From Bacteroidaceae bacterium (lineage in GTDB: Bacteria; Bacteroidota; Bacteroidia; Bacteroidales; Bacteroidaceae): a stretch of 42,541 nucleotides of DNA. Position 1 is the stretch's first letter. Each line of letters begins with the position of its first letter. A model generated the notes under the pieces. That model did no database searches. It saw only the letters and a list, made by a program, of their open reading frames with translations, and was not told the DNA's origin. Below are positions 1 through 42,541 of this stretch, piece by piece. Made by a program: the position numbers and the translations under genes. The DNA lies in the NCBI GenBank assembly GCA_017467885.1, contig JAFUKC010000023.1:1-42541 (forward strand). The letters are read 5' to 3'.

Positions 1-170
1 GACCAAGAGAAAAACTTAAATTTTCAACACCAAAAGAGTGCTTTTACAAATTTATTTTGTAATGTTGCACTTGCTAGTTGACTCTGCGCATAAATAAACA
101 AAAAAAATAAGAATAAAAAAATATCAAAAAACATGTAACCAAAAATAAAAATCAACGTCTAAAATATGAA
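1..170. other. Intergenic start of window, no gene seen
   Basis: This AT-rich stretch before the sigma factor gene has no convincing reading frame. It presumably holds the promoter of the sigma operon, but I do not see a clean TTTG/TAnnTTTG pair. Confidence 0.6.
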
Positions 171-728
171 ATGGAACACAATGAACGACATATTATCAAC
201 GAAGTGCTGGATGGCAAGACCAATAGTTTCGCATATTTTGTGGAACAATACAGCCAACAGATATACAGTTTGATAATAGGGATGGTCGAGAATAAAGAAG
301 ATGCCGAGGAACTTACACAAGATACGTTCCTGAAAGCATTCAGGTCGCTCGCCTCGTTCAACACCGACAGCAAGTTCTCCACATGGCTCTATCGCATTGC
401 CTACAACAACACCGTTTCGCATCTGCGAAGAAGAACAAAAGAACAGTTGCCGATGGATGAGCGCCTTTTCGACAATATACGCGACGAGGATGTAGATAAA
501 GCACTTGACGATGATAACAACCCGCAGATTGAAAAATTATACAGAGCTATTTCGAAACTTCAAGCCGACGAAAAGGTACTAATCACACTCTTCTACATGG
601 AAGAGAAGCCTATTAGCGAAACAGCCAACATTCTGGGAATAAGCGAAAGCAATGCAAAAGTTAAACTGCATCGTACACGTAAGAAAATATACCTTTTAAT
701 GAAAGACGATGAATTTGAAAAAGAATAA
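171..728 (+). CDS. ECF-type RNA polymerase sigma factor
   Basis: This 185-residue protein has the size and layout of an extracytoplasmic-function sigma-70 factor. Region 2 lies at about residues 15-85, with a typical helix containing EDAEELTQDTFLKAF and the promoter-melting stretch STWLYRIAYN. After an acidic linker, region 4 lies at about residues 120-175, with the helix-turn-helix ISETANILGISESNAKVKLHRTRKK. It should direct RNA polymerase to a small regulon. The ATG at 171 is used because the nearby ATG at 166 is out of frame. The next gene overlaps the end of this one by 20 bp, so the two are probably translated together, and that small membrane protein could control it. The genes it controls cannot be read from the sequence. 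Confidence 0.93.
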   Translation: MEHNERHIINEVLDGKTNSFAYFVEQYSQQIYSLIIGMVENKEDAEELTQDTFLKAFRSLASFNTDSKFSTWLYRIAYNNTVSHLRRRTKEQLPMDERLFDNIRDEDVDKALDDDNNPQIEKLYRAISKLQADEKVLITLFYMEEKPISETANILGISESNAKVKLHRTRKKIYLLMKDDEFEKE

Positions 729-1089
729 CGACCAAGGATTAAGAAAAGCCATCCTTGCATACAAGAAAGAGGAACTGCCACACGATTTTGTATTCAACAC
801 CATGAGTGCAATAGAACAGGAGGCTTTAAAAATTGAGAAACGACGTAAATATTATACAATTATATTTACAGTCATTATCTCAATAATACTATTATCGGTA
901 TTTGCATTCATTACATACAACTTTTGCAAAGAATATATATCAGAGAGCATAAGACTTTTGAAGGATACTTTATCTTTCGATTCTGCAAAGCCACAATATC
1001 TGATGATGATAGTATCAACCTTCGCATTACTTATGCTTGACAGCTATCAGCAAGATAAACTTAACAAATGGCGAAACGACCAATTATAG
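709..1089 (+). CDS. Small two-TM membrane protein, possible anti-sigma partner
   Basis: This 126-residue protein has a charged cytoplasmic N-terminus (about 1-45), a strong hydrophobic segment at about 48-70 and a second at about 95-112, so it is probably an inner-membrane protein with two passes. It starts inside the 3' end of the ECF sigma gene (20 bp overlap), the arrangement seen for sigma/anti-sigma pairs. I do not recognise a zinc-binding anti-sigma HxxxCxxC motif, so an anti-sigma role is inferred from position and topology only. A strong intrinsic terminator follows about 30 bp downstream. It could also be a conserved hypothetical membrane protein without a regulatory role. Confidence 0.75.
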   Translation: MNLKKNNDQGLRKAILAYKKEELPHDFVFNTMSAIEQEALKIEKRRKYYTIIFTVIISIILLSVFAFITYNFCKEYISESIRLLKDTLSFDSAKPQYLMMIVSTFALLMLDSYQQDKLNKWRNDQL

Positions 1090-1120
1090 TATAGCATTGC
1101 TGCACAAATACAGCCATCAG

Positions 1121-1155
1121 GGAACGCGAATCAATTATCGCGTTCCTCTTTTTTT
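1121..1155 (+). terminator. Intrinsic terminator of the sigma operon
   Basis: A perfect 9-bp stem (GGAACGCGA at 1121-1129 with TCGCGTTCC at 1138-1146) is followed by TCTTTTTTT. The hairpin overlaps the stop codon of mazG on the other strand, so the two convergent genes share this end. Confidence 0.8.
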
Positions 1156-1922
1156 GCCTCGTTCCATAAAGCATCCATCTCGGCAAGCGACATCTCCTTT
1201 AGGTTGCGCCCCTGCTTTATCGAATGTTCCTCGACATAATTGAAACGGTTGCGGAATTTCTTATTCGTAAGTTCAAGAGCATTATCGGGATTAATATCAT
1301 ACAAACGACCGGCGTTAACAATACTAAAGAGAAAATCACCGAACTCCTTTTCCGAATTGGCCTTGTCACCCTTGTCCATTTCGGCCTGCAGTTCATCTAT
1401 CTCTTCGTGCACCTTTGCCCACACATCTTCGCGACGTTCCCAATCGAAACCTACGTTAGCAACCTTCTCTTGCATACGATAGGCCTTAATGAGCGAAGGC
1501 ATTGCAGCCGGTACACCACTTAATATACTTTTGTTACCATCTTTCTCGCTCATTTTAAGTTGCTCCCAATTCTTGCAAACCTCGCCGGCAGTCTCGGCCT
1601 TGGCTGTACCGAATACATGCGGATGGCGATAAATCAGTTTATCACACAGGCGATCGCAAACATCTTTTAAATCGAACAGACCCTTCTCCTGTGCTATCTT
1701 CGAATAGAATGCAATGTGCAAGAATACGTCGCCAAGCTCCTTGCATATATTTTGCGTATCGTCGGCAACCAACGCATCAGACAATTCAAAAACCTCTTCG
1801 ATTGTATTAGGACGCAAGCTGTCGTTTGTCTGCTTTCTGTCCCAAGGGCACTTCTCGCGAAGTTCGTCGAGTACATCCAAAAAACGGCTGACAGCCTCCA
1901 ATATTTCAGTTCTACTATGCAT
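1131..1922 (-). CDS. mazG: Nucleoside triphosphate pyrophosphohydrolase MazG
   Basis: This 263-residue protein matches the full-length two-domain MazG layout. The enzyme hydrolyses NTPs and dNTPs to NMP and PPi, and is linked to house-cleaning of nucleotide pools. The N-terminal domain shows the metal-binding pattern TIEEVFEL followed by KELGDVFLH (ExxE...ExxD). The second all-alpha domain, from about residue 150, carries YRMQEKVANVGFDW and EKEFGDFLFSIVN, the same pattern repeated. The start at 1922 is followed by the typical HSRTEILEAVSRFLDVLDEL opening. It is divergent from valS, and a TACCTTTG box lies just upstream. Confidence 0.95.
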   Translation of the reverse strand: MHSRTEILEAVSRFLDVLDELREKCPWDRKQTNDSLRPNTIEEVFELSDALVADDTQNICKELGDVFLHIAFYSKIAQEKGLFDLKDVCDRLCDKLIYRHPHVFGTAKAETAGEVCKNWEQLKMSEKDGNKSILSGVPAAMPSLIKAYRMQEKVANVGFDWERREDVWAKVHEEIDELQAEMDKGDKANSEKEFGDFLFSIVNAGRLYDINPDNALELTNKKFRNRFNYVEEHSIKQGRNLKEMSLAEMDALWNEAKKEERDN

Positions 1923-1943
1923 AATGTGTTATTTTTTCGCTTG

Positions 1944-1951
1944 CAAAGGTA
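1944..1951 (-). promoter_or_regulatory. Candidate -7 box for mazG
   Basis: On the minus strand this reads TACCTTTG, matching the Bacteroidota -7 consensus TAnnTTTG, about 22 bp before the mazG ATG. I see no good TTTG at -33. Confidence 0.4.
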
Positions 1952-1986
1952 ATTAATTTAATAATTATAACTAACTTCGCAGGTTG

Positions 1987-1994
1987 TAATTTTG
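1987..1994 (+). promoter_or_regulatory. Candidate -7 box for valS
   Basis: TAATTTTG matches TAnnTTTG and lies 36 bp before the valS ATG. No clear TTTG at the usual -33 distance is visible. Confidence 0.35.
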
Positions 1995-2030
1995 AATTAC
2001 TGTATAAGAATGAAATAAAAACAAGATATT

Positions 2031-4772
2031 ATGAGTATAGCAACAAACTACAATCCCGCAGAGGTTGAAGAGAAATGGTATAAATATTGGTTGGACAACA
2101 ACCTTTTCCACTCCGAGCCCGACGAAAGAGAGCCATACACCATTGTTATTCCACCACCTAACGTAACCGGTGTATTGCACATGGGTCACATGCTCAACAA
2201 CACCATACAGGATATTCTGGTGCGTCATGCCCGAATGATGGGCAAAAATGCATGCTGGGTACCCGGAACCGACCATGCCTCTATTGCAACCGAGGCAAAG
2301 GTGGTGAAAAAGTTGGCAGCACAAGGAATAAAGAAAAGCGACCTGACACGCGAAGAGTTCCTAAGACATGCATGGGACTGGACCGACGAACACGGAGGTA
2401 TCATTCTTAAACAGTTGCGCAAGCTTGGTGCATCGTGCGACTGGGACCGTACATCGTTCACAATGGACGAGACACGCAGCAAAAGTGTCATAAAGGTATT
2501 CTGCGACCTCTATAACAAAGGCCTTATATACCGCGGGCTGCGTATGGTAAACTGGGATCCCAAGGCTCAAACAGCGTTAAGCAATGAGGAGGTGATATAT
2601 AAGGAGGAGAACAGCAAACTCTATTATCTTAAATACTATGTCGACGAGCAACCGGGTTGCACCGATGGCGAAGAAGAAAATGCAGTTACATTGAAGCCCG
2701 AGGATACATTCGACCCTGCAGTGAAACATCAGGTTCTGCATCGCGATGCACAAGGCCGACGCTACGCCGTTGTAGCCACCACACGCCCCGAAACCATAAT
2801 GGGTGATACCGCAATGTGCATCAACCCCAAAGACCCCAAAAACAGTTGGTTGAAAGGAAAGAGGGTTATTGTACCACTTGTAAACCGCTCGATACCCGTC
2901 ATTGAAGACCGCTATGTAGAGATTGAGTTCGGTACCGGTTGTTTGAAGGTGACACCTGCACACGATACAAACGACCACATGTTGGGCAAGACACACAACC
3001 TTGAGACTATAGACATATTCAATGCCGATGCCACAATAAGCGAAGCAGCAGGAATGTACATAGGCATGGACCGCATGGATGTACGTAAACAGATTGCAAA
3101 AGACCTTGAAGATGCAGGCTTGCTCGAGAAAGTAGAGGATTATGTCAACAAGGTTGGTTACAGCGAGCGCAACGCCGACACGGCAGTAGAACCCCGTTTG
3201 TGTATGCAGTGGTTCTTGCGCATGCAACATTTTGCCGACATTGCTCTGCCACCGGTTATGAACGACCGACTCAAATTCTACCCCTCGAAATATAAAACCA
3301 CATACAAAAATTGGTTGGAGAATATTCAGGATTGGTGTATAAGCCGTCAATTATGGTGGGGACACCGCATACCGGCCTATTTCCTTCCCGGAGAAGAGGA
3401 ACGCTTCGTTGTTGCCGAAACTGCAGAAGAAGCATTGGAACTTGCACGCAAGACAGAAGGATTCGAGAATATCACAATATCAGACCTTAAACAAGACGAA
3501 GATGCATTGGACACATGGTTCAGTTCGTGGTTGTGGCCCATCTCGTTGTTCAACGGAATTTTGGAACCAGGCAACAAGGAGATAAGCTACTACTACCCCA
3601 CAGCCGACCTTGTTACCGGCCCCGACATCATATTCTTCTGGGTTGCCCGTATGATTATGGCCGGCTACGAGTATCAGAAAGAGATGCCGTTCAAGAATGT
3701 ATATTTCACCGGAATAGTACGCGACAAACTTGGACGCAAGATGAGCAAATCACTTGGCAACAGCCCCGATCCCCTGGAGCTTATATCGAAATATGGCGCA
3801 GATGGTGTACGAATGGGCATAATGTTGTCGGCACCGGCCGGCAACGATATCCTGTTCGACGAGTCGCTGTGCGAGCAAGGACGCAATTTCTGTAACAAGA
3901 TATGGAATGCATTCCGCCTTGTGAACGGTTGGAGTGTAAGCAACGAGATTGAACAACCGGAGAGTTCGAAGACTGCCATCGAGTGGTTCAACGAAGTACT
4001 TGCAAAATCGGCAGCATTGTTGGAGGACCAATTCGGTAAATATCGAATCAGCGAGGCTTTGATGAACCTATACACCCTCTTCTGGGATGAATTCTCGGCA
4101 TGGTACCTCGAAATGATAAAACCGGCATACGGCTCACCTATAGATAAAGTAACCTACGATGCAACACTTGGGTTCTTCGACAGCCTTATGCGTCTGTTGC
4201 ACCCATTCATGCCATTTATCACCGAAGAGTTGTGGCAGGCTATATACGAGCGTAAAGAAGGTGAAAGCCTAATGGTGCAGAGCATAACCGAACTTAATCG
4301 CCCATGCAACGATGAACTTGTCGGACGTATATCGGCAATGAAAGAGATCATCGGTAACATACGCGCCATAAGACAACAGAAAAACCTTTCGCCTCGCGAG
4401 CCGTTGGCACTGCAGATTGTTGGTGAAACACCGGTGGAGGGACTGGAGAGTGTAATGACAAAGATGGCAAACCTTTCATCCATCGAGAAATGCAGTACCC
4501 CCGATGACACAGCCGTATCGTTCAGAGTAGGAACCACCGAGTATGCAGTACCATTGGGGTCGCTTATAGATAAGGACGCCGAAATTGCCAAGATGCGCGA
4601 AGAGCTTGCATATCACGAAAAATTCCTCAAAAGCGTAGAGGCCAAATTAAATAACCCCAATTTTGTAGGTAAGGCTCCCGAGAAAATCATTGCAATAGAA
4701 CGCAAGAAACAATCGGACGCAAAAGAGAAAATTGCAATGCTGACAGAAAGCATCGAGAAACTATCCAAATAA
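2031..4772 (+). CDS. valS: Valyl-tRNA synthetase
   Basis: This class I aminoacyl-tRNA synthetase charges tRNA-Val with valine and edits mischarged threonine. At 913 residues it is of normal length. The HIGH signature appears as HMGH at residues 50-53, after the family opening [12 protein letters not shown]. The inserted editing domain follows ([15 protein letters not shown]). The KMSKS loop is at residues 570-574 ([14 protein letters not shown]). An anticodon-binding helical domain follows, and the C-terminus is a ValS-type coiled-coil arm (about residues 845-913) rich in Lys and Glu. The start is supported by the conserved N-terminus [12 protein letters not shown]. It is divergent from mazG, and the coiled-coil protein gene follows 33 bp downstream. 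Confidence 0.98.
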
Positions 4773-4805
4773 GAAGCAGCCAAAGACGGTGCATATACGA
4801 CATTT

Positions 4806-5687
4806 ATGGAAAACAAGACTATTAAACTTCTTACATACTCCTTAACAGGAATAATGATTGCAGTTACCTGCATACTTGCATACATGCTGTACGACAGCAA
4901 CAGACAGAATGCCGAAATGCAGGAACTCTTCGCTATTGAGAAAGAAGAACTCGAGAGCGAATACTCTACTTATGCAATACAGTACGACGAGTTGAAGCTG
5001 CAAATCACAAACGACTCGTTAATGGTAAAACTTGAACAAGAGAAGTTGCGTACACAGCAGTTGCTTGAGGAGCTGAAGCAGACAAAAGCCACCGATGCCG
5101 CCGAGATAACCCGTCTGAAGAAAGAATTGAAGACGGTGCGTGCAGTCATGCGCGGATATGTATTGCAGATAGACTCGCTAAACAGAATAAATGAGAAACT
5201 CGTAAACGAGAACCGTCGTGTCAGAGCAAGATACCAAGAGGCCTCGCAAACCATCACAAACCTCTCCGAGGAGAAGGAAGCGCTAACCGAAAAGGTAAAC
5301 CTTGCATCGCAGTTGGATGCCTCAAACATAACAATGTATCCGGCAAAAGCAAACGGAAAAGAGATTCGCAAAATCAAAAAGGCCAAGAAAATTGTTATAG
5401 GTTTTACAATAGCCAAGAACATTACCACAGCAACAGGTGAAAAGAGCATATACGTACGCATCACCACCCCCGATGGCAATGTCCTGACTAAAAATGCAAA
5501 CAACACCTTTACCTACGAGAATCGTAACATAAACTATTCGATAAGAACCGATATTGAATATACAGGTGACGAGCAGACCTTGACTCTTTATTGGGATGTA
5601 GAGGAGTTTTTGCAAGGAGGAAAATACCTTGTACACATATTTGCCGATGGCAATATGATAGGCTACAGCGAATTTAACATCAAATAG
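4806..5687 (+). CDS. Membrane-anchored coiled-coil protein of unknown function
   Basis: This 293-residue protein has one N-terminal transmembrane segment (about residues 10-30). A long charged coiled coil follows (about 35-165), rich in Glu, Lys, Leu and Gln heptads. The C-terminal domain (about 185-293) is beta-rich and ends in GKYLVHIFADGNMIGYSEFNIK-like strands. The likely topology is an inner-membrane anchor with the coiled coil and beta domain in the periplasm. It is 33 bp downstream of valS and may be read through from it, and it ends at a strong terminator. I do not recognise a named family. Roles in envelope organisation are possible but unsupported by motif. Confidence 0.85.
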   Translation: MENKTIKLLTYSLTGIMIAVTCILAYMLYDSNRQNAEMQELFAIEKEELESEYSTYAIQYDELKLQITNDSLMVKLEQEKLRTQQLLEELKQTKATDAAEITRLKKELKTVRAVMRGYVLQIDSLNRINEKLVNENRRVRARYQEASQTITNLSEEKEALTEKVNLASQLDASNITMYPAKANGKEIRKIKKAKKIVIGFTIAKNITTATGEKSIYVRITTPDGNVLTKNANNTFTYENRNINYSIRTDIEYTGDEQTLTLYWDVEEFLQGGKYLVHIFADGNMIGYSEFNIK

Positions 5688-5707
5688 TATCGGATGCTGA
5701 ATTATTA

Positions 5708-5751
5708 AAGTAACTCGTACAAAGGATTTCCATTGTACGAGTTACTTTTTT
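5708..5751 (+). terminator. Intrinsic terminator
   Basis: A perfect 15-bp stem (5708-5722 with 5733-5747) has a 10-nt loop and a run of T at 5746-5751. It separates the valS/coiled-coil genes from the exporter operon. Confidence 0.85.
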
Positions 5752-5760
5752 AACAGCCCG

Positions 5761-7230
5761 ATGAATAGAAAAAAAGCAGAAATCATTTCTCTGTGCCTTG
5801 TCTGTTGCATGGTATCCCTGGCACAAGATGCACCACTCTCGCTCGACAGTTGCCGAGCACTTGCCCTTCGTTACAATAAAAACATATATATAGCAGATGA
5901 AGAGGTAAAGGCCGCACGATACGAGCGAAAAGCAGCTTTCAGCAACTACCTTCCCAAACTGTCGGCCGAGGGAGCATACCTTCATAATAATAAAAGAATA
6001 TCGCTATTGACAAGCGGACAACACAAAAGCCTGCAAACCATTGGCGATGCCCTGCACGAAGGAATAGGCAATGTTCTTAAAGAGATGGCAACATTGTTGC
6101 CGCAACCCGGTGAAGCGACAGCGCTGCTTTCATCAATAGACATAGCCTCGCCACTGAACACATTAGGCAGTTCTATAAGTGAAGCACTTGCCCCCGACAC
6201 ACGTAACATCTATGTGGCAGCTGTCACCGTCAGACAACCTATATTCGCCGGAGGAAGAATCATAGCTTATAACAAACTTACACGTCACGCCGAAAATGCG
6301 AGTCTGTCTCAAAAAGAGAACAAGATACAAGAGATTATCGTTCTCACCGAAGAGGCATATTGGCAGATAGTATCACTTGCAAACAAACGTAAACTTGCAA
6401 CAGCCCTTGTATCGATGCTCGAACAACTGCACTCCGATGTAGAGAAGATGAAAGACGAAGGTGTCGCTACACAAGCCGACTTGCTTAATGTGGAGGTAAG
6501 ACTTAACGAAGCACGTACGGCATTGCTGCAGGTGGAGAACGGAGAGATGCTTGCACGTATGTATCTATGCCGTATATGCGGCCTGCCTATCGACTATGCA
6601 CCAACTCTTGCCGACGAGAACAACGAAGAACTTACCGGCTGCAGAGAGGCGATAAATGTAAATATACAATGCGCCATGCAGAACCGTCCCGAGTTGAAAA
6701 GCCTTGAATCGCTTGTAGAGATATTCAAGCAAAAAACAAACATTGCACGTGCAGAATACCTGCCCGTAATTGGCCTTACGGCCAATTACATGATAAGTAA
6801 CCCAAGCCTGACGGATGGTTTCAGAAAGAGATTCCGAGGGATGTGCAGTATCGGCATCGTAGTGAATATACCCATCTGGAATTGGGGTGAAGGAATATAT
6901 AAGACAGCCGCGGCTAAAGCACAAACGAATATTGCAAAATATACCCTTGCCGATGCACGTGAAATGATAGAATTACAGGTACATCAATCGGAACAACGTG
7001 TAAGTGAATCGGAAAAACGCCTTATACTTGCCACAAGCAATGTGCTTAAAGCCGAAGAGAACCTTCGCACAGCCAACATCGGATTTGCCGAGGGGGTACT
7101 CACAAGCGAAAATGTTCTTGAAGCACAGACTGCATGGTTACAGGCACACTCGGGAAAAATTGATGCACAGATAGATGTAATACTCTCACGACTATATTTG
7201 AAAAAAGCGTTAGGAATATTGAAACCTTAA
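5761..7230 (+). CDS. TolC-family outer membrane efflux protein
   Basis: This 489-residue protein has an N-terminal signal peptide (about residues 1-21, ending MVSLAQ). Two OEP-type repeats follow, each opening with a characteristic LPKLSAEGAY or LPVIGLTANYM strand and continuing in long helices (EAYWQIVSLANKRKLA, then EGVATQADLLNVEVRLNEA). These features define the trimeric outer-membrane channel of tripartite exporters. The second half repeats the pattern (IGFAEGVLTSENVLEAQTAW). It is the first gene of a four-gene plus-strand operon whose other members encode the periplasmic adaptor and two ABC-2 permeases. The substrate is unknown. Confidence 0.93.
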   Translation: MNRKKAEIISLCLVCCMVSLAQDAPLSLDSCRALALRYNKNIYIADEEVKAARYERKAAFSNYLPKLSAEGAYLHNNKRISLLTSGQHKSLQTIGDALHEGIGNVLKEMATLLPQPGEATALLSSIDIASPLNTLGSSISEALAPDTRNIYVAAVTVRQPIFAGGRIIAYNKLTRHAENASLSQKENKIQEIIVLTEEAYWQIVSLANKRKLATALVSMLEQLHSDVEKMKDEGVATQADLLNVEVRLNEARTALLQVENGEMLARMYLCRICGLPIDYAPTLADENNEELTGCREAINVNIQCAMQNRPELKSLESLVEIFKQKTNIARAEYLPVIGLTANYMISNPSLTDGFRKRFRGMCSIGIVVNIPIWNWGEGIYKTAAAKAQTNIAKYTLADAREMIELQVHQSEQRVSESEKRLILATSNVLKAEENLRTANIGFAEGVLTSENVLEAQTAWLQAHSGKIDAQIDVILSRLYLKKALGILKP

Positions 7231-7242
7231 AATATTGTGGCT

Positions 7243-8226
7243 ATGCAAAAAGAGGAACGAAACATAGTTATAACTGTGATGATACTTGCCATTATTATCA
7301 TTGTTGTTGCATTGATAGGTGAATTCACGTTAGGAAAAGATAACGGCACTATTCAGGGGCAGGCCGAGGTGCAAGAATACCGGGTATCGAGCAAGGTACC
7401 GGCAAGAGTACTGAAATATTTCGTAAGGGAAGGCGACAAAGTAAATGCCGGCGATACGGTTGTAATATTGGAAGCGCCTGATGTTACGGCAAAATTGGTA
7501 CAGGCCGAAGCTGTAAAAAAGGCGGCACAGGCATTGAACGAACAGGTTGTACAAGGAACCAGACCTGAACAGAAACGTGCTGCATACGAGATGTGGCAAA
7601 AGGCTGTAGCCGGGATGGATATTGCACAAAAATCATTCGCAAGAGTACAAAAGCTATATGAAGAAGGAGTGACAACAGCACAAAAACGTGATGAAGCCGA
7701 GGCAGCCATGAATGCAGCCTTGGCAACGGAACGCGCAGCAAAAGCCGAGTATGAGCTTGCTTTGAAAGGTGCACAGGTGGAAGAGAAAGAGATTACCGCT
7801 GCAAAGATAGAACAGGCACAAGGAGCAGTGGAAGAGGTGGATTCATATATCGAGGAGACTGTGCTCACTGCCATAAGGGATGGTGAAATAAGCGATATCT
7901 TCCCTGCTGTGGGAGAGCTTGTAGGCTCGGGCGCACCAATAATGAACATAGCATATCTTGACGAAATGTGGTTCAGCTTCAATATTCGAGAGGACGATTT
8001 AAAAGAGTATAACATAGGCGATACGACAAATACATACATTCCTGCACTCGACAAGCATATAGATGCGGAAATCTACTATATGAAGGACCTTGGGACATAT
8101 GCAGTGTGGCGTGCAACTAAAGCCACAGGGGAATATGACATAAAAACCTTCGAGGTGCGTGCACGTCCTGTAGAAGCCGCAGAAGGAGTACGCCCCGGTA
8201 TGTCTGTACTTATAAAAAGAAGATAA
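7243..8226 (+). CDS. HlyD/EmrA-type periplasmic adaptor (membrane fusion protein)
   Basis: This protein of about 327 residues has an N-terminal transmembrane anchor (about residues 8-28). A lipoyl-like half follows (VSSKVPARVLKYFVREGDKV), then a helical hairpin with repeated Ala, Glu and Lys (about 80-190), and the second lipoyl/beta-barrel part (IFPAVGELVGSGAPIMNIA). The arrangement resembles YbhG-type adaptors that pair with YbhS/YbhR permeases. I chose ATG 7243 over the in-frame GTG at 7237, six bases upstream; either is possible. It lies 12 bp after the TolC gene and 1 bp before the first permease, so the genes are surely co-transcribed. Confidence 0.92.
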   Translation: MQKEERNIVITVMILAIIIIVVALIGEFTLGKDNGTIQGQAEVQEYRVSSKVPARVLKYFVREGDKVNAGDTVVILEAPDVTAKLVQAEAVKKAAQALNEQVVQGTRPEQKRAAYEMWQKAVAGMDIAQKSFARVQKLYEEGVTTAQKRDEAEAAMNAALATERAAKAEYELALKGAQVEEKEITAAKIEQAQGAVEEVDSYIEETVLTAIRDGEISDIFPAVGELVGSGAPIMNIAYLDEMWFSFNIREDDLKEYNIGDTTNTYIPALDKHIDAEIYYMKDLGTYAVWRATKATGEYDIKTFEVRARPVEAAEGVRPGMSVLIKRR

Positions 8227-8227
8227 G

Positions 8228-9397
8228 ATGCAGAGTGCAAAGGCATTTAGGAGAGTATTCGCACGCGAAGCAAGAATAATATTCTCGCGACCGATATATC
8301 TTATGTGTATGGTTGTTGCACCGCTTTGCACGTTCGTTCTGTTTGCAACACTGATGAATGCCGGCCTGCCGGTAGAACTGCCGGTGGCTGTGGTAGATGC
8401 CGACAACAGCAGCACCACGCGAAAAATAACACGCAACCTCGACGCTATGCAACAGATTGGCATCATTGCCCGATACGCCGATACAGAAAGAGCAACAGAT
8501 GCTATACGAAGAGGCGATATTTATGCATTCTACTATTTCCCCGAAGGAACAACCGAGGAACTGCTTTCGAACCGGCAGCCCACAATTTCGTTTTACATCA
8601 ATTACAGCTACCTGGCAGCCGGGTCGCTGACATATCGCGACATGTACATAACATCGTTGCTTGCCAATGCAGCCGTGGGACAGGCAGCACTGATGGCACG
8701 AGGAGCCACAAAGAGAGAAAGTGAAGCACTGCTTCAACCAATAGTCATTGAAACACATGCCATAGGTAACCCTTGGCTTAACTATTCCATATATCTTAAC
8801 AACACACTCTTTCCGGGCGTCCTGTCACTGCTTACAATCTTGCTTACAGCATTCAGCATCACGTCGGAGATTAAACAGAGTACAGCACAGCAATGGTTGG
8901 AGTCGGCAAACGGAAGCATAGCTGTTGCACTTGCCGGCAAGTTATTGCCACAAACAGTAATAATATCACTTGTTGCAATATTCTACAATATCTATCTGTA
9001 CCGATTTATGCACTTCCCCATTCACGATGGAATATGGAGCATGATTGCAGCCTCGCTGCTTATGGTGGCAGCCTCGCAATCATTGGGAACATTCCTCGCC
9101 GGATTACTGCCATCGCCACGTTGGTCGATGAGTATTGCATCATTATGGGGCGTTGTTTCATTCTCAATATCGGGATTTTCATTCCCCATCGAAGGAATGA
9201 GCGGTGCAATACAAACGGCGACAAACCTGTTTCCGCTACGCCACTATTTTATGATTTACTGTAATCAAGCACTGCTTGGATACCCTGTTGCCGAGGCTGC
9301 AATACACTATGCGGCACTGCTGACATTCTGTATTCTGCCGTTTTTTACAATGAGACAGTTAAAAAAAGCTCTGCTCACATATCCTTATATAAGATGA
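8228..9397 (+). CDS. ABC-2 type transporter permease (first)
   Basis: This 389-residue integral membrane protein has the ABC-2 permease layout: one N-terminal TM segment (about residues 20-42), a large extracytoplasmic domain (about 45-185) and a C-terminal bundle of about five TM segments. It carries the family signature near FSISGFSFPIEGMSGAIQTATNLFPLRHYF. Proteins of this YbhR/YbhS type pair with a HlyD-like adaptor and an ATPase to export drugs or other hydrophobic compounds. The next permease starts four bases before this stop codon (ATGA overlap). No ATP-binding subunit is present in the operon. Confidence 0.92.
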   Translation: MQSAKAFRRVFAREARIIFSRPIYLMCMVVAPLCTFVLFATLMNAGLPVELPVAVVDADNSSTTRKITRNLDAMQQIGIIARYADTERATDAIRRGDIYAFYYFPEGTTEELLSNRQPTISFYINYSYLAAGSLTYRDMYITSLLANAAVGQAALMARGATKRESEALLQPIVIETHAIGNPWLNYSIYLNNTLFPGVLSLLTILLTAFSITSEIKQSTAQQWLESANGSIAVALAGKLLPQTVIISLVAIFYNIYLYRFMHFPIHDGIWSMIAASLLMVAASQSLGTFLAGLLPSPRWSMSIASLWGVVSFSISGFSFPIEGMSGAIQTATNLFPLRHYFMIYCNQALLGYPVAEAAIHYAALLTFCILPFFTMRQLKKALLTYPYIR

Positions 9398-10536
9398 AAA
9401 AAATATTCGACATATATTTCAACGAACTAAAATGCTGCATAAAAGACACTGGAGTGATGGTGTTTTTTGTTCTGGTACCGTTGGGGTATCCCTTGTTATA
9501 TACTTATATATATTCGCAAGAGGTAGTAAGAGAAATTGAAGTAGCTGCATGCGATTTATCGAATAGTAAGGAGAGCCGTAAATTTCTTCGGATGGCCGAT
9601 GCTACACCCGAAATTACCATTCAATCATACTGCACCGATATGCTTTCGGCACGCACATTGATGCAACAAGACAAAGTAAAAGGCATTATTTATATACCGG
9701 AAGAGTTCTCGAACAATCTGAACAACAGTGAACAGGCACACATAAGTATATATTGCAGTATGGCAAGCCTCTTCTACTATAAATCGATACTTGTTGCATG
9801 TACCGAAACAAGCCTTGCCATGAATAAGAATATACTTATATCGAAATTGGGAGCAAGCACCGAACGTCAGGCCGAAGTGGAAAGCAGCCCGTTACTATCA
9901 GAAGCCATAGGAATAGCCAACCCATCAGCAGGATTCGCAAATTTTGTCATACCGGCAATACTGATACTTATACTGCAACAGACACTGCTGCTTGGTGTTG
10001 GAATGCGCATGGGCAGCGAACACGAACAGGGGTATCAGTTACATAAAAAAAACATATACGGAATTGCGCAGGTGGTGGGGCGCAGTACAGCCTATCTTAC
10101 CATCTACATTCCTGTAACCGCATATGTTCTTTGTGTAGTCCCGGCATTGTTCGATTTGTCGCAATTGAGCAACGCATTAACCCTCGTAATGTTTATGCTA
10201 CCCTATCTTCTCGCCTGCATCTTCATGGCAATGACACTCGGCTGTTTTGTATGGGAACGCGAAACAGCAATGTTACTGTTTGTATTTACATCTGTACCGT
10301 TTCTCTTCCTTTCGGGTATTTCATGGCCGGAAAGCGCTGTTCCTGTATTCTGGAAGGCTGTATCATGCATTTTACCTTCAACATTTGGGATAAACGGCTT
10401 TGTGAGCATAAACGAAACCGGAGCATCGCTAAATGATATATCTTTCGAGTACCATGCACTGTGGATACAATGCTGCATATATTTCGTTACTGCATGTGTA
10501 ACGACAAATATACGTTACCGAAGAAAATATTCATAA
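9394..10536 (+). CDS. ABC-2 type transporter permease (second)
   Basis: This 380-residue paralogue of the preceding permease has the same topology: an N-terminal TM, an extracytoplasmic domain of about 140 residues, then a hydrophobic C-terminal bundle. The family signature lies near FLFLSGISWPESAVPVFWKA. The two probably form a heterodimeric channel. It overlaps the previous gene by 4 bp and ends the operon at a perfect inverted repeat. The missing ATPase must be supplied from elsewhere, unless the complex is fuelled differently. Confidence 0.92.
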   Translation: MKKIFDIYFNELKCCIKDTGVMVFFVLVPLGYPLLYTYIYSQEVVREIEVAACDLSNSKESRKFLRMADATPEITIQSYCTDMLSARTLMQQDKVKGIIYIPEEFSNNLNNSEQAHISIYCSMASLFYYKSILVACTETSLAMNKNILISKLGASTERQAEVESSPLLSEAIGIANPSAGFANFVIPAILILILQQTLLLGVGMRMGSEHEQGYQLHKKNIYGIAQVVGRSTAYLTIYIPVTAYVLCVVPALFDLSQLSNALTLVMFMLPYLLACIFMAMTLGCFVWERETAMLLFVFTSVPFLFLSGISWPESAVPVFWKAVSCILPSTFGINGFVSINETGASLNDISFEYHALWIQCCIYFVTACVTTNIRYRRKYS

Positions 10537-10540
10537 ATCA

Positions 10541-10586
10541 TACGACAAACATCCTTGGCAGGATTCTGCCAAGGATGTTTGTCGTA
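10541..10586. terminator. Bidirectional terminator with perfect 20-bp stem
   Basis: The arms 10541-10560 and 10567-10586 are exact reverse complements, with a 6-nt loop (GGATTC). It sits between two convergent transcription units, the exporter operon (plus) and the glycogen operon (minus), and can serve both. The T tract is weak on the plus side. Confidence 0.75.
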
Positions 10587-10627
10587 TTAAAGGATAGAAT
10601 TATAACTCTTTAAATAAACGGAGTGGT

Positions 10628-11950
10628 TTACTCCTCTTTTTTTGCAGATCTTTTTGCTTTTGTAGCAGCTTTAGCCTTCAACGATTCAATCTCGGCCTCA
10701 AGTTGTACAATCTCAACCTCTTGATTCTCTATAACCTGTTTCAATGCACCCAACTCCTCGTTATCGATATCCTCGGGATATTGAGCACGTACACGTGCCA
10801 TGAAGTCACCAAGAATATTCATATAGTTGGTAAATGCATCGTAGGGCGATTCATATATGCATCTCTCGGGAATAATACCGTTCTGCTTTGTTGTCATGAA
10901 TCGGAAGTTATCGGCTGCCTGCAGATAATCCCAATCCTGTTTCAATTTCTTATCGTCGGAGAGAGACACACGCTCGGCCACACTATATAACTTATCGAAT
11001 GCCTCGCGCTGCAGAGTGTTTCCAAGCCACGAACTTGCATCACGCTCTTCGTCCATCCAAGAGAGAGGATAGGGAACTTCCAACGGACCCACCGATTTAT
11101 GTTTCTCAACAATCTCGGAAGGTGTAGAGAATGTAATGCCACGCTCTTTGGCCAATACCGGAATTGCCTTAAGGAATTCCAGAATATTGGATGAAAGCGG
11201 TTGTGCAATACCGAATGCGGTAAGGTTCATGAATATATTCACAATCTGCTCGTCTTTGGGGAGCGTTGCAATCCAATCGACATAAGTCTCGGCAAAAAGC
11301 GGATACTCATCCCAATCGGGGTTTGAGAAACGAAGAGAAATATCATCGGACAATTTATAGTCGCGAAGCAACAGTTTCAAGCCGGGAGCAGTGCTGCAGT
11401 TGTAGAGGAAGTGAGGACTCTTCCATGCAAGAATATGCTTTGCACCCTCCGACAACATACCTTTAAAGCCCATCGATGCTGCCATCTCGCCAATCTCATC
11501 AGAATAGATAAGACCCGAGTTACGCAATACTTTCGGTTTTTGTCCGAACAGCTCCTTAATCTTACGGTTCATGCGTTTCACCTCCTCGGCAAACACTGCG
11601 GGAGAAGCCAACGAGGAGAGACCATGTGAATAGGGCTCGGAAAGGAACTCGCAGCAACCGGTTTTATTAATCTCCTTCAATAGTTCGATTACCTGCGGAG
11701 CATACAGTTCGAGCATCTCCAAACCAACACCCGATACAGAAAGAGCCACCTTAAATGCACCTTCGCCCTCCTTAATCATCTCGAGTAATGCCGTAAGTGC
11801 CGGTACATAGGATTTTTCGGCAACCTCGGTAACTGCACTCTCGTTTGCATAGTCATCATAATAGTAGTGATCGCTACCTATGTCGAAGAAACGATAACGT
11901 TTCAACTGTCTGAGTTGATGAATCTCGAAATAGAAACAAATTGTTTTCAT
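10628..11950 (-). CDS. GH57-family alpha-amylase/glucan enzyme
   Basis: This 440-residue protein resembles glycoside hydrolase family 57 proteins found beside glycogen genes in Bacteroidales. It opens with ICFYFEIHQLRQLKRYRFFDIG and has the conserved region CEFLSEPYSHGLSSL, where a Glu would be the expected nucleophile. An Asp-rich stretch, NPDWDEYPLFAETYVDWIA, follows later. The family cleaves or transfers alpha-1,4/1,6-glucans in the cytoplasm; there is no signal peptide here. The last 45 residues are a coiled coil with a Lys/Ala-rich tail, outside the enzyme core. It is the third gene of the operon, 19 bp after the glycosyltransferase. The exact activity (amylase, branching or glucanotransferase) cannot be decided. 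Confidence 0.88.
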   Translation of the reverse strand: MKTICFYFEIHQLRQLKRYRFFDIGSDHYYYDDYANESAVTEVAEKSYVPALTALLEMIKEGEGAFKVALSVSGVGLEMLELYAPQVIELLKEINKTGCCEFLSEPYSHGLSSLASPAVFAEEVKRMNRKIKELFGQKPKVLRNSGLIYSDEIGEMAASMGFKGMLSEGAKHILAWKSPHFLYNCSTAPGLKLLLRDYKLSDDISLRFSNPDWDEYPLFAETYVDWIATLPKDEQIVNIFMNLTAFGIAQPLSSNILEFLKAIPVLAKERGITFSTPSEIVEKHKSVGPLEVPYPLSWMDEERDASSWLGNTLQREAFDKLYSVAERVSLSDDKKLKQDWDYLQAADNFRFMTTKQNGIIPERCIYESPYDAFTNYMNILGDFMARVRAQYPEDIDNEELGALKQVIENQEVEIVQLEAEIESLKAKAATKAKRSAKKEE

Positions 11951-11969
11951 ATTATTATCTTATTATTTT

Positions 11970-13229
11970 TCAAGCCATTACTTTTTCATATAAATTACGC
12001 AGTTTCAGGGCTACTTTTTCCCAGGTGATGTTATCCACCTCGCGACGTCCTTCAACCTTCAAATACTCGTAAAGCGATTCGTTGTTGCAAATAGAATATA
12101 TTGCATCGGCCATAGCATTGATATCCCAATAATCGGTTTTAATACATTTATCAAGAATCTCGGCACAACCCGACTGTTTAGAGATGATTGTTGGAACATC
12201 GCACTGCATCGCCTCGAGCGGTGATATACCAAACGGTTCACTCACCGAAGGCATAATGTATACATCGCTGGCCTTAAGGCACTCATACACCTGACGACCA
12301 CGCATAAAACCGGGGAAGTGGAAACGATCTGCTATACCGCGCTGTGCTACAAGTTTTATCATATCGTTCATCATATCGCCACTGCCGGCCATGCAAAAAC
12401 GGATGTTGCGTGTCTTGCGTAAAACCATCGCAGCAGCCTCCACAAAATACTCGGGACCCTTTTGCATCGTGATACGGCCAAGGAAAGTTACGAGTTTCTC
12501 ATTTGGTATTTTCTTTGGTTCAATATCAAGAATATCCTGCGACAGAGGTGTAACGGCATTATGCAATGTAGAAACCTTATCGGGGTGCTGATGATATTTC
12601 TCAATTACGGTACGACGTGTAAGCTCGCTCACACATACAATGTGATCGGCATGATCCATACCATTCTTCTCTATAGCATACACTGTGGGGTTAACATTAC
12701 CACGACTGCGGTCGAAATCGGTAGCATGCACATGAACAACAAGCTTCTTACCCGATACCTGTTTTGCATGTATTCCGGCCGGATAGGTGAGCCAATCGTG
12801 CGAATGTATTATATCGAATTCTTCGGCACGCGCAACCACACCGGCTATAATGGAATAGTTGTTAATCTCTTCGTGCAGGTTCTGGGGATAACCGCCTGCA
12901 AACTCCATACAACCAAGGTCGTTGGTATTCATGTAGCTGAAATCGCCATACACATGGTTGCGATAGTGATAGTATTCATCGGGACGAATGATTTTGCCTA
13001 CACGAGATTCTACGTAGCTGGAATCGACATCCTTCCATACAATAGGTACTGAATTCATACCTACGATTCTCAAGAAACTGTTATCTTCATCGCCATAGGG
13101 TTTCGGGATACAGAACTTAATCTCGACGTCTCCTTGCTCGACAAAGCCTTTGGTCAGTCCGTAACTTGCTGTTCCAAGACCACCGGAAATATGCGGGGGA
13201 AACTCCCAACCGAACATTAATACTTTCAT
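11970..13229 (-). CDS. Glycosyltransferase, glycogen synthase-like (GT4/GT5 fold)
   Basis: This 419-residue GT-B protein opens with MKVLMFGWEFPPHISGGLGTA, the starch/glycogen synthase-type N-terminus with a KxGGL-like glycine loop. The C-terminal nucleotide-sugar domain has VTFLGRITMQKGPEYFVEAA and the E-x7-E signature in SEPFGISPLEAMQCDVPTI. In Bacteroidales this gene sits between a GH57 protein and the debranching enzyme and is thought to elongate glycogen from nucleotide-glucose; the donor is not proven. It lies 5 bp from the debranching gene and 19 bp from the GH57 gene, so all three form one minus-strand operon. Confidence 0.9.
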   Translation of the reverse strand: MKVLMFGWEFPPHISGGLGTASYGLTKGFVEQGDVEIKFCIPKPYGDEDNSFLRIVGMNSVPIVWKDVDSSYVESRVGKIIRPDEYYHYRNHVYGDFSYMNTNDLGCMEFAGGYPQNLHEEINNYSIIAGVVARAEEFDIIHSHDWLTYPAGIHAKQVSGKKLVVHVHATDFDRSRGNVNPTVYAIEKNGMDHADHIVCVSELTRRTVIEKYHQHPDKVSTLHNAVTPLSQDILDIEPKKIPNEKLVTFLGRITMQKGPEYFVEAAAMVLRKTRNIRFCMAGSGDMMNDMIKLVAQRGIADRFHFPGFMRGRQVYECLKASDVYIMPSVSEPFGISPLEAMQCDVPTIISKQSGCAEILDKCIKTDYWDINAMADAIYSICNNESLYEYLKVEGRREVDNITWEKVALKLRNLYEKVMA

Positions 13230-13234
13230 ATCAA

Positions 13235-15187
13235 TTATCCCTCCATTTTAGATTCGTACTGTTTAAGTATATGGCTTGTCCTGAGGATTGCCGAAACATT
13301 CATTGCAAAGGCCACAGCTCCACGTCCTTTGAACGGCGGGTTACCATCGAACACTTCGGGAATAGAACCGACGCAGTGTTGAACAATCTCGTCCTCATAA
13401 CCAATCATCTGTCTTTCAACAAATGATATACCACTTGTTTTATATATCTTAAGATATGCTTCGTAGTAGAAACCGCCCAGCCAAGGCCATACGGTACCCT
13501 GATGATATGCATAATCGCGTTGTATCTGCGGGCCTACATAATTAGGATTATAACCCACACTCTTTGGAGAGAGAGAACGCAAACCGCGAGGTGTCAGAAG
13601 CTCGCGTGTAACTATATCAAGAACTTTTTTCTTCTGTTTAGAATCGAGTGGAGAATAATCGAGTGCTACAGCCATAATCATATTGGGACGTACACTCCAA
13701 TCGACATAATCGCCATCGACATAATCGTACAAATAGCCATACTCATTGAGGAATACATCGCTGAAAGCTGTACCTGCAAGCGCAATAAGACGCACGAGCC
13801 AATCGGCTACGCTGTAATCGTTCATTCGGGCAACTATCTCTTGTGTAAACTTTAGAGCATTATACCACAAAGCATTTATCTCGACAACATAACCTGTACG
13901 CGGAACTACCGGACGCCCATTGGCTGTTGAGTTCATCCATGTAACAGCCTTGTCTTTTCCGTTTGTCGACAACAGGCCGTTGGGCATAAGACGAAGATTA
14001 AGATGGTTGTTGCCATGGATATAATTCATTATCTTAACAACCAAATCGCCGTAAAGATTGCGGCAAGCATCCATACCACACTCTTTTGCATACTGTTGGA
14101 TGGCCCAAACAGCCCACAAAAGAACATCGGGATGCTCCATCTCGTAAATCTTGCATTCGCTTGGACGGTCGGCTATATAATCTTCGATGGCAATTCGGGC
14201 AGTACGCATCACCTGTTCGAATTCATCCTTTTTGCCTAATGGAAGGGTAAGGCCGGGCAGAGAAACGAATAGGTCGCGAGCACGACATTTGAACCAGGGA
14301 TAACCTGCCAATATATAGATGTGCTCGCCTTGTACATTAAAGAATTGGTTACCTGCACACTCCATACAGTGCATGAAGTTATCGCGCGGAGTACGTATGC
14401 GCTCTTCGTGGTCGAAAGCAGCCTTCATGGTACGTGTACTGATAGGGTCGATTCCACCCGAGAACACTATACTTTCACCGGCTTTCATCTTAACTTCGAA
14501 ATATCCGGGAACAAACAGATCTTCGTTGAAATCGTATCCGCGTTCAAGCTCTTTCACATACTCTATGCCACGATACCAATCGGGACGATATACAAACTCG
14601 TTCTTCTTGTTGAGCTGCATGTAGAGGTCGGGGTACCCCGAATACATGCACATGCTTATTCCGTTCTCAACCTCTCGGAAACTCTTGTTGGCTATATTAT
14701 TCTCGTGAGTATACTCACGGACACTGCGGAACGCAAGGAAGGGACGCAAACGCAATGTAACAGCTGTATTTGCTTTCAACAGGGTGTAACGAATAAGAAT
14801 TCTGTTCTCGTGATGCACAAAGGCTTTCTCTTTTTTAAGCCATACGCCACCCACATTATAGATTGTGGTGGGCACACGCTCCCATGCAAACTCGCGAATG
14901 TATTTGTTGCCACGAGGACTGAAATTGTCGGCGTTGTACTTATGCAAGCCGAGGTTAAATTCGGCACCATGCAGAACCACTGTTTCATCGAGCGACGACA
15001 GCAGAACATGGTTCTCATCATCAAGTTGCGGAATCGGAACAACCAACAACCCATGATACTTACGGGTGTTGCAGTCAACGATTGTCGAGCAGTGATAAGC
15101 GCCTGAACGGTTAGTCCTAAGGATTTCCTTTTGCAACGACTCTTCCAAGTTCGTCATCAGAGTTTTTTCGAATCGCAAATAACTCAT
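13235..15187 (-). CDS. Glycogen debranching enzyme (amylo-alpha-1,6-glucosidase type)
   Basis: This 650-residue protein has an N-terminal bacterial debranching-enzyme domain (about residues 15-230, with SGAYHCSTIVDCNTRKYHGLL). The C-terminal (alpha/alpha)6 domain of the GDE_C/GH133 type runs from about residue 270 to the end. The conserved blocks GRPVVPRTGYVVEINALWYNAL and QGTVWPWLGGFYYEAYL are visible. The enzyme removes alpha-1,6 branches during glycogen breakdown in the cytoplasm. It is the first gene of the glycogen operon, with a good promoter 50-80 bp upstream. Confidence 0.94.
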   Translation of the reverse strand: MSYLRFEKTLMTNLEESLQKEILRTNRSGAYHCSTIVDCNTRKYHGLLVVPIPQLDDENHVLLSSLDETVVLHGAEFNLGLHKYNADNFSPRGNKYIREFAWERVPTTIYNVGGVWLKKEKAFVHHENRILIRYTLLKANTAVTLRLRPFLAFRSVREYTHENNIANKSFREVENGISMCMYSGYPDLYMQLNKKNEFVYRPDWYRGIEYVKELERGYDFNEDLFVPGYFEVKMKAGESIVFSGGIDPISTRTMKAAFDHEERIRTPRDNFMHCMECAGNQFFNVQGEHIYILAGYPWFKCRARDLFVSLPGLTLPLGKKDEFEQVMRTARIAIEDYIADRPSECKIYEMEHPDVLLWAVWAIQQYAKECGMDACRNLYGDLVVKIMNYIHGNNHLNLRLMPNGLLSTNGKDKAVTWMNSTANGRPVVPRTGYVVEINALWYNALKFTQEIVARMNDYSVADWLVRLIALAGTAFSDVFLNEYGYLYDYVDGDYVDWSVRPNMIMAVALDYSPLDSKQKKKVLDIVTRELLTPRGLRSLSPKSVGYNPNYVGPQIQRDYAYHQGTVWPWLGGFYYEAYLKIYKTSGISFVERQMIGYEDEIVQHCVGSIPEVFDGNPPFKGRGAVAFAMNVSAILRTSHILKQYESKMEG

Positions 15188-15236
15188 CTCTTATAATTTA
15201 ATTTTGGTAAAACTCGTATAGTTTACATATCACTTT

Positions 15237-15268
15237 CAAATGTAGACATTTAAAATATGAATAACAAA
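15237..15268 (-). promoter_or_regulatory. Promoter of the glycogen operon
   Basis: On the minus strand TTTG (15268-15265) is followed after 20 nt by TACATTTG (15244-15237), a close match to the Bacteroidota -33/-7 consensus. Transcription would start near 15230, about 43 bp before the debranching-enzyme ATG. Confidence 0.6.
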
Positions 15269-15384
15269 TTTAATAGAGTCTTTTTTTAAAAAATGTAAAA
15301 AAGGAGGATTTCCGACAACTATTTTCAACTATTTCAGGAGTCGTTCAAATTAAATAATTAATTATATGTACAAAAAGTTCTTTC

Positions 15385-17511
15385 TTAATCGCGGAACAAC
15401 GACACCGATATTTTATAACCTACCTTATAGAATTGTGTATTACGCAGACTCACAAAAACGCCTAAATCGAGATAGGGAGTTTCCACACCGTAACCTATTT
15501 CGGTATACGGAAGCAATTGCGACATAATCAACAAATTGAAATATATCTTTTCATTTTGCAGAAAATTTACACGAGGCATCATCTTCTGCAACATCATAAA
15601 AGGTGATTCATAAGTTGCATTTGCCCTAAAGTATTTATTGGCCGAGTTGTACCACTCCGAATCGAGCAACTGAAATACCCCGCCCAACTTATCGCTTCTA
15701 TCCACCGGGAGGTTGCTCGGCTTAAGAAAAGCATAATCTACAAAATAGAGGTCTTTAGTATAGAAGAAACCGCCACCACCCACACGCAGATAGAGATTGT
15801 CGCTCTCGTTCACCCTTAATTTATACTGTATATCGAGTTCGGCACTTGTATAAATGCTTCGTGCCCCGAACAATCCACTTACACCCTGCTCTACGTCGAA
15901 CGAAAAACGTGGAAGTTTAGAACCCAAATTCACTTTCCGGTTATTACGCATATAATAATACATTCCCGGATGCCAAGTGATGCGGATATGAGGAGCGAAC
16001 TGTGAGTACTGTTTTTTCAACCGAAAGCCTTCGGACTCCAATCGGCGTTGCCCATCACCAATAAGCCTTCGAGCATGAAAATTGACACCCGCCAACAATT
16101 CAAGGCCGTTGGCAATCTCGCGGCTCACGTCCACATTAATATAATGATTCCTGAAATAATTCAGTTTAAGGTCCTCAAAATTCAACGAATCGAGTGCCAT
16201 ATCCTCAATACGTTGCAACATCAAACTGCTATAGGTATTATTCATTGCACCCAACTCGAGATGCATTGCACCAAGATGCAACGGGTCGAACAGATAACGC
16301 CCGGCGACCTTCCAATAAAAAGCACCCTGTTTAAAATTATATCCTATGACAGGTTTTATCCTTAATTCGCGGTTTTTCGACAAAGAGGTATAGAAATTAA
16401 ACGCAATACGATAGGACAAGCCCCTCGACGAACTGTAATCGAGATACGAAGGATTCAATATCGGCGACATTTTTATTTCACTGTCATTCCACTCCATCGA
16501 ACGACTCGAGAGCATTTGGTCACCAACACTCCACAACCAAAAGTCTATGCCGTTATTCAAACTTTTTTGCATACCGGCACTACCAAACAGCACTCCTTTT
16601 TCTATATAAAAGAGGGAATCGGAAGATGTCAGCGGCATTGCCCTGTAGCGGTGTATATACTGTTCGCGACCAATGAGGGTATCCCCCATCACATTCGGTT
16701 CGATGGTGCTTGTCAGATTGTAAGGATTATCGGGAAGAGGCATTGAATCCAACGGAAGAATATCGGTATAGTTGTATCGCCCGTCTGCCGTAACCTTCAG
16801 TTTATTGCCCAGAAAATCGTAATCGAGCACAAGCGTTACCGCTTCGACAACAGTACGTCTGCCGGGGGCGTCACCCATTTTGTAATATATATTAAAACGC
16901 CCCTGCTCGTCCCATCCTTCGGCATAAAATTCACATAAAAAACCCGAAGAATCCAGTAGCAACCACCCTTTTTCGAACAACTTAATATTATCGATGCGCT
17001 GTTTAAAGCAGAGTTTTATACAGCCATCGACAAACTCCTCTCCTACACTGAAATCATATACATCTCTATTTCTTTTATAAAGCGGCGAAAGGTATTTACC
17101 CTCGAACAACGTTTCATCAAAAATATCGGGGCGCATAAATGCCATTACACGTTTCATCTCACCGCTACCATGCCTGTGTGTTGTCAAATATGCCCTGCGT
17201 GATATTTCGGGAACTGTATAATATGGGAAAAAGACATCGTAGTACAACTCCGAAAGATATCGTTTCTCGCCTTTATCGAAACGAGTCATATCGGGAAAAA
17301 TGTTCAGAAAGATGTTTTTACGTTCGACATCCACATACTGTTTCACGTAAAGATGCCCGCGAGCTTCGCCAATATTGAAATCGCCTTGCTTTATTCTTTT
17401 GTACAATGAATCAAGCAGAACGTTGCACGATTCATCCGGCATAGCGGCAATTGCAGGCGTCATAAGCAACACCTGCAACAGCATAATCAACATCGGCACA
17501 AACAACCTCAT
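15385..17511 (-). CDS. Outer-membrane beta-barrel protein, DUF5686-like
   Basis: This 708-residue protein has an N-terminal signal peptide (about residues 1-23, ending TPAIAA). The mixed N-terminal domain (about 25-270) contains LYVKQYVDVERKN and KLCFKQRIDNIKLFEKGWLLLD. From about residue 330 there are many alternating aromatic/polar strands, and the protein ends in an aromatic strand (KVGYKISVSLFRD), as expected of an outer-membrane barrel. The layout resembles the DUF5686 family of Bacteroidota, but without an obvious carboxypeptidase-like N-terminal repeat. The gene follows kdsA by 72 bp on the same strand. The function is unknown; family assignment is by overall pattern. Confidence 0.8.
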   Translation of the reverse strand: MRLFVPMLIMLLQVLLMTPAIAAMPDESCNVLLDSLYKRIKQGDFNIGEARGHLYVKQYVDVERKNIFLNIFPDMTRFDKGEKRYLSELYYDVFFPYYTVPEISRRAYLTTHRHGSGEMKRVMAFMRPDIFDETLFEGKYLSPLYKRNRDVYDFSVGEEFVDGCIKLCFKQRIDNIKLFEKGWLLLDSSGFLCEFYAEGWDEQGRFNIYYKMGDAPGRRTVVEAVTLVLDYDFLGNKLKVTADGRYNYTDILPLDSMPLPDNPYNLTSTIEPNVMGDTLIGREQYIHRYRAMPLTSSDSLFYIEKGVLFGSAGMQKSLNNGIDFWLWSVGDQMLSSRSMEWNDSEIKMSPILNPSYLDYSSSRGLSYRIAFNFYTSLSKNRELRIKPVIGYNFKQGAFYWKVAGRYLFDPLHLGAMHLELGAMNNTYSSLMLQRIEDMALDSLNFEDLKLNYFRNHYINVDVSREIANGLELLAGVNFHARRLIGDGQRRLESEGFRLKKQYSQFAPHIRITWHPGMYYYMRNNRKVNLGSKLPRFSFDVEQGVSGLFGARSIYTSAELDIQYKLRVNESDNLYLRVGGGGFFYTKDLYFVDYAFLKPSNLPVDRSDKLGGVFQLLDSEWYNSANKYFRANATYESPFMMLQKMMPRVNFLQNEKIYFNLLIMSQLLPYTEIGYGVETPYLDLGVFVSLRNTQFYKVGYKISVSLFRD

Positions 17512-17583
17512 GCAATATCAACAACAAAACGATAAAAAAGAGTGACGGATACACAATGAAAACACCCGCCTAATAGCGGCAGG

Positions 17584-18387
17584 CTATTTTACTGCAGCCC
17601 TTACCTTTATTAATTTATCGAGCAAATCCTCCAGCAAATCAAGACGCAACATATTTGCACCATCACTCTTTGCCTCGGCCGGATTTTCGTGTGTCTCAAG
17701 AAAAATACCATCGGCACCTACAGCTACGGCAGCTTTTGCCATTGTTTCTATCAACTCGGGCATACCGCCTGTCACTCCGGCACTTTGGTTTGGCTGCTGC
17801 AACGAGTGTGTTACATCCATCACAACAGGATAGCCGAATGTACGCATTTGAGGAATAGAGCGAAAATCCACAACCAAATCTTGATAGCCGAATGTTGTTC
17901 CGCGCTCGGTAAGCATCACCTGACCGGCACCACCCTCCGACACCACCTTATCGGCTGCAAATTTCATAGCCTGTGGCGACAAGAACTGCCCCTTTTTGAT
18001 ATTCACTATACGGCCGGTCTTTGCTGCAGCTGTAAGCAAATCGGTTTGACGGCAGAGGAATGCAGGTATCTGCAACACATCCACATATTCGGCTGCCATC
18101 TCGGCCTCTTCGGGCGAATGTATGTCGGTAACTACAGGAATGTTGAATGTCTCTCTTACACGTCTTAATACTCGCAATGCCCGTTCGTCACCTATTCCCG
18201 TAAAGGAATCTATTCGTGAACGGTTGGCCTTGCGATACGAACCTTTAAACACATAGGGTATATTTCTTTCACTTGTCATTGCCACCACCTTCTCGGCTAT
18301 TCTAAGCGCCATATCCTCACCCTCGATAACACAAGGACCGGCAAGCAGAAAGAAGTTATCGGTAGCTGTTAATTCTCTGATTGTCAT
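17584..18387 (-). CDS. kdsA: 3-deoxy-8-phosphooctulonate synthase (Kdo-8-P synthase)
   Basis: This 267-residue TIM-barrel enzyme condenses phosphoenolpyruvate with arabinose-5-phosphate to make Kdo-8-phosphate, the precursor of the LPS inner-core sugar Kdo. The signature blocks are present: LLAGPCVIEGEDMALRIAE near the N-terminus, VFKGSYRKANRS, VVTDIHSPEEA, NIKKGQFLSPQAM, TERGTTFGYQDLVVD and the C-terminal GIFLETHENPAEAKSDG. The Cys in GPCVIE is conserved in family members generally and does not by itself decide metal dependence. The gene lies 3 bp after the lipid-kinase-like gene, in an operon with miaA. Confidence 0.97.
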   Translation of the reverse strand: MTIRELTATDNFFLLAGPCVIEGEDMALRIAEKVVAMTSERNIPYVFKGSYRKANRSRIDSFTGIGDERALRVLRRVRETFNIPVVTDIHSPEEAEMAAEYVDVLQIPAFLCRQTDLLTAAAKTGRIVNIKKGQFLSPQAMKFAADKVVSEGGAGQVMLTERGTTFGYQDLVVDFRSIPQMRTFGYPVVMDVTHSLQQPNQSAGVTGGMPELIETMAKAAVAVGADGIFLETHENPAEAKSDGANMLRLDLLEDLLDKLIKVRAAVK

Positions 18388-18390
18388 AAC

Positions 18391-19341
18391 TTATTTTGTT
18401 TTGTATAATTTATTCGGTATAATAAAATTCACCGCCTCGGGCAGAATCGTTATACGCAAAGGATATGTTGGAGCAAACGGCCTGCCGTCTATTCCTGCCA
18501 ATGCATTATCGGCCTCCTCAACAACAATCTCTGTCGTACGGAACGGCTCTATCAGTTTGTAATTAAGTATTTTTCGTTTCCACACCATATAAAGCCCCTG
18601 CAACATGCCAAGAAATTTAGGCATCTTTATAGCCGAAACATCGAGCCAACCATTATACGGTACAGCGCTCGGTGTCATGCCGTAGCCGCGTGAGTTACCG
18701 ATACACAGCATCATGAACTTCTTTTCTACCGTATGGTTGTTCAATCTGAATTTCATTCCGAAGTTCTGACGATAGAACAACAGATGCGACATGGCAGCAA
18801 ACAAGGATACAGCCTTCGTAAAAAGGTAGTGGCGCCTGTTGGCAATCTCAACCACGTGTGCGCTTAATCCTATATTTACAACATTCAGGAAATAACGTTT
18901 CTGCTCGCCGGACTCGGTATTATAGGAGCAACAACCAACATCGACGGTGCGCACCCGATGCGCAATTATATAATCGACTGCTGTTTTGTAATCATCGCAA
19001 TTCAACCCCCAATAATGTGCAAAATCATTTGCAATGCCGTTTGGTATCAACCCAAGAGAGACACGCCCTCTGTTATCAGAAGCCATTATGCCATTAAGGG
19101 CATCCTGCAATGCCCCATCGCCTGCCACCAGCACAATTGTTTCATAGCCGTTATCGGCAAGCATTTTCGCCAGACGCTCCACCGAAGTGTAGTTTTCCGA
19201 CTGAATATAATCATATATGACACCTTTCTCGTTGAGGTAATCACGAATTTCGCCCCAACGTTTCATAGGCCTTAATGTTCCTACACGGGGACAATATATT
19301 ACCCCCCATCGATGTCTGTTATCATTCTGCACCTTTATCAT
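18391..19341 (-). CDS. Diacylglycerol/lipid kinase family protein (DagK catalytic domain)
   Basis: This 316-residue protein has the DAGK catalytic fold seen in DgkB, YegS and sphingosine kinases. The family nucleotide-binding signature (GGDGTxNE) appears here as VAGDGALQDALNGIM near residue 72, a deviating form with Ala for the first Gly and Ala-Leu-Gln for the T-x-N part. The second block, LGLIPNGIANDFAHYWG, resembles the usual GTxNDFAR region, and GIDGRPF near the C-terminus also fits. It probably phosphorylates a membrane lipid, with substrate unknown. It overlaps the end of miaA by 20 bp. The altered signature could mean changed activity. Confidence 0.88.
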   Translation of the reverse strand: MIKVQNDNRHRWGVIYCPRVGTLRPMKRWGEIRDYLNEKGVIYDYIQSENYTSVERLAKMLADNGYETIVLVAGDGALQDALNGIMASDNRGRVSLGLIPNGIANDFAHYWGLNCDDYKTAVDYIIAHRVRTVDVGCCSYNTESGEQKRYFLNVVNIGLSAHVVEIANRRHYLFTKAVSLFAAMSHLLFYRQNFGMKFRLNNHTVEKKFMMLCIGNSRGYGMTPSAVPYNGWLDVSAIKMPKFLGMLQGLYMVWKRKILNYKLIEPFRTTEIVVEEADNALAGIDGRPFAPTYPLRITILPEAVNFIIPNKLYKTK

Positions 19342-20272
19342 GCAACAATCCTTTTATTATATCAACCTGTTGCGCCAACGGCAACGAAGCATCAACCCAT
19401 TCTATTGCAACTCCCCGGCGCTCCATGCCACGAAACCACGTCATTTGCCTCTTCGCAAACCGGTGAATAGCAGTTTCAAGCCCCGAAAGCATCTCTTCAA
19501 AAGATATAACCCCTGTCAGGTATAATGTGACAAATTTGTATTCCAAACCGTAGTATATAAGTTGTTCGGCTGTCACACCCATATTCAGCAACCCCTGCAC
19601 CTCGTCGAGCAACCCCTCTTCTATTCGCGCCATCAGGCGCTTGCTTATACGTTCACGACGCACCTCACGCGAAACATCCACACCAACAGTAAGAGTCTTT
19701 ATAGAAGGAAATTCGCGCTCCTCCACAGGACAATTCAAATAGTACTCTTCTATCTCTATTGCCCTTATGGCACGTTTCTTGGTATCTGTATCGGTATTAT
19801 TATGCAACGAACGGTAAGATGCAAGCATATCGGCAAGCTCCTCGAGTGACTTTTCTTCAAGCTGCTCGCGCAACACAGGATTCTCGGGAACAGGAATAAG
19901 ACGATAGCCACGCAACACCGATTCGACATACATACCGCTGCCACCACACAACACAGGAAAACGTCCGCGCCGTTTTATATCCTCGTAAGCAACAAGAAAA
20001 TCACGCTGAAACTCGAATACATTATACTTCTGCCCCGCATCGACAATATCTATCAAATGATAGGGAACATCGACACCGCCACAACTATACTCTTTCAAAT
20101 CCTTACCCGTACCGATATCCATTCCTCTGTACACCTGACGGCTGTCGGCACTGATGACCTCGCCGTCAAGTGCCAATGCCAATGCCACAGCCAACGACGT
20201 TTTTCCGCACGCCGTAGGCCCCACAACAGAGAGCATATCATATTTTACAGGCACATCATCCATTCTCGACAT
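19322..20272 (-). CDS. miaA: tRNA dimethylallyltransferase MiaA
   Basis: This enzyme adds a dimethylallyl group to A37 of tRNAs that read codons starting with U. The P-loop SVVGPTACGKTSLAVALA is close to the N-terminus. VISADSRQVYRGMDIGTGK, VPYHLIDIVD and GGSGMYVESVLRG are MiaA signatures, and the C-terminal part has QMTWFRGMERRGV. The frame is open upstream to an ATG at 20416, but the extra 48 residues are hydrophobic, do not resemble MiaA and run toward the crp-side promoter. I therefore chose ATG 20272 (317 residues); ATG 20263 is equally possible. The gene overlaps the downstream kinase gene by 20 bp. Confidence 0.95.
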   Translation of the reverse strand: MSRMDDVPVKYDMLSVVGPTACGKTSLAVALALALDGEVISADSRQVYRGMDIGTGKDLKEYSCGGVDVPYHLIDIVDAGQKYNVFEFQRDFLVAYEDIKRRGRFPVLCGGSGMYVESVLRGYRLIPVPENPVLREQLEEKSLEELADMLASYRSLHNNTDTDTKKRAIRAIEIEEYYLNCPVEEREFPSIKTLTVGVDVSREVRRERISKRLMARIEEGLLDEVQGLLNMGVTAEQLIYYGLEYKFVTLYLTGVISFEEMLSGLETAIHRFAKRQMTWFRGMERRGVAIEWVDASLPLAQQVDIIKGLLHDKGAE

Positions 20273-20423
20273 ATAATATACGTCTGCGAAAATAAGAATA
20301 AAAAATGAGATAGCAGCAAAACGTGCAAACAAAACATATCTGCAACCATAAAACATTGTAACATTCCAAAGTATTTCACTTAACCCGATGCATGAGTTAA
20401 AAAAAACAAAAAACACATCGACC

Positions 20424-20458
20424 TTTGTACTTTTTCACAATAACCCGAGTTATATTTG
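20424..20458 (+). promoter_or_regulatory. Candidate promoter of the Crp/Fnr regulator gene
   Basis: TTTG at 20424-20427 is followed after 23 nt by TATATTTG (20451-20458), an excellent -7 box. The spacer is slightly longer than the usual 19-21. The start codon is at 20501. Confidence 0.5.
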
Positions 20459-20500
20459 TAAACAAACTGTTTCCAAATAAATTAAAACAGCTTTATAAAT

Positions 20501-21181
20501 ATGTACGAGAACCTATTGCGACTGCCATACTTCCAAGGAATGAACAAGAACGACCTTACATCGATACTCGATAAGGTTAAGCTCGAATTTCAGCATTTCA
20601 CCAACAACGAAACAATAATTGCACAAGGCAGCAAATGCGAAAAATTCGTAATACTGATGAACGGTGAAATTGAAGCAGAGAGCGTTTCAGACGACAAAAG
20701 CTACCGGCTGAACGAGATACACCGTGCACCACACGCCATAGAACCCTACTCGCTGTTTGGTGGCAACACCTGCTATATACGCAACTACACAGCAAAAGGA
20801 GAGTGTGATATCCTATCGGTAGAAAAAAGTTATCTCTTCAGCGAGTTCAAGAAGCACAACATATTCATGATAAATATGCTAAACATCATAAGCCGTCGAG
20901 CACAGGCCCTTAACGAACGCATCTGGAGCAACAGAACCGACAGCATAGAGCAAAAGATTATCAACTTCGTAGCATTGAGAGCAGAATCGCTAAACGGAAC
21001 AAAAAGGCTATGCATAAAAATGGAGCGTTTGGGCGAGTTGCTGGACGAAACAAGAATAAATATATCTCGCACACTCAACAATATGCAGGAGAAAGGACTA
21101 ATTGAATTAAGCAGAAAGGAGATATTAATACCCGGCTTCGAAAAATTACCGCTCGATGCAATAAACAAACAGAGAATATAA
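20501..21181 (+). CDS. Crp/Fnr-family transcriptional regulator
   Basis: This 226-residue protein has an N-terminal cyclic-nucleotide-binding-like beta-roll (about residues 10-120; NETIIAQGSKCEKFVILMNGEIE and YSLFGG are typical). A long dimerisation helix (about 125-150) and a C-terminal winged helix-turn-helix (about 165-215; MERLGELLDETRINISRTLNNMQEKGLIE) follow. The Arg-Thr/Ser residues that bind cAMP in Crp and the cysteine pattern that holds an Fe-S cluster in Fnr are not evident, so the ligand is unknown. It is divergent from miaA and upstream of tRNA-Arg. Such regulators in Bacteroidales often control stress or metabolic genes; the targets here are not visible. Confidence 0.93.
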   Translation: MYENLLRLPYFQGMNKNDLTSILDKVKLEFQHFTNNETIIAQGSKCEKFVILMNGEIEAESVSDDKSYRLNEIHRAPHAIEPYSLFGGNTCYIRNYTAKGECDILSVEKSYLFSEFKKHNIFMINMLNIISRRAQALNERIWSNRTDSIEQKIINFVALRAESLNGTKRLCIKMERLGELLDETRINISRTLNNMQEKGLIELSRKEILIPGFEKLPLDAINKQRI

Positions 21182-21231
21182 GAAGCCGATAAGAACCGAT
21201 TCTAATAAACTGATAAAATTCTTTCAAAAAT

Positions 21232-21264
21232 ATTGTGAAATAACAACAGAAACCATTATCTTTG
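21232..21264 (+). promoter_or_regulatory. Promoter of tRNA-Arg
   Basis: ATTG (21232-21235) is followed after 21 nt by TATCTTTG (21257-21264), matching the Bacteroidota consensus. The start of transcription would be near 21272, about 50 bp before the mature tRNA. Confidence 0.55.
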
Positions 21265-21323
21265 CACCCGATTTCAATGCAATATATATTGTATTTGAAT
21301 TCAAAAAACAAATAACAGAGGTC

Positions 21324-21397
<74 letters not shown>

Positions 21398-21400
21398 CAA

Positions 21401-21437
21401 AAAGGAAAGCAAGTGTTCACTTGCTTTCCTTTTTTTT
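21401..21437 (+). terminator. Intrinsic terminator after tRNA-Arg
   Basis: A perfect 15-bp stem (AAAGGAAAGCAAGTG and its complement, 2-nt apical spacing) is followed by a run of T. It lies immediately downstream of the tRNA. Confidence 0.85.
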
Positions 21438-21672
21438 ATATGCATACAAGGACAACACAGTTAAAGCTGTGCAGTTTAAGCATCAATGCACGGTGGCACA
21501 TAACACATCGGCTGTTAGAAGCCTGAAGAGGTAGGCAGAAAATAAAATGAGGATGACTCAAAAGTCATTTTACAAAGGAAGCAATCCCTGTTAAAATATG
21601 CTCTAACGAGGATTGCTCGTTCAGGAAGTGGGCTTTTGGGATACCCTCAACAAAACATTATGATTTATCGGC
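21438..21672. other. Island border, non-coding, possible mobile-element scar
   Basis: No gene is seen. The stretch holds the inverted repeat ATGACTCAAAAGTCAT near 21553-21568 and a wider AGCAATCC...GGATTGCT pair (about 21583-21619) next to the end of zorD. These look like remnants of an element end or the zorD terminator region; neither can be proven here. Confidence 0.4.
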
Positions 21673-24420
21673 CTATACAAATAACTGTCCGAAGTCATCA
21701 GGACTAACTTCAATACGTTCAGTTGGGAATATAGTAGAGGTTGCCAACGTGGTTTTTCGACTTAAAAGCTCATCTAATGTTTCATCAAATGACTTAAATT
21801 TTGGACTCGTAGCCATAGGATAATAAACAAAAACATCTTTTGTTTGTCCTATTCGATAAGCTCTATCTGTAGCCTGATTCTCTTTAGCTGGATTCCAATG
21901 CCTACTAAAGTGTATAACGTGATTTGCTGCTGTAACATTTAATCCCATTCCAGCAGCTATAGGAGACATTATAATAATATTAAATCCCGGTGTTGACTGA
22001 AAATCATCAATGGCTGTTTGCCTAGATTGCTTATTCGTCCTTCTACCTGTGCTAATAGTCGGCGTGTCTCCGTTAATAATTTTAGGGATAATACCATATC
22101 TTTCTAAACAAATGCGCTGAAGCATTTTCTGTGATTCTTTTCTTTCAGCAAATAAAATCACTTTCTCATTCAAGCTGTGAATATTATCTAGAAAAAGAAT
22201 AGTTGCTTGTAAACGAGCAGAAGTTCCTACCAACTCACTCGGTTCACGACTTTGCAATGTCATATCATACAAGAAAGGGTGTTCCGAAATCTCCTTAATA
22301 CGATTGATTGTCAAAAGCATATTAGGTTGTTCGCCACTAACATAATTATTTACCTCTTTTATATAAGTAGCCTCCTGAAGTGCAGGCATATATACAGGTC
22401 GTTTCAGTTCCTCTTTCTTGGGAAGATCTTTTGCTGCATCTTTTTTAAGGCGACGCATCAAATACACACCTAATTTTTGATGAATCTCATTTCCTAATGC
22501 AACTATATCAGTATCTTCATTTTTAAGTGGATTTTGGTACTTGGCAGCAAAAGATTTAGCATTACCCAAAAGTCCTGGAACGCAAAAATCCATTATACAC
22601 CATAAGTCCAGCAGTGTGTTTTCAACAGGTGTACCGGTCATCGCAATCTTAAAGTTGCTTTTAAGTGCCTTTGCTGCATTAGTAACAAGAGTGCCCGGCG
22701 ATTTTATCTTCTGCGCTTCATCAAGAGCTACTATATCAAATTCAACAGCACAGAAGTTCAACTGCGATGTGCGTAAAGATTCATAGTTCGTCAATATGAT
22801 GTCCATTTTCTGCATCATATCAACAACAGCCTTGTTAAATTGTCTAGGAATATCTCTTGATGACAAACGACAGATGCTCAATCTCGGTGCCATAAAGAAA
22901 CGTTCATATTCGTTTTCCCAATTTTCTAGCAAAGAAATAGGTGCTACTATAAGATATGGCTTATGATTAGGAAATTGTCGAGAATGCCAATCAATAAAAT
23001 ATAAGATTTGCAAAGTCTTTCCTAAACCCATATCATCAGCCATTAAGCACCCACTGGCCTTATTGTTGTACAAATATTGTAACCAAGCAACACCTTCTTC
23101 TTGGTGGTTTTTTAAAGAAAAGCAGGTTTGTAGGAATGGGTTCTTATACAAGGTATATTTATCAGTATTCTCCAAATTATGAAAATCCGATTTGAAAGCA
23201 AGTTCTTCTGCATTATCTTTTATTATAAGAACTTTCCTTTCATTAGGAATGCTTTCAACATCAATTGGCGATTGAGGCTGCTTTAACTGTTCAAGAGCCT
23301 TTTGTGCTAAAAATTTTGCGTCTTCAACTGCAATTTCTGTATATTCATATTTTACGGTAGGAGAGTTGCTTTGTGAAGCCTCTTTAATCGCTTCTTCCAA
23401 TTTATCAAGTTCTTCTTTACTTGATATGTATATTTTAGTCGTGCCACTTTGTGGTGATTCAATTGCCGCGCCAAAAACCCAACAAGATTTATACGGAGAA
23501 ATAAAAGGATAGAATTTCGGTTTATATACTCCTATATCAATAACACGATCACTATATAGTTCTGATAAATCAAATTGTTCGGGGTCAAAGAATTCAGTAG
23601 GGTTTTGAATAATATCCCTTATTTCCTGTAAAGATTTACGTCGCCCACCTGTACGTTTGATGTAATCCAAACTTTCTTTTTGTTCTGGAGTTATGACAAC
23701 ACGCACACGCTCACCATTCTCTTTGGCAACAGGATAAACTCCTTGTACCTTCCGCATCTTATCAAAGACACTCTTAAATTTTTCACTATCAGTAATCCCA
23801 ACAGAAGGGTCTATCGTATAACCTAAGTCATCTTGACCTACTTCTATTTTTATTTTTTCAGGAACGTGTACATTCTCATTTTCTAAATAACTATCAAGTT
23901 CACAATTAGCTTCATAAGCAAGTTTTTTTATCCTAGCAAAACAACGTAAATTATAGTCTGTTGATTTCTCACTCTCTTGTGTGGAATTGAACTTGTCTAT
24001 CTCTCTAATCAAAAGGTACTGATTGACACTTAAAAGAAATTTGTTATTATTGCAAGAAACAATGTTCTCAATACGTTCACATTGCAAAATATCCCCATCC
24101 GGGACATAAGATAAAAAATCTAATTTATATCTAAAATCTACACTATTAAGCATTCCGTTGCTTCGTAACCTCAATGCTTTGTCGTAAGGTTCAGGAACAC
24201 CCAAGAGAGCCATATCATCAGTATCAAGCTGATAAATATATTCAAAAGGAATGGTACACTTGCTTTCTGAAAAATCAGCAAAACCATTATCTGCCATAGC
24301 CTGCAATGGCAGATAATAGATGCAATCATCGGTATTGCTCCATTCATTTACAGGTATATCAACACCATTAAGATTAACGGTGAACACAAGACCCGCACTA
24401 TTTATATCCAAGTTCAACAT
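21673..24420 (-). CDS. zorD: Zorya type I protein ZorD, SNF2-type helicase
   Basis: This 915-residue protein has a C-terminal SNF2/Swi2 ATPase: Walker A DDMGLGKTLQ near residue 462, motif Ia VAPISLLENWENEYERF, the Walker B box ALDEAQKIKSP near 565 (DEAQ rather than DEAH), motif III MTGTPVENTLLDLW, and motifs V-VI (AAGMGLNVTAANHVIHF, ATDRAYRIGQTKDV) near 850. The N-terminal 430 residues are a divergent accessory region without a motif I recognise. In Zorya type I, ZorD is the cytoplasmic DNA-processing effector. It is fourth in the order zorA-zorB-zorC-zorD, 4 bp after zorC. It is shorter than the roughly 1,080 residues I recall for the E. coli protein. Alone it could be any SNF2 helicase; the neighbours decide the call. 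Confidence 0.9.
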   Translation of the reverse strand: MLNLDINSAGLVFTVNLNGVDIPVNEWSNTDDCIYYLPLQAMADNGFADFSESKCTIPFEYIYQLDTDDMALLGVPEPYDKALRLRSNGMLNSVDFRYKLDFLSYVPDGDILQCERIENIVSCNNNKFLLSVNQYLLIREIDKFNSTQESEKSTDYNLRCFARIKKLAYEANCELDSYLENENVHVPEKIKIEVGQDDLGYTIDPSVGITDSEKFKSVFDKMRKVQGVYPVAKENGERVRVVITPEQKESLDYIKRTGGRRKSLQEIRDIIQNPTEFFDPEQFDLSELYSDRVIDIGVYKPKFYPFISPYKSCWVFGAAIESPQSGTTKIYISSKEELDKLEEAIKEASQSNSPTVKYEYTEIAVEDAKFLAQKALEQLKQPQSPIDVESIPNERKVLIIKDNAEELAFKSDFHNLENTDKYTLYKNPFLQTCFSLKNHQEEGVAWLQYLYNNKASGCLMADDMGLGKTLQILYFIDWHSRQFPNHKPYLIVAPISLLENWENEYERFFMAPRLSICRLSSRDIPRQFNKAVVDMMQKMDIILTNYESLRTSQLNFCAVEFDIVALDEAQKIKSPGTLVTNAAKALKSNFKIAMTGTPVENTLLDLWCIMDFCVPGLLGNAKSFAAKYQNPLKNEDTDIVALGNEIHQKLGVYLMRRLKKDAAKDLPKKEELKRPVYMPALQEATYIKEVNNYVSGEQPNMLLTINRIKEISEHPFLYDMTLQSREPSELVGTSARLQATILFLDNIHSLNEKVILFAERKESQKMLQRICLERYGIIPKIINGDTPTISTGRRTNKQSRQTAIDDFQSTPGFNIIIMSPIAAGMGLNVTAANHVIHFSRHWNPAKENQATDRAYRIGQTKDVFVYYPMATSPKFKSFDETLDELLSRKTTLATSTIFPTERIEVSPDDFGQLFV

Positions 24421-24424
24421 TTGA

Positions 24425-26308
24425 TTATAATTTTATTTCCTTGAGATCACTTTGATTAAGTTTATTCTTAAACTTGATTACACCATCTTCTAATTTTATG
24501 TAACCAATAACGAATAATGTTCCTAAATAAAAATGTACAATTTCGCACCACCCTGTATCCATAGGGGACTTAATTCTAATATCGCCATTAGCAGACTCGC
24601 CTTTTTGAAGAGTTCTGAAGCGTGCAAAAGCCGAAGTGCCTATCTTGTTTAGATAAACCCCTTTTGGATTAGCAACAATCCTATACCTACTATAAAAGAA
24701 TGGTTTACTAGATATAGAACAAAGAACATTCTTTTCATACGTTATTTCATCATCACAAACAATATCGGGTTCAGGTTCTTTCCTTTCAACTTTTATTATA
24801 GTTGTGTTAGGATTGTCATCAGAATATGACTCATATATATCGAAGTCTTTTGACAAAGGTTTTTCCTTAAACAATTCATCATCCTTTGTGTCAAAAAATG
24901 ATAAGGAGGTGTTGTAAGCAGATAGAACTTTCCGCTCCATCCATAAAGTTAAACGGTCTTGCCACTCACCTCTATGGTGAAAACGACCTTCTTCATTATG
25001 ATAAGTATGATAATAGTCTTGCTCAACCAGTAAATTCATAGAAGGAATTTTTAAGTCGTTTGTAGAATTTATAGTTCTAACAGATGTTACAAGACCTACT
25101 TGCTTATGCCCTTGGTTATACACATACAAAGCTCCGGTATCAGAAAACTCTATAAGCATTTTGTTTTTTATAAACAGAACAAGAGCTGATGTCTGCGAAG
25201 TATAAGAATTAGTTTCTTTGAAATGTCTATGGAATGTGCTGCCAATTCTAGAGTCGCTTTGAAGCATTCTTTTTGTAGCAGTAGAACCAATAATTTTAAA
25301 TCCACTTAGGTATTTGACATACTTAAGCCAAAAATTTTTTCTTTCTTTGCTTTGAACGCAAACCTCAAAGAATACTTCTATGATTTGCTGTGCGAACCAC
25401 ATGTAAACAAGTCTCATAGCCTTCTTCAACCTTGCTGCATCTTCGTTAGATGCACCGGCAAACGGTGCCCAAGTCGAAGCAAGGGTTACGTCACCAAGAG
25501 TTCTGTTGATAAATCTACATAAAATGGAACGCTTTATTTCATCACCTCTCCTGTTTTCTCTCTCTACCAAATAAGCACAGACAAGTTTTTTAGTTCTGTC
25601 AATATCGTGTAAACTAAAAATTTCGCTTATTGTGTCGAGCTTGGTAATATTATTCTTTTCAATATAATTGATAATCACATCAGAATAATACGATTGTTTA
25701 AAAGCAGAGCTTTTATAACCTATAATAGATGGTGCATTAAATAAGTCTATATTTTTTGCAGTTAATAGAGCTGCCAATCTTAAAGGACCATTCTTATCAA
25801 AAAGGTTCAAATGGTTCTTCAAAAGAATGTAGCGTTTATTGTTGTCCTCATATTCTTTAAGCTTTTTTATTATTAGCTGGCAAGTTGCCTCTCTAAATTC
25901 GGGCTCGATATAATTCCAAGAATTTAAGACATAGAATATAAGTCCATTAAAGAACAGACTTTTCCACCTCCTGTCAAGTAATGAAAGAGCGAAATAATAA
26001 TCCTTCGGATCGTCGCGCAACTTCATTAAGTAATAAGAGACTATTCTCAATTCTCGAGTACTCCAAGACTCAAAAGAACTTTCACCTTGATTAGAGCACC
26101 TTTTAACTTTCAGAACAATTTCATCTATAGACCGTTGAGACACATTTATACCCCTATCGGAATTCATACGTTCCTCTATCTGCTTCAATAACCGCATATT
26201 TTTATTAAAAACCCGATTAAGCTGGATTTCATCAATACGCGATGCCTGAAGCGGAAAATCTTTAATTAAATCTGACTTTATATTCAGAAGGCTAAAAACG
26301 TCGCTCAC
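24425..26308 (-). CDS. zorC: Zorya protein ZorC, EH-signature domain
   Basis: This 627-residue, largely helical protein lies between zorB and zorD, as ZorC does in Zorya type I. The EH-signature domain is named for a conserved Glu and His. Here MLIEFSDTGALYVY supplies Glu387, and RFHHRGEWQDRLTLW supplies His444/His445; the preceding region RMLQSDSRIGSTFHRHF also fits. The domain assignment is by pattern, not alignment. ZorC is reported to act with ZorD on invading DNA in the cytoplasm. The start codon is a GTG that overlaps the zorB stop (GTGA), suggesting translational coupling. The C-terminal 120 residues are beta-rich and acidic at their start. Confidence 0.85.
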   Translation of the reverse strand: MSDVFSLLNIKSDLIKDFPLQASRIDEIQLNRVFNKNMRLLKQIEERMNSDRGINVSQRSIDEIVLKVKRCSNQGESSFESWSTRELRIVSYYLMKLRDDPKDYYFALSLLDRRWKSLFFNGLIFYVLNSWNYIEPEFREATCQLIIKKLKEYEDNNKRYILLKNHLNLFDKNGPLRLAALLTAKNIDLFNAPSIIGYKSSAFKQSYYSDVIINYIEKNNITKLDTISEIFSLHDIDRTKKLVCAYLVERENRRGDEIKRSILCRFINRTLGDVTLASTWAPFAGASNEDAARLKKAMRLVYMWFAQQIIEVFFEVCVQSKERKNFWLKYVKYLSGFKIIGSTATKRMLQSDSRIGSTFHRHFKETNSYTSQTSALVLFIKNKMLIEFSDTGALYVYNQGHKQVGLVTSVRTINSTNDLKIPSMNLLVEQDYYHTYHNEEGRFHHRGEWQDRLTLWMERKVLSAYNTSLSFFDTKDDELFKEKPLSKDFDIYESYSDDNPNTTIIKVERKEPEPDIVCDDEITYEKNVLCSISSKPFFYSRYRIVANPKGVYLNKIGTSAFARFRTLQKGESANGDIRIKSPMDTGWCEIVHFYLGTLFVIGYIKLEDGVIKFKNKLNQSDLKEIKL

Positions 26309-26994
26309 TGCTTATTAAATCTTTTGTTAGCGATTTCTTCTAATTGTTTCTCGGCATTTGTTCTCACCCTAAATTCAACCCTTCTTGAAAGCTCAAAATC
26401 TTCTGCTCCATTTACTAATATCGGCTGACTAGAAGATAGTCCATTGGCAGTAATCAATCCTTTGAGCCAAGCAGACTGTTCTTCAGTCATCAAGTTAAAA
26501 CAATACTGTAGAACAGTTCTTGTTCTGTTTTGCGAAAGAGCCATATTGTAGAAATACTCTCCTTTGCTATCTGTATGTCCTTCAATCCTTATTTCTACAA
26601 TCCTGTCCTTGTATTTTTCTCTGCTTAAAACAGCAATATAGCGAGGAAAAAAATCATCAAGAATTTCTTTGAATTTCGGCTTTAAGTCGGCTTTGTCATA
26701 ATCAAAGAGCATAGATGGCTCTTGGAATCTTACGCAAAGCGTAGAGTCAATAGAAGCTCGCCAAACTTTCAAATCCTCCTTAAATTCTTCTTGAAGATCA
26801 ATATATAGTTGAGTCTTAATTTGGTCATACTGCCTAACAAGTTCCTCATCCTGCTCCGCTTTTTCTTGAACCTGTAACAAAGCACCCATAAGAAGCAAGA
26901 TAAAGATAAACAGCAAACCTGCCATAAGGTCTCCTGTGGACTGTGAGAAAACATTTTCCTCATCTGATTTGTATGTAACCTTTTTCTTTTTCAT
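26305..26994 (-). CDS. zorB: Zorya protein ZorB, MotB/OmpA-like stator subunit
   Basis: This 229-residue protein has one N-terminal transmembrane helix (about residues 19-41). The helix begins STGDLMAGLLFIFILLL, and Asp22 is the expected ion-carrying residue of MotB/ExbD-like stator proteins. A short linker and a C-terminal OmpA-type peptidoglycan-binding domain follow: ALFDYDKADLKP-like region, EIRIEGHTDSKG, ALSQNRTRTVLQY and the final SRRVEFRV. This is the ZorB design, anchoring the ZorA ring to the cell wall. It starts on the stop codon of zorA (TAATG, 1-nt overlap) and overlaps zorC by 4 bp. No flagellar genes are near, which argues against a motility stator. Confidence 0.93.
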   Translation of the reverse strand: MKKKKVTYKSDEENVFSQSTGDLMAGLLFIFILLLMGALLQVQEKAEQDEELVRQYDQIKTQLYIDLQEEFKEDLKVWRASIDSTLCVRFQEPSMLFDYDKADLKPKFKEILDDFFPRYIAVLSREKYKDRIVEIRIEGHTDSKGEYFYNMALSQNRTRTVLQYCFNLMTEEQSAWLKGLITANGLSSSQPILVNGAEDFELSRRVEFRVRTNAEKQLEEIANKRFNKQ

Positions 26995-29021
26995 TAGTGC
27001 CTACGTGAATTAAGAGATTCTGCCAACATTTCAACGATTTCATTTTGTTGCTGTATGGTACTAGAGAGAGCATCGGTGGTTTGAGTCAAACTAGAACTAT
27101 ATTGGTCAAGGTACTTGTGCGTGGTTGCTTGTACTGTTCGGCTATACTGTGTAAGACCTTCTTGTAACTGAGCAAATATGCTTCCAAGTCCTTGCTTGAT
27201 AGTCTCGAATTTAGCAGCATATTCACTTGACATTTCACCAGAGCTTTCAAGTAATTCTTTGACAGCGTCAATGCCCCTCTGATTATTGCGTTGAATCTCT
27301 TCCATTTTGACAGAATATTCGTTTTGGCTCTTACTGAATAGTTGGGTAGCAAACTTCATATCTCCTGTAATTGTTTGCAAATGCGCGGTACTTCCTGCTA
27401 TTTGACCTTGCGCCTGTTGGAACAGGCTCATAGTGCCTAAAATATTTTCATTAAGCTTTCCAAGACGTATAATACCTTCATTGAATGTTTCAAGCAATTT
27501 CCGGGTTTCAGTAGTTGTATCTTCCTGTAAAGCTATCAAGTCTGCCTGTTTGTTACTGATATCTGTAGTTATGCTAGCAACAGACTCTTGAACCGAACTT
27601 GAAAGCGAAGAAATAGTGCTATTAAGGAAAGCACCCATTTTTTCAGAAGCATCAGCGAGTTTGCTTATCATCTGATTGCTTTGCTCCTGCGAAGTAGTAG
27701 AAATTCCGTCTATTACATTATGCACTTCATTAATCGCCTCACTAATTGCTCCTGTCGCAAAAGATATTTGCTCCTGCATCTGTTGCATAGCTGTAGAATT
27801 CGCATTTGCAGAAGTAGTAGAAATGTCAGCAACCGCGGATTTAACCTCATTAATTGTTGTTTGAAGTTGAATAGATATTCTATCCATATTTTGTGGGAAT
27901 TCCGCCATCGCCTGTGTTGCAGTACCTAACTGCATCGCCAGACCTTCAAGTTCATTAACCGCAGGTTTAGATATACTAGATTTAAATTCATCAACAACTG
28001 TAGCCATACTATCTTTAAGCTCGCTAACAACACCCTGAATCATCTCATTCGCAGGAGCAGTGACTTTTTCAGAGACCATATCAATATGTTGAATAATTGC
28101 CTTTGTTGTAGCATCAACATTTTCCATTAGAGGCAAAATCTTCTGTTGCATTTGACGAGATAATGATTCATCAAACCCATTATTGAGTTCTATAGCCAAA
28201 TCGGTAGAGAAAGATTTCAAGGCCTTTGTTTGCTCTGTGCTTTCAGCAAGTATCTCACGAATAGCATTTCCAATGGATACGACCTGACTATCCGAATTAG
28301 AATAAACTAATTTATCATTTATACTCTTGGCGTTTTCCGCTGAACTAGATATAATCGCACTCGACTGATTTATAATAAGAGTTTGAATCTTATCATATAG
28401 TGTAACTAGCAATTGTTCTTGATTTTTACTAGCAAGAGCTACATCATCAATATAATATTGTCTATCTAATTTCTCTGTCAATCTAGATAATTGTTTGGAC
28501 AACTTATTTCTAGATGACTTATCAATAAAAATAAAGATAATAGAAAGAGACATACCTAACAATGATGTAGCGAACGCAGTAGCCATACCACCTAAAAGCA
28601 TTTCTATGCTTTCTTGTATTTTGGTAGTGTCAGAACTGTCAAAACCTTGAATACCTAATGTCAATCCCAAGAAAGTACCAAGAAGACCCAAACCAACCAA
28701 TGTTCCTGATGCTGTATCAATCATCCTAATATTAAGATTGGCTGTAGCACATACATTCTCTGACGAAAAGTATTCAGAAGAAGGGATATTAGTTTTATCC
28801 CCATCTTCAGACTGAACAATAAATGAAGACACGTAGCTGTCCTTAATATTAGACAACCTTGTTTTTCCTATAGCAGTTAAAATATCATCTGCATCGGCAA
28901 CCAACCTTATCTGCTTGGTTATTCTTGGGAGTTTCAACACTTCCCAAAGAAAATATATAAAAACCAAAGAGATAAAAGCCAATGACAATGTTGTCGTATT
29001 TTCTCGAAACATTTCTAGCAT
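26994..29021 (-). CDS. zorA: Zorya protein ZorA, MotA/ExbB-like motor with long tail
   Basis: This 675-residue protein has a TM helix at about residues 11-29, then the MotA/TolQ/ExbB core with two more TM helices, GLLGTFLGLTLGI (about 107-120) and GGMATAFATSLLGMSLSIIFIF (about 144-166). About 500 residues of predominantly helical, Ser/Thr/Gln-rich tail follow. The tail makes it far longer than flagellar MotA (about 290) and is the hallmark of ZorA, whose tail projects into the cytoplasm and is needed for defence. It is the first gene of the operon. A TATATTTG box lies about 36 bp upstream and the XRE regulator gene is divergent. Confidence 0.93.
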   Translation of the reverse strand: MLEMFRENTTTLSLAFISLVFIYFLWEVLKLPRITKQIRLVADADDILTAIGKTRLSNIKDSYVSSFIVQSEDGDKTNIPSSEYFSSENVCATANLNIRMIDTASGTLVGLGLLGTFLGLTLGIQGFDSSDTTKIQESIEMLLGGMATAFATSLLGMSLSIIFIFIDKSSRNKLSKQLSRLTEKLDRQYYIDDVALASKNQEQLLVTLYDKIQTLIINQSSAIISSSAENAKSINDKLVYSNSDSQVVSIGNAIREILAESTEQTKALKSFSTDLAIELNNGFDESLSRQMQQKILPLMENVDATTKAIIQHIDMVSEKVTAPANEMIQGVVSELKDSMATVVDEFKSSISKPAVNELEGLAMQLGTATQAMAEFPQNMDRISIQLQTTINEVKSAVADISTTSANANSTAMQQMQEQISFATGAISEAINEVHNVIDGISTTSQEQSNQMISKLADASEKMGAFLNSTISSLSSSVQESVASITTDISNKQADLIALQEDTTTETRKLLETFNEGIIRLGKLNENILGTMSLFQQAQGQIAGSTAHLQTITGDMKFATQLFSKSQNEYSVKMEEIQRNNQRGIDAVKELLESSGEMSSEYAAKFETIKQGLGSIFAQLQEGLTQYSRTVQATTHKYLDQYSSSLTQTTDALSSTIQQQNEIVEMLAESLNSRRH

Positions 29022-29056
29022 AATTGTTTATGTATTTATAGATTACACGTTAAATG

Positions 29057-29064
29057 CAAATATA
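29057..29064 (-). promoter_or_regulatory. Candidate -7 box of the Zorya operon
   Basis: The minus strand reads TATATTTG, 36 bp before the zorA ATG. A TTTG lies 25 nt further upstream (29093-29090), a longer spacing than usual. Confidence 0.45.
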
Positions 29065-29205
29065 AACATTTTTTAGAGAAAATCTATTCCAAAGAGCAAT
29101 ATTTATGCAAAAGGGATAATGTCAATACAGAATACAGAAAACCCTTTAAATGTTAAAAAAATAAATTTGTGGCAATTTAATAGTTTACAAATAAATTATT
29201 ATTGT

Positions 29206-29213
29206 TATTTTTG
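29206..29213 (+). promoter_or_regulatory. Candidate -7 box of the XRE-peptidase/PIN operon
   Basis: TATTTTTG matches TAnnTTTG, 20 bp before the ATG at 29234. No clear TTTG is seen at -33, so expression may be weak or regulated. Confidence 0.45.
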
Positions 29214-29233
29214 TAAACCTAAAATATAAAACT

Positions 29234-30286
29234 ATGAAAGAGATATTTCCAATAAGACTAAAACAGGCACGTATAATGCAAGGGCTATCAATGGACTCTC
29301 TTTGTGAAAAGGCAAATTTTGCACTCAGTAAACAAGCCATTTCAAAATATGAGACTGGAAAAATGATGCCCGATAGCAAGTCTTTGATTATTTTGTCAAA
29401 TGCGTTAGGAGTAAGCATCGATTACTTCTTTCGCCCTATTGCTATATCTATTGATAAAGTTGAATTTCGCAAGAGGTCAAAATTAGGTGTAAAACAGGTA
29501 GATGCTATCAAAGAGTTAGTTAGAGATAAGTTAGAACGTTATTTCGAAATAGAATCCATAATTGATATTCAAACTGATTTTAAGTCGGTATATGACAATG
29601 TTTTGATTCAGGGAGAAGATGATATTTTTCCCGTTGTTGCACGAATCAAAGAAGAATGGAAACTTGGCGAGGATGGCATCAATAATCTTATTGAGATATT
29701 AGAGGAAAATAAAATAAAAGTTATAGAGATAGATGCCCCTAACAGTTTTGACGGATTAAGCGGATATGCTAATGGCAAAAATCCTGTAATTGTTCTCAAC
29801 AAGAATTTCGATAGTGAACGCAAACGTTTCACTGCATTGCATGAGTTGGGGCATTTGCTTCTCAACTTTGATAATTCAATAGATGAGAAACAAGTTGAAA
29901 ATTTTTGCAATTTATTTGCAAATGAAATGCTTATCTCCAAAAGCGTATTCATACAAAAAATAGGTATGAACCGCAAAGATATTTCATTGCAGGAGTTGCA
30001 GGATATTCAGTTTCAATTTGGAATTTCCATTGATGCTTTGATGTACAAAGCAAAAGAATTAAATATTATAACCGATGCCCGATACAGGACTTTCTGCATC
30101 AAAAAGAACCAAACTAAAAGATTTAAAGAAGAGGTAGAAAGAAGTCGTTATAAACAAGAAGAATCCAATCGCTTTGTACGTTTGGTATATCGTGCTTTGG
30201 CAAGCGAAATTATTTCTATATCAAAGGCAGGCTCGCTGCTAAACATTCCTGTAAATGCAATACGAAATCAACTAAACTTGGTATAG
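29234..30286 (+). CDS. XRE-family regulator fused to ImmA/IrrE metallopeptidase
   Basis: This 350-residue protein has an N-terminal helix-turn-helix (about residues 5-60: RLKQARIMQGLSMDSLCEKA, then SKQAISKYETGKMMPDSKSL). The middle domain contains the zinc-peptidase motif HELGH at residues 203-207 (ALHELGHLLLNF) and a downstream ANEMLI with the likely third ligand Glu. This fusion is typical of ImmA/IrrE (COG2856) proteins, which cleave repressors or act as antitoxins. The PIN-domain gene follows after 1 bp, so both are made from one transcript. The gene is divergent from zorA and could regulate both promoters. Substrate and signal are not visible. Confidence 0.93.
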   Translation: MKEIFPIRLKQARIMQGLSMDSLCEKANFALSKQAISKYETGKMMPDSKSLIILSNALGVSIDYFFRPIAISIDKVEFRKRSKLGVKQVDAIKELVRDKLERYFEIESIIDIQTDFKSVYDNVLIQGEDDIFPVVARIKEEWKLGEDGINNLIEILEENKIKVIEIDAPNSFDGLSGYANGKNPVIVLNKNFDSERKRFTALHELGHLLLNFDNSIDEKQVENFCNLFANEMLISKSVFIQKIGMNRKDISLQELQDIQFQFGISIDALMYKAKELNIITDARYRTFCIKKNQTKRFKEEVERSRYKQEESNRFVRLVYRALASEIISISKAGSLLNIPVNAIRNQLNLV

Positions 30287-30287
30287 A

Positions 30288-30794
30288 ATGGAAATTGTAG
30301 TAAACGACACAAATATATTCATAGACCTATACTCAATCGGACTATTGGAACAATTCTTTGAATTGCCAATAACCGTGCACACAGTTGATTTTGTTATCAA
30401 TGAACTGAAAGAACCAGAACAACTCAAAGCTGTAAACGAGTTTATAAAGAACGGCAAATTGAAAGTTCAAAATTTTGACACAAAAGATTTGATTGACATT
30501 ATCAATTTACAGAGCAGAGCCGGCGGTAACGTGTCTATTACAGACTGTGCTGTGTGGCATTATGCAAAGATTAATAACTACACATTGTTAACAGGCGACG
30601 GGCAGCTACGAAACAAGGCGATAGAATCAAGATTAACGGTAAAAGGCATTATTTATGTATTCGATCAATTAATCGAATGTGGCGTCATTTTTCCTCGAAT
30701 GGCCATAAGCAAGATACAAGATTTAATGAACATCAATACCAGATTGCCCAAAAAAATAATTCAAGAACGCATAGAGAAGTGGAGCAATACATAA
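30288..30794 (+). CDS. PIN-domain protein, putative toxin
   Basis: This 168-residue protein has the PIN nuclease pattern of four acidic residues: Asp7 (VVNDTNIFIDL), Glu39 (VINELKEPEQ), Asp86 (SITDCAVWHYA) and Asp104 (LLTGDGQLR). PIN proteins cut RNA and are the toxins of many type II toxin-antitoxin modules. Its partner here is the ImmA/IrrE-fused XRE protein that ends one base upstream. PIN-like families have been described next to COG2856 proteins, and this gene may belong to that group (DUF4411-like, not verified). It is slightly longer than the typical PIN toxin of about 135 residues. Confidence 0.85.
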   Translation: MEIVVNDTNIFIDLYSIGLLEQFFELPITVHTVDFVINELKEPEQLKAVNEFIKNGKLKVQNFDTKDLIDIINLQSRAGGNVSITDCAVWHYAKINNYTLLTGDGQLRNKAIESRLTVKGIIYVFDQLIECGVIFPRMAISKIQDLMNINTRLPKKIIQERIEKWSNT

Positions 30795-30808
30795 TGCTCC
30801 ATTTTTAT

Positions 30809-31009
30809 TACGCTACAAAACCCCACTAGCCGTAATAGGATTATCTCCTTATAAGGAAACTTTTGACAATTCCATTGTCGATTTTCGGCTACACTCATTG
30901 CGATTGAAAATAAATTTTCACTCATTCGTTTGCTCGAAAATTCACGCTCCTACGCTACAAAATTCCCGAAGAAGTAACAGGATAAATCTCCTTGTATGGG
31001 AATTTTTCC
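30809..31009. repeat. Degenerate direct repeat at island border
   Basis: Two similar segments, about 30809-30866 and 30951-31009, share TACGCTACAAAA at the start and ATCTCCTT in the middle. They are roughly 142 bp apart. The second is the 3' end of the phage-like fragment on the minus strand, so the first is probably a decayed duplicate of it. Confidence 0.5.
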
Positions 31010-31272
31010 GCACCGATATAAAGCGTATCAAATGCGTCTGTTCCGTCTGTGCGGTGTTCGAGCAAGTTCTCTTCTGTCTCGTCCAACTTCTCACCGCCTT
31101 TGTCCTTGCAGAAACCGTTGCGCCCACGAACAACACCTGCTGTTTGAATGGCAAGAATAAGGTCATCGTTATTCTGACAGTTGAAGAACGGCATCAGCCT
31201 CTGCTTGCCGGCAAAGCCTTGATTGATTAAAAGGTACTTTTCATCGTATCGCATAGAAATCAAATAGCGCAA
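30955..31272 (-). pseudogene. Phage-type protein fragment, probable terminase C-terminus
   Basis: This open stretch of about 105 codons lacks a normal gene start; the Met at 31272 lies beside the transposase remnant. It contains [37 protein letters not shown] and EHRTDGTDAFDTLYIGAEKFPY. The last block resembles the C-terminus of large terminase subunits of Bacteroidales phages as I remember them. It is probably a truncated remnant of a prophage or related element. The assignment is tentative and rests on that recollection. Confidence 0.45.
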
Positions 31273-31512
31273 AGCATGTCTCGCAAAGGCAACTGCTTAG
31301 ATAATGCTATGATGGAAAACTTATTTGGACTTATGAAGCCTGAATTATTAAATTTACAGGAGTGGGATGATATTGAACAGTTCAAGAAAGAACTTATTAG
31401 ATACATACACTACTACAATAATGATAGAATCAAATTGAGGCTAAATGGAAAAAGCCCGGTACAATACCGAGCTTTATTCCAATCTAAGTCAGCCTCTTTA
31501 TTTATACGATGA
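31261..31512 (+). pseudogene. IS3-family transposase C-terminal remnant
   Basis: The last roughly 80 residues of an IS3-type DDE transposase are present: [20 protein letters not shown] (with the catalytic Glu), then [22 protein letters not shown]. The frame continues a few codons upstream of the ATG at 31276, as expected if the 5' part was lost at about 31260. No upstream transposase frame or terminal inverted repeats are visible. The stop codon lies only 6 bp from the end of the phosphohexomutase gene. It marks the right border of the accessory island. Confidence 0.85.
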
Positions 31513-31518
31513 TTATTA

Positions 31519-33258
31519 TCAGATACCCATTGCACTCTTCATCTCGGCAATGACAGCATCGGCAGCTTTCGACGCAGCTTCGTAGTCGGCTGCACACTCC
31601 ATTTTGCCTTTAGCCTCCATGTAGAATTTAATCTTGGGCTCGGTTCCCGAGGGACGTACCGACACCTTGTTTCCACCGGCTGTAAAATATTGCAATACAT
31701 TCGAAGCCTCGGGCATGTCAATGTCGGTTACATTGCCATCTCCATCAATCTGCTTCAAAGCTTTAAAATCCTTATATGCAACAACCTTGTCACCGGCCAT
31801 CTCTTTCAGCGGATTGGTACGGAAGTTCTCCATCATCTGACGTATTTCATCTGCACCACTCTTGCCGGGCTTAACAACGTTTACTGTAATCTCCTTCGAG
31901 AAACCATACTCGACGTATATTTCCATCAGCATTTCGTACAGAGTCTTACCATTATCTTTAGCCCATGCTGCTATTTCGGCTGCAAGGCTACATGCCGAAA
32001 CGGCATCCTTGTCACGGCAGAAGTCCTCGGCCAAGAAACCAAAACTCTCTTCACCACCACCGATATATTTGGCTATGCCTTCGTTGTCGCGAATGACCTT
32101 TGCAATCCATTTGAAACCGGTGTAGCAATCGTACATCTTTATTGAGTTCTTCTGTGCAATCTCTTTGATAACCTCGGTTGTAACGATTGTCTTTACAACA
32201 AATTCCTTGCCTGTCATCTTGCCCAATTTGTTGTATTGGGTAATAATATAATAGAGGAATATCATGCAAGTCTGGTTACCGTTAATGATAGCCCAATCGC
32301 CTTTATCGTTCTTGCAGGCAATGGCTATACGGTCGGCATCGGGGTCTGATGCCAAAACAATCTCAGCATCAATTTCGCGTGCAAGATTCATTGCCATAGT
32401 CATCGCTTCGGGGTTCTCGGGGTTGGGAGATACCACTGTCGGGAAGTTGCCATCCTTAATCATCTGCTCCTCGACACAATGGATGTTCTCGAATCCCCAA
32501 CGACGCAACGACGCAGGTATCAAATCCCGGCCGCATCCATGAATCGGTGTATATACTATCTTCAAATCCTTATGACGTGCTATCACATCGGGGGCTATTG
32601 AAAGAGTGTGTATCTGCTCAAGGAATACATTATCCACCTCTTTGCCTATAACCTCGATAAGAGCAGGATTACCAACAAATTTAATATCCTCTACAGCTAC
32701 TTTATCCACATGTTCGATAATGGCTGTATCGTGGGGCGCAAGCACCTGTGCGCCATCTTCCCAATAGGCTTTATAACCATTGTACTCTTTGGGATTGTGG
32801 CTTGCTGTAATGTTCACACCGCTTTGGCAACCCAAATGTCTGATGGCAAAAGATATCTCGGGCGTGGGACGCAAATCCTCGAAAAGATAAACCTTTATAC
32901 CATTAGCCGAGAATATGTTGGCCGATACCTCGGCAAACAAACGGCTGTTGTTACGGCAATCGTGACCCACCACAACAGATATCTGCTCCTTATCCTTAAA
33001 ACATTCATTCAGATAATCGGCCATACCTTGTGTAGCCTTACCTACAGTGTAAATATTCATTCTGTTGCTGCCGGCACCCATTATTCCGCGCAACCCACCG
33101 GTTCCGAACTCCAAGTCTTTATAAAAAGCATCGATAAGCGGGGTTTTATCCTCGCTCTCGAGCATACTCTTAACCTCACTGCGAGTAACTTCATCGTAAG
33201 CCGGAGCAAGCCATCCGTTTGCTTTCTCCGTAACCATTTTAATAAGTTCCAAATCCAT
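31519..33258 (-). CDS. Phosphohexomutase (phosphoglucomutase/phosphomannomutase)
   Basis: This 579-residue alpha-D-phosphohexomutase interconverts hexose 1- and 6-phosphates. All four family motifs are seen: the phosphoserine loop NITASHNPKEYNGYK (Ser near 153), the metal loop ASDPDADRIAI, the sugar-binding loop GGGEESFGF and the phosphate-binding SVRPSGTEPKIKFY. Its length is that of the long PGM/PMM type common in Bacteroidota. It would link glycogen and glucose to nucleotide-sugar supply for the nearby glycosyltransferases. The IS3 remnant ends 6 bp from its stop codon but does not disrupt it. Substrate preference is undecided. Confidence 0.95.
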   Translation of the reverse strand: MDLELIKMVTEKANGWLAPAYDEVTRSEVKSMLESEDKTPLIDAFYKDLEFGTGGLRGIMGAGSNRMNIYTVGKATQGMADYLNECFKDKEQISVVVGHDCRNNSRLFAEVSANIFSANGIKVYLFEDLRPTPEISFAIRHLGCQSGVNITASHNPKEYNGYKAYWEDGAQVLAPHDTAIIEHVDKVAVEDIKFVGNPALIEVIGKEVDNVFLEQIHTLSIAPDVIARHKDLKIVYTPIHGCGRDLIPASLRRWGFENIHCVEEQMIKDGNFPTVVSPNPENPEAMTMAMNLAREIDAEIVLASDPDADRIAIACKNDKGDWAIINGNQTCMIFLYYIITQYNKLGKMTGKEFVVKTIVTTEVIKEIAQKNSIKMYDCYTGFKWIAKVIRDNEGIAKYIGGGEESFGFLAEDFCRDKDAVSACSLAAEIAAWAKDNGKTLYEMLMEIYVEYGFSKEITVNVVKPGKSGADEIRQMMENFRTNPLKEMAGDKVVAYKDFKALKQIDGDGNVTDIDMPEASNVLQYFTAGGNKVSVRPSGTEPKIKFYMEAKGKMECAADYEAASKAADAVIAEMKSAMGI

Positions 33259-33320
33259 AATATTATATTTTATTGATTATTACTTTATCATAAACAACTG
33301 TTCATCTTTATGCCTTGATG

Positions 33321-33328
33321 CAAAGATA
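33321..33328 (-). promoter_or_regulatory. Candidate -7 box for the phosphohexomutase gene
   Basis: The minus strand reads TATCTTTG, about 63 bp before the ATG. No clear -33 TTTG is seen. Confidence 0.4.
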
Positions 33329-33374
33329 ATTATTTATATTAGAAGCTGTTTATGTTTCAATGAAAAGTTTCTTA

Positions 33375-35021
33375 TTATTTTGCAACAGGAACAAGATATT
33401 TATCGCCCGTTTGTTCCAAAAATGCCTTTTTATAGGCATCGGGATATCCGGGACGCTTAACAGTGGCACCTAACCCGGTTGATGTACGTTCAAATTTGCC
33501 GTCCTTCTCGGGCTTCACAACCAAATCGTTGTATTTTACAATGATATACTCTCCAAACTTTTTCCACTCGGCCAAGGCCTCCTCGGCACTGCTGCAGGTA
33601 AACTCCTCGAGTAAACGGAGCGCACGCTTGGGCGATGATTGCAACGAAGCAAGTGCCTCCTGCTCCACAGCCTTGCTCTGCTCGTATATCTTATTCTCCA
33701 ATTCACCCTGCACACGCTTCATATCATCGACAACAAGCGAATATTTGGGATATATCATATTAGAGACCCAATTGAATACCCAGAAGGATGATTTCCACGA
33801 GAATGTCACCTGGTCGGAGAACTCCTCGGCGTAACAATCGGGTATTGTTTTCGTACCACAATACACCGGAGTATAGATAATCATATTTGCATCGTCGGTG
33901 CCAAACCACATTACACCGCCAACAGGATTGGGTAAATGAGAACGCAACTGTGCAACAAAGGTAAATGCAGTCTGGTAAGTAGATATAGGACGTTCGTTAA
34001 AATACTCCTTGCCTTCGTATTCAAAACCGAGAGGCGAGAGACGATAGGGCATATTATAGATACCGCCACCAATATCCTGTGTAATATCGAAAGGAGTTCC
34101 CTCGTAATGATCTCGCATTCCGTTTTGTACATCCTGCAACGACAGAGGAGCCTTTGGCTTCACATAAAGAGGCATAGGCTGTGCTGTTGCATCTCCCGAA
34201 GCCCAAGCCAAATAATCGTTCATATCCAAATCGGCATACATATTAAAGAAACTCCATACGCGGGCATCACAGTAGCGCAATGCGCCAAAATCGGCCGGGC
34301 AGTAGGCGTCGGCAAAACTGAAATCTTCGTCTTTACCGCTGAAGTATCCTTTTTTACGTGCAAACTTCACCACATCCTTTGAATAGATTACATTCTCTTT
34401 ATCCTTCATATTGAACTTACGAATACGCGACTGATTGGCATGCGCCGAGATACAGTCGTCGGGAATACGTATAGCCACCCAGACTGTACCTTTTTCGCCG
34501 GGACCTTTGCCTATCATCTCCAATATCCATGCTTCGTTCGGGTCGGCAATAGAGAAACTCTCGCCCGAACTGTAATAGCCATATTCGTTTGTGAGTTTGG
34601 TCATAACATCGATAGCCTCGCGGGCTGTTTTTGAACGCTGCAATGCTATGTATATAAGACTTCCGTAATCTATAATACCTGTGGTATCTACAAGTTCGGC
34701 ACGCCCACCGAAGGTGGTTTCGGCTATTGCAACCTGATGTTCGTTGATATTCCCGACAACATTATAAGTTACGGGAGCTTCGGGAATAGAACCAAGATAT
34801 TTACCGGTATCCCAATCGTAAACCTCACGCATTGTTCCTTCAGGGTGTACACCGGCTGCAAAGTGAGCAAGAAAGCCGCTCATTCCAAAGCTGTCGGCAC
34901 TGTACGATATAAAGACCGAACCATCGGCCGATGCTTTCTTTCCAACAATAAAGTTGGTACATGCCTCGCCATTCATTACCAACAGCATAAGGCCAAGAAT
35001 TGATAAGATGATTTTCTTCAT
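33375..35021 (-). CDS. C69-family dipeptidase-like hydrolase (Ntn fold)
   Basis: This 548-residue protein has a signal-like N-terminus (residues 1-20) directly followed by Cys21 (GEACTNFIVGKKASADGS). In peptidase family C69 the Cys becomes the N-terminal nucleophile after removal of the leader. IADPNEAWILEMIGKGPGEKGTVWVAIRIPD and VGNINEHQVAIAETTFGGR are family blocks. Such enzymes cleave dipeptides, probably in the periplasm here given the leader. The gene overlaps the M23 gene by 4 bp (ATGA), so it is the last member of the flippase-M23-C69 operon. Confidence 0.92.
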   Translation of the reverse strand: MKKIILSILGLMLLVMNGEACTNFIVGKKASADGSVFISYSADSFGMSGFLAHFAAGVHPEGTMREVYDWDTGKYLGSIPEAPVTYNVVGNINEHQVAIAETTFGGRAELVDTTGIIDYGSLIYIALQRSKTAREAIDVMTKLTNEYGYYSSGESFSIADPNEAWILEMIGKGPGEKGTVWVAIRIPDDCISAHANQSRIRKFNMKDKENVIYSKDVVKFARKKGYFSGKDEDFSFADAYCPADFGALRYCDARVWSFFNMYADLDMNDYLAWASGDATAQPMPLYVKPKAPLSLQDVQNGMRDHYEGTPFDITQDIGGGIYNMPYRLSPLGFEYEGKEYFNERPISTYQTAFTFVAQLRSHLPNPVGGVMWFGTDDANMIIYTPVYCGTKTIPDCYAEEFSDQVTFSWKSSFWVFNWVSNMIYPKYSLVVDDMKRVQGELENKIYEQSKAVEQEALASLQSSPKRALRLLEEFTCSSAEEALAEWKKFGEYIIVKYNDLVVKPEKDGKFERTSTGLGATVKRPGYPDAYKKAFLEQTGDKYLVPVAK

Positions 35022-36682
35022 AAAATTATTGTTTTTTCTATTATGGTTTCGTTTCCTGCATAATCGGTTACAACAAGACGCAATCTATGTTTACCGGGTG
35101 AAACTCCTTCACGTTTATGGTTACACGTCAGACGACCCGTCTTGCTGCTGAATTCAAACAAGATAAATTTATCATCGATATACCCTTTGTAATCTTTTAT
35201 TCCCGTCTGCGTATCGCGCAATGTAAAGATAATAGTACCACTACCCCTCCAGCGCTTCTCGTTTAACGCTTTAACCTGAGGTGCCACAGTATCTACTGCA
35301 ACGTCGTAGATTCCAAGAACGGATATTTTACCTTCTACCCAACCGTTCGAGGCTTTTCCGCCTGCCGAAAGCCACCCTTTTCCATTTTTCCGACGAAGAT
35401 AGTAACATCTTTCGGGATAAGGCAGCGAATCGTTTATCTGCATGCGAAGAAACGCTCCGTTACGCAGAGGAATTGCAGAACCGGCAATATCGTAAGAGCG
35501 TGATATATCGGTTGCCGGCAACTCGAATACCTTTATATATGTATCTTCGAACAATTCACCGGCCGGTATTGCAAGATGCATTCCTTGATACGAAATTTCG
35601 TTATTGATATACCATAGCAACAAATGCCCTTCTTCGTCGTATACAGAGGGGATGGTGTCGCATTTGCCTCGCAATGCAAAAGAACAAGATTTCACATTCC
35701 CATGATAATCGTACAGACGATACTTGACATTGTATATACGTTCTTCGTCGATTGTAATCCAACCACGATTTTCATCGCACGATAGCGCACGCAAAGGATT
35801 GTTGTCTAAAACGTATGAGCGCAGGTACCAGTCGCCGTCACTCGAACGCCGTTGGTAATCGGCCCATGCATTTATCAACCTGGTTTCGTCGAACGAGAAA
35901 CCATCCATTACACTTGAAAAACGCAAAGAATCATCTACATACATCTCGTATCGGTATATTCCGTAACGGTTCGTTGTATTATCCATAAAATCCTCGGCTT
36001 TGACAGATACACCGACAACACCCCAGACATTCAACGTATCGCCGGCAAACTTGCATGTAACCGTATTACTGCCACTATTTACCACACCTGCGCCCTTATA
36101 AGGAGTTACAGCATAGGCATACGCCACAGGCGGACGGCTGTCGGCAATAAGATGTTTATAGAAACGGAGAGGGTTGACAAGTTCATTTCCATCGGACTTA
36201 CGTACCTCGAAGTGCACATGCGGGCCGAAGGAATAACCGGTATTGCCACTATAGGCAACCAACTCGCCACGTTTCACACGAAATTCCTCGGGAGCAAATG
36301 AGATATCGGCAGCAAACGTTTCATTTTCGTACTGAAAACTGTGTATTCTATTTGCAATATCGGCTGTATATGCATTAAGATGAGCGTACACCGTCATATA
36401 TCCGTTATCGTGCATAATATAAAGTGCACGACCATATCCGCCGGGCGAAACTTTTACACGTGCCACATACCCGTCGGCCGGTGAAAATATCGGCTTGCCC
36501 ACAGTACCTTGCGTTTTAAAATCGATGCCGGCATGAAAATGATTTGTACGCAATTCGCCGAAATTGCCGCTCAACAACAATGGTATATCCAAAGGTGCAC
36601 GCATATTTACGGTGTCGTTCTGCCCAAAAACCGCCGAACACAGTAACAACATCTGTAAAAAGAAAAAGCCTGTTTTCTTCAT
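35018..36682 (-). CDS. M23-family metallopeptidase (LytM-like) with C-terminal beta domains
   Basis: This 554-residue protein has a signal peptide (about residues 1-20). The M23 domain has zinc ligands in HFHAGIDF (His50, Asp54) and GPHVHFE (His155, His157). M23 enzymes cut peptidoglycan crosslinks. All ligands are present, so activity is likely. The catalytic domain lies at the N-terminus and is followed by about 380 residues of beta-rich sequence, with Ig-like character in the last part (SPGKHRLRLVVTDYAGNET). It is exported to the periplasm or surface. The gene overlaps both the flippase and the C69 gene by 4 bp. Confidence 0.93.
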   Translation of the reverse strand: MKKTGFFFLQMLLLCSAVFGQNDTVNMRAPLDIPLLLSGNFGELRTNHFHAGIDFKTQGTVGKPIFSPADGYVARVKVSPGGYGRALYIMHDNGYMTVYAHLNAYTADIANRIHSFQYENETFAADISFAPEEFRVKRGELVAYSGNTGYSFGPHVHFEVRKSDGNELVNPLRFYKHLIADSRPPVAYAYAVTPYKGAGVVNSGSNTVTCKFAGDTLNVWGVVGVSVKAEDFMDNTTNRYGIYRYEMYVDDSLRFSSVMDGFSFDETRLINAWADYQRRSSDGDWYLRSYVLDNNPLRALSCDENRGWITIDEERIYNVKYRLYDYHGNVKSCSFALRGKCDTIPSVYDEEGHLLLWYINNEISYQGMHLAIPAGELFEDTYIKVFELPATDISRSYDIAGSAIPLRNGAFLRMQINDSLPYPERCYYLRRKNGKGWLSAGGKASNGWVEGKISVLGIYDVAVDTVAPQVKALNEKRWRGSGTIIFTLRDTQTGIKDYKGYIDDKFILFEFSSKTGRLTCNHKREGVSPGKHRLRLVVTDYAGNETIIEKTIIL

Positions 36683-38187
36683 TTTTTGTTTCGTTTAAAA
36701 CGTTTCATAACCATACCCAATAATTTTGTACGGGTAGTAAGTACATAAAGCGAAATCAGTATGGAGGCTGAAAAGAATAAGGCACCGGTTATCCAATAGA
36801 GTTTACCATTTCCCATGCAGCGACACGATATTATCGTAAGCAACAGAAGCGGAAACTGCAAAATAAAATATCGCATGGCACTTGCCGACAAACTGTATGA
36901 ATATCTGCAACGAGCAATACTGTACACCACAATAAAATCTATTATATGTACAACAGATATTGCACAACCGATTCCCGATACGCCCCATTGTAAATAGCCG
37001 AGAACAATAGCAACCACAAACGAGAGGTTATATAAAGATTCCTGTATGACAAACACCAAAGAGTCGCCCTTCGAAAGTGGCAAAAATGATATAGGATAAG
37101 TCATTGCCCTCACAAGCATGCCAAGCATAGCAAACTGTGTCATGGCAACAACAGGCATGAACTCCACTGTCGATAACAAAGGAATCAATATCGGCAAAAC
37201 AACCACAAAAGCTATTATTGCCGGCGCCTGCACAAGCAGTTGCACCTCTACCTGCTCATTGACAATGGAACTGCGCACACCAACATCGGACATCACACTC
37301 GACAGGCGGGGATAATATTGCGAATCCAATGCCGAGAACAACACCGCCGGCAAGGTTGTTATAAACATAAAACCTACAGAGAACATACCGGTTACAGCCT
37401 CGCTGCCAATCGAAGTAAGAAAATTGCAAACCAACCATATCGACGCAGCCGTTACGATGGATGCGTACATATACCCTGCACCCAATCTGACTATGTCGTA
37501 CCCTTTTTTAAGCAACGAAAAAGAGAATGGCAGAATGCGATAGCCGTATGAAGGTAACGAAAAACGGAATAGTACAAGCAACTGTGTCAGCGCAATCAAA
37601 AAGATTGTAGGGAATATTCCATCTATACCCATAAAGTAATAGAACGGTGCCGATAAAGCCAATGAAACAACTGCACCTATAAGAGAATACAGTGCAACCT
37701 GCGTATAATGCCTTGTAGCACGCAATATGGCAATCTCGCCACCCGACAAGGCCATGAAAAAGACCACCGGCGACAACATTGCAAAGTGCAAGGCATAGTA
37801 CTCTACCGTCTTGAACATCATAATGCTGACTAACGGCGATAACATCAGCAACAGAAAAGCGCCCAAAATTCCGGTATAAAAAGCTATACTGCGAACAACC
37901 CTCAAGCTATCTTTTAAAGTATCGATGTCTGAATTCTCGTATGCAACCGAAAGTGTACGCACAGCACTGAACGAAAGTGCAAGATTGGTTGAATCGCTGA
38001 ACAGTTGTATGGTACGATTGAAGTTGGCTATGATACCCATACCGGCAGCACCTAACAACTGCGCAGAGAGTTTGCTCCTTACAAGACCAAGGAGAGTGGA
38101 AATAAATTGGGTACCACCGAACATACCCAAATATTTCATAACATCTGCATAACCTTTATGTACACCCGATTCAGACTCTTTCATCAA
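36679..38187 (-). CDS. Polysaccharide flippase, Wzx/MATE-like (O-antigen translocase type)
   Basis: This 502-residue protein has about 12-14 hydrophobic segments. It opens with MKYLGMFGGTQFISTLLGLVRSKLSAQLLGAAGMGI, the pattern of O-antigen/enterobacterial-common-antigen translocases in the MOP superfamily. These flip lipid-linked glycans across the inner membrane. It is the first gene of the minus-strand operon and is divergent from three glycosyltransferase genes, which supports a surface-glycan role. A TACGTTTG box lies 67-74 bp upstream. Confidence 0.92.
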   Translation of the reverse strand: MMKESESGVHKGYADVMKYLGMFGGTQFISTLLGLVRSKLSAQLLGAAGMGIIANFNRTIQLFSDSTNLALSFSAVRTLSVAYENSDIDTLKDSLRVVRSIAFYTGILGAFLLLMLSPLVSIMMFKTVEYYALHFAMLSPVVFFMALSGGEIAILRATRHYTQVALYSLIGAVVSLALSAPFYYFMGIDGIFPTIFLIALTQLLVLFRFSLPSYGYRILPFSFSLLKKGYDIVRLGAGYMYASIVTAASIWLVCNFLTSIGSEAVTGMFSVGFMFITTLPAVLFSALDSQYYPRLSSVMSDVGVRSSIVNEQVEVQLLVQAPAIIAFVVVLPILIPLLSTVEFMPVVAMTQFAMLGMLVRAMTYPISFLPLSKGDSLVFVIQESLYNLSFVVAIVLGYLQWGVSGIGCAISVVHIIDFIVVYSIARCRYSYSLSASAMRYFILQFPLLLLTIISCRCMGNGKLYWITGALFFSASILISLYVLTTRTKLLGMVMKRFKRNKK

Positions 38188-38253
38188 AAATATATTATTA
38201 CATCAACACTGCGACAGAATGGGTTACTAATATTAAGAACAATCATTACAATA

Positions 38254-38261
38254 CAAACGTA
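38254..38261 (-). promoter_or_regulatory. Candidate -7 box of the flippase operon
   Basis: The minus strand reads TACGTTTG, matching TAnnTTTG; no -33 TTTG is seen at the usual distance. Confidence 0.35.
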
Positions 38262-38390
38262 GCAATAAATTATTTGCGAAGATAGTAAAAAAGCCGATAG
38301 ATTATCGGATAAAGAAAAGAAAAGTATAAAAATAGGCTGTTATTGCAAATAAATAACAAGCAGAACCATCGTCATTATATTAAAAAGTGT

Positions 38391-38398
38391 TATCTTCG
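38391..38398 (+). promoter_or_regulatory. Candidate -7 box of the glycosyltransferase operon
   Basis: TATCTTCG differs by one base from TAnnTTTG and lies 31 bp before the ATG at 38429. If used, it excludes the upstream ATG at 38387 as the start. Confidence 0.4.
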
Positions 38399-38428
38399 CA
38401 TTTGATTATAAAATTTCCAAAAAGTCAA

Positions 38429-39400
38429 ATGAAACTAAGCATCATAGTACCGGTTTACAAGGTAAGACGTCACTTGCAGAATTGCATTGAGAGCATTCTG
38501 CAACAGACCTACACCGACTATGAGCTGATACTGGTTGACGACGGCTCGCCCGACAACTGCGGAGCTATTTGCGACCGCTATGCCCAGGAGTGCGACAAAG
38601 TAAAAGTAATTCATAAGAAAAACGGCGGGCTGTCATCGGCAAGAAATGCAGGATTGGCTGTTGCCCAAGGTGAATACATAACATTTGTAGATGGCGATGA
38701 CAGCATAGCTTCGGGAACCTACTACTACAACATGCGTATATTGCAGGCGCACCCCGAGATAGACATTTTGGAATACCCCGTAACCGAGCACTACGAATCG
38801 CCACGAAGCCGTATAAAATCATTCAAGCCCGAGTTGGTATCGGGCAATGAGAATATCTTTGTCGACTGGATAAAACGCAAGGGATACGAACACTGCTATT
38901 CGTGTAACAAGATATACCGTTCAGAGCTTTTCTTTTTTGTGCGTTTCCCCGAAAGTGAATCGTTCGAGGACACATTTATCACCCCTATTCTGTATGAGAG
39001 CTGCGAAAATGTCTACTATTCAGATGCCGGATTCTACTACTATCACTACCACCCAAAAAGCATCACCAACACATATACATTCAAATCATACTTCTTTCTT
39101 TACCGTAACCTTGTTACACTTCACAACAAGGTAAAAAACGAATACAAGATGAAAGAAGAAGCTTTTGATATATTATTTAGAGCCATAGATAACCTGACAG
39201 TCTTGCACCGTTGCTCGGACGGAAGTGCCGGAGAACTGAAATCGGCATGCGGGTTGCTTACAAATGAACGTATCGGCCTATCGGAACTCTACCACATGAA
39301 TATTTCGTTAAGAAATAAAATAAAATATACCACATTTGCCCTCTTTGGGGCAGCAGTACATGCGCGTATATACTCGATGTTCTGCAAAAAACTATGCTAA
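38429..39400 (+). CDS. Family 2 glycosyltransferase (first)
   Basis: This protein of about 323 residues has a GT-A fold. It opens MKLSIIVPVYKVRRHLQNCIESI, with DDGSPDNCGAICDRY for nucleotide binding and the metal-binding FVDGDDSIASG. It transfers a sugar from a nucleotide donor, probably to a lipid-linked or surface glycan. An in-frame ATG exists at 38387, but the 14 extra residues precede the universal GT2 N-terminus and the candidate promoter lies between, so 38429 is preferred. It overlaps the next gene by 7 bp. Confidence 0.93.
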   Translation: MKLSIIVPVYKVRRHLQNCIESILQQTYTDYELILVDDGSPDNCGAICDRYAQECDKVKVIHKKNGGLSSARNAGLAVAQGEYITFVDGDDSIASGTYYYNMRILQAHPEIDILEYPVTEHYESPRSRIKSFKPELVSGNENIFVDWIKRKGYEHCYSCNKIYRSELFFFVRFPESESFEDTFITPILYESCENVYYSDAGFYYYHYHPKSITNTYTFKSYFFLYRNLVTLHNKVKNEYKMKEEAFDILFRAIDNLTVLHRCSDGSAGELKSACGLLTNERIGLSELYHMNISLRNKIKYTTFALFGAAVHARIYSMFCKKLC

Positions 39401-40419
39401 ACATCGTCGACAACATGATATTTCTCTCAATAGTAATTCCGCACTACAACCTTCCACGCGAACTGCTGAAGCGTTGCATAGAAAGCATAATCAACCAGAA
39501 ACAAGAACAGGGAAGCTGCGAGATTATTGTAGTGGACGACGGTTCGGACACCCCACCTGCATGGCTGAACGATTGCTACCCCAACGAAGTTGTAAGACTG
39601 ATAAACATTGAGCATGCAGGGCTTGGCGCCGCACGCAATGCAGGAATGTTGGAAGCAAGAGGCAAATACATACAATTCATAGATGCAGATGACTGCCTGA
39701 TACCCGACAGCATGAACGAATGCATCGAACTATTGCACATGGAAGCACCTCAGATACTGCGCTTCAGATACAGAATATGCCCCAACGAACAAAGCATACA
39801 GGAAAAGCCGAAAACAGAAAGATTCAAATATAGTTACACCATCAGTGGAGCTGCATATATGGCAGGCAACAATCTTCCGGGAAGCTCCTGTATCTATTTT
39901 TTCCAAAAAGATTTGGCCATAAAGCATAATATAACGTTTAAAGAATCGGTGTTTCATGAGGACGAGGAGTTCAGCACCAAACTGCACTTCTTTGCCACAA
40001 GCCTTATAAACACCAATGCACAGATATACAACTATTGCATTCGCAAAGAGTCAATTACAAGCAACACCAACAACGAATTTGAGGAGAAACGTATAAACGA
40101 TATTTTTGGTATATTGAAACGGCTGACACTGTTTCGCAATACCAATAAGCATAACTGCAACACTATACAGAAAAAAGCCATCGAACGGAAGCTCACAATG
40201 CTGACTGCAGACACCTTGCTTAACCTTTTCTACAATGGAGAAAAAGCCAAAGATATAAAAAGATTATGCAAAGGAGAGTTGCAACCCATCGGTCTGTACC
40301 CATTGCCTTCGGGAAAATACGGCCTAAAATACCGGATTTTTCGTATTTTGGCAAACAACACCATAGGATTGAGAATGTTGCGTATTTTGTTACCTAAAGA
40401 AAAACCACAAAAGAGATGA
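39394..40419 (+). CDS. Family 2 glycosyltransferase (second)
   Basis: This 341-residue GT-A protein has the opening FLSIVIPHYNLPRELLKRCIESI, VVDDGSDTPPAWL and the metal-binding FIDADDCLIPDS. The start may instead be ATG 39415 (Met8), which removes the overlap with the preceding gene. It is probably involved in the same glycan as its neighbours. The C-terminal third is Lys-rich and has no recognised domain. Confidence 0.92.
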   Translation: MLNIVDNMIFLSIVIPHYNLPRELLKRCIESIINQKQEQGSCEIIVVDDGSDTPPAWLNDCYPNEVVRLINIEHAGLGAARNAGMLEARGKYIQFIDADDCLIPDSMNECIELLHMEAPQILRFRYRICPNEQSIQEKPKTERFKYSYTISGAAYMAGNNLPGSSCIYFFQKDLAIKHNITFKESVFHEDEEFSTKLHFFATSLINTNAQIYNYCIRKESITSNTNNEFEEKRINDIFGILKRLTLFRNTNKHNCNTIQKKAIERKLTMLTADTLLNLFYNGEKAKDIKRLCKGELQPIGLYPLPSGKYGLKYRIFRILANNTIGLRMLRILLPKEKPQKR

Positions 40420-41516
40420 GAATTCTACTGCTTGGCGAATACAGCAACGTACATTGGAGCCTCGCCGAAGGATTACGCTCCCTCGGCCACGAGGTATGTG
40501 TTGTAAGCAACGGTGATTTTTGGAAAAACTACAAACGCGACATATCACTCGTCCGCAAAAAATACACCTTACACCACGGAATAAAATATCTTATAAAATT
40601 ATACAGGATATTGCCACGTCTTAGAAACTACGATGTCGTGCAGATAATAAACCCAATGTTTCTTGAAATAAAAGCCGAACATATAAAACCAATCTACAAC
40701 TATCTGCGCAGGCACAATAAAAAAGTATTCATGGGCGCCAATGGCATGGACGCATATTGGGTAGACTACTGCACCCGCAAACCATTCCCTTTTCGCTACT
40801 CCGACTTCAACATAGGCAACAAGGCAATAGACACCCCCATGAACCGCGAACTGATAGCAGCATGGCAAGGTACAGCCAAGGCACAACTGAACCGATACAT
40901 TGCAAACGATTGCAACGGAATAATTGCCGGATTATACGAGTATCACACCGTATATAAGGAACAACACGGAGACAAATTAACATACATACCATTCCCTATC
41001 GAGGCCGAAAAAAAGACAGTAGAACTGTATACACCAACAAGAAAAATACGCATATTCATCGGAATACAACGCAGCCGCAGCATATATAAAGGAACCGACA
41101 TCATGTTGCACGCATTGGAACGGATAGAAAAAAACTATCCCAACGAGTGCGAAATAATAAAAGCCGAAGATGTTCCATTTGCCAAGTATTCCCAAATGCT
41201 TAACAGTTGTGATATACAACTCGACCAACTTTATGGCTATTCACCGGCAATGAATGCCTTATTGGCTATGTCGAAAGGAAAAATCGTAGTAGGAGGTGGC
41301 GAAGAAGAATGTTATGAGATTCTTGGTGAGAAAGAATTGCGTCCTATAGTAAATGTATTACCCGAAGAGGAGGATATTTACAACAAATTAGAGGAACTTA
41401 TACTGCACAAAGAAAAAATCACAAAATTGCAGAAAGAGAGTATAGCATTTGTAGAGCGCCACCACTCACCTGCCAAGGTTGCAGAACAATATATCGAATT
41501 CTGGAACAGTAAATAA
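40416..41516 (+). CDS. GT-B glycosyltransferase (family 4-like)
   Basis: This 366-residue protein opens MRILLLGEYSNVHWSLAEGLRSLGHEV, a GT-B N-terminus. The C-terminal donor half includes KIRIFIGIQRSRSIYKGTDIMLHALERI and CDIQLDQLYGYSPAMNALLAMSKGKIVVGGGEEECYE, a diverged form of the GT4 E-x7-E region. It overlaps the preceding gene by 4 bp (ATGA) and ends the three-gene operon. Donor and acceptor are unknown. Confidence 0.88.
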   Translation: MRILLLGEYSNVHWSLAEGLRSLGHEVCVVSNGDFWKNYKRDISLVRKKYTLHHGIKYLIKLYRILPRLRNYDVVQIINPMFLEIKAEHIKPIYNYLRRHNKKVFMGANGMDAYWVDYCTRKPFPFRYSDFNIGNKAIDTPMNRELIAAWQGTAKAQLNRYIANDCNGIIAGLYEYHTVYKEQHGDKLTYIPFPIEAEKKTVELYTPTRKIRIFIGIQRSRSIYKGTDIMLHALERIEKNYPNECEIIKAEDVPFAKYSQMLNSCDIQLDQLYGYSPAMNALLAMSKGKIVVGGGEEECYEILGEKELRPIVNVLPEEEDIYNKLEELILHKEKITKLQKESIAFVERHHSPAKVAEQYIEFWNSK

Positions 41517-41548
41517 GAAGAAGTTAGGTTCACCTGCAAATTCTAATG

Positions 41549-41570
41549 AGATGCTATAAAAATAGCATCT
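41549..41570 (+). terminator. Hairpin after the glycosyltransferase operon
   Basis: A perfect 9-bp stem (AGATGCTAT/ATAGCATCT) has an AAAA loop. No T run follows, so termination is uncertain. Confidence 0.4.
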
Positions 41571-42090
41571 TCCGCTGTGGCGAGGTGATTCTCTTAAAAT
41601 CCTTAAAAATTTTGGTAGTTCTCTCCTTTAAATCCTCGGTGGCCCACGAACTATTCTTCCTCCACACTTTAACTTTCCTTTGTTCCTTTTTTGGAAAAAG
41701 GAACGCAAAAACCGGCACAGACTTCAGCATTCGCATAAATCTCCCGTTCGTAAGTTGCACAGCAACATTACTTATTTGATTTATGCTCGCCGTTCTTGTC
41801 TTTACGCTGTGGTTTCGGGAACGGGGTAACTCGCTATTCCCACTTCTGCCTGCATCGCGAAAAACATCGCTCAAACATCCCCCGTTCTTTTTCCTCTACC
41901 ACTGCTGACAAGAACTCTGCTTCTGACAGTGCCGAGGATTAAAAGTTACTTTTGCTATACATTATGCTGAAGCATTGCCAATGGTAATTCTGAAAAAACA
42001 TCCGGCACCGTAAGCGAGCGAGCGTAAATCCCTGCCGTATGCAGGAAACAGTGCGAGCATGTTTGAAATATATTAGCGGCACGTTATTAA
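41571..42090. other. Non-coding stretch with hairpins, possible repeated element
   Basis: The longest frame here is 106 codons on the minus strand (41554-41874), with an unusual Lys/Arg/Phe composition and no domain; I do not call it a gene. Structure is dense: GTTCCTTTTT with AAAAAGGAAC around 41680-41702, and CCTGC/GCAGG near 42031-42046. It could be an intergenic repeat family or a structured RNA. No promoter is clear. Confidence 0.4.
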
Positions 42091-42313
42091 TGTCGCACGG
42101 ATTGCGAAAAGCAAGCGTTGTCAAAAAAAAAGAACCTAAATAGGTTCTAACGAAGTAGCGCCTACGGGAATTAACGAAGTTAATAGACAAGGCTTGCAGC
42201 AACAGGTCGTGCGAAGCATTGACGAAGTTAATGCCGCACGGGTTGCGAAAAGCAAGCGTTGTCAATAAAAAAAAGAACCTAAATAGGTTCTAACGAAGTA
42301 GCGCCTACGGGAA
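42091..42313. repeat. Direct repeat including tRNA-Glu 3' end and terminator
   Basis: Copy one (42091-42172) and copy two (42231-42314) share GCGAAAAGCAAGCGTTGTCA, an A run, the hairpin AGAACCTAAATAGGTTCT and 17 nt of the tRNA-Glu 3' end (GTAGCGCCTACGGGAAT). They differ by a few bases and a 2-nt insertion. Copy one stops inside the T arm of the tRNA and runs into ATTAACGAAGTTAAT, so it has no tRNA body. Confidence 0.85.
42267..42291 (-). terminator. Intrinsic terminator of tRNA-Glu
   Basis: Read on the minus strand, AGAACCTATTTAGGTTCT is followed by a run of eight T, directly after the tRNA 3' end. A second copy sits at 42124-42149. Confidence 0.75.
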
Positions 42314-42370
42314 TCGAACCCGTGTTCCATGCGTGAGAGGCATGTGTCCTAGCCACTAGACGAAAGCGCC
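42299..42370 (-). tRNA. tRNA-Glu (anticodon CTC)
   Basis: On the minus strand the cloverleaf is complete. The acceptor is GGCGCTT with AGGCGCT (two G-U pairs, including position 1-72), followed by discriminator A. The D arm is of the GTCT-AGTGGCT-AGGAC type. The anticodon stem CATGC/GCATG encloses the loop CTCTCAC (anticodon CTC). The T arm is ACGGG-TTCGATT-CCCGT. CCA is not encoded. The G-U pair at the acceptor end is unusual and could matter for function. Confidence 0.9.
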
Positions 42371-42400
42371 AAATATTTCTATAATTATAGCTTATAAGCT

Positions 42401-42541
42401 TTTGTAGCGCCTACGGGAATCGAACCTGTGTTCGTTACAAGACAAGGAGTGAGAGGCATGTGTCCATCTCCTTTCTTCACCGTATTTGCTTTGTAGCGCC
42501 TACGGGAATCGAACCTGTGTTCGTTACAAGACAAGGAGTGA
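42401..42541 (-). repeat. Tandem partial tRNA-Glu copies, 89-bp period
   Basis: A unit starting at 42401 repeats at 42490 and runs off the window end. Each unit carries, on the minus strand, the tRNA-Glu 3' end (TTCGATTCCCGTAGGCGCTA); the complete unit also has the D/anticodon piece GGACACATGCCTCTCAC. The 3' side of the anticodon stem is replaced by an unrelated stretch (TCCTTGTCTTGTAACGAACA) and the T stem has one mismatch. They cannot fold as normal tRNAs. Confidence 0.85.

What the first reader, a model, noticed from the sequence alone, without database searches (positions are those of the whole stretch)
21673..29021. Complete Zorya type I anti-phage system in a Bacteroidales chromosome
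Four overlapping or adjacent minus-strand genes match the Zorya type I order: zorA (MotA-like core plus a tail of about 500 residues), zorB (single TM with Asp22 and an OmpA domain), zorC (EH-signature pattern with Glu387 and His444/445) and zorD (SNF2 helicase). The motor motifs, SNF2 motifs and overlaps are read directly. The system name follows from established knowledge of Zorya (stator-like sensor ZorAB, DNA-directed effectors ZorC and ZorD). Activity in this host is inference.
Basis: partly seen in the sequence, partly recalled or inferred. Interest (0 to 1): 0.8.

Follow-up and report, generated by a model that had tools for sequence, protein, structure and literature searches.

The report
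Motor-driven antiphage system, Bacteroidota lineage
A Bacteroidota bacterium carries a complete four-gene phage-defence machine (Zorya type I) of a little-described lineage, and relatives found while checking it include natural hybrids suggesting that the machine's long internal tail, not its membrane motor, goes with the choice of weapon.

Summary
It lies in a low-G+C island (35.6% against 43-44%) beside tRNA-Arg, with a RosmerTA-like pair; 1 of 44 genus genomes searched, the window's own, has this zorD.
Three additions. (1) Its ZorB is nearest to type II ZorB (49% to E. coli ZorB2), although ZorA and the effectors side with type I. (2) In the window and 11 sister loci ZorD lacks the C-terminal Mrr domain that many relatives keep (12 of 12), and ZorC has an added C-terminal part in 11 of 12. 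(3) Three relatives (L069, L180, L206; three genera, two families) look like natural chimeras: type II ZorB and type II-like ZorA membrane core, joined just after the last membrane helix to a type I-lineage tail, then zorC and zorD. In all 80 loci scored for this, tail type and effector agreed; the core disagreed only in these three. 'The ZorA tail specifies the effector' becomes testable. Activity was not tested.

The parts
26994..29021 (-). zorA, 675 aa: MotA/ExbB-like motor subunit with long cytoplasmic tail
   Evidence: MotA_ExbB 32.7 bits, PADLOC ZorA1 85 bits, PDB 8qyh 6e-12; groups with zorCD-linked ZorAs
28935..28991 (-). ZorA TM1 (residues 11-29), followed by a 76-aa loop to TM2 (99 aa in Klebsiella type I, 11-28 aa in the five type II ZorAs L062, L064, L065, L077, L081)
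   Evidence: hydropathy scan
28524..28706 (-). ZorA TM2 (106-124) to TM3 (148-166), motor core
   Evidence: zorCD-lineage core HMM 135.6 bits against 75.0 for type II, held out
26997..28454 (-). ZorA cytoplasmic tail (about residues 190-675; start approximate)
   Evidence: zorCD-lineage tail HMM 507 bits against 21 for type II and 7 for canonical type I, held out
26305..26994 (-). zorB, 229 aa: single TM with Asp22 and OmpA-type peptidoglycan-binding domain (residues 96-171); type II-like sequence
   Evidence: OmpA 46.8 bits; NCBIfam ZorB2 175 vs ZorB1 52 bits, both under cut-off; PDB 8vvi 2e-39 vs 8qyd 3e-9; tree
26929..26931 (-). codon of ZorB Asp22, the ion-carrying aspartate by alignment
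   Evidence: aligns with E. coli ZorB2 Asp24 and Klebsiella ZorB1 Asp26
24425..26308 (-). zorC, 627 aa: EH_Signature protein
   Evidence: PF15611 63.1 bits; Glu387, His445 invariant in 26 aligned ZorCs
24428..24925 (-). ZorC C-terminal extension (residues 462-627): linker plus a part conserved in the sister loci; 2-6 aa at this place in L096, L097, L099, L101-L103, L136, L068, L069
   Evidence: tail lengths; alignment; no Pfam match to that part in the window or L085, L089
21673..24420 (-). zorD, 915 aa: SNF2-type translocase/helicase; ends right after the helicase, without Mrr domain
   Evidence: PADLOC ZorD1 1109 bits; PDB 8qy7 2e-134 (that this entry is E. coli ZorD is recalled); Pfam; Mrr_cat in relatives L096, L069, L119, L084
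23014..23028 (-). ZorD Walker A GLGKT (residues 465-469)
22711..22722 (-). ZorD Walker B DEAQ (residues 567-570)
29234..30286 (+). divergent XRE-HTH plus ImmA/IrrE peptidase protein, RmrA of RosmerTA type (neighbour, not part of Zorya)
   Evidence: PADLOC RmrA 150 bits; Peptidase_M78 and HTH_3
30288..30794 (+). PIN-like protein, candidate toxin partner of RmrA
   Evidence: PDC-S70 28.5 bits; PIN 20.8 bits, below the gathering score of 23.6
31276..31512 (+). 78-aa integrase-core remnant (IS3-type by eye) at the island's right edge
   Evidence: rve_2 7e-17
21324..21398 (+). tRNA-Arg(tct) at the island's left edge; miaA, crp and tRNA-Arg lie together in many genus relatives fetched, and what follows the tRNA differs between them

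Best explanation
This is a complete, intact Zorya system with type I gene content, of a lineage found in Bacteroidota and a few other phyla, probably acquired horizontally by this genome. By homology, five ZorA and two ZorB form an ion-driven inner-membrane motor; ZorB's domain binds peptidoglycan when a phage perturbs the envelope; ion flow through Asp22 turns or bends the ZorA tail; the tail recruits and switches on ZorC and ZorD at the injection site; ZorC binds DNA and ZorD uses ATP to move along and destroy the incoming DNA. Shown here: the genes and key residues, tail length, absence of a Mrr domain, membership of a conserved lineage. Inferred: assembly, sensing, recruitment, activity. 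Since ZorD has no Mrr domain (nor does the Klebsiella-type ZorD, which ends at the same place), any cleavage must come from the SNF2 part or from ZorC. The chimeric relatives indicate that the tail, rather than the motor core, is inherited with the effectors.
For: Family and PDB matches; conserved residues; window and L085-L095 keep A-B-C-D order (12 of 12). ZorB, ZorA and ZorD trees keep the window with these loci. Low-G+C island; zorD in 1 of 44 genus genomes at E 1e-60. Mechanism from Mariano 2025 (PMC11890865: section 6 and passages read) and a 2026 review (PMC12904381, passages). Tail-effector linkage: 58 of 58 cross-validated ZorA tails, 12 of 12 viral-contig loci with both tail and effector, 7 of 7 further type II loci and the 3 chimeras agree with their effector; the core disagrees in the three chimeras only.
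Against: No activity data. The best PADLOC match of ZorC is weak (34 bits). Of four E. coli type II residues needed for peptidoglycan binding, two are kept (H140, R204) and two differ (S to D142, R to E219). No protein reaches an NCBIfam cut-off. The genome is a 63%-complete assembly. The deep forks of the ZorA tree are weak (26/28), and one zorE-linked ZorA (L079, long branch) falls among the zorCD-linked ones there. In the core-only tree, joining the L069 and L180 cores to the type I cores is not rejected (AU p = 0.31, 100 columns).
Confidence: 0.88

Rival explanations
1. The window's operon is itself a mosaic: a type II stator (at least ZorB) that swapped its ZorE for type I ZorCD.
For: ZorB 49% identical to E. 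coli ZorB2, and none of the 23 plasmid records it hits is the Klebsiella type I ZorB; best PDB match is the type II entry 8vvi.
Against: In the ZorB tree, zorCD-linked and zorE-linked ZorBs form one split (90/81, not starred) except the chimera L069, so no swap is needed for the window; ZorA core, loop and tail are on the zorCD side.
Confidence: 0.15
2. ZorD here blocks or strips phage DNA without cutting, and the new ZorC C-terminal part supplies the missing effector step.
For: C-terminal domain absent in window and L085-L095 (12 of 12) but present in L096, L098, L100; ZorC extension of 134-252 aa in 11 of these 12.
Against: No strict trade: L097, L099, L115 have neither, L084 and L167 have both; Klebsiella ZorD also ends without that domain; E. 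coli ZorD is reported to have nuclease activity (recalled: Hu 2025, not held).
Confidence: 0.15
3. Decayed or non-functional copy.
For: Island beside an integrase-core remnant; found in 1 of 44 genus genomes.
Against: All four frames open, closely spaced and with conserved motifs.
Confidence: 0.05
4. A non-defence stator (MotAB/ExbBD-like) with unrelated neighbours.
For: Pfam names are generic.
Against: All four proteins match Zorya models and occur together in the window and L085-L095, 12 of 12.
Confidence: 0.01

Closest known systems
Zorya type I of Klebsiella / E. coli (ZorABCD)
   Same: Four genes in the same order, EH_Signature Glu/His, SNF2 ZorD, ZorA with a long TM1-TM2 loop and a tail of about 500 residues
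   Different: ZorB distant (no Klebsiella record among the hits); ZorD lacks the 119-aa insert after residue 285; ZorC C-terminal part differs; tail scores 7 bits against the canonical tail HMM
Zorya type II (ZorABE)
   Same: ZorB 47-49% identical to several type II ZorBs, including E. coli
   Different: No ZorE; ZorA has the long TM1-TM2 loop and a tail scoring 21 bits against the type II tail HMM
PADLOC models PDLC00631 (ZorD1), PDLC00609 (ZorB1)
   Same: Score 1109 and 237 bits, so related sequences were probably already in the 2023 library
   Different: The match stops 146 positions before the end of the ZorD model
Chimeric loci L069, L180, L206
   Same: ZorC, ZorD and ZorA tail nearest to the window's wider lineage
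   Different: ZorB and ZorA core type II-like; gene order B-A-C-D

Membership tests
Zorya type I | ZorA: MotA/ExbB core with long cytoplasmic tail | tested here: met
Zorya type I | ZorB: one TM with the ion-carrying Asp plus peptidoglycan-binding domain | tested here: met
   Asp22; OmpA 46.8 bits
Zorya type I | ZorC: EH_Signature protein with conserved Glu and His | tested here: met
   PF15611 63.1 bits; Glu387, His445
Zorya type I | ZorD: SNF2-type helicase | tested here: met
Zorya type I | ZorD with Mrr-like nuclease domain (reported for ZorD in prior work, per PMC11890865) | tested here: not met
   no Mrr_cat; the Klebsiella ZorD L078 also ends at this place, so not treated as defining
Zorya type I | gene order A-B-C-D in one operon | tested here: met
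   (order and spacing; co-transcription not tested)
Zorya type I | ZorA5B2 assembly and recruitment of ZorCD | not testable with these tools
   needs structure of the complex or biochemistry
Zorya type I | protection against phages | not testable with these tools
   needs cloning and plaque assays
Zorya type II | ZorE HNH protein as effector | tested here: not met
   none of the seven proteins tested around the island matches ZorE
RosmerTA (neighbour) | HTH-ImmA/IrrE antitoxin RmrA | tested here: met
   PADLOC 150 bits
RosmerTA (neighbour) | toxin partner RmrT | tested here: inconclusive
   the PIN-like partner matches no RmrT model; RmrT toxins are diverse (PMC10440598, passages)

The most novel reading that the evidence does not exclude
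Zorya is built from two exchangeable halves, split just behind the last ZorA membrane helix: a sensor-motor half (ZorB plus ZorA core) and an effector half (ZorA tail plus ZorCD or ZorE). The ZorA tail alone decides which effector is called. In a B-A-effector gene order one crossover inside zorA swaps tail and effectors together, and nature has done this in the lineage of L069, L180 and L206, joining a type II motor to a window-type tail and ZorCD.
Probability: 0.55. Interest if true: 0.72.

Novelty: new variant of a known kind. Interest (0 to 1): 0.5.

Why it matters
How a membrane motor tells its soluble effectors when and where to act is the open step in Zorya. The window's lineage supplies a divergent type I operon with a short ZorD and a new ZorC part. 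Its chimeric relatives give a ready-made test: if the tail carries effector choice, tails can be exchanged between type I and type II motors and should redirect recruitment. Five searches of an open-licence paper library listed no paper whose title or shown abstract start reports such natural chimeras; I read passages of four papers on Zorya. The main structural paper (Hu 2025, Nature) is not held, so this is no proof of absence.

Tried and rejected
Non-defence stator: counted out. Window as type II or as a forced mosaic: not supported by the ZorB split and the ZorA placement. A strict trade of ZorD's C-terminal domain against the ZorC extension: rejected, both-present and both-absent cases exist. 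Whether L101-L103 replace ZorD by another gene: no ZorD-sized frame seen within the fetched stretch, left open. The 'effector-less' AB loci: the small gene after zorB matches ZorE models without the HNH part in the three tested by PADLOC (L132, L134, L163) and nothing in Pfam in the six tested (L120, L132, L134, L139, L157, L163), so I do not call it a new type. Empty-site comparison: pgm is not near the tRNA in the relatives fetched, so the exact insertion could not be defined; no direct repeat of the tRNA end was seen. The ZorC search in viral contigs found nothing. Promoter-like sites exceeded shuffles (55 against 36.5), but that the sigma-70 consensus does not fit Bacteroidota is my recall, so not used.

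Rows dropped before counts: L138, a copy of L063; 22 of 99 ZorAs lacking the motif used to cut the core; canonical type I rows and L072/L074/L168 kept out of the two-class scoring; 16 of 101 ZorB rows as long-branched or near-copies; 2 of 14 viral loci without a usable tail-effector pair (L185, L188). L075, with no effector on its short contig, was counted with the zorCD rows, and zorC-only loci were counted with zorCD. Near-identical rows remain in the cross-validation folds, so 58 of 58 is flattered. L206 was placed by HMM, BLAST and 81% ZorB identity to L069, not by a tree.

Full report
Observation. The window holds four complete minus-strand genes exactly where stated, overlapping by 1 and 4 nt or 4 nt apart. 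They match MotA_ExbB, OmpA, EH_Signature and SNF2/Helicase_C above Pfam's gathering scores, and PADLOC's ZorA, ZorB, ZorC and ZorD. The best PDB sequence matches are Zorya entries for ZorA (all five hits) and ZorB (the first three of 27), and 8qy7 for ZorD, listed as a DEAD/DEAH box helicase and recalled to be E. coli ZorD; ZorC has no significant PDB match. ZorB Asp22 aligns with the conducting Asp, ZorC Glu387 and His445 with Klebsiella Glu400 and His443, and the SNF2 motifs GLGKT, DEAQ and QATDRAYRIGQ are intact. That Glu400/His443 are functional residues is recalled from the Zorya structure paper, which is not held.

Setting. The genome is an unnamed 1.44-Mb assembly, 63% complete. The operon sits between tRNA-Arg and an integrase-core remnant, in a stretch of 35.6% G+C against 43.8% and 43.1% on either side. 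miaA, crp and tRNA-Arg lie together in many of the genus relatives fetched, what follows the tRNA differs between them, and pgm lies elsewhere. At E 1e-60, zorD occurs in 1 of 44 genus genomes, the window's own; 11 of the 44 are at least 90% complete with at most 5% contamination. Divergent from zorA is an HTH-ImmA/IrrE protein (PADLOC RmrA, 150 bits) followed by a PIN-like gene, a RosmerTA-like pair (PMC10440598 passages); neither was found in the fetched stretches of 26 relatives. I read this as a small acquired defence island.

Lineage. The 13 nearest (L085-L097, ZorB 61-79% identical) are titled as Bacteroidales taxa, several from ruminant guts, and all 13 carry A-B-C-D, with split frames in L091. 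More distant loci with a similar ZorB and zorC-zorD occur in Fibrobacter, Poribacteria, Synergistaceae, Gaoshiqia and Anaerophaga. One viral contig carries a window-type zorA-zorB-zorC up to its end (L181). PADLOC's 2023 models already score highly, so the lineage was probably sampled before, but NCBIfam cut-offs are not reached. [quoted passage not shown]

ZorB is the odd part. It is 49% identical to E. coli ZorB2, and the 23 plasmid records it hits include no Klebsiella record, whereas ZorD hits Klebsiella ZorD at 34%. In the tree of 100 ZorBs, four canonical type I rows are cut off with 100/100, and the window's clade sits next to the zorE-linked ZorBs. I first took this for an effector swap. 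The tree does not require it: apart from L069, zorCD-linked and zorE-linked ZorBs form one split (90/81, short of a star). ZorA also sides with the zorCD group, though deep forks there are weak and the zorE-linked L079 falls among them; it has the long TM1-TM2 loop of type I (76 aa; 99 in Klebsiella; 11-28 in five type II ZorAs). So the window is type I by content, with a ZorB close to type II.

Effectors. ZorD ends after the helicase. In the window and L085-L095 (12 of 12) at most 11 residues follow, while 14 of the other ZorDs carry 153-173 more, identified as Mrr_cat in the four tested (L096, L069, L119, L084). ZorC has 166 residues beyond the EH_Signature region; 10 of the 11 sisters have 134-252, and L094 has 23. 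The end of this extension is conserved among these sisters, has no Pfam match in the three tested (window, L085, L089), and looks unlike the C-terminus of Klebsiella, Polymorphobacter or Nitrosospira ZorC (by eye). Loss and gain are not strictly coupled: L097, L099 and L115 have neither, L084 and L167 both.

Chimeras. While reading neighbourhoods, L069 (genome G126) stood out: order zorB-zorA-zorC-zorD, ZorB inside type II. Holding all zorCD-linked ZorBs together is rejected (AU p = 8.7e-11; p = 1.1e-4 on a quick tree with 16 long-branched or near-copy rows left out and L180 added). HMMs built without L069 score its ZorA core as type II (103 against 65 bits) and its tail as zorCD type (287 against 18). 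L180 (G533; another genus of that family) and L206 (G962; another family) show the same order and split (L180: core 92 against 54, tail 269 against 22; L206: core 86 against 56, tail 313 against 15). In L069 and L180 the change lies at about residues 100-120, just behind the last membrane helix. By BLAST the three ZorBs and ZorA cores have zorE-linked best hits, the tails have zorCD-lineage best hits, and the ZorCs and ZorDs are nearest to the wider lineage of the window, not to the canonical rows; in the ZorD tree L069 falls in that lineage (95/92). Controls: 5-fold cross-validation classified 58 of 58 cores and 58 of 58 tails correctly (27 zorCD, 31 zorE); of 14 viral-contig loci, the 12 with both a ZorA tail and an effector agreed in core and tail; of 8 further loci, 7 were plain type II in core and tail and the eighth was L206. 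Against it: with 100 core columns an AU test does not reject putting the L069 and L180 cores beside the type I cores (p = 0.31), so the origin of the core is less sure than that of ZorB. In the tree of the first 330 ZorA residues, which mixes core and tail, L069 falls on the zorCD side, and its full-length ZorA hits zorCD-linked ZorAs best.

Mechanism. From Mariano 2025 (PMC11890865; section 6 and passages) and a 2026 review (PMC12904381; passages): ZorA5B2 is an ion-driven motor; ZorB must bind peptidoglycan; the tail and ion flow are needed; ZorAB recruits the effectors. I infer the same for the window. The chimeras add that the tail is inherited with the effectors while ZorB, and probably the core, is not, which fits the tail as the adaptor that selects the effector. 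If the recipient had B-A order, one crossover within zorA would exchange tail and effectors together. B-A order also occurs in one viral-contig locus with a type II-like core (L185), though its zorA is short and no effector was seen.

Verdict. Complete Zorya type I, correctly recognised, of a Bacteroidota variant lineage; activity untested. The more interesting result is outside the window: natural type II motor/type I tail hybrids.

Noticed in passing
L069:1389-8326 (-), L180:5635-12325 (-), L206:2164-9092 (-): Natural chimeras, order zorB-zorA-zorC-zorD: type II-like ZorB and ZorA core, type I-lineage ZorA tail, ZorC and ZorD.
   Followed up: yes
L120:8117-8632, L132:8196-8696, L134:8151-8723, L163:8157-8633: Type II-like loci whose gene after zorB is only 158-190 aa and, in the three tested, matches ZorE models without the HNH part; they belong to an 11-row ZorB clade in which my scan found no zorC, zorD or zorE.
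   Followed up: partly
L101:8217-9575, L102:8217-9572, L103:8184-9545, L117:8257-9717: zorA-zorB-zorC with no zorD found within the fetched stretch: a possible ZorC-only Zorya.
   Followed up: partly
window 29234-30794: RosmerTA-like pair (HTH-ImmA/IrrE protein plus PIN-like protein) divergent from zorA, sharing a 212-bp intergenic region.
   Followed up: partly
L185:6974-8427: Viral-contig locus with zorB before zorA and a type II-like core, zorA short; no effector seen.
   Followed up: no
L181:5007-9645: A contig of the viral collection carries a window-type zorA-zorB-zorC (ZorB 68% identical), running into the contig end.
   Followed up: no
L091:5631-8193; L094:8198-9855: Sister operons with interrupted or short frames (split zorA and zorB in L091; short zorC followed by a gap in L094).
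   Followed up: no
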